Shown: positions 1-64,000 of the stretch, in pieces
Position numbering within the stretch: the first letter of the stretch is position 1
How the letters are laid out: each line of letters begins with the position of its first letter
Assembly: GCA_017438975.1 (NCBI GenBank)
Contig: JAFRUH010000006.1
Coordinates: forward strand, 1 to 64,000
DNA length: 64,000 nucleotides
DNA from: Bacteroidales bacterium
GTDB taxonomy: Bacteria; Bacteroidota; Bacteroidia; Bacteroidales; UBA932
Direction of reading: 5' to 3'
Program-made: the position numbers and the translations under genes
The notes under the pieces: model-generated
Databases searched by the model: none
Seen by the model: the letters and a program-made list of their open reading frames with translations, nothing else
Told to the model about the DNA's origin: nothing

Positions 1-481
1 CGACGCCAACGGCATCCTGAACGTCTCCGCCCGTGACAAGGCGACAGGGAAGGAACAGCACATCCGGATCGAAGCCTCTTCCGGCCTCTCCGACGCGGAA
101 ATCCAGCGGATGCGGGACGAGGCGAAGGCCAACGAGGCCGCCGACAAGGCCGAGAAGGAGCGAATCGACAAGATCAACAACGCCGACGCCCTCTGCTTCC
201 AGGCCGAGAAGTTCCTCAAGGACAACGGAGACAAGGTACCCGCCAATGTCAAGGCTGATGTCGAAAGCAATGTCAACCTGCTGAAAGAAGCGGTCAAGAG
301 CCAGAACATTCCGGACATCGAACGGTACTCCGAGGCCCTCAACAAGGCGTTCGAGGCCATGTACCAGCAGAGCCAGCAGGCCCAGGGTCCGCAGGGCGGT
401 CCCCAGGGACCTTTCGGAGGCCAGGGCGGCCCGCAGGGCGGTCCTCAGAACGGCCCGGACCAGGGACCTGACGAGCAGTAA
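1..481 (+). CDS. dnaK: DnaK (Hsp70) chaperone, C-terminal fragment
   Basis: This is the 3' end of dnaK; the gene begins outside the window and the reading frame is open from base 2. The first residues, DANGILNVSARDK, match the end of the Hsp70 substrate-binding beta domain, and they are followed by the helical lid (SSGLSDAEIQRM onward). DnaK is the ATP-driven cytoplasmic folding chaperone. The last 30 or so residues form a low-complexity tail of Gly-Pro-Gln repeats ending PDEQ, in place of the acidic EEVD-like end seen in many DnaK proteins. The tail does not affect the assignment. The next gene starts 4 bases downstream, so the two may be cotranscribed. Confidence 0.93.
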   Translation, partial: DANGILNVSARDKATGKEQHIRIEASSGLSDAEIQRMRDEAKANEAADKAEKERIDKINNADALCFQAEKFLKDNGDKVPANVKADVESNVNLLKEAVKSQNIPDIERYSEALNKAFEAMYQQSQQAQGPQGGPQGPFGGQGGPQGGPQNGPDQGPDEQ

Positions 482-485
482 AGCC

Positions 486-1445
486 ATGAGGGTCGGTATC
501 GCCGGAACCGGGAAGATCATCCCGGAGGCCGTACAGGCCATGAAGGAAACAGGAATCCAGGTGGTTACCATCTGGGGACGGAATCCCGGGAAGGCTGCGC
601 AGTGCGCGCAGACTCTCGGGATTCCCGCCGTTTCCCCCAGCTATGACGCAATGCTTGAATCCGGGATCGATTTCGTCTATATCGGTCTTGTGAATTCGGT
701 CCATTACGAATATGCCGCCAGAGCGCTCCGGAAAGGGGTGAACGTCCTGCTGGAGAAGCCTTTCTGCCTGACATTCGAAGAGGCGAAATCGCTGTCGGAC
801 CTCGCCCGGGAGATGGGCCTGTACCTTTTCGAGACGATATCCAACCTGCACCTCCCGAACTGGGAGGCCGTCAAGGAGAGGATCCACGAGATCGCCCCCG
901 TCCGGTTTTTCAAGAGTGATTTCTCGCAGTATTCCTCCCGTTATGACGCCTACCTCCGGGGAGAAGTCGCCCCGGCTTTCGATCCCGCTTGCGGGGGCGG
1001 GGCGCTGACGGACCTCAACGTCTACAACCTGCACCTCGCCATCGACCTGCTGGGAAGGCCCGAATCGGTGGAATACCGCTGCAACCGGGGTTTCAACGGG
1101 GTCGACACGTCCGGAGCCGTCATCCTTCAGTACCCCGGATGCGTCGCGCTCTGCACGGCGGCCAAGGATTCCGGCGGTCCTTCCGGCGTGACGATCCAGG
1201 GAGAAAACGGATGGATCCGGATCGAAGGGATTCCGAGCACCTGCCCGTCCGTGGAAATCAGCGTACGGGGGAAAGAGCCCGAACGGTTCAACCTGAACCG
1301 GGACTGGCACCGTCTCTGCCACGAATTCGAAGCTTTCAAGAAGATGTTCGAAGACGGAGACTATGCCCGCATGCGAGCCCTCCTGACACTCAACACCCTT
1401 ACCGTCGTGGACGTCCTCGCCCGCTGCCGCACCCAATCATTCTGA
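486..1445 (+). CDS. Gfo/Idh/MocA family NAD(P)-dependent oxidoreductase
   Basis: A cytoplasmic sugar or polyol dehydrogenase-like protein of 319 residues, about the usual family length. The N-terminal Rossmann domain has the GTGKII nucleotide-binding loop (residues 7-12) and the family's EKP motif (EKPF, 90-93). The C-terminal alpha/beta domain has GGGALTDLNVYNLHLAIDLL, which contains the His expected near the active site. There is no signal peptide. The ATG lies 4 bases after the dnaK stop. The substrate cannot be read from sequence. The histidine phosphatase on the opposite strand and the alcohol dehydrogenase and symporter beyond it make a role in sugar, polyol or inositol metabolism possible, but that is inference. 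Confidence 0.88.
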   Translation: MRVGIAGTGKIIPEAVQAMKETGIQVVTIWGRNPGKAAQCAQTLGIPAVSPSYDAMLESGIDFVYIGLVNSVHYEYAARALRKGVNVLLEKPFCLTFEEAKSLSDLAREMGLYLFETISNLHLPNWEAVKERIHEIAPVRFFKSDFSQYSSRYDAYLRGEVAPAFDPACGGGALTDLNVYNLHLAIDLLGRPESVEYRCNRGFNGVDTSGAVILQYPGCVALCTAAKDSGGPSGVTIQGENGWIRIEGIPSTCPSVEISVRGKEPERFNLNRDWHRLCHEFEAFKKMFEDGDYARMRALLTLNTLTVVDVLARCRTQSF

Positions 1446-1460
1446 TCACACCGGCTCTCG

Positions 1461-1494
1461 GGCAAGGTCGAACTCTGGGCAGGGGGACCTTGCC
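1461..1494. terminator. Inverted repeat between convergent genes
   Basis: A perfect 9-base inverted repeat, GGCAAGGTC (1461-1469) and GACCTTGCC (1486-1494), with a 16-base loop sits between the convergent ends of the Gfo/Idh/MocA gene and the histidine phosphatase gene. Neither strand has a T-tract after it, so it is not a classical intrinsic terminator. It may be a shared 3' processing or termination hairpin. Confidence 0.4.
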
Positions 1495-1514
1495 GGGGAA
1501 ATACTCCCTGATTC

Positions 1515-1536
1515 AAAAAGGAAGAGCTATTTCTTC
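1515..1536 (-). terminator. Weak intrinsic terminator after the histidine phosphatase
   Basis: On the minus strand a 5-bp stem (GAAGA/TCTTC) overlaps the stop codon of the histidine phosphatase and is followed by CTTTTTG. The stem is short, so this is only a candidate 3' end for the long operon coming from 15854. Confidence 0.28.
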
Positions 1537-2858
1537 GGCGGGGCTTCGGTGGTGGCGATGATGCGGCGGGCAAGGTCGATGCGACCCTGGATGTAGGTGC
1601 GGAGGGCATTCCAGTCGTAATAGGGAGCGGTTTCCGACGGGATCGGGAAACGGATGTCGTTCTCGTTGTTCATGAACCGGACGAGGACATGTCCCCTGCG
1701 GTTGCGGTAGAAGATGAACTGGATGTTCGCGCCCATCGGGATGTTGAAGTCCTGCCAGAGATCCTTCGCATCGTGCGGGGACGGGGCGGGTGTCGACCAG
1801 CCCTCGATGCCCATCAGGGTCATGAAGGACATGATCGCGATGTCGTGTCCGAAACGGAGCCTGGCCACCCTTCCCTCAGCCATATCCTTGTCGTAGTCGT
1901 CCAGGATATCCTGCGCCAGGGTCCAGCAGAAAGCCCACTGACGGCCGCCCTGGATGTCATCGGGTCCCTTCGAGCAGAAGAAACGATAGCTGTCCGCTTC
2001 CCAGAGCAGACACTTTTCCTCAAACGTGAAAAGATCCCAGAAATTGAACTCGCTCTCCATGCACTGCGTCCCGCAGCAGAGATAGTAGAGCAGGATTTCA
2101 AGATCCATCGGATTTCCGAACCGGGAAACATAGTTCCAATCCTTGAAAAGGCGGCCGAAGAATACTTCCGGATCCGTGTTCTCACGGCACATTTGTTTGT
2201 AGGCATCCTGCCAGTAGGCATACTTGTTATTGTAGCCCTCATCCGTCGGAGTCACGTCCGGATTGTATTTGGAATGGGGATTCAGGAAGGCCATGTCCGC
2301 TTTTCGGACGGTCTTTCCGATCCGGAGGTCCGGATTGTTTCTTTTCAGCTGGTCGCAGAAATTGTCCATCGAAATGATGCACCTCGGCACATCGGTAGAC
2401 CGAGCGTCGATGGTCCGTTTCCCCCTGAATACCTGCGGATTGCGGTCTATCATCCGCTGCGCGATTCCCCGGTGCTCCCGGGCGCCCGCTTCAGTCAGGT
2501 CCCCTCCCCGTCCGTCGACCAGCGGGAACATCTTCAGGTACCGGTCGCAGAAGTCCTTCCCCTTTTCCGTCAGGGCATCGTCTTCCTTCGCCTTGAGGAG
2601 GATGTCCCGGATTTGCCGGAACTGGGAGTTGGAACTCAGGTACCGGGCGCCGTGACGGCCGTAATGACTGATATAGAAGGGCTTGTACCCTTTCGGAGCC
2701 GGAGCGCAGGGTCCGGGGTTCTCGTTGTAGAGATTGTAGATGCCGCCGGCTTTCAGGGGATCCGCGGCAATCTGCTCGAAAGCGGTCTGGGCTAGGGCGG
2801 TGAGGGAGAGAAGGGCCGCGGAAAAGGCCGTCAGCAGAAAACGGGTCAGGTTCTTCAT
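1527..2858 (-). CDS. Secreted histidine phosphatase, clade 2 (acid phosphatase/MINPP-like)
   Basis: A predicted exported phosphomonoesterase of 443 residues. A Sec signal peptide (MKNLTRFLLTAFSAALLSLTALA) is followed by the histidine-phosphatase signature RHGARY (68-73), whose His forms the phospho-enzyme. The C-terminal HD pair (338-339, in RFGHDIAIM) supplies the proton donor. The overall shape resembles the MINPP/phytase-like proteins of gut Bacteroidota, so phytate or other sugar phosphates are plausible substrates, but sequence alone does not settle this. It is the last gene of the minus-strand run from hppA, 11 bases after the alcohol dehydrogenase. If the run is one pathway, this enzyme would release a phosphate-free sugar or polyol for the symporter. 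Confidence 0.85.
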   Translation of the reverse strand: MKNLTRFLLTAFSAALLSLTALAQTAFEQIAADPLKAGGIYNLYNENPGPCAPAPKGYKPFYISHYGRHGARYLSSNSQFRQIRDILLKAKEDDALTEKGKDFCDRYLKMFPLVDGRGGDLTEAGAREHRGIAQRMIDRNPQVFRGKRTIDARSTDVPRCIISMDNFCDQLKRNNPDLRIGKTVRKADMAFLNPHSKYNPDVTPTDEGYNNKYAYWQDAYKQMCRENTDPEVFFGRLFKDWNYVSRFGNPMDLEILLYYLCCGTQCMESEFNFWDLFTFEEKCLLWEADSYRFFCSKGPDDIQGGRQWAFCWTLAQDILDDYDKDMAEGRVARLRFGHDIAIMSFMTLMGIEGWSTPAPSPHDAKDLWQDFNIPMGANIQFIFYRNRRGHVLVRFMNNENDIRFPIPSETAPYYDWNALRTYIQGRIDLARRIIATTEAPPKK

Positions 2859-2869
2859 AGCAAAGATAA

Positions 2870-3901
2870 TTACAGGTCTATCATCACTTTCATGCTGGTC
2901 TCGCGGTTGGCATCGATGAAGCGGTACGCTTCGGCATACTGCTCGAGAGGAAAACGGTTCGTGATGAGAGGCTCGAGCCGGATACGTCCGGCGGAGATCT
3001 CATCGACCGCCTTCAGGTAGTCTTCGTGCCGGTACATCATGGACCCGATCAGGTAGAGTTCATGCTCCCCGAGATAGAACATGCTCAGGGCGGGATCATG
3101 GGAATGGACCCCTACGATGATGACATCGCTCCCCTTTTCGATCGTTTCCATCAGGCTCCGGAGCGAGGATTCGACCCCGGCGCATTCGATTCCGACCTGA
3201 TACCCTTCCTCTCCGAAAAGAGACGGAAGCGCCTCTGCGATAGATGTTTTCGCGACATTAAGGGTATCTTTTACACCGCACTCGACCGCCTTCTGCAGCC
3301 GGAAATCGCTCACATCCGTGATCACGACTTTCTTCGCTCCGCGGGCGATGCAGAACTGGGCGACGAGGTTCCCGATCGTCCCGGCACCCGAGACGATGAC
3401 GTTCTTGCCCTTCAGTTCCCTCGGACGGGAGGTCGCATGGGCGGCCACGGCGACCGGTTCCACCATCGCCCCGAAGGTAAGGGAGACATTCTCCGGCAGG
3501 GCGACGACGCGGTCTTCCGTTACGACGAAATAGTCCTGCGCAGCTCCGTCGGCCTGGAAGGCCTGGACCCGGAGATGCTCGCAGACATTGTACTGGCCCC
3601 GACGGCAGGGATTGCATTTCCCGCAGACGAGCTGGGGACGGCAGGTGACTTTCTCTCCCGGACGGAACTTCGTCACTTCCGGACCGACGGCGGCGACGAC
3701 GCCGGAATACTCGTGGCCCTGCACGACCGGATACATCGTGCTCGGATGGGTCCCGTGATAGGAATGGATCTCGCTTCCGCAGATTCCGATATGCATGATA
3801 TCGAGCAGGATTTCATTCCCTTTCAAGTCTTCCGCCCTGGGGGCTTCGACATCCGGAAAGAAGAGGACTTCTCCGGGCTTTTGTAAAACGACACGTCTCA
3901 T
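2870..3901 (-). CDS. Zinc-dependent medium-chain alcohol/polyol dehydrogenase
   Basis: A cytoplasmic NAD(P)-dependent dehydrogenase of the sorbitol/idonate/threonine dehydrogenase group, 343 residues. Catalytic zinc ligands are visible as C41 (ICGSE) and H63-E64 (GHE), and the structural zinc lobe has Cys 93, 96, 99 and 107. A Rossmann loop with VSGAGTIGNLVAQF lies near residue 170. Its start codon overlaps the stop of the upstream symporter gene by 4 bases (ATGA), which implies translational coupling. The likely role is oxidation of the solute brought in by that symporter (inference). The exact polyol cannot be told. Confidence 0.88.
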   Translation of the reverse strand: MRRVVLQKPGEVLFFPDVEAPRAEDLKGNEILLDIMHIGICGSEIHSYHGTHPSTMYPVVQGHEYSGVVAAVGPEVTKFRPGEKVTCRPQLVCGKCNPCRRGQYNVCEHLRVQAFQADGAAQDYFVVTEDRVVALPENVSLTFGAMVEPVAVAAHATSRPRELKGKNVIVSGAGTIGNLVAQFCIARGAKKVVITDVSDFRLQKAVECGVKDTLNVAKTSIAEALPSLFGEEGYQVGIECAGVESSLRSLMETIEKGSDVIIVGVHSHDPALSMFYLGEHELYLIGSMMYRHEDYLKAVDEISAGRIRLEPLITNRFPLEQYAEAYRFIDANRETSMKVMIDL

Positions 3902-5454
3902 ATCTGTGATTTTTCAGGTTTTCCGGCATAGCATACAAAGAAACTGACAAGGCAGCCGATGGGCGCCCACCAGGTCCAGGCGATCGAGATCTTGTGGCCG
4001 AGCAGGGCCTCGGACAGCGGTCCGAGGACATAGGGCTGCATCAGCAGGACGATAAGGAGCCCGATCAGGAGGGAGGCGACGACGCTCCGGGTGTTGCCCC
4101 GGCGGGTGAAGAGGGCACAGACGAAAACGCCGCCCATTCCCGCATAGGAGAAGCACATGACCCCGGTCGCGAAATCGACGAGATTCAGCCCGCTCGCCTG
4201 CTGCATGACGGCCGTGACGATGGCGAAGGCCGTCAGGACGGCTCCCATCAGGGCCGCCATCTTCTTGGACGAGGCCATCCGGGCCTCGGCCGTCGTAACC
4301 TCATGGCCGCGTTCCTTCTTGATCGGCAAGTACAGGTCCGCCGTGAAACTGGAAGCCATCGAGTTGATCGCCGAATTGAAACTCGACAGGGCGGCCGCAA
4401 GGACGCCCACGATCATCAGGCCCCGCAGTCCGGTGGGGATGCTGTTCTTGATGTACTGCGGGAAGAGGTCCCGGGCGTCGGCGGCGAATCCGCAGAGTCC
4501 GGACGGATCGACGGCATTGTACTTGACCCAGAGAAGGAGGCCGATCGAAAGGAAGATCAGCACGATCGGAAGGCTCATGATCTGGGAATAGACAAGGGAG
4601 ACGCCGGCCTTGCGGACACTCTTGCAGGTGAGCTGGCGCTGGACGAAATCATGGTCGGTCGAGAACTGGACGATCTTGAAGACGGTCGCTCCGACGAGGG
4701 CGCCGATCAGGTTATAGGGGACGTCGAAGCGGAAAGAAGGATCGACCACCTGCAGTTTGCTGCCGCTTACCCACTCCCCTCCGGTCTTGACACGGCCATG
4801 GACCAGGCTCTGCCACATATCTCCGAAGGAGAAATCGGGGGTCATGGAGGCATAGACCATTCCGAGGGCGACGAGGCCCGTCCCGACGACCAGCAGGATC
4901 TGGATCGTATCGATCATGATCAGGCCCTTGATGCCCCCGGCCATGGTGTAGATGGTCGAAATGACACCCAGGATGATGATCGAGTACATCAGGAACTGGA
5001 ACTGGAGGGAGCCGTAGAGGATGACCGATACCGCGATTGCGGCGATGAAAAGGCGGGACCCGGACGTGAAGAGCTGGCCGAGCAGGAACATGACGCTGGT
5101 CCACCGCTTCGACTTCTCTCCGAAACGGTCCCCGATATAGCCGTAGATCGTGATGGTCCCGGCATTGTAGAGTTTCGGGAGGAAAAGCCAGGCCACGACA
5201 AGACCGCCGAAAACCGCCCCGATGCAGAGCATCAGATAGGTCAGGTTCGTATTGAAACCCAACTCCGGGGAGCCTACGAAGGTTCCGGCGCTGATGGATG
5301 TCCCCGTCGCGGCCAGGGCGACCATCCAGGTCGGCATCGAACGGCCGCCGAGGAAATAGTCCTCCAGGTCGCGGTTCCGCTTGGAGAAGAGAAAGCCGAG
5401 GCTCGTCAGGAGGAGCAGGAAAAAGAGAATGATGATCCAATCGATGGGAGACAT
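3898..5454 (-). CDS. Sodium:solute symporter (SSS/SLC5 family)
   Basis: An inner-membrane secondary transporter of 518 residues with about 13 hydrophobic segments and the typical SSS N-terminus (a first helix, then a basic loop and LEDYFLGGRSMPTWMVALAA). The region with GTSISAGTFVG matches the sodium-site helix of the family. It should import a sugar, polyol or organic acid with Na+. It lies 3 bases after the first FAD oxidoreductase and overlaps the dehydrogenase, so it belongs to the same transcript. The substrate is not predictable from sequence. Neighbouring enzymes suggest a carbohydrate or polyol. Confidence 0.9.
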   Translation of the reverse strand: MSPIDWIIILFFLLLLTSLGFLFSKRNRDLEDYFLGGRSMPTWMVALAATGTSISAGTFVGSPELGFNTNLTYLMLCIGAVFGGLVVAWLFLPKLYNAGTITIYGYIGDRFGEKSKRWTSVMFLLGQLFTSGSRLFIAAIAVSVILYGSLQFQFLMYSIIILGVISTIYTMAGGIKGLIMIDTIQILLVVGTGLVALGMVYASMTPDFSFGDMWQSLVHGRVKTGGEWVSGSKLQVVDPSFRFDVPYNLIGALVGATVFKIVQFSTDHDFVQRQLTCKSVRKAGVSLVYSQIMSLPIVLIFLSIGLLLWVKYNAVDPSGLCGFAADARDLFPQYIKNSIPTGLRGLMIVGVLAAALSSFNSAINSMASSFTADLYLPIKKERGHEVTTAEARMASSKKMAALMGAVLTAFAIVTAVMQQASGLNLVDFATGVMCFSYAGMGGVFVCALFTRRGNTRSVVASLLIGLLIVLLMQPYVLGPLSEALLGHKISIAWTWWAPIGCLVSFFVCYAGKPEKSQI

Positions 5455-5457
5455 AGG

Positions 5458-7281
5458 CTATATGCTTTCGATTTGTTTTGCGGTATTGTCGATAAGGGTA
5501 TAGAACTGGTTGTACTGTACATCGGTCCGGCCGGTTCCCCTCCGCATCAGCGCCCGGAGTTCCTCCATCCGGGAGGCGGGGATGTCACGGGGCAGGATTC
5601 CGTCCCGGATGCAGAGCCAGGCCGCCATGCCGACCACTTCCCCGACCATTCCCGACGTACGCGGGGCGTGGGTGGAGCCGAAAGCGACGTGGGTCACGCT
5701 GATCGTCCGTCCGGCCATCATCAGGTTCTCTATACCTTTAGCGCAGAAACAGCGCAACGGGATAGGATACGGGTCGACCGGGGTCGTCCGGCTTTCCGAA
5801 AGCCACTCGTCCCCGGGGAAATTCCGGCTGTTGTCCGTCCGCGGGAAATGCAGGTCGATATTCCAGGAAAGGCTCGCGGTTCCGTCTTCGTGGGGGATCT
5901 TTTTCAGGATATCCTGCTGGCGGAGGACATACTCTCCCCTGACCCGGCGGGTCTCGCGGCGGCCGAGGACATGGGAGACCCAGATAAGGTGGGTGCACTC
6001 CCAGTCTTCCTTCGCGGAATACCGGTTCTTGCAATAGGAGAAGGTCGAATAGGCGACGTACATGCCGTAGTCGCGCGTCTTTTCTGCATCGGCGACGGAA
6101 TCATAGTGCATTCCGACCTCCCAGGCGCCCGTGGAGCGATGGACCGGCTCGACGGTCAGTTCCCCGAGAGGGAGCCCCCAGTCGAAGCTGTCCGGGAAAG
6201 AGCAGGGAGTGTTGCGGACTTCGCAGTACCAGCCGATCGTTCCGCCCATATGCAGGGAATCCCGGGTTTCCGGAGCGAGGGATTCGCCGAATTCGCTCCG
6301 GGCTTCCCGTCCGGAAAGGCTCTCAGCCCCGGCGAGGGCAGCGAGGTTGCCGTCCCCGGTGCAGTCCGAAAAGACGTCTCCTGAAATCCGGATCAGGGTC
6401 TGTCCGGCAACTTCCATAGCGGTCACGGATACGACCCGGTCTCCGTTCCTTTCAGCCCCGACGACGCTGTACCCCGGGAAAAGGGTGATGTTCTTCTCCG
6501 CCAGGACGACCCGCATCTTGCGCTCATCCTCATAGTAATGGGCCCCGCGGGCATTCCCGCCGCGCTCCGGCCCGATCTCGTTCAGCATATAGCCGAGAGA
6601 GCCGTAGGGGGGGAGATTGATCATGCCGCCGAGGCCGAGACGGACCTCCGAAGAGTTGTTTCCGCCGAGGATGTACCGGTCATGGACGAGGGCTACCCGG
6701 GCTCCGAGGCGGGCGGCCGAAAGGGCCGCGCAGATGCCCGCGATGCCGCCTCCGACGACAACGAAATCGAAATGGCCCTTGTCTGCGGGCGTCTCCTCCC
6801 CGAGGAGGGAGCGCCGGAGGGCCCGGTATTCTTCCAGGGAATCCCCGGGAGCGGCCGCGTCGAGGGTCAAGAGGAGCGCATCGCAGCGGCCGTCGAACCC
6901 CGTCAGGTCACGGAGCGCTGCGGTATGGGCCCCTTTCCCGAAATGGCGGACGGAACCCTTCTGCCAATACCAGGCATCGGTCTCTCCCGTTCCGAAGACG
7001 GTTCCGTCGGCTTCCCCGTCGAGAAGGACCCGGAAAATGCCCGGCGTCGGGCCGTCGGACCAGGGTCGGGTCCAGTTCTTCGTCCGGACCCAAAGCGTGT
7101 AGTCTCCTTCTTCAGGGATGTCGAAGGTAGTGAAGGCATCTTTTCCGAGCGGAGTCCCGATGCCGTGGGCAAGCAGGTAGCTGGAGCCTGTCTGGGGAAT
7201 GAACTGCTGGTCTACGGTCCAGTCTCCCCTGTCCGTGAACCTCGTCGCGAGGAGCAGGACGCTGTTTTCTTTCGTGATCAT
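5458..7281 (-). CDS. FAD-dependent oxidoreductase with N-terminal beta-rich domain (copy 1)
   Basis: A 607-residue flavoprotein. Residues 1-165 look beta-rich and resemble a carbohydrate-binding fold (inference). The FAD domain starts with FVVVGGGIAG (glycine loop 177-182) and is followed by the GGNNSSEVR motif at 206-214, typical of the FAD_oxidored (PF12831) group. No signal peptide is seen, so it is probably cytosolic. It is a close paralogue of the next gene upstream (7283-9127) and of the exported copy at 23828-25723. The gene is 1 base from copy 2 and 3 bases from the symporter. Members of this family occur in carbohydrate-use loci, but I cannot assign a substrate. Confidence 0.85.
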   Translation of the reverse strand: MITKENSVLLLATRFTDRGDWTVDQQFIPQTGSSYLLAHGIGTPLGKDAFTTFDIPEEGDYTLWVRTKNWTRPWSDGPTPGIFRVLLDGEADGTVFGTGETDAWYWQKGSVRHFGKGAHTAALRDLTGFDGRCDALLLTLDAAAPGDSLEEYRALRRSLLGEETPADKGHFDFVVVGGGIAGICAALSAARLGARVALVHDRYILGGNNSSEVRLGLGGMINLPPYGSLGYMLNEIGPERGGNARGAHYYEDERKMRVVLAEKNITLFPGYSVVGAERNGDRVVSVTAMEVAGQTLIRISGDVFSDCTGDGNLAALAGAESLSGREARSEFGESLAPETRDSLHMGGTIGWYCEVRNTPCSFPDSFDWGLPLGELTVEPVHRSTGAWEVGMHYDSVADAEKTRDYGMYVAYSTFSYCKNRYSAKEDWECTHLIWVSHVLGRRETRRVRGEYVLRQQDILKKIPHEDGTASLSWNIDLHFPRTDNSRNFPGDEWLSESRTTPVDPYPIPLRCFCAKGIENLMMAGRTISVTHVAFGSTHAPRTSGMVGEVVGMAAWLCIRDGILPRDIPASRMEELRALMRRGTGRTDVQYNQFYTLIDNTAKQIESI

Positions 7282-7282
7282 A

Positions 7283-9127
7283 TTATCTGTCCTCCGCCTG
7301 GTGGCCGACCCGGTCGACCTGGTGATAGAACTGGGTGTAGGGAAGGTCGGTCCGGCCGGTTCCCTTCCGCATCAGTTCCTTCAAATCCTCGAAATAATCG
7401 GTATAGATGTCCCGCGGGAGCACGCCCCGCCTGGTGCAGACCGACGCGGCCATGCCGACGACTTCGCCCATCATGCCGCAGGTCCGCATGACCCGTATCG
7501 AACCGAAGGCGACATGGGTCACGCTGATGTCCCGGCCGGCCATGAACAGGTTCGGGACATCCTTCGAATAGAAGCACCGGTACGGGATCGGATACGGGTC
7601 GATCGGAGTCAGCCGTCCCACCGAGATCCAGGTCGCGCCGGGATAGCGCTCGGCGTTCTCGTCCATCGGATAGTGCTGGTCGATCCGCCAGGTCGTCGTA
7701 CAGGTCGCATCTTCGTGCGGAATATGGCGGAGCAAATCGTTTTCGGTCATGACATAATCGCCGATGATGCGGCGGGATTCCCGCTTGCCCGCGACGTGCG
7801 AGACCCAGACGAGATGGGTACAGAGCCAGTCCTCCTTGGCCGAATAGCGGTTCTTGCAATAGGAGAACGTCGAATAGGCGACATACATGCCGTAGTCCCT
7901 CACTTTCTCCGCATCCTCGACCTGGTCGTCGTCCATGCCGACCTCCCAGTACCAGTTCGCCCGGTGGACCGGTTCGACCGTGATCTCGTCCAGGGAAAGG
8001 CCCCATTCGGTGGCGTCCGGGAAATCGCAGGGGGTGTTCCAGTCCTCGCAATACCACTGCAGGGAGGCGCCCATCGTATAGCCGTCGGCCCGCTCCGGAG
8101 CGATCTTCTCGCCGTATTCGCTCCTCGCTTCGCGGCCCATCCGGGTTTCAGCGCCCGCCATGACGGCGAGATATGCATCTCCCGTGCAGTCCGCGAAGGT
8201 GTATCCGGTCAGGCGGATCCGGTCCTGGCGGGTCGCTTCGACCGCCGTAATCCACTTGATCCGTCCGTCCTCCATCCCAGCTTCCGTCACGGTATATCCG
8301 AGGAAGAGGGTGATGTTCTTTTCCGCACGGACGACGTCCATTTTCTTCCAGTCCATGTAATGGTGGGCGCCGCGGGCGTTTCCGATGCGTTCCGGCCCGA
8401 TCTCGTTGATCAGGTAGCCGAGGGACGGATAGGGATCGACATTGATCCGGCCGCCGAGGCCGACCCGGACTTCGGAAGAGTTGTTTCCTCCGAGGATGTA
8501 GCGGTCCTGGATCAGGGCCACCTTGAGGCCGAGGCGGGCGGAGGCGAGCGCCGCGCAGATGCCGGAGATCCCCCCGCCGACGACGACAAAGTCGAAATGG
8601 CCCTTGTCCACAGGCGTTTCCGGACCGAGGACGGAATGCCGGATCGTCCGGTACGCTTCCAGCGAGTCCTCCGGAACGGCCGGTTCGCGGGTCAGGAGGA
8701 TCGCGTCGCAGCGGCCGTCGAATCCCGTCAGGTCGTGGAGGGCGGCGGTATGGGCCCCTTTCCCGAGAGCATAGGTTCCGCCTTTCTGCCAGCACCAGTG
8801 AGGGGTAACCTCGCCGGTAGAGGCGCTCTTCCCGGTGCCGAAGGTTTCTCCGTCGGCCTTTCCGTCAAGGAGGACCTGGAAACGGCCGGGAGTCTCGGCT
8901 TCGGACCACCAGCGGGTCCAGTTCTTCGTCCGGACATAGAGCGTGTACTCCCCGTCTTCGGGGATTTCGAAGGTTGTCCGGGCGTCTTTTTCAAGCGGGG
9001 TCCCGATTCCGTGGGCCAGCAGGTAACTGGAGCCCGTCTGGATGACGAACTGCTGCTCTACGGTCCAGTCTCCCAGGTCCTTGAACCGGGTGGCGAGCAG
9101 CATGACTGAATTGGTGTTGTCTATCAT
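7283..9127 (-). CDS. FAD-dependent oxidoreductase with N-terminal beta-rich domain (copy 2)
   Basis: A 614-residue tandem paralogue of the following gene. The frame stays open far upstream into the MBOAT gene, but homology to copy 1 begins at ATG 9127 (MIDNTNSVMLLATRF against MITKENSVLLLATRF), so that start was chosen. The layout is the same: a beta-rich domain, then GGGISG at 184-189 and a GGNNSSEVR motif. Relative to copy 1 it has a short insertion near residue 100 (SASTGEVTPHW). No signal peptide is present. It sits 26 bases after the MBOAT stop. Tandem copies may form a heteromer or act on related substrates (inference). Confidence 0.85.
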   Translation of the reverse strand: MIDNTNSVMLLATRFKDLGDWTVEQQFVIQTGSSYLLAHGIGTPLEKDARTTFEIPEDGEYTLYVRTKNWTRWWSEAETPGRFQVLLDGKADGETFGTGKSASTGEVTPHWCWQKGGTYALGKGAHTAALHDLTGFDGRCDAILLTREPAVPEDSLEAYRTIRHSVLGPETPVDKGHFDFVVVGGGISGICAALASARLGLKVALIQDRYILGGNNSSEVRVGLGGRINVDPYPSLGYLINEIGPERIGNARGAHHYMDWKKMDVVRAEKNITLFLGYTVTEAGMEDGRIKWITAVEATRQDRIRLTGYTFADCTGDAYLAVMAGAETRMGREARSEYGEKIAPERADGYTMGASLQWYCEDWNTPCDFPDATEWGLSLDEITVEPVHRANWYWEVGMDDDQVEDAEKVRDYGMYVAYSTFSYCKNRYSAKEDWLCTHLVWVSHVAGKRESRRIIGDYVMTENDLLRHIPHEDATCTTTWRIDQHYPMDENAERYPGATWISVGRLTPIDPYPIPYRCFYSKDVPNLFMAGRDISVTHVAFGSIRVMRTCGMMGEVVGMAASVCTRRGVLPRDIYTDYFEDLKELMRKGTGRTDLPYTQFYHQVDRVGHQAEDR

Positions 9128-9153
9128 AATCAGATTGTATTGACACGCGAGGA

Positions 9154-11025
9154 TCAGAACTGGAAGTAGATGAAGCTCTGGAGATCGGCGGTGATGAACT
9201 GGTAGAAGAAAAGGATGATGGCGAAGACGACAAGAGCCATGACCCCGAGGGGAAGATGCGCGAAAACAATACGGTAGCGACGCTTGAAACGTTCCGGGAG
9301 CCAGTGGACAATCATTCCGAAAACGAAGAGAATCAGAACCGGAGCGTGCTGCACCGCCATATCCGGGATCAGCGAGAGGTCCCAGGAAGAACCGATCTGA
9401 CGAACCATGTTCCGAGCGGTATTCCAAGCCACCTCGTTCGCCTCGGCGGGATCCAGGTTGGACCCGCTCCGGAAGAAAAGGCGGGTGAACGTGATGAATA
9501 CGAAGGTCTGGAACACGGCCCAGGCCGTCGCGATCGGGCCGTCCGGGGCATCGGGAGCCTTGGGATGCAGGCGTCCGGCAAGGTATGCGATGCCCGCCCC
9601 GAACCAGGTGATCAGCGCCCAGACGAAGAAAAGATTCCAGAGGGGGGCCGGAGCGAAGGTCTTCAGGAAATACAGCGCCATCGTAACGGCTGTGATGACG
9701 ACATAGCGCTGCATCGGATTCCACTTTTTCCAGAACTTGTAGATGATCATGCCGATGCCGTTCAGTCCGCCCCAGATGACGAAGTTCCAGCTGGCTCCGT
9801 GCCAGAGACCTCCGAGGAGCATCGTATTGAGGGAGTTGATGTTCGTCGTGATCTTCTTCCGGGATTCCGGCTTGAAAAGGTAAAATCCGCCGACAACGGC
9901 AAAGATCAGGAGGGCGACCGCCCCGACCCAGATGCTTCCCGAGAGGAAGACGGCGATGAGGGCGAAACCCACGATGCAGATCCAGGTCCCGGCCGTCGCG
10001 TTCCGGTTGCCTCCGAGAGGGATGTAGACATAATCCTTCAGCCAGTTGGAAAGGGTCATGTGCCATCTCTTCCAGAAGTTTCCGGCGTTCTTCGCCTTGT
10101 ACGGGGAATTGAAGTTCTTCGGGAGATAAAAGCCCATCAGCATGGCGACTCCGGTCGCGATGTCGGTGTAGCCGGAAAAGTCCGCATAGACCTGGAGGGA
10201 ATAGCAGAACAGGGCGCAGAGATTCTCGAACCCGCTGTACATCAAAGGATTCTCGAATACGCGGTCGCAGAGGTTGACCGCGATATAGTCGCTCAGCACC
10301 AGTTTCTTGACCAGTCCGTTCATGATCCAGAAGACCGCGATACCGAACCAGCGGCGGCTCAAGTTGTAGGGTTTGTGGAGCTGGGGGATGAACTCGGACG
10401 CACGGACGATGGGTCCCGCGACCAGTTGCGGGAAGAAACTGAGGTAGAATCCGAAATCAAGGAAGTTGCGGACCGGCTCGATGCGTCCCCGGCGCACGTC
10501 GACGATATAACTGATGGCCTGGAAGGTGAAGAACGAAATGCCGACCGGGAGGAAGATGCTGTCGACCCGGAACAGTTCCGAGCCAGTCAGCATGTTTCCG
10601 AAGGCGGCGAAAACGTCATAGACGGCGAAAGAGGTCCCGAACAGGTTGTTGACCAGGTCCGTCAGGAAATAAGCATACTTGAAATAGATCAGCGTCGACA
10701 GGTCGACGGCGACGCTGAGGATCATCACGGCCTTCTTCCCGCGGTCCGTTTTCCGGCTCCTGAGCCACCTGGCCGCGAAGTAGTTGTATATGACGACAAA
10801 GAGCAGAAGGATCAGGAACAGGCCGCTGGTCTTGTAATAGAAGAACAGGCTGACGGCGAAAAGATAGGCGTTCCGGAGCAGGACCTTGTTGCTGAACAGG
10901 CTGAAAAAAGCAAAGACGAGGCCGAAAAATGCCCAGAAATAGAACTGGGTGAACAGCAGCGGATGGGCCTGGTCAAACGAGAACAGGCTGACAAGGAAAT
11001 CCTTTATGAGGGTCCATACCGTCAT
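9154..11025 (-). CDS. MBOAT family O-acyltransferase (AlgI/DltB-like)
   Basis: A polytopic membrane acyltransferase of 623 residues. The MBOAT hallmarks are present: WKRWH with H322, IPLGGNR near 336-342, and LLGGLWHG with the catalytic H409. Such proteins move acetyl groups across the inner membrane for transfer to extracytoplasmic glycans by SGNH partners. The two SGNH genes immediately upstream overlap it and each other by 4 bases, giving a complete O-acetylation module. Between GGNR and LWHG there are about 60 residues with extra hydrophobic segments; this interval is shorter in AlgI-type proteins I know. The acceptor glycan is unknown. Confidence 0.9.
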   Translation of the reverse strand: MTVWTLIKDFLVSLFSFDQAHPLLFTQFYFWAFFGLVFAFFSLFSNKVLLRNAYLFAVSLFFYYKTSGLFLILLLFVVIYNYFAARWLRSRKTDRGKKAVMILSVAVDLSTLIYFKYAYFLTDLVNNLFGTSFAVYDVFAAFGNMLTGSELFRVDSIFLPVGISFFTFQAISYIVDVRRGRIEPVRNFLDFGFYLSFFPQLVAGPIVRASEFIPQLHKPYNLSRRWFGIAVFWIMNGLVKKLVLSDYIAVNLCDRVFENPLMYSGFENLCALFCYSLQVYADFSGYTDIATGVAMLMGFYLPKNFNSPYKAKNAGNFWKRWHMTLSNWLKDYVYIPLGGNRNATAGTWICIVGFALIAVFLSGSIWVGAVALLIFAVVGGFYLFKPESRKKITTNINSLNTMLLGGLWHGASWNFVIWGGLNGIGMIIYKFWKKWNPMQRYVVITAVTMALYFLKTFAPAPLWNLFFVWALITWFGAGIAYLAGRLHPKAPDAPDGPIATAWAVFQTFVFITFTRLFFRSGSNLDPAEANEVAWNTARNMVRQIGSSWDLSLIPDMAVQHAPVLILFVFGMIVHWLPERFKRRYRIVFAHLPLGVMALVVFAIILFFYQFITADLQSFIYFQF

Positions 11026-12224
11026 CTCATCCGCCGGCGGGCGTCCATGATTGCGTTGAACAGAAGATCCCCGAGGAGGTCATAGCCGGCCGAGGTAAAG
11101 TGGACCCGGTCGCCCCGCATCAGTCCGGCCCCTTCCCAGGAGAGGGAGGATCCCGCCCCGCCCATGATGTCGAAAAGGTCCCAGAACGCCGCGTCATTTT
11201 CGACCGCCAGGCGGGCGAAAGCCATCTCGGCGGCCTCCCCGTGGCGGTTCGGAAGCCGGTTCCGGTAACTGTCGTTGTTGCTCGTGAAGAGAATGGCGCA
11301 ATGCGGATTGACCTTCCGGACCTCGGCGATGAGGCGGTTGTAGTTCCGGATGAACCGGTCCTGGTTGAAATCGGCCTCCTGCACGTCGTTGATGCCGACC
11401 GAGAAGATGACAAGGTCCGGGCGGACCAGTTCGAGGTCCCGTTCGAAATCCCGGCACGCGACCCACGATGAGGTCGCGGCCCCGTTCACCCCGGCTTCGG
11501 AGATGGTAATGCCTCCGCCGGGCCGGTCCAGATAAATGCCGGTCACGGTGCACTGTCCGGGAAATCCCCGGAAAGCGACGCTCAGGTAATTCGTATAATG
11601 CGGAAGGTCGAAATGCCAGCCATACTTCGACGGCGTACCCTCGAGCGTATCCCGGTCCATAAGGATGACCGGCCGGGCGGAGCCGAAACCGAGGACCTCG
11701 ACATCCCGGAACATGAACCGGGGCGCCCATTCGCGGGGATTGCGCTCAGCTGTATCGATCAGGAAGGTCGCCGTCGAATCCGCCGTCGTGACGCTCATCC
11801 CCGTGATCCCCAGCGGGATGTCCGCCTCGGGCTTCAGGCAGCGGGAGAAGGTCCATTCCCCGGTATATTCGGTCGCATACCCGGACGGAGTATTGGTCCC
11901 GGCGGCGGAAAAGGGGAAAACCATCCCGCGTCCCCCGTCCATTCCGTAGCGCATCGTCATGAAATTCCGGCGCAGCTGCTGGGTCCAGGTCCCTCCCTGC
12001 ACGTGGGAGCCGCCGACATGGAGAACCCTTACCGACGCCTTCCCATAGACGGAAAGGGTATCCAGCTTGCGGAGGAAGAGATCGAAATCGGGGCTCTTTC
12101 CCGAGGGGTACTGGATCCGGTTGCGGTCCAGCCGGGCGAATCCGTAATAAGGGATACGCCGGTGCTGCGCCGCCGCGGTCAGGGCCAGGAAGAGGGCCAG
12201 GATAAGGATCAGTCCCTTTTTCAT
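11022..12224 (-). CDS. Exported SGNH/GDSL-family hydrolase or acetyltransferase (1)
   Basis: A 400-residue protein with a signal peptide (MKKGLILILALFLALTAAAQ). The SGNH block I is HVGGSHVQ with candidate nucleophile S73. Block III is represented by SVGINDVQ, and the catalytic pair is D372/H375 in GDRVHF. In MBOAT operons such periplasmic SGNH proteins accept acetyl groups from the membrane protein and place them on a polysaccharide or wall polymer. It overlaps both neighbours by 4 bases. Simple esterase activity is an alternative that sequence cannot exclude. Confidence 0.82.
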   Translation of the reverse strand: MKKGLILILALFLALTAAAQHRRIPYYGFARLDRNRIQYPSGKSPDFDLFLRKLDTLSVYGKASVRVLHVGGSHVQGGTWTQQLRRNFMTMRYGMDGGRGMVFPFSAAGTNTPSGYATEYTGEWTFSRCLKPEADIPLGITGMSVTTADSTATFLIDTAERNPREWAPRFMFRDVEVLGFGSARPVILMDRDTLEGTPSKYGWHFDLPHYTNYLSVAFRGFPGQCTVTGIYLDRPGGGITISEAGVNGAATSSWVACRDFERDLELVRPDLVIFSVGINDVQEADFNQDRFIRNYNRLIAEVRKVNPHCAILFTSNNDSYRNRLPNRHGEAAEMAFARLAVENDAAFWDLFDIMGGAGSSLSWEGAGLMRGDRVHFTSAGYDLLGDLLFNAIMDARRRMR

Positions 12225-13657
12225 CTTTTCATGAAGGATTTGACTTTCGCGGCCGGAAGGGACTTGCGAAGGTCATAGAAATCGTAATAGATCAGGAAGG
12301 ACTTCGCGAGGGCCTCCCCGACCAGTTTCGCGCCGGCGGGGGTGAAATGGATATAATCCGCCCCGGCATAGGCCGGACTGTGCTTGACCCAGCGGATCAT
12401 CGAATTCTCGCCGCCCATGACCCCGTACAGGTCCCAGAAGGCGGCTCCGTTCTCCAGGGCGGTCCGCTTGAGACCTTCGACCACCTGCGGCAGTCTCGGC
12501 CAGGTCACGATCCGCCCGCCAACGGACTTGCCCATGTCGGATGGCCCGATGAATAGGATCTTCGCCTTCGGGGCGACTTCGTGGAAATAGCGGATCTGGT
12601 CGGCGATCTTGCCGAGATAATCCTCGATCGCGCGGTCGCTGCTGGCGACAGGCATGAAATTCCCTCCGAACTGCAGGATGATGAGCCGGGTCCCGTCGAT
12701 GGCGAAGGAACGCTGCATCGAAGGCTTGTCGATGCGCGTGAAAATCGTTCCGGAGCATCCCCGGAGCGGGATATTGTCGACGGCGACACCCCCGTTCCCG
12801 TCCGCCATGACCCCATAGATCTCGGCATTGCCCGAGAGGGTCACGGACGCTTTCTTCACAGGGTGCGGAAGGGTCCATTCCAACAGGATGGCACCGAGTG
12901 TATCCTTCTGAAGGACAGTCGGTTCCGGACGGATGGTATCGGAAATGAATTTCGCGGTGAACCGGTCGCTGTTGCGTCCCACCAGGAGGGCGACCCGGCT
13001 GAAGGACTTCGTCCGTTCATAGGCCGTCTTGGAGGTCGTGGCGCGAAGGCTGACCGTTCCCCCTCCGGAGAGGGAGGTCAGCTGGGCCATGACCCCGTAA
13101 CGCCGGTGCGGCGCACGGACGGTCGTCGTGTCCCCGTACATCGTATAATGGACCATCCCCCCGGAAGCGCTCTTGAAGATACTCGCGGAGGGGACGTTCG
13201 AAAGGGCTGGGAACATCCCCGTACCGATTCCCCCGAAGCGTTCCTGAAGGGCGTCGCGGAGGTCAGATGAAATCCGGTCCATTTCGATCTGGGAATCCCC
13301 GTAATGGGCCACACGGAGGGTCGTCCCCCGTTTCCGGGCCTGTTCGAACTCCCGGAAAACCTCGTCGAAGAAGGTATAATCATCCCCGGGCAGGTAGATC
13401 CGGTTGGGATTGTCCAGGAAGAAATCCCGATAGAAGGAAAGGGTATCCTCCTTCATCACGAAGCTCTCCCCCACCGCGTCGAGAACGGCGTCCACATCGA
13501 CTTTTTTCTCGTTCGCATCGGCGAGCATGCCCTCCAGGGAGGCGAAACGGAGCGTCTTCCCGAATACAGGAATGCCGCCTGAGGGCCAAACCACCCAGGC
13601 GACACCCATCAGGGCAAAAACCCCTGCGATAAAAGAAAGGACCTTTCCTGGTTTCAT
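12221..13657 (-). CDS. Exported or anchored SGNH-family hydrolase or acetyltransferase (2)
   Basis: A 478-residue protein with an N-terminal hydrophobic segment (LSFIAGVFALMGVAWVVW) that serves as signal or anchor. Block I is HYGDSQIE with S122 as nucleophile, and the C-terminal catalytic pair is D434/H437 (DYIHF). A region of about 200 residues between them looks like an inserted beta domain, possibly glycan-binding (inference). It is a distant partner of the next SGNH protein, overlapping it by 4 bases, and it starts 1 base after the pyrophosphatase stop. A role in glycan O-acetylation with the MBOAT protein is likely. Confidence 0.8.
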   Translation of the reverse strand: MKPGKVLSFIAGVFALMGVAWVVWPSGGIPVFGKTLRFASLEGMLADANEKKVDVDAVLDAVGESFVMKEDTLSFYRDFFLDNPNRIYLPGDDYTFFDEVFREFEQARKRGTTLRVAHYGDSQIEMDRISSDLRDALQERFGGIGTGMFPALSNVPSASIFKSASGGMVHYTMYGDTTTVRAPHRRYGVMAQLTSLSGGGTVSLRATTSKTAYERTKSFSRVALLVGRNSDRFTAKFISDTIRPEPTVLQKDTLGAILLEWTLPHPVKKASVTLSGNAEIYGVMADGNGGVAVDNIPLRGCSGTIFTRIDKPSMQRSFAIDGTRLIILQFGGNFMPVASSDRAIEDYLGKIADQIRYFHEVAPKAKILFIGPSDMGKSVGGRIVTWPRLPQVVEGLKRTALENGAAFWDLYGVMGGENSMIRWVKHSPAYAGADYIHFTPAGAKLVGEALAKSFLIYYDFYDLRKSLPAAKVKSFMKR

Positions 13658-13658
13658 C

Positions 13659-15854
13659 CTAATGCAGCATCACGGTAAGTCCCGCCATGACAATGGAGAC
13701 CATGCTCATGAGCTTGATCAGAATATTCAGGGAAGGGCCGGACGTATCCTTGAACGGATCTCCGACGGTATCTCCGACGATGGTAGCCTTGTGCGCATCG
13801 GAATTCTTTCCGCCGAGGTGACCCTCTTCGACATACTTCTTCGCATTGTCCCAGGCGCCGCCCGAGTTGGCGAGGAAGATGGCGAGGACGAATCCGGCAC
13901 CGAGGCCGCCGGCCAGAAGGCCGATGACGCCGGAAGGTCCGAGCAGCACGCCGACCAGCATCGGGACGATGATCGCGAGCAGCGACGGGAAGATCATCTC
14001 GTGCTGGGCGGCCTTCGTCGAGATACGGACGCAGCTGGTATAGTCAGGACGCTGTTTTCCTTCGAGGATACCCGCAATTTCGCGGAACTGGCGACGGACC
14101 TCGATGACCATCTTTTCCGCGGCGCGGCCGACGGCGTTCATCGTCAGGCCGCAGAAGAGGAAGGCCATCATCGAGCCGATGAAGACGCCGACGAGAACCT
14201 TCGGGTTCATCAGGGAGATGTCGTAGTAATTGACGATATCGGTGATCGTGGCGGAAACCGTGTCTACGACCTTGCCGCCGACCTCGATCGAGGTTTTCCC
14301 GATATGGCCGAGGCCGATCTTGATTTCTTCGATGTAGGAAGCCAGGAGGGCGAGGGCCGTCAGGGCGGCGGAGCCGATGGCGAAGCCCTTGCCGGTCGCC
14401 GCGGTCGTGTTGCCGAGGGCGTCGAGCATGTCGGTCTTCTCACGGACGGAAGGATCGAGTTCGGACATCTGCGCGTTGCCGCCGGCGTTGTCCGCAATCG
14501 GGCCGTACGCATCCGTCGCCAGGGTTATTCCAAGGGTCGAGAGCATGCCGACGGCCGCGATGGAAATGCCATAGAGACCGAGGCTCAGGGTCGAACTGGA
14601 GAAGACGAAACCGGTGGCGAAACCATAGGAAAGCAGGATGGCCGCCGCAATCGTGACTACCGGGATGGCGGTCGAGACCATACCGAGACCGACACCGTGG
14701 ATGATCACGGTCGCGGACCCGGTCGCGGAACTCTCGGCGAGCTTCTGGGTAGGCTTATAGGAATGGGAGGTATAATACTCCGTGGCCTTACCGATGATCA
14801 CGCCCGCGAGCAGGCCGGAAATCACCGACAGGGAGAGCTGCCACCAGTTCGGGAAACCGAGCAGGTAGAAGACGCCGAAGGACAGGAGGGCGATCAGGAC
14901 CGCGCTCAGATTCGTTCCGACGCTCAGCGACTTCAGGAGGTCGAGGAGGCCGGCTCCTTCTTTCGTCCGGACCGCATAGATGCCGAGGATCGACAGGACG
15001 ACACCGATCGCAGCGATCAGCATCGGGGCCATGATCGCCCGGATCTGGACGGCGGTACCGTCCGCGAAGAAGGCGGAGGCGCCGAGGGCCATGGTCGCGA
15101 GGATCGAGCCGCAGTAGGACTCATAAAGGTCCGCGCCCATACCGGCGACGTCGCCGACGTTGTCGCCGACATTGTCCGCAATCGTAGCGGGATTCCTCGG
15201 GTCATCCTCGGGGATGTCCTGCTCGACCTTGCCGACGATGTCCGCACCGACATCCGCAGCCTTGGTATAGATACCGCCGCCGACACGGGCGAAGAGCGCC
15301 TGGGTCGAGGCGCCCATGCCGAAGGTCAGCATGGTCGTCGTGATGACGACAAGGGTCTGGGCGTCGCTGGCTTCATGGACGAAAGCGTTCAGGAGCAGCC
15401 ACCAGAGCGAGATATCGAGAAGGCCGAGGCCGACCACCGTCAGTCCCATGACCGCACCGCTGCGGAAAGCGAGCTTGAGGCCGGAATTGAGCGAACGCAT
15501 CGTCGCGTTGGCCGTCCGTGCGGAGGCGAAGGTCGCCGTGCGCATGCCGATGAATCCTGCCAGGCCGGAGAAGAAACCGCCGGTCAGGAAGGCGAACGGG
15601 ACCCAGGGGTTCTGGACATGGAAGCCGTAAGCCAGGACAGCGAAAAGGACAGCGAGGACGGCGAAAACGATGATGACGACCTTGTACTGCTGTTTGAGGT
15701 AGGCCATGGCCCCCTCCCGCACGTACTGGGCGATTTCTTTCATCGTAGGGGTGCCTTCGCTCTCTTTCTTCATCTGACGGAAGAAAATCCAGGCGAAAAG
15801 CAGCGCGATCAGCGATGCTGCCGGCACCAGGTAAAACAAAAGATTCATTTTCAT
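13659..15854 (-). CDS. hppA: Membrane-bound ion-translocating pyrophosphatase, K+-dependent type
   Basis: A membrane pyrophosphatase of about 731 residues that couples PPi hydrolysis to Na+ and/or H+ pumping. The catalytic signature [19 protein letters not shown] is intact, as is the second one near [12 protein letters not shown]. The motif NTTAATGKG has Ala where K+-independent enzymes carry Lys, so this is a K+-dependent enzyme; Bacteroides members of that class can pump both Na+ and H+. The start was set at ATG 15854; ATG 15848 (MNLLFYLV) is equally possible. The gene heads the long minus-strand run and has its own promoter and a 5' stem-loop. PPi released in biosynthesis would be its fuel. 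Confidence 0.93.
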
Positions 15855-15874
15855 GTCTTCAATGATTAGATCAG

Positions 15875-15898
15875 GCTCCAACGATCACGAGTTGGAGC
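15875..15898 (-). other. Stem-loop in the hppA 5' untranslated region
   Basis: A perfect 8-base inverted repeat, GCTCCAAC (15875-15882) and GTTGGAGC (15891-15898), with an 8-base loop. It lies just after the predicted transcription start and about 20 bases before the hppA start codon. It could protect the mRNA 5' end or modulate translation; no known riboswitch pattern is seen. Confidence 0.5.
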
Positions 15899-15901
15899 TT
15901 G

Positions 15902-15933
15902 CTAAGTTAGGCAAAAAATGCCGGAATGACAAA
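15902..15933 (-). promoter_or_regulatory. Predicted promoter of hppA and its operon
   Basis: On the minus strand TTTG (15930-15933) is followed after 20 bases by TAACTTAG (15902-15909), one mismatch from the Bacteroidota -7 box TAnnTTTG. It lies between mgtC and hppA and is the only promoter-like site before the nine-gene run. Confidence 0.55.
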
Positions 15934-15952
15934 AAATGGGGCCGGAATCAAC

Positions 15953-16573
15953 TCAGAGGTTCTCCACCCGGATGTCTTTCAGGGGAAGGAGGGAGGAGAG
16001 GACCCGGTCGGCATCTTTCTCGCGGATACGGATCCGGAGAAAGGCCGTGCCTCCGGAAAGGGAGAAGGATTCTATCTCCGCGCCCTTGCTCCTGAGATCC
16101 CCGATCACCTTCTGGAGGGAATCGGCATCTTCGCAGGAGAAAGAGGCCGAAACCTGTCTCTCGATGCGGTTCCGCATCGCAAAGTGCATGGTTTCCAGGC
16201 AGATGATCGTCAAGAGGGTCGCAGCTCCGGCTACGGCGTACATCTCGGCTCCGCAGGCGAGACCGATCGCGGCCGCGACCCAGAGGCCGGCCGCGGTCGT
16301 GACCCCGCGGACGACGTTCTTCTGGAAAATGATGACGCCGGCGCCGATGAAACCGATGCCCGAGACGACCTGCGCCGCGACCCGGGCCGCATCGAAACGC
16401 CCCTGAAACGCGTACTGCGAGATGACCATGAAGAGTGCGCTGCCGAGGGCGACGATGAAATGGGTCCTGACGCCCGCCTCTTTGGCCCGGAAGGTCCGCT
16501 CAAGCCCGATCAGTCCGCCAAAGAGGCCGGCTATCAGGATCCGCAGGATGAGACTCCACGTCAAACCGTCCAT
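15953..16573 (-). CDS. MgtC/SapB family membrane protein
   Basis: A 206-residue inner-membrane protein with about four or five N-terminal helices and a soluble C-terminal domain of about 70 residues. The MgtC-family stretch RILIAGLFGGLIGLERTFR is followed by AGVRTHFIVALGSALFM. Family members influence Mg2+ stress or membrane ATPase activity, but most non-pathogen copies are uncharacterised. It begins 3 bases after the phosphodiesterase and is the last gene of the run that starts at pheA. I see no terminator after it. Confidence 0.82.
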   Translation of the reverse strand: MDGLTWSLILRILIAGLFGGLIGLERTFRAKEAGVRTHFIVALGSALFMVISQYAFQGRFDAARVAAQVVSGIGFIGAGVIIFQKNVVRGVTTAAGLWVAAAIGLACGAEMYAVAGAATLLTIICLETMHFAMRNRIERQVSASFSCEDADSLQKVIGDLRSKGAEIESFSLSGGTAFLRIRIREKDADRVLSSLLPLKDIRVENL

Positions 16574-16576
16574 GGC

Positions 16577-17512
16577 CTAGTCGTGCAATCCTTTCTTCCT
16601 CAGGTAGTTGATGAGCATCTCCGGACGGTCGGTCTGGATCATGGTAGCGCCGAGGTCGATGACCTGGTCATAAATCAACTCGGGAGAAGTGGCAAACGCC
16701 TTGTCGTCGTCCAGGCCGCCGCAGAGGGTCTTCCAGATTGTGTTGACCCAGAGTTTCGAACCGCTCGCGAGGATCTTCTTGAAGCAGTCCCTTACCTCCG
16801 GGGTCAGCTTGTCCCAGCAAACCTCGTAGGCAAGCGGCGGGACGCCGCCGTCCATGTACTCCTTGAAAAGTTCCTGTCCCTGGGGCTTGAGGATGTCGAT
16901 GATCGGCATGTACATCATGTTGTGCGGATGGGCGGCGAATTTCTGGGCGCAGAAAGCCGCGGGCTTCTTTCCCTTGATCAGGATCTGGTCGGTCACGCCG
17001 AGCTTCTCGGTGATCGCAAGCACCTCGTCATAGAATTCGAAACCCTGGTCCACATTGACGACGATCCGGTCCTTGCAGACTGCGAGGGCCTCTTCGAGGG
17101 TCGGCATTCGGAGACTGTCGGTCGTGACGCCGTGGGCCCTCTTCAGGCGGAGCTGCTTGATTTCAGCGAGCGTATAATCGCTGACGCGGCCTTTGCCGTT
17201 GGTGCAGCGGTCAAGGGTCTTGTCATGGCTGAGCACCAGGACGCCGTCCTTGGTCTTTTTGAGATCGAGTTCCATCACATCGACACCCATCCGGATGACG
17301 GACTCGATGGCCGGAATGGAATTCTCGGGATAATTGCGCCAGTCGCCGCGATGGGAAATGACGACTACATTCTTGGATTTGGGATTGTGGATCTCGGCCA
17401 CGATCTTTTCCGCCCGGTTGCGGGTATCCGACGCGGGCGCTACTTTCGGGGAGCAGTGGACTGCCGTCATGGCGAACAGTCCCAGCATGAGAAACAGGGT
17501 TACTTTTTTCAT
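16577..17512 (-). CDS. Glycerophosphodiester phosphodiesterase, lipoprotein
   Basis: A 311-residue GDPD-family enzyme that would hydrolyse glycerophosphodiesters to glycerol 3-phosphate and an alcohol at the cell envelope. The signal peptide ends in a lipobox with C20 (TAVHC). GDPD active-site residues are clear: H54-R55 (SHRGDW), E63 (NYPEN), E81 and D83 (MELDL), and H96 (LVLSHD). The length is normal. It lies 12 bases after the DAHP synthase gene and 3 bases before mgtC, so it may be transcribed with the aromatic operon although the function is unrelated. Confidence 0.88.
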   Translation of the reverse strand: MKKVTLFLMLGLFAMTAVHCSPKVAPASDTRNRAEKIVAEIHNPKSKNVVVISHRGDWRNYPENSIPAIESVIRMGVDVMELDLKKTKDGVLVLSHDKTLDRCTNGKGRVSDYTLAEIKQLRLKRAHGVTTDSLRMPTLEEALAVCKDRIVVNVDQGFEFYDEVLAITEKLGVTDQILIKGKKPAAFCAQKFAAHPHNMMYMPIIDILKPQGQELFKEYMDGGVPPLAYEVCWDKLTPEVRDCFKKILASGSKLWVNTIWKTLCGGLDDDKAFATSPELIYDQVIDLGATMIQTDRPEMLINYLRKKGLHD

Positions 17513-17524
17513 GATACTATGTGA

Positions 17525-18619
17525 TTAGGGTTTATTTGCGATGATTTCGTTCTGGATCCGGACGGATTCCTCGTGGATGGCATTGAAAACCGTCGTCAGA
17601 AAGGTCTCCGAAAGGCCGTAGGCGGCTCCGTTCCTGAGCATCTTGGCCATGATGGAATCCCAGCGGGAAGTCTGCAGGATCGCGATGTTGTGGTCACGCT
17701 TGTACTCGCCCATCTTGCGGCTCACGCTCATCCGGGAACCGAAGGTATAGAGAAGATTGTCGTCGATGATGTCGATCTGGGCGCGGAGCTGGTCGATTCC
17801 CTCCTTGTAGACCCGGTCGTCCGTATCGGCGTCCCGGACCTGGATGTCGAGAAGGAGCTGTTCCAGGTCTTCGGGCACGAGCTGCTGCTTGGCGTCGCTC
17901 AGGGCACAGGAAGGATTGCAGTGGGACTCGATCATCAGTCCCTCGAGTCCGAGGTCCATCGCCTTCTGGGATATCTCCATCAAGTATTTCCGGTCTCCGC
18001 CCATGTGGGAAGGATCGGCGAAGAACGGGAGCTGGGGATAGCGGGTCCTCAGTTCGATGGCAATCTGCCAGCCGGGAGCGTTCCGGTAGAGGATGTTCTC
18101 GGTCGTGGAGAAGCCGCGGTGGATGACGCCGAGCTTGCGGACCCCGGAGCGGTTGAGCCGCTCGAGGGCCCCGATCCAGAGATCCAGGTCCGGATTGACC
18201 GGATTCTTGACCAGGACGGGGATATCCGTATCCCGGAGCGCATCCGCGATCTCCTGGACAAGGAAAGGATTCGCCGTGGTGCGGGCACCGATCCAGACCA
18301 TGTCGATCCCGTATTTGATGCACTCGTAGACATGTTTCTCGCTCGCCACCTCGGTGCCGACTTTCATGCCGGTCTCTTCCTTGACTTCCCGGAGCCACTT
18401 GAGGCCTTCGGTCCCGATGCCTTCGAAACTGCCGGGATGCGTACGGGGTTTCCAGATGCCCGCCCGGAATACGTTGATTCCGAAACGGCGGAGTCCGCGG
18501 GCGGTCTCGAGGACCTGCTCCCGGGTTTCGGCGCTGCAGGGACCCGCGATCACCATCGGGCGCGGGAGCGTGAAGAATCCCCAGTCGTTCACGGGGACGA
18601 TATCCAGTATCTTTGCCAT
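17525..18619 (-). CDS. aroF: Bifunctional DAHP synthase/chorismate mutase
   Basis: A fusion of 364 residues. About residues 1-265 are a class I DAHP synthase of the KDSA-like type (VIAGPCSAETREQV, IGARTTANPFLVQEIADAL, FFADPSHMGGDRKYL), catalysing the first shikimate step from PEP and erythrose 4-phosphate. About residues 270-364 are an AroQ-type chorismate mutase (QLRAQIDIIDDNLLYTF onward). This order, synthase then mutase, is usual in Bacteroidota, and the mutase domain normally serves as feedback sensor as well. It follows tyrA by 2 bases. The symbol is by function; aroG is also used. Confidence 0.9.
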   Translation of the reverse strand: MAKILDIVPVNDWGFFTLPRPMVIAGPCSAETREQVLETARGLRRFGINVFRAGIWKPRTHPGSFEGIGTEGLKWLREVKEETGMKVGTEVASEKHVYECIKYGIDMVWIGARTTANPFLVQEIADALRDTDIPVLVKNPVNPDLDLWIGALERLNRSGVRKLGVIHRGFSTTENILYRNAPGWQIAIELRTRYPQLPFFADPSHMGGDRKYLMEISQKAMDLGLEGLMIESHCNPSCALSDAKQQLVPEDLEQLLLDIQVRDADTDDRVYKEGIDQLRAQIDIIDDNLLYTFGSRMSVSRKMGEYKRDHNIAILQTSRWDSIMAKMLRNGAAYGLSETFLTTVFNAIHEESVRIQNEIIANKP

Positions 18620-18621
18620 AA

Positions 18622-19476
18622 TTATCTGATTATCTTCTTGATCCGGTTCGACTCTTCAATGAGCGAGCGGATCTTCTCTTCGTCATAGGAGTCGATCGCA
18701 TCCCGGAATTGCGTCATTTTTTCAATATAGGTATCGATGACCTTCAGCACGTTTTCCCGGTTCTGGGTCAGGATCGGGACCCACATGTCCGCATTGGACT
18801 TCGCAAGTCGCACCGTCGACGAAAAACCGCCGGAGGCGAGGTCGAAGATATGCTTTTCGTCCCGCTCCTTGTCCAGGACAGTCAGCGCCAGGGCGAAGGA
18901 AGTGACATGGGAGATATGCGAGACATAGGCCGTATGGACGTCGTGATTGGAGGCGTTCATGAAGATCGGCCGCATGTTGAGGGTATCGTACAGGCGTTCG
19001 ACCGTGGCGAGGGCCTTCGGTGAGGATTCCTCTGAATTGGCGAAGATGCAGGCGCGACCGTCGAAGAGGTTCGGCATCGCCGCCCAGGGGCCGGAATACT
19101 CGGTTCCCGCCATCGGATGGGTCGAAACGAACTGTCCCCGGCAGGGATGGTAATGCGTAGCGAGGGTGATCTGCTCCTTGGTCGAGCAGACGTCGATGAC
19201 GATCTTGTCCTTCGCCCCGGCGGCCTGGAAACGGTCCAGGATCTCGGGAACCATCTTTACGGCCGTTCCCACGGGGACCGCGACGATGACAAGGTCCGCC
19301 TCTTCGATGCAGGTGCCGAACGGCACGACCGCATCGACCAGGCCGATCTTCTCCGCCGCGGAAGCGCTGACGGGATCGTCCTCGACGCCGATCACCCGGT
19401 CGGCGAAGCCCCTCCGTTTCAGGTCAATGGCCATGGATCCACCGATCAGGCCGAGTCCGATGATACCTAATGTCAT
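18622..19476 (-). CDS. tyrA: Prephenate dehydrogenase
   Basis: A 284-residue NAD(P)-dependent enzyme converting prephenate to 4-hydroxyphenylpyruvate for tyrosine synthesis. The N-terminal Rossmann loop is GLGLIGG (7-13). The substrate-binding stretch STHPMAGTEYSGP is typical of TyrA. No ACT domain is present. The gene overlaps the aminotransferase by 4 bases and sits between it and the DAHP synthase/chorismate mutase gene, so the context fully supports the call. Confidence 0.9.
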   Translation of the reverse strand: MTLGIIGLGLIGGSMAIDLKRRGFADRVIGVEDDPVSASAAEKIGLVDAVVPFGTCIEEADLVIVAVPVGTAVKMVPEILDRFQAAGAKDKIVIDVCSTKEQITLATHYHPCRGQFVSTHPMAGTEYSGPWAAMPNLFDGRACIFANSEESSPKALATVERLYDTLNMRPIFMNASNHDVHTAYVSHISHVTSFALALTVLDKERDEKHIFDLASGGFSSTVRLAKSNADMWVPILTQNRENVLKVIDTYIEKMTQFRDAIDSYDEEKIRSLIEESNRIKKIIR

Positions 19477-20675
19477 AGAATGCCGCAGACTTTGGAATAG
19501 GCCGATTCAAGTTTGTCCACCGGGTTGCAGAGGGAGGAGCGGATGTAGTCGCCGCAGCTCCGCCCGAAGACGAAACCGGGAGTGATGAACACGCCGCAGC
19601 CGTAGAGCAGGCGGTCCGAGAGAATCTCCCCGGGGGTCCGCCCCGTTCCGGCGGCCTCCGCGATGATCTTTTCCGGGAGGCGTCCCCAGACGAAGAGGCC
19701 CTGCGAATCCCGGTCATAGGTCGCACCGATCCGGTCGAAGATCTTCCAGACGACCTCTTTCCTCCGGCGGTATTCCGCATTCAGGGCGCGGAACCAGTCC
19801 TCCCCTTCATCGAGGGCGGAGACCGCCGCGAGCTGGAGCGGACGAAACATGCCCGAATCCATCTGGCTCTTCACCTTGAGGATCTCCCGGATCATGTCCG
19901 CATCTCCGGCGACCATCCCGACGCGCCATCCCGACATATTGTGTGCCTTGCTGAGGGAATTCAGCTCCAGGCAGCACTCACGGGCGCCTTCCGCGCCGAA
20001 AATCGAGAGCGGACGGTCGTTCAGGACGAAACTGTACGGATTGTCGTTGACGACGAGGATGCGGTGCTTCCGCGCGAAATCCACGATCCGCTGATAGAGC
20101 TCCTCGGAGGCCGGGGCGCCCGTCGGCATGTTCGGATAATTCGTCCACATCATCTTGACTCCTTCGAGGTCCATCTTCTCCAGTTCCTCGAAATCCGGCT
20201 GCCACTTCTTCTCCGGGCAGAGCCGGTATGGGACCAGTTCCGCCCCGGCGAGGAGGGTCGAGGACGTATAGGTCGGATAGCCCGGATCCGGGACCAGGAC
20301 CTTATCCCCCGGGTTGAGGAAGGTCAGGGAAAGGATGAGGATGCCCTCCTTCGAGCCTACGAGAGGCTGAATCTCCGTCGCAGGATCGAGGGTCACCCCG
20401 TAATACCGCTTATACCAGCGGGCAAGGGCTTCCCGAAGCTCCGGAATACCCGTATAGCTCTGGTAGGCATGGACGCCGGACTTGGCCGCCTCGGTGGCCA
20501 GGGTCGTAATCGCGGAAAGGGGCGGCATCCCGTCCGGGGCGCCGATTCCGAGGTTGATGATGCGGTCTTCACCGCGGGCGAGCCGCTCGGCGTTGAGTTT
20601 CGCCATTTCTTTGTTCTTGACGGAGAAGTAGTACTCTTTTACGCACTCCGTTCGTTTTGCGGGTTGGATAATCAT
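19473..20675 (-). CDS. PLP-dependent class I/II aminotransferase, probably aromatic
   Basis: A 400-residue fold-type I aminotransferase. The PLP lysine is K243 in LNSLSKAHNMSGWR, with the cofactor-binding stretch VNDNPYSFVL before it. The sequence resembles LL-diaminopimelate/aspartate-type enzymes. Its position between pheA and tyrA, overlapping both by 4 bases, makes it the likely final transaminase for phenylalanine and tyrosine (inference from context). Aspartate or diaminopimelate specificity remains possible. Confidence 0.85.
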   Translation of the reverse strand: MIIQPAKRTECVKEYYFSVKNKEMAKLNAERLARGEDRIINLGIGAPDGMPPLSAITTLATEAAKSGVHAYQSYTGIPELREALARWYKRYYGVTLDPATEIQPLVGSKEGILILSLTFLNPGDKVLVPDPGYPTYTSSTLLAGAELVPYRLCPEKKWQPDFEELEKMDLEGVKMMWTNYPNMPTGAPASEELYQRIVDFARKHRILVVNDNPYSFVLNDRPLSIFGAEGARECCLELNSLSKAHNMSGWRVGMVAGDADMIREILKVKSQMDSGMFRPLQLAAVSALDEGEDWFRALNAEYRRRKEVVWKIFDRIGATYDRDSQGLFVWGRLPEKIIAEAAGTGRTPGEILSDRLLYGCGVFITPGFVFGRSCGDYIRSSLCNPVDKLESAYSKVCGIL

Positions 20676-21502
20676 AACGCAGAAGTATATTCGCCGAGAA
20701 TTGAAAAATCTTCAATCAGGGGCCGGACCGCGGCGAGGGACTGGAGATACCGGTCGAAATCCGCGAAGCGGAGGTCCACATAGAAAAAGTACTGCCATTT
20801 CTTCCCCGGAATCGGCAGGGACTGGATCCGGGTCAGGTTCATGTCGTAGAAGGAGAGGATCGTCAGGATATGGGCCAGGGAGCCCGGCTTGTGCGGAAGC
20901 GTGAAGCAGATCGAAGACTTGTTGATCTTCTCCCGCGGGACGATCAGGTTGTCGTCCATGATCAGGAAGCGGGTGTAATTCTGCTTGTACGTCTCGATGC
21001 TTTCCCGAAGGACCTCGAGTCCATAGAGTTCCGCCGCGAGCTGCGAGGCGACGGCTCCGACGCCCATCGTCCCTTCCCGGGCGATGTCCGCGGCGCTCTT
21101 TGCCGTGTCTTCGGACTCTGTCAGGGTAATCCAGGGGCACTCCCGCTGGAAGAAACGGCGGGTCTGGTTGATGGCCATATAGTGGGTCCGCACCTCGCGG
21201 ATATCCTCCAGGCGCTGGCCCGGAAGGGCGAGCAGGTTCTGCTGGATCCTGAGGTACACTTCCCCCTTGATCTTCTGATTATGGGCCTGGAGAAGTTCGA
21301 AATTCTGGATCAGGCCGCCGGACAGGGTGTTTTCGATCGCCATGACGGCCGCATCCGCTGCCCCTTCGTCCATCTTTGTGTAGAGGTCCGCAAAGGTATC
21401 GCACTCGACGATTTCCGGCGTGATCCCCTCCCCGGCATAGAACTGCCGGGCGGCCTGCTCGTGAAAGCATCCCTTATATCCCTGGATGGCGACTCTCTTC
21501 AT
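20672..21502 (-). CDS. pheA: Prephenate dehydratase with ACT domain
   Basis: A 276-residue enzyme that turns prephenate into phenylpyruvate. It has the N-terminal dehydratase signature VAIQGYKGCFHEQAA and the internal AIENTLSGG loop. The C-terminal ACT regulatory domain (about 190-270) includes the HKPGSLAHIL motif linked to Phe feedback. There is no chorismate mutase domain; that activity sits on the DAHP synthase fusion. It is the first gene of pheA-aminotransferase-tyrA-aroF. A GGGA ribosome site lies just upstream, and a promoter and a terminator-like hairpin lie immediately before it. Confidence 0.92.
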   Translation of the reverse strand: MKRVAIQGYKGCFHEQAARQFYAGEGITPEIVECDTFADLYTKMDEGAADAAVMAIENTLSGGLIQNFELLQAHNQKIKGEVYLRIQQNLLALPGQRLEDIREVRTHYMAINQTRRFFQRECPWITLTESEDTAKSAADIAREGTMGVGAVASQLAAELYGLEVLRESIETYKQNYTRFLIMDDNLIVPREKINKSSICFTLPHKPGSLAHILTILSFYDMNLTRIQSLPIPGKKWQYFFYVDLRFADFDRYLQSLAAVRPLIEDFSILGEYTSAL

Positions 21503-21514
21503 CTATTCCCTGTC

Positions 21515-21548
21515 AAAAAAAAGGCTGACCCACCTTCGGGGCAGCCTT
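21515..21548 (-). terminator. Intrinsic-terminator-like hairpin between frr and pheA
   Basis: On the minus strand AAGGCTG pairs with CAGCCTT (21521-21548, with a CCC/GGG inner stem) and is followed by eight T residues (21515-21522). It can end frr transcription. It also lies only 12 bases before the pheA start codon and downstream of a promoter-like site, so it would be inside the pheA leader as well. Confidence 0.7.
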
Positions 21549-21549
21549 A

Positions 21550-21580
21550 CAAAGCTACAATAAAAAATTTTAAAAACCAA
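21550..21580 (-). promoter_or_regulatory. Predicted promoter of the pheA operon
   Basis: On the minus strand TTGG (21577-21580) is followed after exactly 19 bases by TAGCTTTG (21550-21557), a full match to TAnnTTTG. It starts right after the frr stop codon. Transcription would begin at or within the hairpin at 21521-21548. Confidence 0.6.
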
Positions 21581-22147
21581 TCAGACGGTCAGGATTTCTT
21601 TCTCTTTTTCCGCAATCACGGAATCGACATCCTTGATCCACTTGTCCGTAACCTTCTGGAGTTCTTCTTCTCCCTCCTTCTCTCCGTCCTCGGAAAGACC
21701 CTCGTTTTTCTGGGCTTTCTTGAGGATGTCGATGCCTTCGCGGCGGACATTGCGGATCGTAACCTTGGCGGTCTCGCCGGCGGCTTTCGCCTTCTTGATC
21801 AGCTCTTTCCTGCGTTCCTCCGTCAGGGCGGGGACGATGCAGCGGATGATCTCACCGTTGTTGGACGGGGTCAGGCCGACGTTGGCGTCAAGGATCGCCT
21901 TTTCGATTTTTCCGATCATGGACCGCTCCCACGGCTGGATCGCGATGGTCTTCGCATCCGGCGTCGTGATAGAAGCGACCTGGTTCAACGGGGTCGGGGA
22001 ACCGTAATAGTCTACGGTTACGCCATTGAAGATGGCCGGGGTGGCCTTTCCGACACGATAGGACTTGAGGTCTTCCTCCAGGAACTCGAGGGCGTCCTGC
22101 ATCTTGAGACCGGCGGCATCTACGATTTCTTTCGCGCGTGGTAACAT
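21581..22147 (-). CDS. frr: Ribosome recycling factor
   Basis: A 188-residue cytoplasmic factor that, with EF-G, splits post-termination ribosomes. The sequence is full length and typical, with DFLEE-like N-terminal helix, YYGSPTPLNQVASI and the C-terminal helical part RRKELIKKAKAAGE. It has its own promoter and lies between trpB2 and the aromatic operon on the same strand. No link in function is expected. Confidence 0.95.
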   Translation of the reverse strand: MLPRAKEIVDAAGLKMQDALEFLEEDLKSYRVGKATPAIFNGVTVDYYGSPTPLNQVASITTPDAKTIAIQPWERSMIGKIEKAILDANVGLTPSNNGEIIRCIVPALTEERRKELIKKAKAAGETAKVTIRNVRREGIDILKKAQKNEGLSEDGEKEGEEELQKVTDKWIKDVDSVIAEKEKEILTV

Positions 22148-22179
22148 ATTCTATTGATTTTATGAGTTGTCAAATCATG

Positions 22180-22210
22180 CAAATATAACTAAAACTTCGG
22201 AAATCATCAA
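22180..22210 (-). promoter_or_regulatory. Predicted promoter of frr
   Basis: On the minus strand TTGA (22207-22210) is followed after 19 bases by TATATTTG (22180-22187), a full match to the Bacteroidota -7 box. The untranslated leader to the frr start codon would be about 30 bases. Confidence 0.6.
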
Positions 22211-22235
22211 GACCCGTGCCGGAAATGGCCCCTCG

Positions 22236-23609
22236 CTAAAGAATCCCCTTGTTCATCTCGTCGACCGGCTTGATGAAGCGGGAAAGATCCTCGTCGGAAA
22301 CGTGGTAATTCTGCATCTCGCCGGAGAAATACTGATCGTAGGCGGCCATATCGACGAAACCGTGACCGGACAGGTTGAAGAGAATCGTCTTCTGCTCGCC
22401 GGTCTCTTTGCACTTGAGAGCCTCCTGGATGGTAGCGGCGATGGCGTGGCAGGACTCAGGAGCGGGAATGATACCCTCGGTCCGGGCGAAGAGTACACCG
22501 GCCGCAAAGGAATCCTTTTGCTCGATGTCCACAGCCTCCATCAGGCCGTCCTTCATCAACTGGGAGAGGATGACGCCGGCTCCATGGTAGCGGAGACCGC
22601 CGGCATGGATGGACGCGGGCTTGAAGTTATGGCCGAGGGTATACATCGGAAGGAGCGGGGTCATCCCGGCTTCGTCGCCGAAATCATATTCGAATTTGCC
22701 CCGGGTGAGTTTCGGGCAGGAGTACGGTTCCGCAGCGATGAAACGGGTCTTCTTGCCTTCCTGGATGTTGTGGCGCATGAACGGATAGGCGATGCCGGAG
22801 AAATTCGAGCCGCCGCCGAAGCAGGCGATGACGATGTCCGGATACTCGCCCGTGAGAGCCATCTGCTTCTCGGCTTCCAGGCCGATGATGCTCTGGTGCA
22901 GGCAGACATGGTTGAGAACGGAGCCCAGGGCGTACTTGCAGTTCGGCGTCGTGACGGCAAGTTCGATAGCCTCGGAGATCGCGCAGCCGAGAGATCCCTG
23001 GTCATTCGGATTCCGGGTGATGATATCCTTTCCGGCACGGGTGGACATCGACGGGGACGGGGTGATGGCCGCGCCGAAGGTCTGCATGATGGAACGGCGG
23101 TAAGGCTTCTGCTCATAGCTGACCTTGACCATGTAGACGGCGCAGTCGATGCCGAACTTCTTGGTCGCGTAGCTGAGCGCACCGCCCCACTGGCCTGCTC
23201 CCGTTTCGGTCGTAAGGTTCGTAACCCCCTGCTCCTTGGCGTAATAGGCCTGGGCGATAGCGGAATTCAGCTTGTGGCTGCCGGCCGGGGACACGGACTC
23301 GTTCTTGAAATAGATGTGGGCCGGGGTTCCGAGCGCCTCTTCCAATTCATACGCACGTACGAGCGGGGTGCAGCGATAGGCGGCATACTGCTCGCGGACA
23401 GCCTCGGGGATGGGGATCCATTCATCGGTCTGGTTGAGTTCCTGGTCGGCGCAGGCCTTGCAGAAAATGGGATAGAGGTCCTCCGCCTTCAGCGGCTCGT
23501 GGGTCGCCGGATTCAGGAACGGGAGCGGCTTATTGGGCATGACCGCCTGGATGTTGAAGAAATGGGTCGGAATCTCGGACTCCGGAAGCAGGTACTTTTT
23601 CTGTTTCAT
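22236..23609 (-). CDS. trpB2: TrpB2-type tryptophan synthase beta-like protein
   Basis: A 457-residue PLP enzyme of the TrpB2 group, longer than classical TrpB and with the N-terminal extension of that group. It would join indole (or a related nucleophile) with serine to make tryptophan, usually without a TrpA partner. The PLP lysine is K113 in SPAGSHKLN, followed by TTETGAGQWGG. No trpA or other trp gene is in the window, so indole salvage is the likely role. The gene is preceded by a leader peptide with two adjacent Trp codons and an attenuator, which supports a true role in Trp supply. Confidence 0.92.
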   Translation of the reverse strand: MKQKKYLLPESEIPTHFFNIQAVMPNKPLPFLNPATHEPLKAEDLYPIFCKACADQELNQTDEWIPIPEAVREQYAAYRCTPLVRAYELEEALGTPAHIYFKNESVSPAGSHKLNSAIAQAYYAKEQGVTNLTTETGAGQWGGALSYATKKFGIDCAVYMVKVSYEQKPYRRSIMQTFGAAITPSPSMSTRAGKDIITRNPNDQGSLGCAISEAIELAVTTPNCKYALGSVLNHVCLHQSIIGLEAEKQMALTGEYPDIVIACFGGGSNFSGIAYPFMRHNIQEGKKTRFIAAEPYSCPKLTRGKFEYDFGDEAGMTPLLPMYTLGHNFKPASIHAGGLRYHGAGVILSQLMKDGLMEAVDIEQKDSFAAGVLFARTEGIIPAPESCHAIAATIQEALKCKETGEQKTILFNLSGHGFVDMAAYDQYFSGEMQNYHVSDEDLSRFIKPVDEMNKGIL

Positions 23610-23649
23610 GGCTTTTATTTGTTAAGTGTTTGACTTGAATTTCGGGTAT

Positions 23650-23682
23650 AAAAAAGAGGCGCGCTGCAAGTCAGCGTGCCTC
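23650..23682 (-). terminator. Trp attenuator: terminator stem (segments 3 and 4) before trpB2
   Basis: On the minus strand an 11-position stem (GAGGC-A-CGCTG with CAGCG-C-GCCTC, one mismatch, loop ACTTG; 23656-23682) is followed by six T residues (23650-23655). Its 5' arm and loop can pair instead with 23714-23725 (GCTGTAAGTCGC), about 12 bp with one bulge and one wobble. The two structures exclude each other. Confidence 0.8.
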
Positions 23683-23713
23683 CTATGGTCTACGATCCAC
23701 TATCTACGGCGAT

Positions 23714-23738
23714 GCGACTTACAGCTCGGAACTGCAAG
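23714..23738 (-). promoter_or_regulatory. Trp attenuator: segments 1 and 2
   Basis: On the minus strand CTTGCAG (segment 1, 23732-23738) can pair with CTGTAAG (segment 2, 23718-23724), and segment 2 overlaps the leader peptide stop codon. Segment 2 can also pair with GACTTGCAG (segment 3, 23664-23672) in the terminator 5' arm and loop. A ribosome paused on the Trp codons at 23743-23748 would cover segment 1 and free segment 2. A ribosome at the stop codon would cover segment 2. Confidence 0.75.
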
Positions 23739-23778
23739 GGCGCCACCAGAAGAAGTTATTGGACCTGTTCGTTTTCAT
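23719..23778 (-). CDS. trpL: Trp leader peptide of the trpB2 attenuator
   Basis: A 19-residue reading frame, MKTNRSNNFFWWRPCSSEL, ending in TAA. It has two adjacent Trp codons (TGG TGG, 23743-23748) preceded by two Phe codons. It lies 5' of an RNA able to form mutually exclusive antiterminator and terminator stems, in the arrangement of the enterobacterial trp leader. The start ATG lies only about 7 bases after the predicted -7 box, so the mRNA may be nearly leaderless. The peptide itself probably has no function beyond being translated. Confidence 0.78.
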   Translation of the reverse strand: MKTNRSNNFFWWRPCSSEL

Positions 23779-23785
23779 TCTACCG

Positions 23786-23817
23786 CAAAGATTGGCAAAG
23801 AATTTTAATTATGCAAA
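23786..23817 (-). promoter_or_regulatory. Predicted promoter of the Trp leader and trpB2
   Basis: On the minus strand TTTG (23814-23817) is followed after 20 bases by AATCTTTG (23786-23793), one mismatch from TAnnTTTG. It begins just after the stop codon of the exported FAD oxidoreductase. Confidence 0.5.
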
Positions 23818-23827
23818 TTTTTTACAA

Positions 23828-25723
23828 TCAAAATTCGATATTTTTTGGCTTCTTTAAATGGCCGCCTTCATTAAAATGCTGATTATCAGGAAGTTCTATA
23901 TCGTTTCGGGCAGCACCTTTTTTCATCAGCGCCTTCAGCTCCGGAAGATAGTGCTGATAAACGCCCCTCGGCGTCGTCCCTTTTTCCTTGCAGATGGAGG
24001 CGGCCATGCCGACGACTTCGCCCATCATCGCACCCGTACGCATGAGGCGTGTGGACCCGAGGGCGACATGGGTCGTCGAAATGTCGCGCCCGGCCATGAA
24101 CAGGTTGTCGATGTTCCTGGAATACAGGCAGCGGTACGGAGCGGCATAGGGATATATATGATTGCTCCGGGTATCTGCCTTGAACTCCTGCCCCTTGAAA
24201 CGGACCGAATTGAGGGAATCCGGGAAATGGAGGTCGAGATGCCAGGTCAGGGTGAAGGATGCATCTTCGTGGAAGACCTGCTTGTCGATATCGTCCTGCT
24301 TGAGGATATAATCTCCCATCAAGCGCCTCGATTCCCGCTTTCCTGCGACATAGGCGACCCAGCCGAGCGAAAGGTTCGCGTAATCCGCCTTCCGGGAATA
24401 ATGGTTCTTGAGAAAGCTCCAGTTGGAATAGACGACGAGAAGTCCGTAGTCACGGATCCGCTCGAAATCCCGGATCTGGTCGAGGTTCATCCCGGTCTCC
24501 CAGCGCCATTCGCCCATCTTGACCTTCTCGCAGTTCTCCTCCGTAAACTGGACTCCGTATTCGAATTCCGGGAAAGAAGTCCTTTCCGGCCCCTCCACGC
24601 TGTACCACTGGACGGAGGATCCCATCGTCAGGGCGTCGCCTTTCTCCGGTGCGAGGGCCTCGCCGAACTCATCCCGGCCTTCCCGGCCCATCCTCCAGTC
24701 CGCCCCGGCCATGTATCCCAGGTTAGCGTCTCCGGTACAGTCGGCGAAAAGGGGAGCCTTGAGCAGACGCTCCTCTCCGGTCTCGATGTGCCGGATGACC
24801 ACGGAAGCGATCCGGGATCCGTCCATATTGACCTTGACCGCGCGGAAACAGGGAAGATAGGTCAGACCCTCCTGGCCGCGGATGAAAGCCTCTTTCTTCT
24901 CATCTTCATAATTGGAAGCCGGCTTGGCGTTGCCTCCCTTCGAATGGCCGAACTCCCGGAGCATCCTGCCGAGGGCGGGATAAGGTGCCTGCTCGATCCG
25001 GGCGCCGAGATGGACCCGGATCTCCGAAGAATTGTTGCCGCCCGGGATGGGACGGTCGTTGACAAGGGCGACCTTGCAGCCGAAACGGGCGGCCGAGACA
25101 GCCGCACACATGCCGGCGATCCCGCCTCCGATGACGACGAAATCATAGTCTCCCCCGTCGGAAGGGTGAAGGGGAAGGGCTCCTGTCTGCCTGCGGAAAC
25201 CTTCGAGGGCATCCTTTTCCGCCGGAGGGACGGCTTCCTCTTCACGGGTCAGCCAGATGGCGTCGCAGCGCCCGTCGAAGCCTCCGAGGTCCGAAAGGGC
25301 GACCGTACAGGGTCCCGCGGCGAGTTTCCGGCTTCCGGCATACTGCCAGAACCAGCGGTCCCCTGTGGTGCCGAGAAGGGTCTTCAGGGGTTTTCCATTC
25401 AGTTTCACCCGGAAAGCGCCCGGGCCGTCCGCGGAAGTCCAGGGGGCCGTCCAGTTATAGGTCCGGACCCAGACGTGATAGATGCCGGGAACGGGAATCC
25501 CGACGGTGGTCGACGCGTCCTTCACCGGCACGCCCATGCCGTGGGCGATGAGGTAGGGAGAGCCCATGATGTCCATGAACTGCTGGTCGACGGACCATCC
25601 GCCCTTCTCCGCAAAACTCTCGGCCTCGATGAAGAGTCCCCCCTCGGGAAACGCCGGCGTCCGGGAAAAAGCCTCGGACGGGAAGGCCCATAAAGCAAAA
25701 AGAACGAGGACGAGCTCGTTCAT
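23828..25723 (-). CDS. Exported FAD-dependent oxidoreductase (copy 3)
   Basis: A 631-residue paralogue of the two tandem flavoproteins at 5458-9127. It has the same beta-rich N-terminal domain, GGGIAG at about 199-204 and a GGNNSSEIR motif. Start ATG 25723 was chosen because it gives a signal-like N-terminus (MNELVLVLFALWAFPSEAFS), which the other two copies lack; ATG 25759 or 25786 would add 12 or 21 residues. It lies 49 bases downstream of sdhC, where sdhA is expected in Bacteroidota, but it is not SdhA: the sdhA FAD-linking and substrate motifs are absent. Substrate unknown. Confidence 0.83.
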   Translation of the reverse strand: MNELVLVLFALWAFPSEAFSRTPAFPEGGLFIEAESFAEKGGWSVDQQFMDIMGSPYLIAHGMGVPVKDASTTVGIPVPGIYHVWVRTYNWTAPWTSADGPGAFRVKLNGKPLKTLLGTTGDRWFWQYAGSRKLAAGPCTVALSDLGGFDGRCDAIWLTREEEAVPPAEKDALEGFRRQTGALPLHPSDGGDYDFVVIGGGIAGMCAAVSAARFGCKVALVNDRPIPGGNNSSEIRVHLGARIEQAPYPALGRMLREFGHSKGGNAKPASNYEDEKKEAFIRGQEGLTYLPCFRAVKVNMDGSRIASVVIRHIETGEERLLKAPLFADCTGDANLGYMAGADWRMGREGRDEFGEALAPEKGDALTMGSSVQWYSVEGPERTSFPEFEYGVQFTEENCEKVKMGEWRWETGMNLDQIRDFERIRDYGLLVVYSNWSFLKNHYSRKADYANLSLGWVAYVAGKRESRRLMGDYILKQDDIDKQVFHEDASFTLTWHLDLHFPDSLNSVRFKGQEFKADTRSNHIYPYAAPYRCLYSRNIDNLFMAGRDISTTHVALGSTRLMRTGAMMGEVVGMAASICKEKGTTPRGVYQHYLPELKALMKKGAARNDIELPDNQHFNEGGHLKKPKNIEF

Positions 25724-25731
25724 TTTGCCTG

Positions 25732-25745
25732 TAAACAATTGTTTA
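25732..25745. promoter_or_regulatory. 14-base perfect palindrome before the exported FAD gene
   Basis: TAAACAATTGTTTA reads the same on both strands and sits 8 bases before the chosen start codon of the exported FAD oxidoreductase. It may be an operator half-site pair or chance AT-rich sequence. If translation starts at 25759 it would be inside the coding region. Confidence 0.3.
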
Positions 25746-25772
25746 ACAGTATCCGACATCACCGGATCCTTT

Positions 25773-26534
25773 CTAGAATTTCGCAAGGAGCGGAGCGGTC
25801 CACTGGTGCGAAGCGGTCATGCAGTTCGCCTCGACGAAAGCGTTGACGGCGGTGCAGACGAACAGGAGGATGATCAGGGTGCTCACGATCACGCTGATGA
25901 CCTTCAGGCGCGGGAGCCACTTCTGGCTGTTCCATCCGATCGTCTGGAACATGGACCAGAAACCGTGGTTGAGGTGCAGCCAGATGGCGACGAACCAGAC
26001 GATGTACAGGGCGAGGACCCACCAGTTGCGGAAGGTGGCGATCAGCAGGTAATACGGGTTCTCGGCCTCGCCGCCCATGAACTCGCGGAGCTGCATCTTG
26101 GCCCAGAAATGGGTCAGGTGGAAAGCCAGGAATCCGAGGATGATAATGCCGAGGACGGCCATGTTCTTGGCGGACCAGGAATCGTTCTGGGCCTTGGAGG
26201 GCACCTCGTAACGCTTCAGGCCACCCCTCTTCTTGATGTTCTCATAGCTGAGCCAGCAACCGTAGACGATGTGGATCAGGAAACCGAGAGCAAGGATCGG
26301 GACCATGATGTCGATGACCGGCGTGGACATGAAATCGCAGCCGAGCTGGAACCATCCGTCTCCCGTGGAGAAGCGGACAGCATCTTCGGCGACCTTGCCG
26401 AACTGGCCCTTCAGGGAGTCGATGACGGAGAAGAAATTGATGGTACCGTGGAGGAGCAGGAAGATGACGAGGAAAGCGCCGCTGACACTCTGGATGAACT
26501 TCTTGCCGATGGATGATGTAAGAAAGTTAGCCAT
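25773..26534 (-). CDS. sdhC: Succinate dehydrogenase/fumarate reductase cytochrome b subunit
   Basis: A 253-residue integral membrane protein with five hydrophobic segments, matching the single-subunit diheme cytochrome b of Bacteroidota-type quinol:fumarate reductase (MANFLTSSIGKKFIQSVSGA start; several membrane His such as HLTHFW and HLNHGFW for heme). It anchors the flavoprotein and iron-sulfur subunits and passes electrons from menaquinol to fumarate. Normally sdhA and sdhB follow it directly. Here the next gene is an unrelated FAD oxidoreductase, and no sdhA/B is in the window. Confidence 0.88.
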   Translation of the reverse strand: MANFLTSSIGKKFIQSVSGAFLVIFLLLHGTINFFSVIDSLKGQFGKVAEDAVRFSTGDGWFQLGCDFMSTPVIDIMVPILALGFLIHIVYGCWLSYENIKKRGGLKRYEVPSKAQNDSWSAKNMAVLGIIILGFLAFHLTHFWAKMQLREFMGGEAENPYYLLIATFRNWWVLALYIVWFVAIWLHLNHGFWSMFQTIGWNSQKWLPRLKVISVIVSTLIILLFVCTAVNAFVEANCMTASHQWTAPLLAKF

Positions 26535-26574
26535 TATCGTTAATTTGTAGTATGAATCCTTTGTTTCAAGTATG

Positions 26575-26605
26575 CAAAGATATATTCTTTCTTGGAAGTT
26601 TCATA
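26575..26605 (-). promoter_or_regulatory. Predicted promoter of sdhC
   Basis: On the minus strand TATG (26602-26605) is followed after 19 bases by TATCTTTG (26575-26582), a full -7 match. It is interleaved with the divergent pyrH promoter. Confidence 0.55.
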
Positions 26606-26622
26606 ATATTTCGATACTTTTG
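26592..26622 (+). promoter_or_regulatory. Predicted promoter of pyrH
   Basis: TTGG (26592-26595) is followed after exactly 19 bases by TACTTTTG (26615-26622), a full match to TAnnTTTG. The pyrH start codon is 23 bases further on. Confidence 0.65.
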
Positions 26623-26645
26623 TTTGTATTTCAAAACTTGCATCC

Positions 26646-27350
26646 ATGTACAAACGTGTTCTTTTGAAACTGAGCGGAGAGAGTCTCGGCGGGCCCGCGG
26701 GAAAGGGCCTCGATACGGATAGTCTCCGCAAAATGGCCCGTGAAGTTGCGGAAGCCGCCAAGGCGGGACTCCAGGTCGCCATCGTCAACGGCGGCGGCAA
26801 TATCTTCCGGGGCCTGCAGGGGGTCGGCAGCGGCTTCGACCGGGTCGACGGAGACAAGATGGGCATGCTCGCCACCGTCATCAATTCCCTGGCCCTCTCC
26901 ATGTTCATCAAGGAAGAAGGGGTCCGGGCGAAGGTTTTCACCGCGACGCCGATGGAACCCGTGGCGGACTATTATATGAGGGACAAGGCCGTGGAAGTGC
27001 TCGAGAAGGGCGGTGTCGCCCTCATCGCGGGCGGAACGGGCAATCCTTTCTTCACCACCGACTCCGGAGCCGCCTTGCGCGCCCTCGAGATCCGGGCGGA
27101 CGCCCTTCTGAAGGGAACCCGTGTTGACGGAGTCTATACCGCCGACCCGGAAAAGGATCCGACAGCGGTCCGCTATGACGAACTCTCTTTCGACGAAGCG
27201 ATCTCCAGGCGCCTCAAGGTAATGGACCAGACCGCGTTCGCCCTTTGTTCGGAAGGGAACATGCCGATCATCGTATTCGACATGAACCGGCCGGGCAACC
27301 TGACCCGCCTCCTCGCAGGAGAGAAGGTCGGTACCCTCGTCCATCCGTAA
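26646..27350 (+). CDS. pyrH: UMP kinase
   Basis: A 234-residue bacterial-type uridylate kinase of the amino-acid kinase fold, phosphorylating UMP to UDP with ATP. KRVLLKLSGESLGG at the N-terminus, IVNGGGNIFRG and AGGTGNPFFTTDSGAAL are family hallmarks. It is full length. The gene stands alone on this strand and converges with aminopeptidase P, with only 6 bases between the stops. Confidence 0.96.
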   Translation: MYKRVLLKLSGESLGGPAGKGLDTDSLRKMAREVAEAAKAGLQVAIVNGGGNIFRGLQGVGSGFDRVDGDKMGMLATVINSLALSMFIKEEGVRAKVFTATPMEPVADYYMRDKAVEVLEKGGVALIAGGTGNPFFTTDSGAALRALEIRADALLKGTRVDGVYTADPEKDPTAVRYDELSFDEAISRRLKVMDQTAFALCSEGNMPIIVFDMNRPGNLTRLLAGEKVGTLVHP

Positions 27351-27356
27351 CGGAGA

Positions 27357-29210
27357 TCAGTAAGCGACAGGAAGGGTCTTCCCGCGCAACCACCCGGCAA
27401 CCTCCGCAGGCAGCCTCGGTGAAAGCGCGCGGAAGACCCTTTCGTTGTAGGCGTTCAGGAAGTCCGTCTCCTCCCGGTCGAGCAGGCCGGGGACGAGGAT
27501 CGAGGTGTCGAAATGACAGAGCGTCAGGGTCTCGAAACAAAGCCAGCGGCCGAAATCGTTCGAAGCGTCCTCCCGGCAGAGGAGGAGGTTTTCGTGCCGG
27601 ACGCCGTGCATTCCTTCCCGGTACAGGCCGGGTTCGTCCGAGGTGATCATCCCGGGGAGAAGCGGCTGGGTATTGAAATTCTGCCGGATATCCTGGGGAC
27701 CTTCATGGACACAGAGGAAGAATCCGATGCCGTGCCCGGTCCCGTGACCGAAATTGCGCCTGGCCTGCCAGAGGGGACTCCGGGCCAGAGCATCGATCTG
27801 ACAGCCGGCGGTTCCCGGCGGGAATACGGCTTTCGCGAGGGCGAGATGCCCCTTCAGGACGAGCGTATAATCCTCTTTTTCGAGTTCGGTGCACGGCCCC
27901 AGCGGAACGGTCCGGGTGATGTCGGTCGTCCCGTAGAGATACTGGCCACCCGAATCCACGAGATACAGTCCCTTCGGGCGAAGAATGGCGGATCCAGTCG
28001 CAGGCGTCACGTAATGGGGCAAAGCCGCTCCCTGACCGTAGGCGGAGATTGTTTGGAAACTGTTGCCCCGGTATCCAGGAATGCCGGCGCGGAAGGAATC
28101 GAGCTTCGCCGACGCGGCCGCTTCGTCCACAACTTCCCCGGAAACGACGGCGTTCTCCAGCCAGTAAAGGAAACGCTCCATGGCCAGCCCGTCCTCCAGG
28201 TGGGCCTCCCGCATCCCCTCGGTTTCCACCTTGTTCTTGACCGCCTTCCGGAGCGGAACAGGTGAGGGAATCTCTTTCAGGCGGGCACCGAGTCCGTTTG
28301 CCTCCAACTGCCTGAATATGTGTTCGTTCAGGGTCGACGGATCGAAACAGATACAATCAAGCTGCTCGATTTCCCCGAGCCCGGACAGGGTCAATTCCAG
28401 ATCTTCATAATCCTTTACGGTGATTCCGTCCGCCTGGATTTCATAAAAACTGTCCCGGGTCTCTTCGTCCGGGGCGCCCGGTCCTTTCCGGACATACCAC
28501 TCGGCCCCTTCGAGAGTGACGAGGAGGTAGGAGATGATGACCGGATTGTACTCCACGTCGGACCCGCGGGCATTCAGCAGCCAGGCGATCTCATCAAGGG
28601 CTCCGAGGAGGATTGCGTCGCAGTCCTTCCGGATCAGGAACTTCCGAAGCCACGAGAGTTTCTGCTCACGGGACTCCCCCGTCAGCTCGTCCCCGAGCGT
28701 CAGGATCGGCGTCCTGGGAATGTCGGGACGGTCTTTCCAGAGTCCGGAAAGGAGGTTCGGAATGCTGATGATCTCGACGGACCGCGACCCGCTGTCCGAA
28801 AAGGAATCCCGGATTTCCCGAACGGCGGCGACGCTGAAACAGAGACCGTCCACCACGACGCGGATGGTCTCCTCGTCCTCCGCCATCACGAATGGATAGT
28901 CCGCCAGCCACCGGGGGATCGGGACCTGTTCCGGAACGCGCAGCTTATGGAGTTCGATCCCCGTTCCCTCCAGCTGCGACAGGGCCTGGATGAAATAGCG
29001 GGTGTCGGTCCAAAGGCCCGCATGGTCCAGGGTGACGACCAGGTCGCCGGCCTCGCCGGTAAAGCCCGACGCCCATTCAACCTGCTTCCAGCGGGGGGCC
29101 GGATATTCGCTGCCATGAGGGTCGCCGCCCGTGAGAATAACGGCATCCCAGCCGTTCTCACGCATCATTTCCCGGATCAGGGAGATCCTTTCCGCATAGA
29201 GGTTCGCCAT
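27357..29210 (-). CDS. pepP: Xaa-Pro aminopeptidase (aminopeptidase P, M24B)
   Basis: A 617-residue metallopeptidase removing an N-terminal residue before proline. The start was set at ATG 29210 (MANLYAERISLIREMM); the frame remains open 20 codons further but without family similarity. It has two creatinase-like N-terminal domains and a C-terminal pita-bread domain with the metal ligands in DSGGQYLYGTTDITRT, GHGTGHGIGFFLCVHEGP and EPGLYREGMHGVRHENL. This long form is like eukaryotic aminopeptidase P and is common in Bacteroidota. It is probably cytoplasmic, as no signal peptide is seen. Confidence 0.9.
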   Translation of the reverse strand: MANLYAERISLIREMMRENGWDAVILTGGDPHGSEYPAPRWKQVEWASGFTGEAGDLVVTLDHAGLWTDTRYFIQALSQLEGTGIELHKLRVPEQVPIPRWLADYPFVMAEDEETIRVVVDGLCFSVAAVREIRDSFSDSGSRSVEIISIPNLLSGLWKDRPDIPRTPILTLGDELTGESREQKLSWLRKFLIRKDCDAILLGALDEIAWLLNARGSDVEYNPVIISYLLVTLEGAEWYVRKGPGAPDEETRDSFYEIQADGITVKDYEDLELTLSGLGEIEQLDCICFDPSTLNEHIFRQLEANGLGARLKEIPSPVPLRKAVKNKVETEGMREAHLEDGLAMERFLYWLENAVVSGEVVDEAAASAKLDSFRAGIPGYRGNSFQTISAYGQGAALPHYVTPATGSAILRPKGLYLVDSGGQYLYGTTDITRTVPLGPCTELEKEDYTLVLKGHLALAKAVFPPGTAGCQIDALARSPLWQARRNFGHGTGHGIGFFLCVHEGPQDIRQNFNTQPLLPGMITSDEPGLYREGMHGVRHENLLLCREDASNDFGRWLCFETLTLCHFDTSILVPGLLDREETDFLNAYNERVFRALSPRLPAEVAGWLRGKTLPVAY

Positions 29211-29227
29211 ATCTGCTGCATTTTTCC

Positions 29228-29258
29228 GAAAAATAGCAATCCGGCCGGACAAATGCAA
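29228..29258 (-). promoter_or_regulatory. Predicted promoter of pepP
   Basis: On the minus strand TTGC (29255-29258) is followed after 19 bases by TATTTTTC (29228-29235), one mismatch from TAnnTTTG. The start codon lies 17 bases downstream. Confidence 0.45.
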
Positions 29259-29285
29259 GAGTGCCCGCATTTCGAAGGCAAGGAA

Positions 29286-29317
29286 TTTGCAAGAATCCGG
29301 CTGATTTTATACTTTTA
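29286..29317 (+). promoter_or_regulatory. Predicted promoter of the DUF4294 gene
   Basis: TTTG (29286-29289) is followed after 20 bases by TACTTTTA (29310-29317), one mismatch from TAnnTTTG. The GTG start codon is only 5 bases further, so the mRNA would be leaderless or nearly so. Confidence 0.5.
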
Positions 29318-29322
29318 CGGCC

Positions 29323-30069
29323 GTGAAACGATATATCCGCTTCCTTCTGGCCGTCCTTGCGGCCCTTTTCTTCACGGCAGCCGCCGCGGAGGGGCAGAAC
29401 CATGTCCGCCAGGCCATGCGCAGGGCCCGGGAGAGGCAGGAGGCCAAGCAGCGGGAAAACACCCTGGACGCCTGGGGTTTCCGTCCGGGAGGCGGGTATC
29501 TGGCCTATCGCGTCATCGACGGGGACACGACCTTCGTCGACGCGATCGAGCCGGTCTGGATCTTCGCCCGGGGCACCCATTCCCGGAAAGACTGGCGGAA
29601 ATACTATAAACTGGTCTATTATTTCGCCCGGGTCTACCCCTACGCCGAAGCCTCCGCCCGCCTGCAGGAGATCGTCGACAGCACGATCGCGGCCGACCAT
29701 ATGAACCGTCTCCAGAAAGACCGGTACATGAACAAGGTCCAGGCGCAGCTCTTCAATGATTTCGAAAGCGCACTCCGGCATATGACCATCTCCCAGGGAG
29801 CGGTCCTGCTGAAACTGATCGACCGCGAGACCGGACAGTCCTCCTATTCGATCATCAAGGAATACAAGAACGGGGCCGCCGCCGGGTTCTGGCAGGGAAT
29901 CGCGAAGTTATTCAAGAACGATCTCAAGTCCCAGTACGATCCGGAGGGTGCTGACAAGGACCTCGAAGAACTGGTCCAGCACTGGAAGGCGGGGACTTTC
30001 CCCCGCCTCTACTACTCGATTTTCTGGGAAGATCCCCCCGAGGTCAAAGTCCCCGATTTCTACAAATAG
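29323..30069 (+). CDS. DUF4294 family exported protein
   Basis: A 248-residue protein of unknown function found in Bacteroidota. It starts with GTG, the codon that gives a clean signal peptide (KRYIRFLLAVLAALFFTAAAA). After a charged Arg/Glu/Gln stretch it has conserved-looking features: YRVIDGDTTFVDAIEPVWIFARG and a Tyr-rich segment (WRKYYKLVYYFARVYPYAE). The C-terminal half is helical and ends in a short Pro/Val-rich tail. No catalytic motif is evident. It is likely periplasmic. The gene is monocistronic and convergent with the lpxH-like gene. Confidence 0.8.
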   Translation: MKRYIRFLLAVLAALFFTAAAAEGQNHVRQAMRRARERQEAKQRENTLDAWGFRPGGGYLAYRVIDGDTTFVDAIEPVWIFARGTHSRKDWRKYYKLVYYFARVYPYAEASARLQEIVDSTIAADHMNRLQKDRYMNKVQAQLFNDFESALRHMTISQGAVLLKLIDRETGQSSYSIIKEYKNGAAAGFWQGIAKLFKNDLKSQYDPEGADKDLEELVQHWKAGTFPRLYYSIFWEDPPEVKVPDFYK

Positions 30070-30074
30070 GGCTA

Positions 30075-30096
30075 CCGGGCCGTGGAAACGGCTCGG
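30075..30096. terminator. Stem-loop with GGAA tetraloop between convergent genes
   Basis: A 9-bp stem (CCGGGCCGT with ACGGCTCGG, one G-T pair) closed by a GGAA tetraloop lies just after the DUF4294 stop. There is no T-tract, so it may be a 3'-end stabiliser and not a classical terminator. Confidence 0.38.
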
Positions 30097-30144
30097 ACCG
30101 TCGCCCCGACAAAGCGGGCGCCGTTGCTCGTGCTATTGTATCAA

Positions 30145-30885
30145 TCAGAGGCAGGAGGTATCCAGTCCGTCCGCCGGATCGTAGGAGAGATATGATGAGC
30201 CGTCCATCCAGTCTTTCAGGATGAGAAGGCGGGCGCCGCAGGAAAGGGTCATGTCCACGCGGCAGTGATAGTGCCCGAAGATGAAATAGTCGACGGGAGT
30301 TTTGCGGGCATAATCCTCGCAGAACCGGACGAGGGGTTCCGATGCGCCCTTGAATTCGTAGCCGATGCTCTTCCCGAGCCGGCTCCGTTTCGACCAGCCC
30401 TTTCCGATCCGGTTGGCAATCCAGGGATGGAGGGTGCTGAAAAGGGCCTGCAGCGTCCTGTTGTGGAAACAGGCGCGCATGAACTTGTATCCGCCCATGC
30501 CGGGGCCGAGTCCGTCGCCATGGCCGATGCAGAAGACTTCGTTCCCGATCGTGACCCGGTGCGGCTGGGTCAGCGGGATCATCCCGAGTTCCTCGAAATA
30601 ACGGTATGTCCAAATGTCGTGGTTCCCTTGGAAGAAATAGACCGGAATCCCGTCGTCCATCAGGTCCGTCAGGGCCGCGAGGACGCGCACGTACCCTTTC
30701 GGCACGACATCCCGATACTCATACCAGAAGTCCCAGATATCCCCGAGAAGGTAGAGGGCGGCCGTTTCCGGAGTCCGGATCGAACGGAGGAAATCCACGA
30801 ACCGGCGTTCCCGTGCGGCAGGATCCTTCACGTCCAGCCCGAGATGGACATCCGAAACGAAATATGTGCGCTCCGCCTTTCCCAT
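30145..30885 (-). CDS. lpxH: UDP-2,3-diacylglucosamine diphosphatase-like metallophosphoesterase
   Basis: A 246-residue calcineurin-like phosphoesterase. Metal motifs are complete: VSDVHLG, LLGDIWDFW, FQGNHDIW, IGHGDG and FGHYHCR. The sequence matches the LpxH-type enzyme that cleaves UDP-2,3-diacyl-GlcN to lipid X in lipid A synthesis at the inner-membrane face. It is 3 bases downstream of uppP in an envelope operon, which supports the call. Another metallophosphoesterase specificity is less likely. Confidence 0.85.
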   Translation of the reverse strand: MGKAERTYFVSDVHLGLDVKDPAARERRFVDFLRSIRTPETAALYLLGDIWDFWYEYRDVVPKGYVRVLAALTDLMDDGIPVYFFQGNHDIWTYRYFEELGMIPLTQPHRVTIGNEVFCIGHGDGLGPGMGGYKFMRACFHNRTLQALFSTLHPWIANRIGKGWSKRSRLGKSIGYEFKGASEPLVRFCEDYARKTPVDYFIFGHYHCRVDMTLSCGARLLILKDWMDGSSYLSYDPADGLDTSCL

Positions 30886-30888
30886 CTT

Positions 30889-31710
30889 TTATGCGAAAAT
30901 CAAGACCAGGACGCCGACGATGACACAATAGAGCGCAAACCAGCTCAGGCGCGCCTTCCGGACGAGGGCGACCATGACCCGGCATGCGAACAGGCCGGCG
31001 AGGAAAGCCGCCAGGAATCCGAGGGCGAGCGAAAGGCCGCTGACCGCCCCGCTGAAGAAACGGCCCGTTTCGGAAAGGCTTCCGACGATATCGAGGAACT
31101 GCTCGCCGATGATCGGGACAAGCACCATCAGGAACGAGAACTGTGCCATGACATCCCGGCGAACGCCGGTCATGAGCCCGGTCGCGATGGTCGTTCCGCT
31201 GCGGGACAGCCCGGGGGCGACGGCGAAGGCCTGTCCGATTCCGACCAAGAAAGCCTGACCCCAGGAAATGCCGTTGCGGTGGCGGTTCTCCCCCACCCAG
31301 CCCCGGGGACCGGAAGCGAGATCGGAGAAGAAAAGCAGCGCGGCCGTGACGAGAAGACAGATCCCGACGACGGTCAGCGACTCGCCGAAGAGGCCTTCCA
31401 CCTTGTCCTTCAGGAAAAAACCGACGACCGCGACGGGAACCATCGACACGATCAGCTTGCAGATATAGTCCGTCTCATCGTTGTAGCGGAATCTGAAAAG
31501 GCCTTTGAGGAGCTTCCAAACCGGCCCCCAGAAGACCACGAGGGTACTGATGACGGTCCCGAGATGGACCATGACCGTAAAGTCCAGGAACCCTTCCCCG
31601 TCGACGCCGAGGAACTCCCGGAAAATCATCAGATGACCCGAACTCGATACCGGAAGGAACTCCGTCAGACCCTGGACGATGCCGAGGAGAATCGCCTGCC
31701 ACCAAGACAT
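30889..31710 (-). CDS. uppP: Undecaprenyl-diphosphatase (BacA/UppP)
   Basis: A 273-residue polytopic membrane enzyme that dephosphorylates undecaprenyl diphosphate so that the lipid carrier can be reused for peptidoglycan and O-antigen. The N-terminal motif GLTEFLPVSSSGH (with E17 and H26) and the second motif PGLSRSGTTI with its catalytic Arg are intact. It lies 1 base after the DUF3098 gene and 3 bases before the lpxH-like gene. Confidence 0.95.
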   Translation of the reverse strand: MSWWQAILLGIVQGLTEFLPVSSSGHLMIFREFLGVDGEGFLDFTVMVHLGTVISTLVVFWGPVWKLLKGLFRFRYNDETDYICKLIVSMVPVAVVGFFLKDKVEGLFGESLTVVGICLLVTAALLFFSDLASGPRGWVGENRHRNGISWGQAFLVGIGQAFAVAPGLSRSGTTIATGLMTGVRRDVMAQFSFLMVLVPIIGEQFLDIVGSLSETGRFFSGAVSGLSLALGFLAAFLAGLFACRVMVALVRKARLSWFALYCVIVGVLVLIFA

Positions 31711-31711
31711 A

Positions 31712-31975
31712 TCAGTCCTCCTGCTTCTTCCGGCCCGTCCATCCCATGATCGCGAATACCTCGATCACGATTCCGAGGATGATCACCACGGGAGCGGCGA
31801 CCAGGCGGCGGAAATCAAACATCGCATAATTGAAGACCTGCGGATCCTTGCTGCCGCCACCGGAGAGCAGGAAGAATCCCGCCACCATGACGAGCAGTCC
31901 GATGATCATCAGTTTCAGTCCCCGTGCCGTGACGGCCATTTTCAGGGAATTGTCTTCTTTCTTTTTTTCTGCCAT
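31712..31975 (-). CDS. DUF3098 small membrane protein
   Basis: An 87-residue protein with two hydrophobic segments (LMIIGLLVMVAGFFLL and VVIILGIVIEVFAIM) and a charged N-terminus, matching the Bacteroidota DUF3098 family, whose function is unknown. The start ATG 31975 is 2 bases after the ftsX stop. The ftsX-DUF3098-uppP order suggests an accessory role in envelope or division processes (inference). Confidence 0.82.
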   Translation of the reverse strand: MAEKKKEDNSLKMAVTARGLKLMIIGLLVMVAGFFLLSGGGSKDPQVFNYAMFDFRRLVAAPVVIILGIVIEVFAIMGWTGRKKQED

Positions 31976-31977
31976 AA

Positions 31978-32859
31978 TCAATATGCGTATAAGTCGTCGC
32001 GGGAGTACCCGACGAGGCGGTTCACTACAATAAACGTGCTTACGGTACAGATCAGGACGCCGGTCACGATCACGATGCCGAAGACGACCAGGAGCAGGTC
32101 CAGGCGGAAAACCTCGAAGAGCTGGGAGAACTCGCTGCGGAGGATGAAGAGTCCCCCGACCAGCATGCCGATCGCCAGGAGGGCCGCGAAAAGGCCCTGG
32201 AAAGCGGACCGGAGCACGAAAGGAGAGCGGATGAATCCGCGGGTCGCCCCGACGAGCTGCATCGTATGGATCGTGAAACGCTTGGAGAACACGTTGAGCC
32301 GGACCGTATTGCCGATCAGGACGAATGAGATGAACAGCAGGAGGAGGATCATCACGCCCATGACGACGGAAATCTTCCTGAGATTGGCGTTCAGGGCGTC
32401 GACCAGGGTTCCCTGATAGACCACCTCCTCGACCAGCGGGGAGGTACCGATCCGGGCTTTTACGACATCCAGGCTGTCCGGAGAGACGTAGTCCGCCTTG
32501 AGGGTCACGTCGATCGAAATCGGAACGGGGGCCGTTTCAAAGACATCCAGGAACCCTTCCCCGAGCATGTCGGCCATTTCCGCGATGCCCTGCTCCCGGG
32601 AGACGAAAGTCGTGCTCCGGATGCAGGAAAGGCCGTCCAGTTTCTTCTGGTAGGCCAGTGCTTCCTCCTCTCCTACATCCTGTTTCATGATGATGGAGAC
32701 CTGCATGTTCTCCTTGAAATAATCCGAAACGCTCCTCGCGTTGACCAGCAGGAGCGCGGCAGCTCCGACGAGCAGAAGGACGAGCGAGATCGTAATCACG
32801 GTCGAGATCCAAGAACTCACAAGCCGCCGCCGGATCATCCTATTTTCTTTCTTTGCCAT
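31978..32859 (-). CDS. ftsX: Cell division protein FtsX (permease-like)
   Basis: A 293-residue membrane protein with one N-terminal helix, an extracytoplasmic domain (about 60-165) and three C-terminal helices, the FtsX topology. With the ATPase FtsE it controls peptidoglycan hydrolases at the septum. No ftsE is in the window; in Bacteroidota the two genes are often apart. The frame extends far upstream, but similarity starts at ATG 32859 (MAKKENRMIRRRLVSSW), which also suits the promoter. It is the first gene of ftsX-DUF3098-uppP-lpxH. Confidence 0.9.
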   Translation of the reverse strand: MAKKENRMIRRRLVSSWISTVITISLVLLLVGAAALLLVNARSVSDYFKENMQVSIIMKQDVGEEEALAYQKKLDGLSCIRSTTFVSREQGIAEMADMLGEGFLDVFETAPVPISIDVTLKADYVSPDSLDVVKARIGTSPLVEEVVYQGTLVDALNANLRKISVVMGVMILLLLFISFVLIGNTVRLNVFSKRFTIHTMQLVGATRGFIRSPFVLRSAFQGLFAALLAIGMLVGGLFILRSEFSQLFEVFRLDLLLVVFGIVIVTGVLICTVSTFIVVNRLVGYSRDDLYAY

Positions 32860-32882
32860 ACGGACTACCCCTAATTTCGCCC

Positions 32883-32912
32883 CAAAGTTAGTGAAATGTC
32901 GGAATTTCCAAA
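32883..32912 (-). promoter_or_regulatory. Predicted promoter of ftsX
   Basis: On the minus strand TTTG (32909-32912) is followed after 18 bases by TAACTTTG (32883-32890), a full -7 match. It overlaps the divergent promoter at 32899-32929. Confidence 0.6.
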
Positions 32913-32929
32913 AAAAATCCGTACCTTTG
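32899..32929 (+). promoter_or_regulatory. Predicted promoter of the GT5-like gene
   Basis: TCGG (32899-32902) is followed after 19 bases by TACCTTTG (32922-32929), a full match to the -7 box. The start codon is 20 bases further. Confidence 0.6.
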
Positions 32930-32949
32930 TTGACTAAGAAATATAAAAT

Positions 32950-33768
32950 ATGGCAGAGTCCGCAAAAAAAGTCCTGTTCGTCAATTCCGAGATCCATCCT
33001 TACGTCCCGGAAACCGAAATATCTCTGCTCGGGCGGAATCTTCCCCACGGGATCCAGGAACTCCGGCACGAGATCCGGTCGTTCATGCCCCGCTACGGAT
33101 GTATCAACGAGCGGAAGAACCAACTCCATGAAGTGATCCGGCTTTCCGGAATGAATATCATCATCGGAGACGTAGACCGTCCCCTCGTGATCAAGGTGGC
33201 TTCCATCGCATCCGCGCGGCTTCAGGTCTATTTCATCGACAATGAAGATTATTTCAAGAGGAAATTCATCTACACCGATGCGGAAGGCAGCTATTTCCCC
33301 GACAACGGCGAGCGCGCCATCTTCTTCGCCCGCGGCGTCCTGGAGACGGTCAAGAAACTCCGCTGGGCCCCGGACATCATCCACTGCAATGGCTGGATCT
33401 CCCAGCTGCTTCCGGTCTACCTGAAGAAAATCTACAAGGACGACCCCATCTTCTCCAACAGCAAAATCGTCCTTTCGCTCTACGGAGACACCCCGCAGCA
33501 GGCCTTCTCCCCGGACTTCCGGAAGACGGTCGCGTTCGGCCAGCTGAAGCCCGAGGACATCAACCTCCCCGACGAAGTGACTGGCATGGAACTTGCAAAA
33601 TTTGCTGCCGGCTACGCCGACGGGGTGATCATCGGCTCGGACAAGGTTGAAAAGGAACTCTGCGACTTCGTACGGACGCTCCCGGTACCGGTCCTTCCCT
33701 TTGATGCGAAAGCCCGTGAGGACGGCAGCGAAATGGAACAATACAACAGCTTATACGAGAAGATTTAA
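32950..33768 (+). CDS. Short glycogen/starch synthase-like protein (GT5 N-terminal domain)
   Basis: A 272-residue protein similar to the N-terminal (acceptor) domain of GT5 glycogen synthases: KVLFVNSEIHPYVPETEISLL at the start, then MPRYGCINERKN and DIIHCNGWISQLLPVYLKK. The C-terminal nucleotide-sugar domain of a full synthase (about 450-500 residues) is absent. The region aligned with the ADP-glucose-binding KxGGL motif reads TEISLL, so catalysis is doubtful. Such short proteins next to DUF4270 genes recur in Bacteroidales. It is followed after 1 base by the DUF4270 gene. Confidence 0.78.
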   Translation: MAESAKKVLFVNSEIHPYVPETEISLLGRNLPHGIQELRHEIRSFMPRYGCINERKNQLHEVIRLSGMNIIIGDVDRPLVIKVASIASARLQVYFIDNEDYFKRKFIYTDAEGSYFPDNGERAIFFARGVLETVKKLRWAPDIIHCNGWISQLLPVYLKKIYKDDPIFSNSKIVLSLYGDTPQQAFSPDFRKTVAFGQLKPEDINLPDEVTGMELAKFAAGYADGVIIGSDKVEKELCDFVRTLPVPVLPFDAKAREDGSEMEQYNSLYEKI

Positions 33769-33769
33769 G

Positions 33770-35443
33770 ATGATATTCAGAAAAACGGCATGGGCTGCCC
33801 TGCTTGCCATAGCCTCCTTCTGTACAGCCTGCATCGGAATCGACCGCCAGCTCGGCACCGACCTGATCGACCGGTCGCAGCAATTCAACATATGTGCCCT
33901 TGAAGTGCCCCTCGAGGACGTTTCCATGAGTTTCGCGGACAGCCTGTCCGGCTATTCGTCGACCCGCATCGTCATCGGTGCGATCCGGGATGCGGATTAC
34001 GGCCTGACGACCCGCTCCAGCGCCTTCACCCTCGTCCCCGCCCTCGACACCATCGATTTCGGAACGAATCCGGAAGTGCTCAAGTTCCGGCTCCATATCG
34101 CCGCGGACACCGTATCCGTCCTGAAGGAAAGCGACCGCTACATCCTCCAGAACGTCCGGGTCCATGAGCTCACCGCTCCTCTCTCCTTCTCGAAATACGG
34201 GACGAACGACATCCCCGCCCACAGCGACAGCCGCATCACCCGGGGTGTCCCCGTCTTCGCAGGGAAAGACTCGCTGGCCTTCGATTTCACGAAAGAATTC
34301 GGACAGAAATACGTGGAAGCGATCCGCAGCCTGGAGGACGCGTCCCACGCCATCGACACCTCCTTCAGCAAGTATACGGCGAAACTGCCCGGAATCCTCC
34401 TTTCCATCGACCCGCCCGCGGGAGAAGGGGGACGGATCAACCTGTTGGAACTCTCCTGCCTGACCGCCGAGAACGGCCAGTATTACCGGAACAATAACGA
34501 GGCCATCCTCCACGTCCGGTCGACCTACAACGGTGTCCGGAAGGATACGGCCTTCGTCTTCCTTCCCGGAGAGCCGATGTTCTATGACGAGGCCAACTTC
34601 GTCAACAACAAGCAGAAATTCTACCAGTATGCCTTCAACGGCACGACCCACGAGACCCGCGCCCTCGCCGGAAAGGCCGGGGAAAAACTCTTCGTGGAGG
34701 GCGGAGGCGGCCTGAAGCCCGTCTTCTCCGCTTCTGAAATCCGTCGGAAGACCCTGGAGGCCATCGCCGCCGAGGGCGGAAATCCCTCCGAGGTCATCAT
34801 CAACAAAGCGACCCTGGAGATTCCTTTCGAGGATCCCGAAGATTACAGGGAGTATTCTTTCTTCCCTGAGGTCCTCAGCCCGACCTGCTGCATCCTCAAC
34901 GACGGAAGAGCCACTTTCGCCGGCCTGACGGACGCCAGTTCCTCGACCGAGAACCAGGGGGACATCGACCGCTCCAACAGTCTCTTCCGGCCCGACATCA
35001 CCCACCACCTCCAGGAGATGATCCGGCTGAAGGACGAATCGGAAATCCACAATTACGATGTCTGGTTCCTGACCGTCCACGAGGAAGTCGTCGTGTCCGC
35101 GTCGAGCTCCTCCTATGACAGCGACTATTACCGGCAGCTCATGTACGCCAGCTACTACAACTCCCTCTACGGAGACTATGGCTACGGCGGATACGGCGGG
35201 TACGGTTACGGGGGTTACGGCGGATACGGCTATGGCGGCTACGGCGGCTATGGATACGGATACGGCAGCAACTACTACAGCTACATGATGCTCAACGCCC
35301 TGTACTCCAGCGCGAACAGCAACCAGGTAAGCAAGACCCAGGAACTGGACAAGGACCGTTTCTACAAAGTCATCCTCAACGGACCGGCCGCCACGGGCGG
35401 AAGGGTCCCTAAACTGAAGGTTACCTTCTCAATCCCTAAATAG
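33770..35443 (+). CDS. DUF4270 family lipoprotein with Gly/Tyr-rich insert
   Basis: A 557-residue surface or outer-membrane-associated lipoprotein of unknown function. The start ATG 33770 gives a signal peptide with lipobox Cys C21 (FCTAC); the frame runs further upstream inside the previous gene, which is unlikely to be used. The body is beta-rich. Near the C-terminus, about residues 467-501 are an almost pure Gly-Tyr repeat (GYGGYGGYG units), after which the family-like end (RVPKLKVTFSIPK) resumes. It is 1 base after the GT5-like gene and 14 bases before the Na/Pi cotransporter. Confidence 0.82.
   Translation: MIFRKTAWAALLAIASFCTACIGIDRQLGTDLIDRSQQFNICALEVPLEDVSMSFADSLSGYSSTRIVIGAIRDADYGLTTRSSAFTLVPALDTIDFGTNPEVLKFRLHIAADTVSVLKESDRYILQNVRVHELTAPLSFSKYGTNDIPAHSDSRITRGVPVFAGKDSLAFDFTKEFGQKYVEAIRSLEDASHAIDTSFSKYTAKLPGILLSIDPPAGEGGRINLLELSCLTAENGQYYRNNNEAILHVRSTYNGVRKDTAFVFLPGEPMFYDEANFVNNKQKFYQYAFNGTTHETRALAGKAGEKLFVEGGGGLKPVFSASEIRRKTLEAIAAEGGNPSEVIINKATLEIPFEDPEDYREYSFFPEVLSPTCCILNDGRATFAGLTDASSSTENQGDIDRSNSLFRPDITHHLQEMIRLKDESEIHNYDVWFLTVHEEVVVSASSSSYDSDYYRQLMYASYYNSLYGDYGYGGYGGYGYGGYGGYGYGGYGGYGYGYGSNYYSYMMLNALYSSANSNQVSKTQELDKDRFYKVILNGPAATGGRVPKLKVTFSIPK
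35170..35271 (+). repeat. Tandem Gly-Tyr coding repeat in the DUF4270 gene
   Basis: About 100 bases of imperfect tandem units built on TACGGCGGA/TATGGCGGC code for alternating Gly-Gly-Tyr and Gly-Tyr. The frame stays intact. Such repeats are prone to length change between strains. Confidence 0.8.
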
Positions 35444-35457
35444 CTAAATAGAATACC

Positions 35458-37122
35458 ATGTTGATAGCACTGAAACTGCTGGGATCCATCGCCCTCCTCA
35501 TCTACGGTATGAAAGTGATGAGCGAGGCGCTCCAGAAGATGGCCGGTCCCCAGCTCCGCCATCTCCTCGGGGCGATGACCTCCAACCGTTTCTCCGGAGT
35601 GGCCACGGGTGCGCTCGTCACGGTCGCCGTCCAGTCTTCCGCCGCAACGACCGTCATGACGGTTTCCTTCGTCAACGCCGCCCTCCTGACCCTGACCCAG
35701 GCGATTTCCGTCATCATGGGCGCCAACATCGGAACGACCCTGTCGGCGTGGATCATGTCCGCCGGTTTCTCCTTCAACGTAACAAACATTGTCTGGCCCG
35801 CCTTCCTGCTCGGCATCATCCTGATCCAGATGGGAAAGCACCGGTATGCAGGAGACTTCCTGTTCGGTATCTCGTTCCTCCTCTTCGCCCTCGGCATGCT
35901 CAAGCAGACGGGCGTCGAGATGGACCTCGCGAACAACCCCGCGGTCGTCAATTTCTTCTCCTCGTTCGATTCCGGCAGCTATCTGACGATCCTGCTCTTC
36001 CTCCTGATCGGCACGGTCCTGACCTGCATCGCCCAGAGTTCCGCCGCCCTGATGGCCATCACCATGGTCCTCTGCACGACGGGAGCCATCACGATCTATC
36101 AGGGTATCGCCCTGGTCATGGGCGAGAACATCGGTACGACCCTGACAGCGAACATCGCCGCCCTTTCCGCCAACACCCAGGCCCGTCGAGCAGCTTTGGC
36201 GCACCTGGTTTTCAACGTCTTCGGCGTGATCTGGATCCTGATCATCTTCTTCCCGTTCGTGCGCTTCGTCTGCGGACTCGTCGGGATGGACCCGGCCGCC
36301 GAAAGCCAGTCCCCTACCCAGCTCTCCTTCGCCCTGGCGATGTTCCATACGGCATTCAATGTCACAAACACCTTGATTCTCATCTGGTTCATCCCGCAGA
36401 TCGAAAAGCTGGTATGCTTCCTCATCCGTCCGAAGGAAGGAGAAGAAGAGGAGAGCGGACGGCTCAAATATATCCGCGGCGGTCTCATGAAGACCCCGGA
36501 AATCTCCGTCCTGCAGGCCCAGAAAGAGATTGTCCTCTTCGGCGAACGGATGCAACGGATGTTCGGTATGGTCAAGGAACTGTACGGAGTCCGGGATGAA
36601 GAGGCTTTCAAGTCCCTGTTTGACCGGATCGCTAAATATGAGGACATCAGTGACAATATGGAGAATGAGATCGGAAAGTATCTCGGCCAGGTCAGCGATG
36701 CCCATCTGAGCGACGATACGAAGGAAACGATCCGCGAAATGCTCCGCCAGATCGGCGAACTCGAGAGTATCGGCGACGGATGCTACAATATCGCCCGCAT
36801 CTTCCGCCGCCGCAGCGGCATGGTCTTTACGGAAGAGCAGAACAAGGGCATGGACGACATGTTCGTTCTCATCGACAAGGCCATGGAGAAGATGATCGAT
36901 GTCCTGGGAGAAGGCAAGGAATCGTTCAGCCTGCAACTCTCCGAGCAGCTCGAACAGGAGATCAACGATTGCCGTAGCAGACTCCGCGAACAGAATGCCA
37001 AAGCCCTCGACAACAGGGTCTACGGCTACCAGGAAAGCACCGTATTCGTCGATCTTGTCAATGAATGCGAAAAACTCGGCGATTATATCATCAATGTCGT
37101 TGAAGCCCGCTTCGGGGTTTAA
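35458..37122 (+). CDS. Na+/phosphate cotransporter (NptA/PhoU-domain type)
   Basis: A 554-residue inner-membrane transporter. The two Na/Pi repeats are visible, each with the QSSAA signature (VAVQSSAATTVMT at about 60 and IAQSSAALMAIT at about 185). A soluble C-terminal region (about 345-554) is helical and PhoU-like. It imports phosphate with Na+, or acts in phosphate homeostasis. The serine hydrolase gene starts 2 bases after its stop. Regulation by phosphate cannot be judged, as no Pho-like site is seen. Confidence 0.9.
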   Translation: MLIALKLLGSIALLIYGMKVMSEALQKMAGPQLRHLLGAMTSNRFSGVATGALVTVAVQSSAATTVMTVSFVNAALLTLTQAISVIMGANIGTTLSAWIMSAGFSFNVTNIVWPAFLLGIILIQMGKHRYAGDFLFGISFLLFALGMLKQTGVEMDLANNPAVVNFFSSFDSGSYLTILLFLLIGTVLTCIAQSSAALMAITMVLCTTGAITIYQGIALVMGENIGTTLTANIAALSANTQARRAALAHLVFNVFGVIWILIIFFPFVRFVCGLVGMDPAAESQSPTQLSFALAMFHTAFNVTNTLILIWFIPQIEKLVCFLIRPKEGEEEESGRLKYIRGGLMKTPEISVLQAQKEIVLFGERMQRMFGMVKELYGVRDEEAFKSLFDRIAKYEDISDNMENEIGKYLGQVSDAHLSDDTKETIREMLRQIGELESIGDGCYNIARIFRRRSGMVFTEEQNKGMDDMFVLIDKAMEKMIDVLGEGKESFSLQLSEQLEQEINDCRSRLREQNAKALDNRVYGYQESTVFVDLVNECEKLGDYIINVVEARFGV

Positions 37123-37124
37123 CC

Positions 37125-38291
37125 ATGAAACAATTGATTTCCATCGGGTTGATCCTCTCCGCCCTTTGTGTCCTTCCGGGCTGCAGGAACGGTGAAGATC
37201 CCCGGGTGGCCGCCATTGACGCCGCCTGCTCGGCCCTTTTTCCGGAGGGAGAGCCCGGAGCGGCGGTCCTCGTTATGGAGGGAGACGAGATTCTCTTCGA
37301 CCAAGGATACGGGTTCGCGGACCTTCGGACCGGGGCGGCGATAGACGGAACCACTTCTTTCAACATCGCCTCCGTCTCCAAGCAATTCACCGCCGTCGCC
37401 GTCCTCCAGCTCGCCGACAAGGGCCTGCTGGATCCGGATGACCCTATCGTCAAGTACTTCCCGGAATACACGGACCCGGTCTGGAAAGACATCCGTATCC
37501 GGCACCTCCTCTCCCATTCTTCCGGCATTCCGGACGGGCGCGGGTATCTCACCCGCGAGGAAAAGGTCGCGGGCGACGAGGACCTGGCCATCGAATATCT
37601 GGCGAATCTCAAGGAACTCCACTTCGCCCCCGGCACCGCCTATGAATATATCAACCCGACTTTCGTCCTCCTCGGAAAACTGGTGGAAAGGGTTTCCGGA
37701 CAGCCTTTTACGGAGTATGTCCGGGACCATGTCTTCCTCCCCGCGGGGATGACGGAAACGGGCTATTTCGACCGGGACCGCCAGGAACTGATCCCCCGGA
37801 TGGCCCACGGCTATGAATATGCGGACGTCACCGGCATGCCCGAGGAAAGGACGGCCGGCGCGGCTCCGGAGAAGAAGGAGTGGTACGAATACGACTTCGG
37901 CGAAGAAACCTTCTTCGCGACCCGTCCGGACGGGGGGATCTATACCTCGACGCACGAATTCGTGAAATGGGAACGGGCGCTCCGGAAAGGCACCGTCCTG
38001 CCGGAGAACCGCCTCCGGGAAGCTTGGACCCCGCAGACCGAAGTCGGCGGAAGTCCATGGAGCGACTACCAGAACAGGCCGAATACCTTCTACGGCTACG
38101 GATGGTTCATCGAACCCCGGACGGAAGAGACTCCGCTCAGGATCTACCATACCGGCGACAACGGCGGATTCAAGATCCTCGCCGCCCGCTATCCCGAGAC
38201 GGAAACACTCCTTCTCGTCTTCGCCAACCGGGCCGACTGGGACCGGTACGCCCTTTTCATGGAACTGGAACGAATCATACTGAAACGATAG
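37125..38291 (+). CDS. Lipoprotein serine hydrolase (beta-lactamase class C-like)
   Basis: A 388-residue penicillin-binding-protein/class C-type hydrolase. The signal peptide ends with a lipobox Cys C20 (VLPGC). Active-site motifs are S83-x-x-K86 (ASVSK) and Y175-x-N177 (YIN), with a C-terminal HTGDNGG in place of the KTG box. Family members include D-aminopeptidases, esterases and transpeptidase-like enzymes; resistance to beta-lactams should not be assumed. It lies between the Na/Pi cotransporter and an MFS gene, each 1-2 bases away. Confidence 0.87.
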   Translation: MKQLISIGLILSALCVLPGCRNGEDPRVAAIDAACSALFPEGEPGAAVLVMEGDEILFDQGYGFADLRTGAAIDGTTSFNIASVSKQFTAVAVLQLADKGLLDPDDPIVKYFPEYTDPVWKDIRIRHLLSHSSGIPDGRGYLTREEKVAGDEDLAIEYLANLKELHFAPGTAYEYINPTFVLLGKLVERVSGQPFTEYVRDHVFLPAGMTETGYFDRDRQELIPRMAHGYEYADVTGMPEERTAGAAPEKKEWYEYDFGEETFFATRPDGGIYTSTHEFVKWERALRKGTVLPENRLREAWTPQTEVGGSPWSDYQNRPNTFYGYGWFIEPRTEETPLRIYHTGDNGGFKILAARYPETETLLLVFANRADWDRYALFMELERIILKR

Positions 38292-38292
38292 C

Positions 38293-39507
38293 ATGGCAAA
38301 CATTTTCGAAAAGACCGGCATGCCGAAAGCCCTCAGCTGGGGCTTTCTCGGCGTCCTTATTTTCATGATGGGTGACGGCATCGAGCAGACCTGGCTCAGC
38401 CGGTACATCACCGAGGCGGGATTCAACTCCGCCGAACTCTTCTCCGTTTACGGCATCACCGTCGCGGTGTCCTCCTGGCTCTCGGGCGTCATCGCCGAAT
38501 CCTGGGGTGTGAAACGGACCATGCTCGCCGGTTTCATCCTTTACTGCATCGGCGTGGCGGGATTCGCCGGGATCGGCATGGCGAACATGAACTATCCCGT
38601 CCTCCTGCTGACCTACGCGATCAAGGGGCTCGGCTATCCCCTCTTCGCCTATACGTTCATGGTCTGGATCACCTACCGGACCGAAAAATCCGTACTCAGT
38701 TCCGCCCAGGGCTGGTTCTGGTTCGTCTTCACAGGCGGCCTGAACGTCCTCGGCGCCTACTACGGTGTCTTCGCCGTCGAGCATATCGGTGTCCTTCCGA
38801 CGCTCTGGAGCGCCGTCTTCTTCGCCGCGGTCGGCGCGGTTTTCGCCCTCTGGATCAACAAGTCCGAGAGCACGAACCTCTTCGCCGGAGAGGATCCAGG
38901 GACCGGCGGGTTCAAGGGGCTGATCCGGGGACTCGGGATTATGAAACGGGAACCCAAGGTCCTCCTCGGAGGCATCGTCCGGGTCATCAATACGACCTCC
39001 CAGTTCGCCTTCGTCGTGTTCATGCCCCTGTACCTGACAAAATACGGCGTCACGGACGGCCAGTGGGCTTCGATCTGGGGATCGATCTTCATCCTCAACA
39101 TCCTCTTCAACCTCGTCTTCGGCATCGTCGGGGACAAGTTCGGATGGAACCGGACGGTCGCCTGGTTCGGCGGAATCGGCTGCGCCGTGACCGTCCTGCT
39201 ATTCTACTATTCCCCGCAGATCCTCAACAATTACTGGTTCATCTTCCTCTGCGGGGCCCTGTGGTGCATCATGCTCGCAGGCTATGTTCCGCTCTCCGCC
39301 CTCGTTCCTTCGCTGGTCGACAAGGACAAGGGTGCCGCCGTCTCTGTCCTCAACCTCGGAGCCGGCCTGGCCGCTTTCGTCGGCCCCGCCCTCGTGCGCC
39401 TTCTTGAAAAACCGATCGGCTATACCGGCATCGCCTGGGTCCTTGCGGGACTCTACGTCGCCAGCGCCGTCATGACCCATTATATCAGACCTTCCAAAAA
39501 CAGCTGA
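38293..39507 (+). CDS. MFS transporter, polyol permease (RbtT/DalT/CsbX)-like
   Basis: A 404-residue carrier with 12 predicted helices. The N-terminus (FEKTGMPKALSWGFLGVLIFMMGDGIEQTWLS) resembles the RbtT/DalT/CsbX polyol permeases, and SSWLSGVIAESWGVKR carries the MFS loop 2-3 motif. The likely substrate is a sugar alcohol or a related solute, based on subfamily resemblance only. It starts 1 base after the serine hydrolase and 2 bases before the PPC-domain gene. Confidence 0.78.
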   Translation: MANIFEKTGMPKALSWGFLGVLIFMMGDGIEQTWLSRYITEAGFNSAELFSVYGITVAVSSWLSGVIAESWGVKRTMLAGFILYCIGVAGFAGIGMANMNYPVLLLTYAIKGLGYPLFAYTFMVWITYRTEKSVLSSAQGWFWFVFTGGLNVLGAYYGVFAVEHIGVLPTLWSAVFFAAVGAVFALWINKSESTNLFAGEDPGTGGFKGLIRGLGIMKREPKVLLGGIVRVINTTSQFAFVVFMPLYLTKYGVTDGQWASIWGSIFILNILFNLVFGIVGDKFGWNRTVAWFGGIGCAVTVLLFYYSPQILNNYWFIFLCGALWCIMLAGYVPLSALVPSLVDKDKGAAVSVLNLGAGLAAFVGPALVRLLEKPIGYTGIAWVLAGLYVASAVMTHYIRPSKNS

Positions 39508-39509
39508 CT

Positions 39510-39935
39510 ATGTACAAGTTCACCCAGGCCGGGGACCGTTTCGTCCTCAGCATCGACAACCACCAGGAAATGATGGGCGCCCTCGCCGCCTTCTGCAAAG
39601 AACAGGGAATCCGCTGCGGAGCCGTCTACGGGATCGGCGCCGTTTGCTGCGCCACCTTCCGCTTCCTCGATCCCGCGACGAAAAAATACGTCGACAAGAC
39701 CTTCGAGGAGCAGATGGAACTGACGAACATCACCGGGAACATCTCGGAAAAGGACGGTGCGGTCTATCTGCACGTCCATGTCACCGCCGGCCGCCGGGAC
39801 TATTCCTGCGTGGGCGGGCACCTGCTTTCGACGGTAATCAACGGCGCCTGCGAACTCGTCGTGGAACGGTTCGACGCCGCAGCAGGACGATATTTCGACG
39901 AGGAAACCGGTCTGAATCTTTACAAATTCGACTGA
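39510..39935 (+). CDS. PPC (DUF296) domain protein
   Basis: A 141-residue single-domain protein of the plant-and-prokaryote-conserved family. The trimer-forming metal-site histidines are visible in LHVHVTAG and GGHLL. In bacteria these proteins are often called DNA-binding, but the function is not established. It ends the plus-strand run that began with the GT5-like gene. A new promoter follows it. Confidence 0.85.
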   Translation: MYKFTQAGDRFVLSIDNHQEMMGALAAFCKEQGIRCGAVYGIGAVCCATFRFLDPATKKYVDKTFEEQMELTNITGNISEKDGAVYLHVHVTAGRRDYSCVGGHLLSTVINGACELVVERFDAAAGRYFDEETGLNLYKFD

Positions 39936-39949
39936 TTTGATTATATTTG
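39919..39949 (+). promoter_or_regulatory. Predicted promoter of the dicarboxylate transporter gene
   Basis: TTTA (39919-39922) is followed after 19 bases by TATATTTG (39942-39949), a full -7 match. The start codon is 25 bases downstream. Confidence 0.6.
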
Positions 39950-39974
39950 TCCAAATATAAACTAACAACCAGAG

Positions 39975-41351
39975 ATGTCTTTTGTCATGATCATTGAGCT
40001 GCTCATCGTTTTGGCAGCACTCTATGTCGGTTCCAGATACGGTTCCCTCGCCCTCGGCGCCATCTCGGGAATCGGTCTTGCCATCCTTGTCTTCGGATTC
40101 GGCCTGAAACCGGGGACCCCTCCGACAGACGTCATCTATATCATCATCGCGGCCGTCACCTGCGCCGGTACCCTCCAGGCTTCCGGCGGTATGGACTGGA
40201 TGATCCAGATCGCGGAAAAGATGCTCCGCAAGCATCCTGACCACATCACCTTCCTCGGCCCCCTCGTCACCTTCTTCCTGACCGTCCTCGTGGGAACCGG
40301 CCATGTCGTCTATACGATCATGCCGATCATCTGCGACATCGCCCTGAAAAAGAATATCCGTCCGGAACGCCCCTGCGGCGTTTCCTCCGTCGCCTCGCAG
40401 GTCGGCATCACCTGCTCGCCGATCGCGGCGGCCGTCGTCGCCTTCGTGACGATCTCCAATGCGAACGGCTACATGATCTCGATCCCCCAGGTCCTGATGG
40501 TGACCATTCCCGCCTGCCTCTGCGGCCTGATGTGCGCGGCGATCGCCTCCTACAAGAGAGGCAAGGATCTCGACAAGGATCCGGAGTTCCTGAAGCGCAA
40601 GTCCGATCCGGAGCAGTTCGCCTATATGTACGGCAACTCCGCGACGACCCTCGACAAGGTCATCACCAAGGAAGCGAAGGCCTCCGTTTTCATCTTCCTC
40701 GGCGCCCTCCTCGTCATCGTCTGCTTCGCGTTCTGCCAGATGCTTCACGTTTCCGACGGGCGTTCCGTCGCCGAGGCGATCAACCTGCCGAAGATGAACA
40801 TCATCATCCAGATCATCATGCTCGCCGCCGCGGCCGCGAACATCATGTTCTGCAAGGCATCCCCCAAGAAGGCCGTCGCCGGTGCCGTCTGGCAGTCCGG
40901 CATGGTCGCCGTGGTCGCCATCTACGGCATCGCCTGGCTGGCTGACACCTATTTCGGCAACTACATGGACGAGATGAAGTCCATGCTGACCGGCATCGTG
41001 ACCCAGTATCCCTGGTCGATCGCCTTCGTCTTCTTCCTCGTCTCGGTCCTGATCAACTCGCAGGGGGCCGTCGTCGTCGCCATGCTCCCGCTCGCCTATG
41101 AACTCGGCATCGCAGGACCGGTCCTGCTCGGCGTCCTTCCGAGCGTCTACGGTTACTTCTTCATTCCGAACTACCCGTCCGATATCGCGACGGTCAACTT
41201 CGACCGGTCGGGCACGACCGTGATCGGGAAATACCTCCTCAACCACAGTTTCATGATGCCGGGGCTGATCAGCACCATTGTCGCTACGGTCGTCGGTTAT
41301 CTGATCACCAACGTATTCTTCCCCGGCTTCTTCGCCGGTTTCATCCAATAG
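39975..41351 (+). CDS. dcuB: Anaerobic C4-dicarboxylate transporter (DcuA/DcuB family)
   Basis: A 458-residue inner-membrane antiporter with about 11-12 helices. The GTGHVVYTIMPIICDIA and SSVASQVGITCSPIAAA stretches match Dcu proteins, which exchange fumarate, aspartate or malate for succinate during fumarate respiration. This fits a succinate-producing Bacteroidales with a fumarate reductase. DcuA and DcuB cannot be separated confidently here. It has its own promoter, and the next gene starts 2 bases after its stop. Confidence 0.88.
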   Translation: MSFVMIIELLIVLAALYVGSRYGSLALGAISGIGLAILVFGFGLKPGTPPTDVIYIIIAAVTCAGTLQASGGMDWMIQIAEKMLRKHPDHITFLGPLVTFFLTVLVGTGHVVYTIMPIICDIALKKNIRPERPCGVSSVASQVGITCSPIAAAVVAFVTISNANGYMISIPQVLMVTIPACLCGLMCAAIASYKRGKDLDKDPEFLKRKSDPEQFAYMYGNSATTLDKVITKEAKASVFIFLGALLVIVCFAFCQMLHVSDGRSVAEAINLPKMNIIIQIIMLAAAAANIMFCKASPKKAVAGAVWQSGMVAVVAIYGIAWLADTYFGNYMDEMKSMLTGIVTQYPWSIAFVFFLVSVLINSQGAVVVAMLPLAYELGIAGPVLLGVLPSVYGYFFIPNYPSDIATVNFDRSGTTVIGKYLLNHSFMMPGLISTIVATVVGYLITNVFFPGFFAGFIQ

Positions 41352-41353
41352 TT

Positions 41354-42301
41354 ATGAAAAAGATCGCACTCCTCCTCTGCCTGGTCCTGCTTGCCCCGGG
41401 TCTCCATGCGCAAAGTTCCCTGAGATACAACTACATATCGAAGGGAATCACCCACATTTCAGGCGATTACGAACTTGTTGACAACGGGAAAGGGATCCCC
41501 TTCTCGGTCCGCCTGGAGAACCTTCAGTTCCCCGACGGCACGGACGGATACCTCGTCCATATGATCCTCAAGGGCAAGAATCCCGTCCGGATTCCGAAAG
41601 GCACGAAGATGATCGTCAGTCTCGGCGGCACGAAGACGGTCCGCCTCGGGCAGGTCGGGGAGAATGACCCGAACGTCGGCAACTACCTGGCGGAGCCCTA
41701 CGATGTCCTGCAGATGACCGAAGGGGTCGCATACCTCGACATCGCCACCGGATACGGTCCGGACGACTATCTCAAGATCGCATTCGCGGGTGACGAATTC
41801 AGTCAGGTGATCAAGCGCCAGTACGAGCTCATCGGAGCCTCCCGGGAAAAGACCCTCAAGATCGACGGGGACAAGATCCTCGGCATCTCCGACGGCACCG
41901 TCTCGACCCGCGTCGTAGCCGTCCCGATCGTCGCCAAGGGCAACAATATGATCCACAATATCGGTCTGACCTGCATCTCCTACAAAGAGAAAGAAAGCGA
42001 GGACTTCGACCTGACGATCCAGCTCGGCACGGAGAAGAAGCACTTGATCCCCTACGGATCGGAAGTGGCGCTCCTCCTTCAGGACGGCAGCCAGCTCCTG
42101 TTCAAGCAGCACGGCGACGGGGCCAACCGCATCGTCCTCTACCCGTCCTCCTCCGAGATCCGGAAGATGATCGAGACCGGTATTTCTTCGATGGTCCTCC
42201 ATACCGACGAGGGGAACTTCTACGAGACTTTCCCGGAGAATTCCCTCTCCACCGTCATCAACCGGGAGTACCAGCTCCTGATGTCCGTCCTTCAGAAATA
42301 A
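41354..42301 (+). CDS. Exported protein of unknown function with internal duplication
   Basis: A 315-residue protein with a Sec signal peptide (MKKIALLLCLVLLAPGLHAQ). I do not recognise the family. The mature part is beta-rich and seems to contain two related halves, about residues 49-160 and 199-309. Shared pieces are IPKGTKMIVSL with IPYGSEVALLL, and FSQVIKRQYELI with LSTVINREYQLL. It is probably periplasmic or outer-membrane-linked. It lies between the dicarboxylate transporter and a Tat-type Gfo/Idh/MocA gene. Confidence 0.72.
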   Translation: MKKIALLLCLVLLAPGLHAQSSLRYNYISKGITHISGDYELVDNGKGIPFSVRLENLQFPDGTDGYLVHMILKGKNPVRIPKGTKMIVSLGGTKTVRLGQVGENDPNVGNYLAEPYDVLQMTEGVAYLDIATGYGPDDYLKIAFAGDEFSQVIKRQYELIGASREKTLKIDGDKILGISDGTVSTRVVAVPIVAKGNNMIHNIGLTCISYKEKESEDFDLTIQLGTEKKHLIPYGSEVALLLQDGSQLLFKQHGDGANRIVLYPSSSEIRKMIETGISSMVLHTDEGNFYETFPENSLSTVINREYQLLMSVLQK

Positions 42302-42319
42302 CCCATAAAACTCATACAC

Positions 42320-43672
42320 ATGGAACGCAGAGATTTCTTGAAAGCCTCCGCCATCGGAGCAGCGGGAATCATGATGCCCGCCGGCATGTTACATGCGGCG
42401 AATTCCCCCCTTCCGGCATCCAAAAAGAAAGAATCCGCCAACGGGAAGATCAACCTCGGCTTCATCGGGCTCGGCCAGCAGGCCATGTACCTCCTGAAGG
42501 GATTCATGTCCATGGATGACGTCCGCGTCGTTGCAGGCTGCGACGTCTATGATGTCAAACGCGACCGTTTCGTCAAGCGCGTCACGGACTACTACACCGG
42601 GAAAGGCGAAAAGAAAGTCAAGGTCGACGTCTATGAGGACTACCAGGATGTGCTCGCACGTCCGGACGTCGACGCCGTCGTCATCGCCGTTCCCGATCAC
42701 CAGCACGCCATCATCGCGATCGCCGCGTGCAAGGCCGGTAAGGATATCTACCTCGAGAAACCGCTGACCCTGACCATCTACGAAGGCCAGCAGCTCGTCA
42801 AGGCGGTCCGCAAGTACAACCGGATCCTTCAGGTCGGCAGCCAGCAGCGTTCCAGCGACGAATTCACCCACGCCGCCAACCTCGCCCGGGAAGGCGAACT
42901 CGGCAAGATCCAGAAAATCAAGGTCTTTGTCGGCCGGAACAACGTGAATCCCGACACGGCAGCTCCCGCTCCGTGCAAGCTCCCGAAGATGGAAGTCCCC
43001 GCCGGACTCAACTGGGACAAGTGGCTCGGCCCGCTCCCCACTTCCGTCTATTACCATTCCGACCTCGATCCGGTCATCACTCCGGAGAAGAACGAACAGC
43101 TCTGGGGTGCCTGGCGCTGGTACAAAGTCACCGGCGGCGGCCTCATGACGGACTGGGGCGCCCATATGTTCGATGTCGCCCAGTGGGCTCTCGGCAAGGA
43201 CGGCAGCGGTCCGGTCGATATCATTCCCCCGGGATACAGCTTCTATGACTGCCTTACCTATAAGTATGACAACGGCATCATCGTTACCGAGGAGCCGTTC
43301 GAAGGCAAGCGTCAGGGCCTTCAGATCTTCGGTGAGGAAGGATGGATCAAGGTTTCCCGCGGCAAGTTCAACGCTTCGGATCCGAAATTCAACATGAAGG
43401 CCGCCCAGGTAGACGATTCCGTCCCGTATGAGACGAAGGTCGGCCACCACCGCCGGTTTATCGAGGCGATCAAGAGCCGGATCGACCCGAACGTCCCGGT
43501 CGAAGTGGGCCATTCCTCCTGCACGGTCTGCAACCTTGGCAACATCGCGATGGAACTCGGCCGTCCGGTCGTCTGGAACCCGATCGTCCAGAAGTTCATG
43601 CACGATCCCGAGGCGACGAAGCTTCTCCATTACGACTACCGTCCGGCCTACAAGAACAGCCTGGACGTCTAG
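42320..43672 (+). CDS. Exported Gfo/Idh/MocA family oxidoreductase (Tat leader)
   Basis: A 450-residue protein beginning with a twin-arginine leader (RRDFLKASAIGAAGIMM), so probably exported folded with its NAD(P). The Rossmann loop is GFIGLGQQ (about 57-64) and the EKP motif is in YLEKPLTL. The long C-terminal domain has GGGLMTDWGAHMFDVAQW with the active-site His. Exported members include GH109-like glycosidases and 3-keto-sugar pathway dehydrogenases, so glycan processing is the best guess. It is distinct from the short cytoplasmic copy at 486-1445. Confidence 0.87.
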   Translation: MERRDFLKASAIGAAGIMMPAGMLHAANSPLPASKKKESANGKINLGFIGLGQQAMYLLKGFMSMDDVRVVAGCDVYDVKRDRFVKRVTDYYTGKGEKKVKVDVYEDYQDVLARPDVDAVVIAVPDHQHAIIAIAACKAGKDIYLEKPLTLTIYEGQQLVKAVRKYNRILQVGSQQRSSDEFTHAANLAREGELGKIQKIKVFVGRNNVNPDTAAPAPCKLPKMEVPAGLNWDKWLGPLPTSVYYHSDLDPVITPEKNEQLWGAWRWYKVTGGGLMTDWGAHMFDVAQWALGKDGSGPVDIIPPGYSFYDCLTYKYDNGIIVTEEPFEGKRQGLQIFGEEGWIKVSRGKFNASDPKFNMKAAQVDDSVPYETKVGHHRRFIEAIKSRIDPNVPVEVGHSSCTVCNLGNIAMELGRPVVWNPIVQKFMHDPEATKLLHYDYRPAYKNSLDV

Positions 43673-43693
43673 TCTTTCCGAAACAGGATTAAA

Positions 43694-43723
43694 GCCCGGC
43701 CAAAAAGGTCGGGCATATCTTTG
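43694..43723 (+). promoter_or_regulatory. Hairpin directly followed by a -7 box
   Basis: An 8-bp stem (GCCCGGCC with GGTCGGGC, loop AAAAA, 43694-43714) follows the Gfo/Idh/MocA gene and may end its transcript. TATCTTTG (43716-43723), a full -7 match, comes right after it, 5 bases before the next start codon. No good -33 box is seen. Confidence 0.45.
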
Positions 43724-43728
43724 CAAGT

Positions 43729-44250
43729 ATGAAAAAGCTGATACTCATTGCGGCGGCCCTGCTGGGCTGCCTCGCAGCCGGAGCACAGAGCCGGCATTAT
43801 GTCGGCGGCGACTTCTCGTTCGGACTGAGTTCCTCCGGAACCAGCATCGTCGTATATCCGGAAGTGGGCACGCGCATCGCGAACAACCTCTACCTCGGTC
43901 TTTCCGCCGGATTCGACTGGAACAACATCGCCAGTGAGTCCGACTTTACGATGGGCTTCGCCCCGCACCTGAGGGGCTATCTTCCGGTCTACAAGAGATT
44001 CGGCCTGCTCGGGGACCTGTTCTTTTCCTCCCGGTTCACCCGCCGCCGCAATTATGATCCGCTGATCAAGTCCTTCCAGCTGGGCCTGCGTCCGGGACTG
44101 TTTTTCCCCATCGGGAACGTCACCCTCACGACGCAGGTCGGTTTCTTCGGTTGGAACGCGACCGATTACGGCCTTGGAACGAAAAACACCGGATGGGTTG
44201 CCCGCGTCGAAGCGAGGGACATCCTATTCGGTGTTCTGTTCAATCTCTGA
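43729..44250 (+). CDS. Small outer-membrane beta-barrel-like protein
   Basis: A 173-residue protein with a signal peptide (MKKLILIAAALLGCLAAGAQ) and a mature part of alternating polar and hydrophobic strands (for example RIANNLYLGLSAGFDW and RFGLLGDLFFSSRFTRR), as in small outer-membrane barrels. It ends LFGVLFNL; barrels often end in an aromatic residue, so the fit is good but not perfect. Function unknown. The start codon lies 5 bases after a -7 box. It converges with rnfA, 6 bases apart. Confidence 0.72.
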   Translation: MKKLILIAAALLGCLAAGAQSRHYVGGDFSFGLSSSGTSIVVYPEVGTRIANNLYLGLSAGFDWNNIASESDFTMGFAPHLRGYLPVYKRFGLLGDLFFSSRFTRRRNYDPLIKSFQLGLRPGLFFPIGNVTLTTQVGFFGWNATDYGLGTKNTGWVARVEARDILFGVLFNL

Positions 44251-44256
44251 TTTTCT

Positions 44257-44859
44257 CTATTTCACCATTCCGCTGAAGCCCATGAAGGCGAGGGCGAGGA
44301 TACCGACACTGATCAGCGCAATCGGTACGCCCTTGAATGCCTTCGGGACATCGTTCATCGCCAGGTGCTCGCGGATGCCCGCGAAGATGACCATCGCGAG
44401 ACCGTAGCCGAGCGAGGTCGCGAACGCATAGACCATCGCCTCGCCGAGGTTCAGGAAATGCGCTTCGCCGCCGAAGGTGAACTGCTTGGTCACGACGTCG
44501 ATCGCAACGCCAAGGACGGCGCAGTTCGTGGTGATGAGCGGAAGGAAAATGCCCAGGGCCTGATACAGGGACGGGCTGGTCTTCTTCAGCACGATTTCGA
44601 CCATCTGGACGAGGGCAGCGATCACGAGGATGAAAGCGATCGTCTGGAGGAAGGTGATGTTGAAGGGAATCAGCAGGTACTTGTTGATCAGGTAGGTCAC
44701 GAGGGTCGCCAGCGTGATGACGAAGCAGACGGCCATGGACATGCCGGTCGCAGTCGAAAGTTTGTTCGACACGCCCAGGAAGGGGCAGATGCCGAGGAAC
44801 TGCGCAAGGACGATATTATTGACGAAAATCGCCGATATGATAATCAGGAAGTACTCCAT
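44257..44859 (-). CDS. rnfA: Rnf complex subunit A
   Basis: A 200-residue membrane protein with six helices ([16 protein letters not shown] near the start), the RnfA/NqrE fold. In the Rnf complex, ferredoxin:NAD+ oxidoreduction is coupled to Na+ or H+ export, and RnfA and RnfE form the core carrying the iron-sulfur site and ion path. It is the last gene of rnfBCDGEA, 3 bases after rnfE. No terminator is visible before the convergent barrel gene. Confidence 0.95.
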
Positions 44860-44862
44860 GGC

Positions 44863-45453
44863 TTAGCTCTTTTTAAGGAATTTGTTGAAAAGGACCATCA
44901 GGTATCCGAGGCAGATGAATGCGCCCGGAGCCATCACGAAAGCCAGCATGCCGTCGTTTCCGCCGAGGAAGTTCCATCCGAAGATCGAACCGCTTCCGAG
45001 CATTTCCCGGACGGCGCCGAGGACGGTCAGCGAGCAGGTGAAACCGAGGCCGACCCCCAGGCCGTCGCAGGCTGAATCCAGGACGCCGTTCTTCGAAGCG
45101 AAGGCTTCGGCGCGGCCGAGGATGATACAGTTCACGACGATAAGCGGGATGAAAAGACCGAGGGTCTCGTACATCGCCGGCGTGAAGGCCTGCATCAGCA
45201 GCTGGACCAGGGTCACGAAGGTCGCGATCACGACAATGTAAGCCGGGATATGGACCTTGTCGGGAACGACCGGGGCGATCGCCGAGATGACGATATTCGA
45301 AAGGACGAGCACGAAGAGGGTCGCAAGGCCCATGCTGAGTCCGTTGATGGCGGAGGTCGTCGTCGCGAGCGTCGGGCACATGCCGAGGATCAGGACGAAA
45401 GTCGGATTGTTCTTGACGAATCCGTCGGTGATAAGTTTGAATCTGTTACTCAT
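44863..45453 (-). CDS. rnfE: Rnf complex subunit E
   Basis: A 196-residue, six-helix membrane subunit homologous to RnfA and NqrD (KNNPTFVLILGMCPTLATTTSAING). It is the RnfA partner in the ion-translocating core. It overlaps rnfG by 8 bases and precedes rnfA by 3 bases. The length is normal, perhaps slightly short at the C-terminus. Confidence 0.94.
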   Translation of the reverse strand: MSNRFKLITDGFVKNNPTFVLILGMCPTLATTTSAINGLSMGLATLFVLVLSNIVISAIAPVVPDKVHIPAYIVVIATFVTLVQLLMQAFTPAMYETLGLFIPLIVVNCIILGRAEAFASKNGVLDSACDGLGVGLGFTCSLTVLGAVREMLGSGSIFGWNFLGGNDGMLAFVMAPGAFICLGYLMVLFNKFLKKS

Positions 45454-46006
45454 GGCTCTCTCCCTCCTTTATTTTCTTATACACATCCAAGGCACCGGCA
45501 ACGGCGCGGGTATAGGCGCGGGAAGTGATGGTCGAAGCCGTGATGGCATCGATGTCACCGCCGTCCTTCTTGACGGAAAGGATCTTCTGCGCCGGATCGA
45601 GTCCCTGCCACTGGGCCATGAACTTCTTGTCGGAAGTACATTTGGCTCCGAGCCCCGGGGTCTCGTTGTGCGAGAGGACCGACGTGTTGTAGACGGTTCC
45701 GTCGGCGCTGACGCCGACCATCAGGGTCAGCGGACCTCCGAATCCGATCGTGCCGCTTTCAATGGCGTAACCGACGGTTTCTCCGTCCTTGACGGCCGTA
45801 TAGTAGCGGACACCGTCCAGTTCGGTCGCCTCGACCGACTGGAAAGCCGGAAGGACGGCAGAAAGAGATTTCTCCGTCTTGGCTTTCGCGGCGGCCTCGA
45901 TCGGGGATTTCGTCAGGGCATACGCCCCGGCGAGAAGGGCCGAGCAGACCAGGCAGACCGCCGTCAGGCAAAGGGCCATGTTCTTGAGATTGGATTTAAC
46001 TGCCAT
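45446..46006 (-). CDS. rnfG: Rnf complex subunit G (FMN-binding)
   Basis: A 186-residue periplasm-facing flavoprotein anchored by one N-terminal helix (ALCLTAVCLVCSALLAGAY). The covalent FMN site is expected in DAITASTITSRAYT near the C-terminus, where the family has a (S/T)xxT motif. It passes electrons within the Rnf complex. It overlaps rnfE and starts 3 bases after rnfD. Confidence 0.93.
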   Translation of the reverse strand: MAVKSNLKNMALCLTAVCLVCSALLAGAYALTKSPIEAAAKAKTEKSLSAVLPAFQSVEATELDGVRYYTAVKDGETVGYAIESGTIGFGGPLTLMVGVSADGTVYNTSVLSHNETPGLGAKCTSDKKFMAQWQGLDPAQKILSVKKDGGDIDAITASTITSRAYTRAVAGALDVYKKIKEGESHE

Positions 46007-46009
46007 AAC

Positions 46010-46987
46010 CTATGCCCTCCCGTATTTTTTCTGTTTGAACCACATATTGAGCAGCGGGACGACCGAGTTCATGATCAGGATCGCAAAGGAGACTCCTTCC
46101 GGATAGGATCCGAAATAACGGATCATCATCGTCAGGAAACCGATGCCGACACCGAAGATGACTCCGCCCCAGGCGCTCATCGGTGAGGTCACGTAATCCG
46201 TCGCCATGAAACAGGCGCCGAGGATGAGACCGCCGGTCAGCAGGTTGAAGAGCGGATCGGTGAAGCGGGCCGGATTGATGCCCCAGAAAATGAGGGACGT
46301 CAGGGCTACGGTGGCGAAGATGGACAGGGTGATCCAGGGCTTGATGACCTTGCGGACGCAGAGGTACACGAAACCCGCGAGGAGCGCCAGGGCGCAGACT
46401 TCGCCGGCGGAACCTCCGATATTCGCAAAAAGCAGGTCCTTGTAGCTGAATGAACCTATCAGTTCCGGAACCGAACTTCCCTGGAGGAGTCCTTCCTTGA
46501 TTACACCGAGCGGCGTAGCCCCAGTGACGGCGTCGACCCCGAAGAGACCCTTCGGAGCGGACCAGGTCGTCATATAGGTCGGGAAGGAAACGAGCAGGAA
46601 TACACGGCCTGCGATGGCCGGATTCCAGATGTTCTGGCCGAGGCCGCCGAAGGAAAGCTTGGCGACGCCGACCGCGAAGACGGCACCGATGAAAATGACC
46701 CACCAGGGTGTCGTGTATGGCACATTCAGCGCCAGGAGGACACCCGTAATCACGGCGGACATGTCGCCGATCGTGGAAGGTTTCTTCATCAGATATTTCG
46801 TCACGGCCCACTCGAGGAGCACGCACGTGGCGACGCTCACGAACATGAGCAGGATTTGGTTCCATCCATAGAATATGAAGGAACACAGCACCGCAGGCAG
46901 AAGGGCGATCAGGACGTCGGTCATCAGGGACCGGGTCGAAACCGAGCTATGGATATGCGGAGAAGGTGAAACGATCAATTTACCCAT
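46010..46987 (-). CDS. rnfD: Rnf complex subunit D (FMN-binding membrane protein)
   Basis: A 325-residue membrane protein of the RnfD/NqrB family. The start was set at ATG 46987 (MGKLIVSPSPHIHS); a TTG two codons earlier is less likely. The covalent FMN site is in AVTGATPLG. It carries electrons across the membrane with RnfG. The gene directly follows the rnfC stop. Confidence 0.94.
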   Translation of the reverse strand: MGKLIVSPSPHIHSSVSTRSLMTDVLIALLPAVLCSFIFYGWNQILLMFVSVATCVLLEWAVTKYLMKKPSTIGDMSAVITGVLLALNVPYTTPWWVIFIGAVFAVGVAKLSFGGLGQNIWNPAIAGRVFLLVSFPTYMTTWSAPKGLFGVDAVTGATPLGVIKEGLLQGSSVPELIGSFSYKDLLFANIGGSAGEVCALALLAGFVYLCVRKVIKPWITLSIFATVALTSLIFWGINPARFTDPLFNLLTGGLILGACFMATDYVTSPMSAWGGVIFGVGIGFLTMMIRYFGSYPEGVSFAILIMNSVVPLLNMWFKQKKYGRA

Positions 46988-46993
46988 ATTCAA

Positions 46994-48343
46994 TTACTTT
47001 TTAGCCGCTGCGCGGGCTCTCATTATTTTCATGACATCGGCCTTCGCCATCCGGATCACGTCCAGCAGCGGGATGTTGGCCGGGCAGCTGTACAGGCAGC
47101 AGCCGCATTCGATGCAATCCTGCACGGCGTTCTCTTCCAGTTTCTCCATGTCGCCGGCCTTGGCGAGCCGGTTCAGGAGGAAGGGTTCGAGGCCCATCGG
47201 GCAGGCATCGGCGCAACGGCCGCAGCGGATGCAGTTCGAGGCTTCCCCGCGGGCGGTCTGCTCCGCCGTCAGGAAAAGCAGGGAAGAAGTTCCCTTGAGG
47301 GTCGCCGCATCGAGGTTGGCGACCGCCTTTCCCATCATCGGGCCGCCGCTGATGACCTTGGCGGCCTTCTCCGGCATTCCGCCGAGCTGGTCGATGATGA
47401 AGGAGAGCGGAGTGCCAACCCTTACGAGCACGTTCGCCTGATTCGGGAAGCACTCGCCGGTCAGGGTGATGGAGTTGTCGACGATCGGCTTGTTCTTCTG
47501 GACGGCATCATAGACGGCCAAGGCCGTGGCGACATTCTGCACGACTGCACCGACGCTGATCGGAAGGGCGCCCGAGCCGACCTGGCGGTGCATGACCGCG
47601 TCGATCAGCTGTTTCTCGCCGCCCTGCGGGTAGCGTTTCTTCAGGCTCATCACCTCCATGCCTTCGCAGCCGAGCTTCGCGATGACCTCGCGGATATGGG
47701 CGATGGCCTCCGGCTTGTTCTCTTCGATGCCGAAGACACAGCGGACATTGCCGAGGACCTGGCGGATGATCGCCGCGCCGATGACGACCTGCTCCCCTTT
47801 CTCAAGCAGGGTACGGAAGTCGGACGTCAGGTAGGGCTCGCATTCGCAGCCGTTGATAATCAGGCATTCGCACTTCGATCCCGGGGGCGGGGAAAGTTTG
47901 ACGTGGGTCGGGAAGGTCGCGCCGCCGAGGCCGACGACTCCGCCGAGGCGGATCTTGTCGAGAATCGCCTTGTTGTCTTCCGGGATGGCGGTCACGAGGG
48001 TATCGGTCGTATCGATCCCTTCCGCCCATTCATCTCCTTCGACGGCGATTTCGATGGTCATCTGGTTGTTGCCGGCGAGGTCCTTGCGGGGGCCGACGGA
48101 CTTGACCGTACCGGAAACGGAAGAATGGATGAAAGCGGACACGAATCCACCCGGCTCCGCGACCGGCTGTCCGACCTTGACCTTGTCGCCGGGGGCGACG
48201 AGAGGCTTGGCGGGAGCGCCGATATGCTGGGCGACCGAAAGATAGACGGTCGGAGGAAGCGGGAGCGGCCGGATGGCGCACTCACGGGAAATCTTGCTGT
48301 CATGCGGATGGATTCCGCCGATGGAAAAAGTTCTCTTTGCCAT
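46994..48343 (-). CDS. rnfC: Rnf complex subunit C
   Basis: A 449-residue peripheral subunit that binds NADH and FMN (LGGATFPTHVKL) and has two [4Fe-4S] motifs, CIRCGRCADACPMG and CIECGCCLYSCPANI. It is the NAD(H) site of the Rnf complex on the cytoplasmic face. The C-terminus ends soon after the clusters, without the long Ala-rich repeat tail of some proteobacterial RnfC proteins. It follows rnfB by 2 bases. Confidence 0.95.
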   Translation of the reverse strand: MAKRTFSIGGIHPHDSKISRECAIRPLPLPPTVYLSVAQHIGAPAKPLVAPGDKVKVGQPVAEPGGFVSAFIHSSVSGTVKSVGPRKDLAGNNQMTIEIAVEGDEWAEGIDTTDTLVTAIPEDNKAILDKIRLGGVVGLGGATFPTHVKLSPPPGSKCECLIINGCECEPYLTSDFRTLLEKGEQVVIGAAIIRQVLGNVRCVFGIEENKPEAIAHIREVIAKLGCEGMEVMSLKKRYPQGGEKQLIDAVMHRQVGSGALPISVGAVVQNVATALAVYDAVQKNKPIVDNSITLTGECFPNQANVLVRVGTPLSFIIDQLGGMPEKAAKVISGGPMMGKAVANLDAATLKGTSSLLFLTAEQTARGEASNCIRCGRCADACPMGLEPFLLNRLAKAGDMEKLEENAVQDCIECGCCLYSCPANIPLLDVIRMAKADVMKIMRARAAAKK

Positions 48344-48345
48344 AA

Positions 48346-49263
48346 TTACGCCTCCTTCTCTGCTGCAGCGGCGGCAGCCGCCGCTTCACGTTCTTTCTTC
48401 TGTCTTTCCAGGACCCTGGCCTTCACCGCTTCCTTGTCGAGGGGCTTCGGGAAACCGACCGCGTGGATCGCGCCGGTCGGGCACATGGCCTCGCACTCCC
48501 GGCAGAGCTTACACTTGCCGGAATCAATATAGGCGAGATTGTTCTCGAGGACGATGGCCTCGTGACGGCAGGTCTTCGCACAGATACCGCAGCCGATGCA
48601 GGCGGCCGCACAGGCCTTCTTGACGGACGGGCCCTTGTCCTTGTTCACGCAGCTGACATACATCCGCATGCCGCGGGGCCCCTGCGGACGGATCTCGATG
48701 ATACCCTTCGGGCAAGCCTTCGCACAGGCGCCGCAGGCGGTACATTTCGAGGCGTCCACGACCGGAAGGCCGGTTTCGGGATCCATGGAAAGGGCGCCGA
48801 ACTGGCATGCGGCCACGCAGTCCCCGCAACCGAGGCATCCGAACGCGCAGCCGGTGTCCCCGCTGTAGAGGGCGGCCTTGACCTTGCAGGAAGGATAGCC
48901 GTCATAGGTGTTGACCACCGGACGGTTGGCACAGCTTCCGTTGCAACGGACGACCGCGACCGCCGGGTCCTTGGCCTTGACCTCATATCCGAGAATCGCA
49001 GCCACTTTTGCCATCACGTCATTGCCGCCGACCGGACAGTAATTGTTGTCCAGGTTCGGAGCCTTGACCGCCGCTTCCGCAAAGGCCCGGCATCCGGCGA
49101 AGCCGCAGCCGCCGCAGTTAGCGCCCGGCATCACCTTCTCCACCTCGTCGATCCTCGGATCTTCCTCCACCCTGAACTTGGCAGCCACCAGATAGAGGAC
49201 GAGGGCGAGCAGGAGACCGAGAACGGTAATGATCGCAATGGTCCAGATGATGATTTGAGACAT
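48346..49263 (-). CDS. rnfB: Rnf complex subunit B (ferredoxin-type)
   Basis: A 305-residue iron-sulfur subunit anchored by one N-terminal helix. A four-Cys cluster domain (MPGANCGGCGFAGC) is followed by ferredoxin motifs such as CTACGACAKACPKG, CIGCGICAKTCRHEA and CKLCRECEAMCPTGA. It takes electrons from reduced ferredoxin into the complex. The end is an Ala/Glu/Lys-rich tail. It starts 16 bases after the rseC-like gene. Confidence 0.95.
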   Translation of the reverse strand: MSQIIIWTIAIITVLGLLLALVLYLVAAKFRVEEDPRIDEVEKVMPGANCGGCGFAGCRAFAEAAVKAPNLDNNYCPVGGNDVMAKVAAILGYEVKAKDPAVAVVRCNGSCANRPVVNTYDGYPSCKVKAALYSGDTGCAFGCLGCGDCVAACQFGALSMDPETGLPVVDASKCTACGACAKACPKGIIEIRPQGPRGMRMYVSCVNKDKGPSVKKACAAACIGCGICAKTCRHEAIVLENNLAYIDSGKCKLCRECEAMCPTGAIHAVGFPKPLDKEAVKARVLERQKKEREAAAAAAAAEKEA

Positions 49264-49279
49264 TTTGATGAATTATTGA

Positions 49280-49699
49280 TTATTTGCTTTTGAGTGTAAA
49301 TACATATTCGTCCGACAGGCGGTCCCTCAGGAGCCACACTCCGAGGTAATAGAGGGCGACCCCGGCGATGGAGGCAAGTCCCGCCCAGACCTCGGCAAGT
49401 CCGAGGGCGGTCGCTCCGAAGAACACGGCAAAAAGAACGGCGAGGGGAATCATATAGGCGATCCAGACCGCCTTGAAACCCATCGTCGCGGAAAGTAGGA
49501 CCTCCACTTCGTCCCCGACGGCATATCCCGCGCGGGGATCGGTCGGGACGACGATCGTCTTTCCCTTGAATTCGGACATTCCGCACAGGCCGGCGGCGTG
49601 GCAGGCTGAACAGGCTGATTCCGAGAGAAACCGGACCGTCGTGTTCTGCGGGTTGATATCCACCACCTGACCCTTGTGGGAAATGCTTTCTTTCGCCAT
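49280..49699 (-). CDS. rseC: RseC/MucC family protein (SoxR-reducing system component)
   Basis: A 139-residue membrane protein with two hydrophobic segments (about 75-120). A Cys-rich N-terminal domain (SACSACHAAGLCGMSE) is typical of RseC. In many bacteria rseC lies next to rnf/rsx genes, as here, 16 bases before rnfB. The role is probably assembly or redox maintenance of the complex. The gene is 3 bases after dnaB. Confidence 0.88.
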   Translation of the reverse strand: MAKESISHKGQVVDINPQNTTVRFLSESACSACHAAGLCGMSEFKGKTIVVPTDPRAGYAVGDEVEVLLSATMGFKAVWIAYMIPLAVLFAVFFGATALGLAEVWAGLASIAGVALYYLGVWLLRDRLSDEYVFTLKSK

Positions 49700-49702
49700 A
49701 CG

Positions 49703-51190
49703 CTAGAAGGATCCTTCGAAACCGGAATTGTCAAAATCGGAAAGGCTGTTCATCCGGCTTTCCGTTATCATCGACGCCGCCTGCATGTCGAGGGAGGCGT
49801 CATTCTCCACGAAGCGGATCTTCTCGCTCTTGAAGAGCATCGGGATCTCGCGGGTCTCGCCGTTCCGGTGCTTGGCGATAATAATAAAGGTCTTCTCCCG
49901 GTCTTCGGGATTCTCGGACATGCCGACATAATCCGGCCGGTGGATGAAGATGACCATATCGGCGTCCTGCTCGATGGCTCCGGACTCCCGGAGGTCGCTC
50001 AGCTGCGGCTTTCCGGTCGCTCCGGCCCGCTGGACGGAGTTTCGTGAAAGCTGGGACAGGGCTATGATCGGGACATTCAGTTCCTTCGCGGTCGCCTTGA
50101 GGGTGCGGGAAATGGCCGCGACCTCCTGCTCCCGGTTGGTCCTCAACTCGGCGGGTCCTTGGATCAGCTGCAGGTAATCCACGACGACGAGCCGTACGCC
50201 CCGCTGCTTGACGAGACGCTTGACCTTTGTCCGGAATTCCATCAGCGGAATGCCCGGAGTGTCATCGATATAGAGGGGCGCCTTGGATAGGTTGCGGAGG
50301 GTATCCTCCAGCTGGACCCATTCGAATTTGTCCAGTTTCGCCCCGCCCTTGATCTTGTCGGCGGGAAGGCCGGATTCGGAAGTCATCAGACGCTTGACCA
50401 GCTGGATGGCGGACATTTCGAGGGAGAAGACGGCGACCGGCATGTTGTGTTCGACCGCGGCGTTCCGGGCGATATTCAGGGCGAAAGCCGTCTTTCCGAC
50501 GGAAGGACGGGCCGCAAGGATGATCAGGTCGGAACGCTGCCAGCCCTGGGTTACGGCGTCGATCGAAGGGTAGCCGCTCGGCACCCCGCTCAGTCCCGTC
50601 GTTCCCTGGAGCCGCTGGATATCGTCCATCGCCTCGTTGATCAGGGAGCCGACATCCTGGACGTCCTTCTTGACGCTGGAGCGGATCGCATCGAAGATCT
50701 TCGTCTGGGCGTTGTCGATCAGCTCGTCGACATTGGTCGAATCGTCGTACGACTGCTTCAGGATTTCGTGCGAAGCCGTAATCAGGTCGCGCTGGATCGT
50801 CTTCTGCTTGAGGATCTTGATGTAATACTCGATATGGGCCGCGGCACCGATCTTCTGGGAGAGCGCCGCAAGGGCGACCGGACCGCCGATTTCCTGCAGG
50901 TTCCCCTGGGAACGGAGTTTCTCGCTGACCGTAATCAGGTCCACGGCCGAATGCTCGGTGACGAGGTCGGACATTGCCTGGAAGATCAGCCGGTGCTTGG
51001 GATCGTAGAAGCATTCCTTCGTCAGTTCCTCCATCGATTCGTCGATGGTGGCGGGCTCGACGAGCATCGCGCCCAGGACGGCCTCCTCGACATCCAGGGC
51101 CTGGGGGGGCTTGTTGCCCATCTCCAGCCCGAGCGCGTCGAGGTTCACGCCTTCCTTCTTCCGGGAAGTCCTTCTGACGGTCTCAGCCAT
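49703..51190 (-). CDS. dnaB: Replicative DNA helicase DnaB
   Basis: A 495-residue hexameric helicase that unwinds DNA at the replication fork. The N-terminal domain (PPQALDVEEAVLGAMLVEPA) and the RecA-like motor domain are both present. The Walker A motif is ARPSVGKTAFALNIA and the Walker B region is LVVVDYLQLIQG. No intein is present. It lies between the Zn-ribbon gene (6 bases) and rseC (3 bases), so it may be cotranscribed with the Rnf operon. Confidence 0.96.
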   Translation of the reverse strand: MAETVRRTSRKKEGVNLDALGLEMGNKPPQALDVEEAVLGAMLVEPATIDESMEELTKECFYDPKHRLIFQAMSDLVTEHSAVDLITVSEKLRSQGNLQEIGGPVALAALSQKIGAAAHIEYYIKILKQKTIQRDLITASHEILKQSYDDSTNVDELIDNAQTKIFDAIRSSVKKDVQDVGSLINEAMDDIQRLQGTTGLSGVPSGYPSIDAVTQGWQRSDLIILAARPSVGKTAFALNIARNAAVEHNMPVAVFSLEMSAIQLVKRLMTSESGLPADKIKGGAKLDKFEWVQLEDTLRNLSKAPLYIDDTPGIPLMEFRTKVKRLVKQRGVRLVVVDYLQLIQGPAELRTNREQEVAAISRTLKATAKELNVPIIALSQLSRNSVQRAGATGKPQLSDLRESGAIEQDADMVIFIHRPDYVGMSENPEDREKTFIIIAKHRNGETREIPMLFKSEKIRFVENDASLDMQAASMITESRMNSLSDFDNSGFEGSF

Positions 51191-51196
51191 GGGATC

Positions 51197-52015
51197 CTAT
51201 TCGAAATCCGGATTGATGATGATGCGGCCGCAATGCTCGCAGATGATCAGTTTCTTGTTGGAAGCGATGTCGACGAGACGCTGCGGGGTAATGGTGTTGA
51301 AACAGCCTCCGCAGGAGTCCCCGTTGTGGACGGAGACGACGGCGAGGTGGTTGTGGACGCTGGCGCGGATGCGCTCGTAGGCGCTCATCGTACGAGCGTC
51401 GATCTTGGCGGCGCAGGCCTCGCGGCGTGTGCGGAGCACCTTCTCCTCCTTGGCCGTGGATTCCACGATCTGGGCGAGTTCCTCTTTCTTCGCCTTGAGG
51501 TCTTCGGTACGGATCGCGATATGGTCCTTGATGTCCTCGATCTCGCTGCGGCGGCCGGCGATTTCGTACTTGATGTCGGCAATGTTCTTTTCAGCGATGT
51601 CGTGGAGCAGCTCCTGGTTCTCGATCTCCTTGTTGAGCGAATCATACTCGCGGCTGTTGGAGATGGTCTCCAGCTGCTTCTGGTATTTCGCGATCGTATT
51701 CTCGCAGTCTACGATATTCTGCTTGTTCTGCGCGATGGAGCGGTTGAATTCGTCGATGATCTCGTTCTGTCCGGCGAGTTCCGCCTTCAGGTCGGCGATC
51801 TCATTCTCGAGGGCTTCGACCTCGGCCGGGAGTTCGCCCCGGAACTGGAGGATCTTGTCAATCTGAGAATCGGCGTCCTGGAGTTCATACAGGGTCTTGA
51901 GTTTTTCCTCAACGCTCAGGTCGGAATCCGCAAAGTTTTTCTGGAGCGACATGAAGGTCTCCCTCTGGTCGATCGGAGTCTCGACTTTCTTGATCTTTGT
52001 CTTGCTAGTAGCCAT
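51197..52015 (-). CDS. Coiled-coil protein with C4 zinc ribbon
   Basis: A 272-residue cytoplasmic protein. A long coiled coil (about 20-200) rich in Glu, Lys, Ile and Leu is followed by a C-terminal zinc ribbon with two CxxC pairs (SCGGC and CEHCG). This is the zf-RING_7/C4-type family found next to nif3 in many bacteria, possibly involved in nucleic-acid or ribosome-associated processes; the function is not settled. Start ATG 52015 (MATSKTKIKK) was preferred over a site 12 codons upstream that has no similarity. It lies 16 bases after the Nif3 stop. Confidence 0.87.
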   Translation of the reverse strand: MATSKTKIKKVETPIDQRETFMSLQKNFADSDLSVEEKLKTLYELQDADSQIDKILQFRGELPAEVEALENEIADLKAELAGQNEIIDEFNRSIAQNKQNIVDCENTIAKYQKQLETISNSREYDSLNKEIENQELLHDIAEKNIADIKYEIAGRRSEIEDIKDHIAIRTEDLKAKKEELAQIVESTAKEEKVLRTRREACAAKIDARTMSAYERIRASVHNHLAVVSVHNGDSCGGCFNTITPQRLVDIASNKKLIICEHCGRIIINPDFE

Positions 52016-52031
52016 ATGGTAATTGTATTGA

Positions 52032-52814
52032 TTACAGATAGTAACGCACAAGGTTGCCGTCGTTCAAACGCTCGCTTGCGCGAACTGCAAAGGTAGGAAA
52101 TTTTTTCCGTATCCATGAAATTAAAATGGATACAATCTCCACTTCGCTCTCAAAATGGCCGATATCGGCGACCATGAACCCCTCCGGAACCGCAAAACGG
52201 TGGTAGGAGAGGTCCCCGGTGACATAGAGCTGGGCCCCGGCCCGGCGGGCTTCCCCGATCAGGTCGGCCCCCGCTCCCCCGCATACGGCAATCCGGCGGA
52301 CGGGCTCACGGACGGGACGGGAGCAGCGGATCACGGACAGGGAAAAACGCTCTTTCAGAAGGGAAAGGACCTCCTCGGCGGAGAGCGGCGACGGGAGATT
52401 CCCGACCGCCCCGAGTCCGACCCCGTCCTCTTCCCGGCACAGGATCCCGATATCCTCGAGGCCGATTTTCCGGGCCATGGCCCCGCTCACGCCCCCGATG
52501 ACCTTGTCGGCCGTCGTATGGGCGGCATAGACGGCGATCCCGCCCCGGACCGCCTTGACGAGGGCGGCGCCGACCGGATCGGTCCCGTCGATCCGCTTGA
52601 TGCCACGGAAGAGGAGCGGATGGTGGGTGATCACGAGCCGGGCCCCGCAGGCAACGGCTTCGTCGATGAGTTCCGGCGTACAGTCGAATCCGACGAGAAC
52701 GCTTCCGGTCTCATCGTCTTCGGAGCCGATGCAGAGCCCGCTGTTGTCCCAGTTTTCCTGGATTCCGAGCGGAGCGAACTCTTCGACCGCACGGATGATA
52801 TCTCCCACTCTCAT
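52032..52814 (-). CDS. Nif3-like dinuclear metal center hexameric protein
   Basis: A 260-residue protein of the Nif3/YbgI family (once called GTP cyclohydrolase I type 2). Metal-binding pieces are visible: VITHHPLLF at about 60 and YAAHTTADK at about 95, plus the C-terminal GHFESEVE. It is the short form without the central insert. The cellular role is unclear. It overlaps merR by 4 bases and is next to the coiled-coil zinc-ribbon gene, a common pairing. Confidence 0.88.
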   Translation of the reverse strand: MRVGDIIRAVEEFAPLGIQENWDNSGLCIGSEDDETGSVLVGFDCTPELIDEAVACGARLVITHHPLLFRGIKRIDGTDPVGAALVKAVRGGIAVYAAHTTADKVIGGVSGAMARKIGLEDIGILCREEDGVGLGAVGNLPSPLSAEEVLSLLKERFSLSVIRCSRPVREPVRRIAVCGGAGADLIGEARRAGAQLYVTGDLSYHRFAVPEGFMVADIGHFESEVEIVSILISWIRKKFPTFAVRASERLNDGNLVRYYL

Positions 52815-53128
52815 AATTCTTTCCGGACAAGGACGAGTTGTTTGCGGATCTCCTTCAGGCTGTCGATCGCCTTGGTGCGGCTGTCCACTTTCCGACGGCT
52901 CTCCCGGAGCTTTTTCGCCGCCCCCTCGAGGGTCATCCCGTTCCCCTTGACCAGGAGATGGATCTGCTTGAGGGTCTTGACGTCTTCCGGGGTGAACTTC
53001 CGGTTGCCCTTGGCGTTGCGGTCCGGCTTGATGAAGGCCGGGAAACTGTTCGACCAGAAGCGGACCAGGGAGGTGGATTCCCCCAGGATCTCGGCGACTT
53101 CTCCGATTGAATAAAAGAGCTTTTCCAT
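52811..53128 (-). CDS. MerR-family transcriptional regulator, short form
   Basis: A 105-residue protein that is essentially only the MerR winged-helix DNA-binding domain (YSIGEVAEILGESTSLVRFW) and a short helix. There is no effector-binding domain, as in other short Bacteroidota MerR proteins associated with M23 peptidase genes. It overlaps nif3 by 4 bases and is 2 bases after the M23 peptidase. Its target is unknown; autoregulation of this run is possible. Confidence 0.87.
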   Translation of the reverse strand: MEKLFYSIGEVAEILGESTSLVRFWSNSFPAFIKPDRNAKGNRKFTPEDVKTLKQIHLLVKGNGMTLEGAAKKLRESRRKVDSRTKAIDSLKEIRKQLVLVRKEL

Positions 53129-53130
53129 AT

Positions 53131-54042
53131 TTAATCCATTGATTGACCAGTACTTACAGACATAAAAAGCATATTCGCGTATTCAGCCGGAGTGGCAGAG
53201 GCGAAAAAATGATGGACCGGATCGAGGACCTTCCCCTTGCAGCGCACCTCGTAGTGCAGGTGGGGTGCGAACGACCCTCTGGAGATGCCGACCGTGCCGA
53301 TCTGCTTCCCGGCCTTCACCCGGTTTCCCCGCGAGACGGAAACGTCCGAAAGACAGGCATAACGGGTCACGAAACCGTTCCCATGGCTGATTTCCACGAC
53401 ATTGCCCAGTCCTCCGGCCGACCGTTCGACCGAGACGACCGTCCCGGCCGCGGCCGCATAGACCGGTTCTCCCGGACGGGCCACGAGGTCGATCCCGTCG
53501 TGCCGCATCTCCACTTTCATAAACGGATGGACCTTCATCCCGACCGAGGCTCCGGTGCGGATGTAGGACATGTTCCCGATCGGAAGGGTGAGGGGCGGAA
53601 CCGTATCCCTGCGCTGGACGAGGGTCTCGAAAATCTCCCGGAAATTCTCCTCGACGCGGGAGGCCATCTTCATCGCGGTCTCGGACTTGGAGGCGCTGTA
53701 GGAGAGATAGAAATTATCGGAAAGGGTATCGCTGTCGGCGATGACGTCGGCCGCCGTGAGCGGATCCGGGGCGGGCGCTTCGGTATAGAAGAGGCCGCGG
53801 TAAAGGTTGTTGTCCTTTTCCTGGAGTCCCTCAACGACATCGCCGAGGAGACGTTCCTTATCCAGCAGGTCCGGATAGAGGTCCCTGTACATCCGGTTTT
53901 CCCGGATCAGGCGCTTTTCCTCCGGAGTGCTGAAAAAGAGGGCGGTCAGGCCATAGAAGACGATGGAGAGCGAAACCGTGGCGATTCCGTACCAGAAGGC
54001 CTTCCAGAGCAGGCGCCCGAAACGGTTCCGTTTATTTTTCAT
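53131..54042 (-). CDS. M23-family peptidase-like protein with altered active site
   Basis: A 303-residue membrane-anchored LytM-domain protein. It has one N-terminal helix, a coiled region, then the M23 domain (about 185-290). Zinc ligands are present in MRHDGIDLV and APHLHYEV. The catalytic His normally found in RYAH is Cys here (RYACLSDVS), whereas the neighbouring paralogue keeps it (RYAHMSRID). It may therefore be inactive and act as an activator or scaffold for wall hydrolases (inference). Start ATG 54042 overlaps the upstream M23 gene by 11 bases. Confidence 0.86.
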   Translation of the reverse strand: MKNKRNRFGRLLWKAFWYGIATVSLSIVFYGLTALFFSTPEEKRLIRENRMYRDLYPDLLDKERLLGDVVEGLQEKDNNLYRGLFYTEAPAPDPLTAADVIADSDTLSDNFYLSYSASKSETAMKMASRVEENFREIFETLVQRRDTVPPLTLPIGNMSYIRTGASVGMKVHPFMKVEMRHDGIDLVARPGEPVYAAAAGTVVSVERSAGGLGNVVEISHGNGFVTRYACLSDVSVSRGNRVKAGKQIGTVGISRGSFAPHLHYEVRCKGKVLDPVHHFFASATPAEYANMLFMSVSTGQSMD

Positions 54043-55006
54043 GGCCACCTCCGCTTTGGGCGACGATTTCCGCATAATCCTTTGCGGAAAGGTCCAGATC
54101 CATGAAATCGTACGGATTCACGAAATCATCCCGGTACAGGATCTCGAAGTGCAGGTGGGGTCCGGTGACGCGCCCGGACTGGCCGGTCTCGCCGAGGACG
54201 GTCCCGCGCGTAACCTTCTGCCCGGGCCGGACGTCGATCCGGCTCATATGGGCATAGCGGGACTTGTAGCCGAAGCCGTGGTTGACGATGACGATGTTCC
54301 CGTAGCCGAAGAATTCGCTGTCGGCATCCTCGATCACTCCGTCCCCGACCGCATAGATCGTATTGCCGGGAGGACAGGCGAAGTCCATCCCGGAATGGAA
54401 CTTGGAGACCCCCGTGATCGGGTCGCTCCGGTAACCGAAGGGACTGCTCAGGTGGAAGGAGCCGGGCGCTGTGCTGAGCGGGCAGATCGCAGGGATGTGC
54501 GAGGCCATGTCACCCGCCCGGCGGGCCATCTCCCCGACCTCGTCGAAGGATTTGCTCTGGACATAGGCCTTTTTCGTCAGGCGGTCGAGCCTGAGGACCG
54601 TCCGTCTCAGTTCGCTTCCCCGGTCCAGGTCTTCGAGACTGGCATAGCGGTTCACCCCGCCGAGACCGGCTTCGCGGATCTCCGAAGGGATGGAATTCAT
54701 GCCGTAAACGGACCGGTAGATCTCTTCGTCGCGGTCTTCCAGGTCCCCGAGCACTTTGTCATACTGGTCCATCTGGGCGTTCATCACTTCCATGCGGGAG
54801 GCCCATTCCACGTTCTGCCGCTTGAGGATCGCCGTTTTGGGAAGATCGAGCCCCAGGACTGAAACATACAGCCAGAGAATGCCGACGAAAAGGAGGGCTC
54901 CCGCGAGCACGACCGCCACGAATTTCGCGAACCGGTGCCGGGAAACCTCCTCGACTTCGACTTTGAGCGTCTCGGGGTTGATCCTGTAATGTTTCAATTT
55001 TGGCAT
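54032..55006 (-). CDS. M23-family metallopeptidase (LytM-type)
   Basis: A 324-residue membrane-anchored peptidoglycan hydrolase. An N-terminal helix ([20 protein letters not shown]) is followed by a coiled coil and the M23 domain with full motifs: [17 protein letters not shown] and GPHLHFEI. It should cut peptide cross-links in the cell wall at growth or division sites. Start ATG 55006 lies about 7 bases after a -7 box. It heads the minus-strand run to rnfA and is divergent from alaS. Confidence 0.9.
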
Positions 55007-55012
55007 AGTATG

Positions 55013-55042
55013 CAAATATATGAGATTTTTGTTGTATTTTTG
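55013..55042. promoter_or_regulatory. Two divergent -7 boxes between the M23 gene and alaS
   Basis: TATATTTG on the minus strand (55013-55020) faces the M23 gene 6 bases from its start codon. TATTTTTG on the plus strand (55035-55042) faces alaS. Both match TAnnTTTG, but neither has a good -33 box at the usual distance. Confidence 0.38.
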
Positions 55043-55070
55043 TGGGTTATTGCAAAAATTTGAAAGAAAC

Positions 55071-57686
55071 ATGACCGCAAAAGAAATCAGACAAAAGTAC
55101 CTGGACTTCTTCGCATCGAAAGGACACACGATCGTCCCGTCCGCGCCGATGGTCATCAAGAACGACCCGACGCTGATGTTCACCAATGCGGGGATGAACC
55201 AGTTCAAAGATATCTTCCTCGGAAACACCACCCCGAAATTCAAACGGGCCGCCGACGCCCAGAAATGCCTCCGGGTCAGCGGAAAGCACAACGACCTCGA
55301 GGCCGTCGGCCATGACGGACGGCATCATACGATGTTCGAGATGCTCGGTAACTGGAGCTTCGGCGACTATTTCAAGGCCGAGGCGATCGACTGGGCCTGG
55401 GAACTGCTGACCGACGTCTACAAGATCGACAAGTCGAAACTGTACGCGACGGTTTTCGAAGGCAGCGAAGAGGACGGGACCGCCCTCGACGAAGAGGCCC
55501 GGGAAGCCTGGCTCCGGCACCTTCCCGCCGACCATGTCCTGCTCGGCAACAAGCACGACAATTTCTGGGAAATGGGCGACACGGGCCCCTGCGGCCCCTG
55601 TTCCGAGATCCATATCGACCTCCGCAGCGATGAAGAGATCGCCCGGGTCCCCGGCCGCGAGCTCGTCAACACGGACAACGACGACGTCATTGAAATCTGG
55701 AACCTCGTCTTCATGCAGTTCGAGCGCAAGGCCGACGGCCACCTCGAACCCCTCCCGAACAAGAACATCGATACGGGGATGGGCTTCGAGCGCCTCTGCA
55801 TGATCCTCCAGGGAAAATCATCCAATTATGAATCCGACGTATTCAGCGGCCTGATCGGGAAGATCGAGGAACTCTCCGGCCGGAAATACAAGGAATCCCC
55901 CGAGATCGAAGTCGCGATGCGCGTGGTCGCGGACCACATCCGTGCCATCGCCTTCTCGATCGCGGACGGCCAGCTTCCCTCCAACGTAAAAGCCGGCTAT
56001 GTCATCCGGCGGATTCTCCGCCGGGCCGTCCGGTACGGATACACCTTCCTCGGATTCAACGAACCCTTCCTCTGCCGGCTCGTCGACCAGCTCATCGCGG
56101 ACATGGGCGAAGCCTATCCCGAGCTCCCCGCCCAGCGGAAACTGATCGAAAGCGTCATCCGCGAAGAGGAGATGGCCTTCCTGCGCACCCTCGACCGCGG
56201 CATCCGTATGCTCGACGACTATATCGAGAAGAATGCGGAGACGAAGGTCATCCCGGGCGTCGACGCTTTCATCCTCTATGACACCTACGGATTCCCGGTC
56301 GACCTGACCGAACTGATCGCGACCGAAAAAGGCTTCAACGTCGATCTCGAAGGCTTCAACGTCGAACTGCAGAAGCAGAAAGAGCGCGCCCGCAACGCCA
56401 CGGCCAACGAATTCGGGGACTGGGAAGTCTTCGCCGAGGGCGAGGAAGCCGCGTTCATCGGCTATGACCGGACCTCCTGCGAAGGCGCCGTCCTGCTCAA
56501 GCAGCGGACGGTCAAGTCCAAGAACAAGATCCTCTACCAGCTCGTCTTCGACAAGACTCCGTTCTATGCCGAGATGGGCGGTCAGGTCGGCGATACCGGA
56601 ACGGTCTCCAATCCTTCCGGCGAGTCGATCCGCATCCTCAACACGGTCAAGGAGAACAACCTGACGATCCATCTGGCGGAACGGCTTCCGGAGCACTGCG
56701 ACGAACCCTTCGACCTCCAGGTCGACGGGGAACGCAGGGACCGGATCGCCGCGAACCATACCGCGACCCATCTTCTCGACCAGGCGCTCCGCGAGGTGCT
56801 CGGCACCCACGTCGAGCAGAAAGGCTCCTTCGTCGGACCGGACTACTTCCGCTTCGACTTCTCCCATTTCTCCAAGATGACCGATGAGGAAATCGCCCGC
56901 ACCGAAGCCCGCGTCAACGAACTGATCCGAGCCGACTATCCGCGCAGGGAAAAGCGCGACGCAACGATGGAAGAAGCGAAGGCGATGGGCGCCATCGCCC
57001 TCTTCGGCGAGAAGTACGGGGACTCGGTCCGCGTCATCAATTTCGGTCCCTCCACCGAACTCTGCGGCGGCACCCACGCCACCGCGACCGGACGGATCGG
57101 CTATTTCAAGATCCTTTCGGAAGCGGCCGTCGCGGCCGGTGTCCGGAGGATCGAAGCCGTGACCGGAGCCGCCGCCGAGAACCGCGTCAAGGAAATGGAA
57201 ACCCTCCTGCGCTCCGCCCGGAGCTTCTTCAACAACGTCCCCGACCTGACGGGAGCCATCCAGAAACTGGTGGAAGACAATGCCGGCCTCAAGAAACAGA
57301 TCGAGGAGGCGGCCATGGCCAAAGCGGCGGAAATCGCGTCCCGGATCGAAGAGAAGGCCGAACTGATCGGCGGCATCAAAGTTGTACGGTTCACCCAGCC
57401 GGTCGATCCGCAGCTCCTCCGCAACGTCGCCCTCCTCGTCGCCAGGAAAGCCGAGAACCTCGTGGTCGCGGCGGCCTATGAATTCGCCGGAAAGCCGAAC
57501 CTGCTGCTGATGTATTCGGACGACCTCGTCGCCAAGGGCAGGAACGCAGGGAAGGACATCCGGGAAGCCGCCCGGTTCATCCAGGGCGGAGGCGGCGGAC
57601 AGCCGGGTCTCGCGACCGCGGGCGGCCGCAATCCCGAAGGACTGGACCATGCCCTTGAAAAAATGGTGGAAACCGCTACTGCATAA
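55071..57686 (+). CDS. alaS: Alanyl-tRNA synthetase
   Basis: A full-length enzyme of 871 residues that charges tRNA-Ala. The start was set at ATG 55071 ([19 protein letters not shown]). The catalytic domain, tRNA-recognition domain, editing domain ([18 protein letters not shown] and [10 protein letters not shown]) and C-terminal oligomerisation/DHHA1 region ([15 protein letters not shown]) are all present. The next gene, the lptG-fmt fusion, starts 15 bases downstream with a good ribosome site (AGAGAGG). Confidence 0.97.
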
Positions 57687-57701
57687 TCATTTCCAGAGAG
57701 G

Positions 57702-60164
57702 ATGAAGAAAGTCGACAAGTTCCTCATCAAATCCTTCATAGGACCGTTCATCGCGATCCTGCTTGTCGTCGTATTCATCCTCATGATGCAGTTCCTCTGG
57801 CTCTACATCGACGAACTCGTCGGGCGCGGCCTCGGACTGTCCGTCATCCTGGAATTCCTGTTCTGGGGCGTGTGCAGCCAGGCGCTCCCCCTCGCCCTGC
57901 CGCTCTCGACCCTGCTGGCTTCGATGATGACCCTCGGCCAGATGGGCGAGAACAGCGAACTGATCGCCATGAAAGCCTCCGGGATCTCCCTGGTCCGGCT
58001 GATGGCGCCGCTGATGATCTGCAGTGCGGTCATCAGCGTACTCGCCTTCTTCACGGTCAACGACCTTTCCCCGTACGCGACCAACCAGATCTACACCCTC
58101 CGGGACGACATCGGAAAGACCAAGTCCGAGATCAAGATCCCGGAAGGGACCTTCTACGACGGCATCGAAGGGTACATCCTCCGCATCGGGGACCGCAACG
58201 AAAAGACCGGCATGATGTACAAGGTCATGGTCTATGACCATACCCGCAACCGCGGGAACACCTCCGTCACCATCGCCGACTCCGGGGTCATGAAGATGTC
58301 CAAGGCCAAGGACTACCTGACCTTCAACCTCTTCAACGGCTACAACTACCAGGAAACCAATACCAAGAAGTACCGCGACACGACCCTTGCCCTGAGGAAG
58401 ATCCATTTCTCCGCCCAGGAGATGATCATCCCACTTTCGAACTACGCATTCCAGAAGTCCGACTCCGCCCGGTTCAGCGACCAGGTCCGTTCCATGGACA
58501 TGGCCCACCTGATCATGGGCCGGGACTCCCTCCAGAAACTCTCCGACGAGGCGCTGGAGCGCCACAAGGAGGATTTCCGCCGGCAGTCGTCCCTGACCCA
58601 TACCTCCCAGCTCGACACCTCCTGGCGGACCTTCCCTGCGCTGGCCGACGTCCCGCACCCCCTGAATTGGAAGAACACCCAGCTCCAGCGGAACATCTAC
58701 GAGACGGCCGCCTCGAACGCCCGGCAGATGGAAAGCACCCTGACGAACTACGAGGTCGAGTCCTTCGAGTACAACTACATCCTCCGGAGGACGAACGTCG
58801 AGATCTGGAAGAAATACGCCCAGGCCCTCGCCTGCCTCATCCTCTTCTTCATCGGCGCGCCGCTCGGCGCCCTGATCCGGAAGGGAGGACTGGGCACTTC
58901 CGCCATCGTTTCCGTCCTCTTCTTCGTCCTGTACTGGGTCATCGACATCTCGGGCACGAAACTCGCCCGCGACGGAGCGGCCAGCCCCTTCTTCGGCACC
59001 TTCATCTCGGCGATGATCCTGCTGCCGATCGGCCTGTTCCTGACCTGGAAGGCGATCCACGATTCTACCCTCTTCAGCGCCGATGGAATGAAAACGGCCT
59101 GGAGAGTCGTCAAAAGCAAGATTATGTCCCTGTTCAAGAAAACCCGGATCGTCTATATGGGAACGCCCGAGTTCGCCGTCGCCCCGCTCCAGGCCCTCCT
59201 CGGCCGCGGATACAAGGTCGTCGGCGTGGTCACGGTTCCCGACAAGCCCAGCGGGCGCGGGCTGAAGATGAACGAAAGCGCCGTCAAGAAATTCGCCGTC
59301 GAACACGAACTGCCCGTCCTGCAGCCCGAGAAACTGAAGGATCCCGCCTTCCTGGAGGCCCTGGCCGCGTGGAAAGCCGACCTATTCGTCGTGGTCGGGT
59401 TCCGGATGCTGCCGGAAGCCGTCTGGTCCATGCCGAAGCTAGGGACGTTCAATCTCCACGCCGCCCTCCTGCCGCAGTACCGCGGCGCCGCCCCGATCAA
59501 CTGGGCGGTCATCAACGGGGAAAGCCTCACCGGCGTCACGACCTTCATGATCGACAGCAAGATAGATACTGGCGGAATCATCCTCCGCCAGGAGCACCGC
59601 ATCGGGCCAGCCGACACTGCCGGGGATGTCCACGACGCCCTGATGGGAATCGGCTCAGAACTCGTCCTGCAGACGGTCGAGGGCCTGATCCAGGGGAATG
59701 TGGAAACCCGTGTCCAGCGCAGCTTCATCCAGGGTTCGGAATTGCTCCACCCCGCCCCGAAGCTCACCCGGGAACTCTGCCACATCGACTGGAACGATAC
59801 GACGAAGAATATCTACAACCTCGTCCGTGGTCTGAGTCCCTACCCGACCGCCTATACCGAACTCGCCGTTGCAGAGGCGGATGCAGCCCCGGTCCAGCTG
59901 AAGGTCTTCTTCGGCGAACCGCTGGAAGAGAGCCTCCTCCCGACCCCGCGTCCCGCTCCGGGAACCGTCCTTTCCGACGGGAAGAACTATCTCGCGGTCG
60001 CCACCGCAGACGGCGCCCTCTCCCTGAAAGACATCCAGCTCGCCGGCAAGAAGCGGATGGACGTCAAGTCCTTCCTCCTCGGATTCCGCAATCCGGAACA
60101 GTACCGGGCGACGCAGGGAACCTCCATGGCTGAAATCGCCAGATACAAACCCGTCGAAGAATAG
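57702..60164 (+). CDS. Fusion of LptG-type permease and methionyl-tRNA formyltransferase
   Basis: One 820-residue frame joining two unrelated proteins. Residues 1-474 are a YjgP/YjgQ (LptF/LptG) permease: N-terminal helices, a periplasmic region and C-terminal helices (LACLILFFIGAPLGALIRKGG). It would help move lipopolysaccharide out of the inner membrane. Residues 475-820 are Fmt, which formylates initiator Met-tRNA: RIVYMGTPEFAV, NLHAALLPQYRGAAPINWAV and DTGGIIL with N584, H586 and D622, spaced as in E. coli Fmt. An in-frame ATG at 59124 (MSLFKKTRIVYMGTP) looks like a native Fmt start, so separate Fmt could also be made. LptG's C-terminus is cytoplasmic, so the topology allows a working fusion. 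Confidence 0.88.
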   Translation: MKKVDKFLIKSFIGPFIAILLVVVFILMMQFLWLYIDELVGRGLGLSVILEFLFWGVCSQALPLALPLSTLLASMMTLGQMGENSELIAMKASGISLVRLMAPLMICSAVISVLAFFTVNDLSPYATNQIYTLRDDIGKTKSEIKIPEGTFYDGIEGYILRIGDRNEKTGMMYKVMVYDHTRNRGNTSVTIADSGVMKMSKAKDYLTFNLFNGYNYQETNTKKYRDTTLALRKIHFSAQEMIIPLSNYAFQKSDSARFSDQVRSMDMAHLIMGRDSLQKLSDEALERHKEDFRRQSSLTHTSQLDTSWRTFPALADVPHPLNWKNTQLQRNIYETAASNARQMESTLTNYEVESFEYNYILRRTNVEIWKKYAQALACLILFFIGAPLGALIRKGGLGTSAIVSVLFFVLYWVIDISGTKLARDGAASPFFGTFISAMILLPIGLFLTWKAIHDSTLFSADGMKTAWRVVKSKIMSLFKKTRIVYMGTPEFAVAPLQALLGRGYKVVGVVTVPDKPSGRGLKMNESAVKKFAVEHELPVLQPEKLKDPAFLEALAAWKADLFVVVGFRMLPEAVWSMPKLGTFNLHAALLPQYRGAAPINWAVINGESLTGVTTFMIDSKIDTGGIILRQEHRIGPADTAGDVHDALMGIGSELVLQTVEGLIQGNVETRVQRSFIQGSELLHPAPKLTRELCHIDWNDTTKNIYNLVRGLSPYPTAYTELAVAEADAAPVQLKVFFGEPLEESLLPTPRPAPGTVLSDGKNYLAVATADGALSLKDIQLAGKKRMDVKSFLLGFRNPEQYRATQGTSMAEIARYKPVEE

Positions 60165-60169
60165 CATCC

Positions 60170-60835
60170 ATGGATATCGCCATCCTCTGCAACGGAGCCT
60201 TTCCCCGGAAGGATTATCCCCGTTACCTGCTGCGCAGCGCGGACCGGATCGTCTGCTGCGACGGCGCGCTCGTCTCCTTCCTCCGCCACACGGAAACGAT
60301 CTTCGGCAGGCCTTCGGACGCCCCCAGGCTCCCGGATGCGGTCGTCGGAGACATGGACTCGCTCCCGGCAAAATACCGGCGCCTTTATTCCGACCGGATC
60401 GTTCCCGTAGCCGAACAGGAACACAACGACCAGACGAAGGCCGTCCTGTACGCCGCTGCGAGGTGGCCGGAAGTCACCGATATCCATATCCTCGGCGCGA
60501 CCGGCCTCAGGGAGGACCATACGATCGGCAACCTTTCCCTCCTGATGGAATACGCCCGGATGGAGGAACTCCGCGGAATCCGGATCGAGAGCGTTTCGGA
60601 CTACGGGACGGCTTTCGCGGTCACGGACACCTGCGAACTGGAAGTGGGCGAAGGCCGCCGCTTTTCCCTCTTCTCCCCCGACAACTCCCTCCGGATCCGT
60701 TCCGAAGGACTCGTCTGGCCGACGGACGGCGTCGTTTTCGACAACTGGTGGAAAGCCACCCTCAACCGCGCTTCCGCCGATACCGTCCGTCTCACTTTCT
60801 CGCACCCCTCCCTCGCCCTGATCATCCTGGATTGA
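60170..60835 (+). CDS. thiN: Thiamine pyrophosphokinase
   Basis: A 221-residue enzyme transferring pyrophosphate from ATP to thiamine to give thiamine diphosphate. The N-terminal part has CNGAFPRKDYP and IVCCDGAL. DAVVGDMDSLP, the acidic HNDQTKAVLYA and GATGLREDHTIGN are family hallmarks. It starts 5 bases after the lptG-fmt stop. No thiamine riboswitch is visible in front, consistent with its place inside a transcript. Confidence 0.9.
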   Translation: MDIAILCNGAFPRKDYPRYLLRSADRIVCCDGALVSFLRHTETIFGRPSDAPRLPDAVVGDMDSLPAKYRRLYSDRIVPVAEQEHNDQTKAVLYAAARWPEVTDIHILGATGLREDHTIGNLSLLMEYARMEELRGIRIESVSDYGTAFAVTDTCELEVGEGRRFSLFSPDNSLRIRSEGLVWPTDGVVFDNWWKATLNRASADTVRLTFSHPSLALIILD

Positions 60836-60840
60836 CGATA

Positions 60841-61680
60841 ATGATGGAAACCCTCCGGATCGGAACCTACAATTTAAGAAGGGCGACCCTCGACGCTGCA
60901 AGCGAAGAGAACAACTGGACGCTCCGGGAGCCCCGGCTGATCGCTTCCATGCTCCGGTGCGGTTTCGACCTTTGCGGAGTGCAGGAGGTCGATACCGATG
61001 AGCAGGAAAGCATTCCGCGCCGCCTCAGGGAAGCCGGAAAGGAGTACGGTTCGTTTTTCTTCGGGCCCTATGACCAGAATGGCGTCGGGACCAAAGCCCA
61101 CGGCCTCCTCTGGAAGAAAGATCGGTTCACGGTCGGGGAGCCCCACCATTTCTGGATCTCCCGTCCCCCGGAGGTGATGCAGGTCAACGACCACGGCTCG
61201 AACCCGAAGGGAGAATTCATCCGGGGCGGGTTCTGCGTTACCGTCGAGGACCTGGAACACCCCGGAAAGAAGTATTTCATGATGGTAACCCACGCCCCGC
61301 TGAACCGGGAGGACCATGCGGAAAACGCCCCGGTCTTCCTCGAAATGGAAGAGCGGTTCAACCCCTCGGGGCTGCCATCCTTCTTCGTCGGGGACTTCAA
61401 CGCCCGGGAGACCGACCGCTGCTCGGCCCTGTACCGGACCCGGTGGACCGATACCTACCACGCCTTCGACGGGAATCCGTCGCTCCGGGAAGGGCCCTAT
61501 GCCACCTTCAACGGCTGGAACAAGGAACTGCCTGCGGACTGCCCGGACCGCATCGATTTCATCTATTTCCGCGGCAGGGGCGTCCGACCGCTGAAGTATG
61601 TCTGCGACGATACCCGCTTCGGCGGCCTTTACGCCTCGGACCATTTCCCCGTCTACGCGGACTTCGAAATCGAATCATGA
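60841..61680 (+). CDS. Endonuclease/exonuclease/phosphatase (EEP) family protein
   Basis: A 279-residue hydrolase of the EEP superfamily. The start ATG 60841 was chosen by similarity; the frame is open further upstream inside the thiamine pyrophosphokinase gene. Motifs include IGTYNLRR, the metal-binding Glu in GVQEVD, THAPLNRED, VGDFNARETD and the C-terminal SDHFPVYADF. No signal peptide is seen, so it is probably cytoplasmic. The substrate could be a nucleic acid, sugar phosphate or phospholipid. It is 5 bases after the thiN stop. Confidence 0.85.
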   Translation: MMETLRIGTYNLRRATLDAASEENNWTLREPRLIASMLRCGFDLCGVQEVDTDEQESIPRRLREAGKEYGSFFFGPYDQNGVGTKAHGLLWKKDRFTVGEPHHFWISRPPEVMQVNDHGSNPKGEFIRGGFCVTVEDLEHPGKKYFMMVTHAPLNREDHAENAPVFLEMEERFNPSGLPSFFVGDFNARETDRCSALYRTRWTDTYHAFDGNPSLREGPYATFNGWNKELPADCPDRIDFIYFRGRGVRPLKYVCDDTRFGGLYASDHFPVYADFEIES

Positions 61681-61688
61681 TTTTTTAT

Positions 61689-61696
61689 TATATTTG
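61689..61696 (+). promoter_or_regulatory. -7 box before the ferredoxin-membrane protein
   Basis: TATATTTG is a full match to the Bacteroidota -7 box, 25 bases before the start codon at 61722. A weak TTCG (61663-61666) at 22 bases may serve as -33 box. Confidence 0.5.
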
Positions 61697-61721
61697 TAAT
61701 TCCAACAATATAAGGTTCAAT

Positions 61722-63236
61722 ATGTTAAAGAAAATCAGGATTGCCCTGGCGGTCGTCTTCTTCCTGGGAATCACCCTTCTTCTTCTCGACATTACGGGAG
61801 CGCTCCATCTCTGGCTCGGCTGGATGGCCAGGATCCAGTTCCTGCCGGCCGTGATGGCGGTCAACCTGGGAGTGATCATCGCCCTCTGCCTGCTCACCCT
61901 CGTTTTCGGGCGGGTCTACTGCTCTGTCATCTGCCCGCTCGGTGTCCTGCAGGACGGAATCGCCCGGGTAAGGGTCAATGCCCTTCGCCGCAGGAAAAAC
62001 CACAAGCCCTATGGCTATAAGAAAGAGCTGAAATGGCTCCGGTACGGTATCTGGGCCCTCTTTGTGGCCGCGCTGATCGCCGGAATCCAGCCGCTTGTCG
62101 CCCTGCTTGCGCCTTACAGCGCATTCGGGCGCATCGTCAGCAGCATTTTCCAGCCGGTCTACCTCTGGTGCAACAATCTCTTCGCCTGGATCGCGGAGCG
62201 GGCCGGAAGCTATACCTTCTACGGGAAGGAAGTCTGGCTCAAGAGCCTGCCGGTCCTGCTGGTCGCCATCGGGACCCTCCTTCTGGTCGGAGTCCTCGCA
62301 TGGACCGGCGGAAGGACCTACTGCAACGCCGTCTGCCCGGTCGGGACGACCCTGAGTTTCCTGTCCCGCTTCGCGATGTTCCGTCCCGTAATCGACAAGT
62401 CCAAATGCAAGGACTGCCACGTCTGCGAGCACAACTGCAAGGCCTCCTGCATTAATATAAAGGAACACAAGATCGATTACAGCCGCTGCGTCGACTGCTT
62501 CAACTGCATCGGGGACTGCAAGTTCGGGGCGCTGCGCTACCGCTTCGCCTGGAAGCCTGCGGAGAAAGCGGCCCCGGCGGAAGAAACGCCTTCCTCCGAC
62601 GCCGCTGATACCGGCCGTCGGGCCTTCATGACCGGAACGGCCGTCCTGCTCGGAACCACCCTCGTGGACGCCCAGGAGAAAAAGCTCGACGGCGGTTTCG
62701 CCGAGATCCTGGACAAGAAAGTCCCGGAGCGGACCGTCCCCATCACGCCTTTCGGAAGCAAGAGCGTAAAGGACTTCTACGACCGCTGCACCGCGTGCCA
62801 GCTCTGCGTCGCGGCCTGCCCGAACAATGTGCTCCGTCCTTCGGGGAGCCTGGAGCATTTCATGCAGCCCGAGATGTCCTACGAACGCGGCTACTGCCGT
62901 CCCGAATGCGTCCGCTGCGCCGAAGTCTGCCCGAGCGGAGCGATCCTCGGGATTACCAAGGAGCAAAAGACCGAATACCGCGTCGGCATCGCCCGCATCA
63001 ATCGGGACCTCTGCGTCGTCGAGACCCGGGGAACCAGCTGCGGGAACTGCGCCCGGAAGTGCCCCATCGGGGCCATCCGGATGGTCCATCTCGATCCGGA
63101 GGATCCGGAATCCCTCCTCAGACCGACCGTCATCGAAGAGAAGTGCATCGGCTGCGGGGCCTGCGAGAACCTCTGCCCGGCCCGCCCGTTCAGCGCCATC
63201 ACCGTCGACGGACGTCGTGACCATCTGAACGCTTAA
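61722..63236 (+). CDS. Membrane polyferredoxin, NapH-NapG-like fusion
   Basis: A 504-residue protein in two parts. Residues 1-240 or so are a NapH/NosR-like membrane domain with four or five helices and two cytoplasmic Cys motifs (YCSVICPLG and YCNAVCPVG). They are followed by ferredoxin clusters (CKDCHVCEHNC and CVDCFNCIGDC). A second part begins with an internal twin-arginine-like signal (GRRAFMTGTAVLLGTTL) and carries more [4Fe-4S] motifs (CTACQLCVAACPNN, CVRCAEVCPSG, CGNCARKCPIG, CIGCGACENLCPA), like NapG. It probably carries electrons from quinol to a periplasmic acceptor. The next gene encodes a Tat-type reductase, a likely partner (inference). Confidence 0.85.
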   Translation: MLKKIRIALAVVFFLGITLLLLDITGALHLWLGWMARIQFLPAVMAVNLGVIIALCLLTLVFGRVYCSVICPLGVLQDGIARVRVNALRRRKNHKPYGYKKELKWLRYGIWALFVAALIAGIQPLVALLAPYSAFGRIVSSIFQPVYLWCNNLFAWIAERAGSYTFYGKEVWLKSLPVLLVAIGTLLLVGVLAWTGGRTYCNAVCPVGTTLSFLSRFAMFRPVIDKSKCKDCHVCEHNCKASCINIKEHKIDYSRCVDCFNCIGDCKFGALRYRFAWKPAEKAAPAEETPSSDAADTGRRAFMTGTAVLLGTTLVDAQEKKLDGGFAEILDKKVPERTVPITPFGSKSVKDFYDRCTACQLCVAACPNNVLRPSGSLEHFMQPEMSYERGYCRPECVRCAEVCPSGAILGITKEQKTEYRVGIARINRDLCVVETRGTSCGNCARKCPIGAIRMVHLDPEDPESLLRPTVIEEKCIGCGACENLCPARPFSAITVDGRRDHLNA

Positions 63237-63255
63237 CCCTGAAAGAGAATCAATT

Positions 63256-64000
63256 ATGGACAGAAGAGATTTCCTCAAGATATCCGGCGCCGGCGCCCTT
63301 TCCCTCGGCGCGGCGGCCTGCGCTCCGAAAAACAGCGCTCCGGCCGGAGAAGGCCGGGAAGAGATGGTCCTCCGGACCAATCCCCGCAATGGGGACAAGG
63401 TCTCCCTCCTCGGATACGGCTGCATGCGGTGGCCGATGATCAAGGACGAAAACGGGCAGGACGTCATCGACCAGGCCGCGGTCAACGAGATGGTCGACTA
63501 CGCCATGGCTCACGGGATCAATTACTACGACACTTCCCCGGCCTATCTCCAGGGCCAGTCAGAAAGGGCCGCCGGCATCGCCCTGAGCCGTTACCCGCGC
63601 GCGTCCTATTATATTGCTACGAAGCTCTCCAACTTCGGGGACAATTCCCGCGAGGCCTCGCTCCAGATGTACGAAGACTCCTTCAAGGATCTCCAGACGG
63701 ACTATTTCGACTATTACCTTTTCCATTCGATCGGCCGCGGCGGCGTCGAGGCCTTCAACAAGCGGTATGTCGAAAACGGAATGCTCGAATTCCTGCGCGG
63801 AGAGAAGGAAAAGGGACGGATCCGGAACCTCGGATTCTCCTTCCACGGCCACCAGGATGCCTTCGACGAGTTCATGAAACTCTATGACAGCGGGGAGATC
63901 GTCTGGGATTTCTGCCAGATTGAAATGAACTATGTCGACTGGAAATACGCGGACGGGAAGCGGAACGTGAACGCCGACTATCTCTACGCGGAACTGGACA
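63256..64000 (+). CDS. Tat-exported aldo/keto reductase, truncated by the window end
   Basis: The first 248 residues of an aldo/keto reductase-fold protein; the 3' end is outside the window. It has a twin-arginine leader (MDRRDFLKISGAGALSLG) with a nearby Cys (AAACAP), so it may be a Tat lipoprotein. The (beta/alpha)8 fold is recognisable from LLGYGCMRWP, INYYDTSPAY with the catalytic Tyr, TKLSNFG and the nucleotide-site FSFHGH. Related proteins often have a C-terminal ferredoxin domain, which cannot be checked here. The upstream polyferredoxin gene, 19 bases away, is the likely electron donor. Confidence 0.86.
   Translation, partial: MDRRDFLKISGAGALSLGAAACAPKNSAPAGEGREEMVLRTNPRNGDKVSLLGYGCMRWPMIKDENGQDVIDQAAVNEMVDYAMAHGINYYDTSPAYLQGQSERAAGIALSRYPRASYYIATKLSNFGDNSREASLQMYEDSFKDLQTDYFDYYLFHSIGRGGVEAFNKRYVENGMLEFLRGEKEKGRIRNLGFSFHGHQDAFDEFMKLYDSGEIVWDFCQIEMNYVDWKYADGKRNVNADYLYAELD

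Follow-up and report, generated by a model that had tools for sequence, protein, structure and literature searches.

In the E. coli-type trp leader (RF00513), a leader ORF containing Trp codons precedes the trp operon, the RNA offers three alternative pairings (1:2, 2:3 and 3:4), and segment 2 lies near the leader stop codon; the leader ORF does not start directly at the transcription start. A Trp leader class has also been described in Bacteroidota, the Bacteroid-trp RNA of Weinberg et al. 2010 (PMC2864571), which is listed in Rfam as RF01692, 'Bacteroidete tryptophan peptide leader RNA', and was reported before the trp operon of Flavobacterium psychrophilum (PMC6414381). In Corynebacterium diphtheriae, a candidate Trp attenuator was reported before a second trpB copy, trpB2A; there, trpB2 is followed by trpA and lies beside a trpB1EDGC operon (PMC1262725). 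A report of trpB2 attenuation in Bacteroidota was not found in the open-licence literature, trpB2A of C. diphtheriae being the nearest case. The switch type is already known, and its use on trpB2 appears to have been little noticed.

The window analysed here is a stretch of 64,000 nucleotides from a Bacteroidales bacterium (contig JAFRUH010000006.1). On its minus strand, trpB2 is preceded by a leader of 19 codons with two Trp codons, by three alternative pairings and by a terminator with six T. Re-reading of the sequence confirmed all parts listed by a sequence-only reading, namely the leader, the two adjacent Trp codons, the segments, the six-T terminator and the overlap of segment 2 with the stop codon. 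The element has its Trp codons, its three pairings and the position of segment 2 in common with the E. coli-type leader; like Bacteroid-trp it is a Trp leader of Bacteroidota standing before a trp gene, and like the C. diphtheriae candidate it precedes a trpB2 copy, here one without trpA or a trp operon beside it. It is very probably a ribosome-mediated transcription attenuator which couples the expression of a lone trpB2 to charged tRNA-Trp following the E. coli logic. The features are as follows.

23786..23817, minus strand: Bacteroidota-type promoter, TTTG (23817..23814), 20 nt, AATCTTTG (23793..23786); from sequence and motif counts
23719..23778, minus strand: leader ORF, ATG to TAA, encoding MKTNRSNNFFWWRPCSSEL and a stop; from sequence
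23743..23748, minus strand: Trp codons 11 and 12, TGGTGG, the putative sensing codons; from sequence and alignment A1
23732..23738, minus strand: segment 1, CTTGCAG; from sequence and pairing analysis
23708..23725 (extended), minus strand: segment 2, GCTGTAAGTCGCATCGCC, with core CTGTAAG at 23724..23718; from sequence, pairing and covariation
23663..23680, minus strand: segment 3, GGCACGCTGACTTGCAGC; from sequence, pairing and covariation
23650..23683, minus strand: 3:4 intrinsic terminator, 11 pairs and six T; from sequence, fold and covariation
22236..23609, minus strand: trpB2, TrpB-like PLP enzyme of 457 aa, the putative regulated gene; NF009057 695.8 bits, TIGR01415 591.2 bits
22180..22187, minus strand: TATATTTG, likely own promoter element of frr; from sequence

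Segment 2 overlaps the leader stop codon and has either segment 1 or segment 3 as partner. Segment 3 comprises part of the terminator 5' arm, the loop and the inner 3' arm, and the use of the latter two by the antiterminator sets the window element apart from the E. coli-type leader. The terminator hairpin (23683..23655) has 11 pairs with one mismatch and a folding energy of -18.8 kcal/mol, its six T lie at 23655..23650, and trpB2 starts downstream at 23609. The 1:2 hairpin is extended at its base, where the Trp codons TGGTGG pair with TCGCCG, and the 2:3 duplex is longer than first described, as GCC at 23710..23708 can pair with GGC of the terminator 5' arm. From these parts we infer the dynamic steps and the effect on expression. 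With ample Trp-tRNA, the ribosome would reach the stop codon and mask segment 2, allowing the 3:4 terminator to form. With scarce Trp-tRNA, it would stall at codons 11-12 and mask segment 1, so that segment 2 would pair with segment 3, and RNA polymerase would continue past the 2:3 antiterminator into trpB2. If the leader were not translated, the 1:2 hairpin would form and termination would be the default.

An upstream TTTG element at a defined spacing is part of Bacteroidota promoters. In the window, AATCTTTG deviates by one mismatch from TAnnTTTG, the consensus quoted in PMC6414381, and the leader ATG follows 7 nt downstream. Transcription would start from this promoter-like motif just before the ATG, and translation of the leader would begin practically at the 5' end of the RNA, unlike in the E. 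coli-type leader.

For comparison, 80 TrpB2 loci were collected and two of them (L036, L056) were left out as their upstream DNA was absent. A WW or WWW leader and a hairpin with a T-rich tail stand before trpB2 in 54 of the 78 remaining relatives. No energy cut-off was applied for this count; 54 of the 55 hairpins, the window's included, reach -10 kcal/mol or lower. The 24 loci scored as leaderless include L038, whose WW ORF of 6 residues was taken as spurious. The motif [TAC]AnnTTTG lies at most 40 nt before the start of the leader in 42 of the 55 elements vs 2 of 55 base-shuffled controls. A second sample of 119 genomes of the window's family, which may share members with the 80 loci, contains 70 genomes with trpB2. 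Among the 67 upstream regions read, 43 have a WW ORF, and 40 of those 43 also a hairpin, weak in G071; G149, G163 and G079 were left out for want of an upstream reading, and for G078 and G115 the examined stretch covered just 60 and 153 nt. The three WW ORFs without hairpin by the scan belong to G092, G129 and G164, the latter two matching RF01692 weakly. The leader sequences form several classes (RTCSS, RLQL, PLQL, QNSRF, SDISGQ and more), which have the Trp codons and the pairing logic in common rather than sequence.

The conservation in related genomes on which the sequence-only reading had made its proposal depend was found in part. The main clade of the TrpB2 tree comprises 54 of 79 rows, and 49 of these 54 carry the leader. 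In the window's own genus, it is present in two of the seven trpB2-carrying genomes, the window's being one of the two, and the five others (G072, G091, G146, G157, G168) are without a WW leader and also without canonical trpB; therefore, the switch is not required for trpB2. By eye, these five genomes have a differing trpB2 version (starting with MKQKRFFLNEADLPKQW or similar) right after the end of the sdhC-like gene, and a hairpin is present there without a WW leader.

The leader RNA of the window (111 nt) folds as 1:2 plus 3:4 with -43.2 kcal/mol, corresponding to z = -3.0 against dinucleotide shuffles, 2 of 200 of which fold as well. The window's 2:3 duplex surpasses shuffles by a modest margin only (13 of 200 match it), and its nascent fold is equalled by 4 of 100. 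Chance tests on the window alone are modest, and the weight of the evidence lies in conservation, as in the ORF scan described below (47 of 72 vs 2 of 466). The nascent fold beats at least 95 of 100 shuffles in 49 of the 55 elements. When segment 2 of each element was paired with the terminators of the others, its own pairing averaged -21.4 and cross-pairing -17.2 kcal/mol, the window ranking 16th of 55; this test is only mildly informative because close relatives share the core.

For the nascent folds, the ribosome was assumed to cover 15 nt counted from the A-site codon. In the Trp-stalled state, at least six pairs between upstream RNA and terminator are predicted in 55 of 55 elements, a pair count without shuffle control, the energies having one. 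In the stop-codon state, at least 80% of the terminator is restored in 54 of 55 elements; 21 of the 55, the window included, still form at least six upstream pairs before the terminator is complete, and the off state is therefore blurred. At full length, the Trp-stalled fold holds the terminator in 46 of 55 elements, where the switch must therefore be kinetic and act by trapping. The window is not among these 46 and keeps its antiterminator. At least six antiterminator pairs are seen at full length in 11 of the 55 stalled folds, in L005 and L066 beside a complete or nearly complete terminator.

Compensatory changes, proposed by the sequence-only reading as a check, were found in the terminator and, once divergent relatives were added, in the 2:3 pairing. 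In alignment A1, consisting of 31 close elements, TGGTGG is invariant, the rows having been picked for WW. The terminator cells of A1 are paired in 93% of cases with 37 both-side changes, a number matched by 0 of 500 shuffles; five pairs show a both-side change, which 45 of 500 shuffles reach. Pairings 1:2 and 2:3 hardly vary in this closest set and are less informative there because the sequence itself is conserved. A covariance model, R1, was built from trpB2 leaders only, with the 1:2 and 3:4 pairings and without the 2:3 helix; its 53 matches minus three on the reverse strand gave an aligned set of 50 elements. The 2:3 antiterminator has 31 both-side cells in this set (shuffle mean 8.4; reached by 0 of 500) and six pairs with both-side change (14 of 500), the number of pair types being reached by 184 of 500 shuffles. 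For 1:2, 17 both-side cells (shuffle mean 5.0; 0 of 500) fall on just three pairs (180 of 500), and covariation supports this pairing weakly. As the rows are related and shuffling leaves kinship in place, these fractions are not probabilities. Segments 1, 2 and 3 have changed jointly to CTTACAAC, GTCGTAAG and CTTACGA in L005, and to CTTGCAAC, GTCGCAAG and ATTGCGAC in L020. Antiterminator and terminator are mutually exclusive structures, both supported by covariation. The earlier claim of a complete attenuator with E. coli logic before trpB2 is borne out by the conserved leader and terminator, the covariation of 3:4 and 2:3, and the stalled folds of all 55 elements.

In 48 further loci, 24 of them leaderless, R1 gave 11 matches: members of the RLQL class at E values between 2e-11 and 6e-6, and weak hits (0.011 to 0.31) to six elements from other classes. 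At E up to 1 it matched 0 of the 24 leaderless loci, and it also missed 13 of the 24 leader-bearing ones, which belong to other classes.

With the Rfam models, no leader family, T-box and riboswitch families included, was found at gathering cut-off in the window or in 11 leader loci. RF01692 (cut-off 49 bits) gave no window match at gathering, none at E up to 10 on 23600-23860, and none in the whole window genome at E up to 0.001 or 0.1. RF00513 scored 21.1 bits over the full model on the window element, below its gathering score of 41. Filing of the element under either family by score was rejected, both cut-offs being missed. The models nevertheless bridge both ways. In the 119 family genomes, RF01692 exceeded its cut-off in two and matched 18 at E up to 0.1; by coordinates, 10 of these matches stand before canonical trpB, five before trpB2 (G102, G117, G164, G129 and G131, all below cut-off) and three could not be placed. 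Conversely, R1 gave 10 matches in the same genomes, seven before trpB2 and three before canonical trpB (G142, G075, G088). In G075 and G088 the canonical trpB is followed by trpE, in G075 also by trpD; in G142 no trpE follows. The elements of G075 (contig C58) and G142 (C17) found by R1 score 49.5 and 46.5 bits with RF01692. Among 20 loci submitted, RF01692 was over cut-off before canonical trpB in two (L150, L144), and in the family sample a WW ORF and a hairpin precede 19 of 24 canonical trpB genes. The window element is related to RF01692 through such intermediates and is thus a distant relation of Bacteroid-trp whose target gene differs: trpB2 instead of the canonical trpB or trp operon found behind RF01692 elements over cut-off and of the trp operon behind RF00513. 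The suggestion that the element may be undescribed in Bacteroidota thus holds to the extent that RF01692 does not recognise it; as a Trp leader class of this phylum, RF01692 had already been described. RF01692 misses most of a widespread class, given that 40 of 67 trpB2 genes have a WW leader and hairpin vs two of 119 genomes over its cut-off.

It could be argued that the hairpin merely ends transcription of the FAD oxidoreductase or sdhC-like gene lying upstream, the WW ORF having arisen by chance. A hairpin with T tail indeed stands before trpB2 in the leaderless loci L006, L038, L041 and L047 and, by eye, in G072 and G146 of the window's genus, and the upstream ORF of the window ends at 23828, 145 nt before the hairpin. 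However, a scan of ORFs of at least 200 aa with 330 nt upstream in the TrpB2 loci found a WW leader with a hairpin of -10 kcal/mol or better before 47 of 72 trpB2-like ORFs vs 2 of 466 other ORFs, one of which we take to resemble canonical TrpB by its N-terminus. On these counts the explanation was rejected. It is made highly improbable also by the covariation of segments 2 and 3, by the promoter-like motif preceding the leader in 42 of 55 elements, and by the persistence of the arrangement in loci without a detected upstream sdhC-like gene. Sensing of Phe besides Trp, which would link trpB2 to the downstream Phe/Tyr genes, had been raised by the sequence-only reading on account of the FF codons. 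The window leader does read FFWW, Phe/Tyr genes lie downstream of frr, and F directly precedes WW in 30 of 55 leaders. FF itself, however, occurs in just 7 of 55 leaders, on which count the added Phe signal was rejected, and a third W in 19. Among the 80 loci, several of which end early, L010 is the only one with the complete Phe/Tyr block behind trpB2; L041, L047 and L066 have single genes of Phe/Tyr type there in the same orientation, and frr carries its own promoter-like motif. Phe sensing is accordingly very unlikely.

Transcription attenuators of the riboswitch and T-box kinds exist elsewhere, and the RNA might sense Trp or uncharged tRNA directly, the leader ORF remaining unread. The lack of T-box and riboswitch families at Rfam gathering scores in the window and 11 loci, and the retention of WW codons and pairing logic across very different sequence classes, leave this slightly less credible still. 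Finally, the leader peptide might have an additional role in trans, one that has been reported for the S. meliloti (Sinorhizobium) peptide peTrpL (PMC7298713). The analogy with peTrpL is the only argument for such a role; the peptide differs between classes except for the Trp run and the following Arg (45 of 55), and it varies together with the overlapping RNA pairing segments, which makes an action in trans extremely improbable.

The target of the proposed ribosome-mediated attenuator, the window trpB2, scores above the curated cut-offs of NF009057 and TIGR01415 (591.2 vs 518.85 bits for the latter). TrpB2 has a PALP domain, and the related solved chains 4qys, 6hul and 6hte are tryptophan synthase beta chains. 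Downstream of trpB2 lie frr and then genes for prephenate dehydratase, aminotransferase, prephenate dehydrogenase and DAHP synthase. Since frr has its own promoter-like motif and is rarely a downstream neighbour of trpB2 in the same orientation (only in L010 of the 80 loci, some of which end early), trpB2 is probably the only gene under control of the attenuator. Upstream, window positions 23828-26534 (minus strand) hold a cytochrome b558-type sdhC-like gene and then a FAD_oxidored protein (PF12831), sdhA and sdhB not being adjacent; in many relatives, trpB2 comes after an sdhC-like gene and pyrH is divergent. In L045 and L050, inverted repeats around GGGGACAGACCCC or GGGGACTGTCCCC lie between attenuator and trpB2 and, by eye, resemble small inserted repeat elements.

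The window genome (98.5% complete) gave no matches to TrpA, IGPS/TrpC, TrpD, canonical TrpB (E up to 1e-90) or tryptophanase. The same searches matched control genomes, E. coli always included, for TrpA, IGPS and TrpD in 14 of 14, for canonical TrpB in 13 of 14 and for tryptophanase in 4 of 14. The bacterium thus seems unable to make Trp de novo. Its three PALP proteins are TrpB2, a threonine synthase and a cysteate synthase-like protein. The gene of the last (G000:C17, locus L086 1387-2670, minus strand) is over the cut-off of TIGR03844 with 418 bits and could be linked to sulfonolipid or coenzyme M-type metabolism. The TrpB2 of Bacteroides thetaiotaomicron (BT_RS23500), likewise a Bacteroidota protein, aided an E. 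coli trpA mutant only when the wild type grew next to it; the authors attributed this to indole feeding, and the complementation fits conversion of indole to Trp (PMC11535334). A Thermococcus TrpB2 has been cited for indole salvage (PMC11085991). By analogy with the Bacteroides relative, the window TrpB2 would join external indole with serine, or a related donor, to give Trp. Given the absence of the trp and tna genes and these reports, indole salvage governed by the switch is therefore the likeliest role of trpB2.

Leader and trp operon were further compared across genomes. Among 50 of the 78 genomes, TrpA was found in 3 of 26 with the leader vs 14 of 24 without it. Split by ancestry, the sampled genomes of the main clade show TrpA in 1 of 21 with the leader and 1 of 5 without, those outside it in 2 of 5 and 13 of 19, respectively. 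In the family sample, a WW ORF precedes 5 of 12 trpB2 genes with canonical trpB in the genome vs 38 of 55 without. A simple rule tying the leader to a lost trp operon was rejected: the raw count fits it but is confounded with ancestry, and the association with missing TrpA is a trend only. Mapped on the tree of 79 TrpB2 proteins, the leader label has to change 10 times, and at least eight times by well-supported branches; therefore, leader and gene often part company. Within genus g16, one species has a WWW leader upstream of canonical trpB (L092, G142:C17:6599-6749), while other species have it upstream of trpB2 (G084, G102, G117); this suggests that a leader moved between genes. In L070 (8185-9409), a second WW leader (MQNICINIQSWRWWRTL...) with hairpin lies before a canonical-looking trpB downstream of trpB2. 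In L148 (G105), a leader-like ORF with a single Trp, YWRRCLQMSE, and a hairpin were seen by eye before canonical trpB, perhaps a degenerate or differently tuned attenuator.

As to origin, it is quite possible, though short of probable, that Bacteroidales having lost de novo Trp synthesis kept or re-hung an old trp-operon attenuator on trpB2, making indole salvage a Trp-starvation response via charged tRNA-Trp, with the leader ORF near the first transcribed base. What is new here is the target gene, a Trp attenuator being placed on a lone trpB2 and thereby on indole salvage. Arguments about the physiological job of TrpB2 have hitherto come from enzymology and from complementation. A conserved Trp-specific switch, in a genome without matches to TrpA, TrpC, TrpD and canonical TrpB, is independent evidence that the cell treats TrpB2 as a Trp synthase, and it predicts cross-feeding on indole from other gut bacteria. 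If the proposed origin is true, trpB2 would be the gene that really supplies these auxotrophs of gut and rumen with Trp, and they would use the indole of their neighbours on demand.
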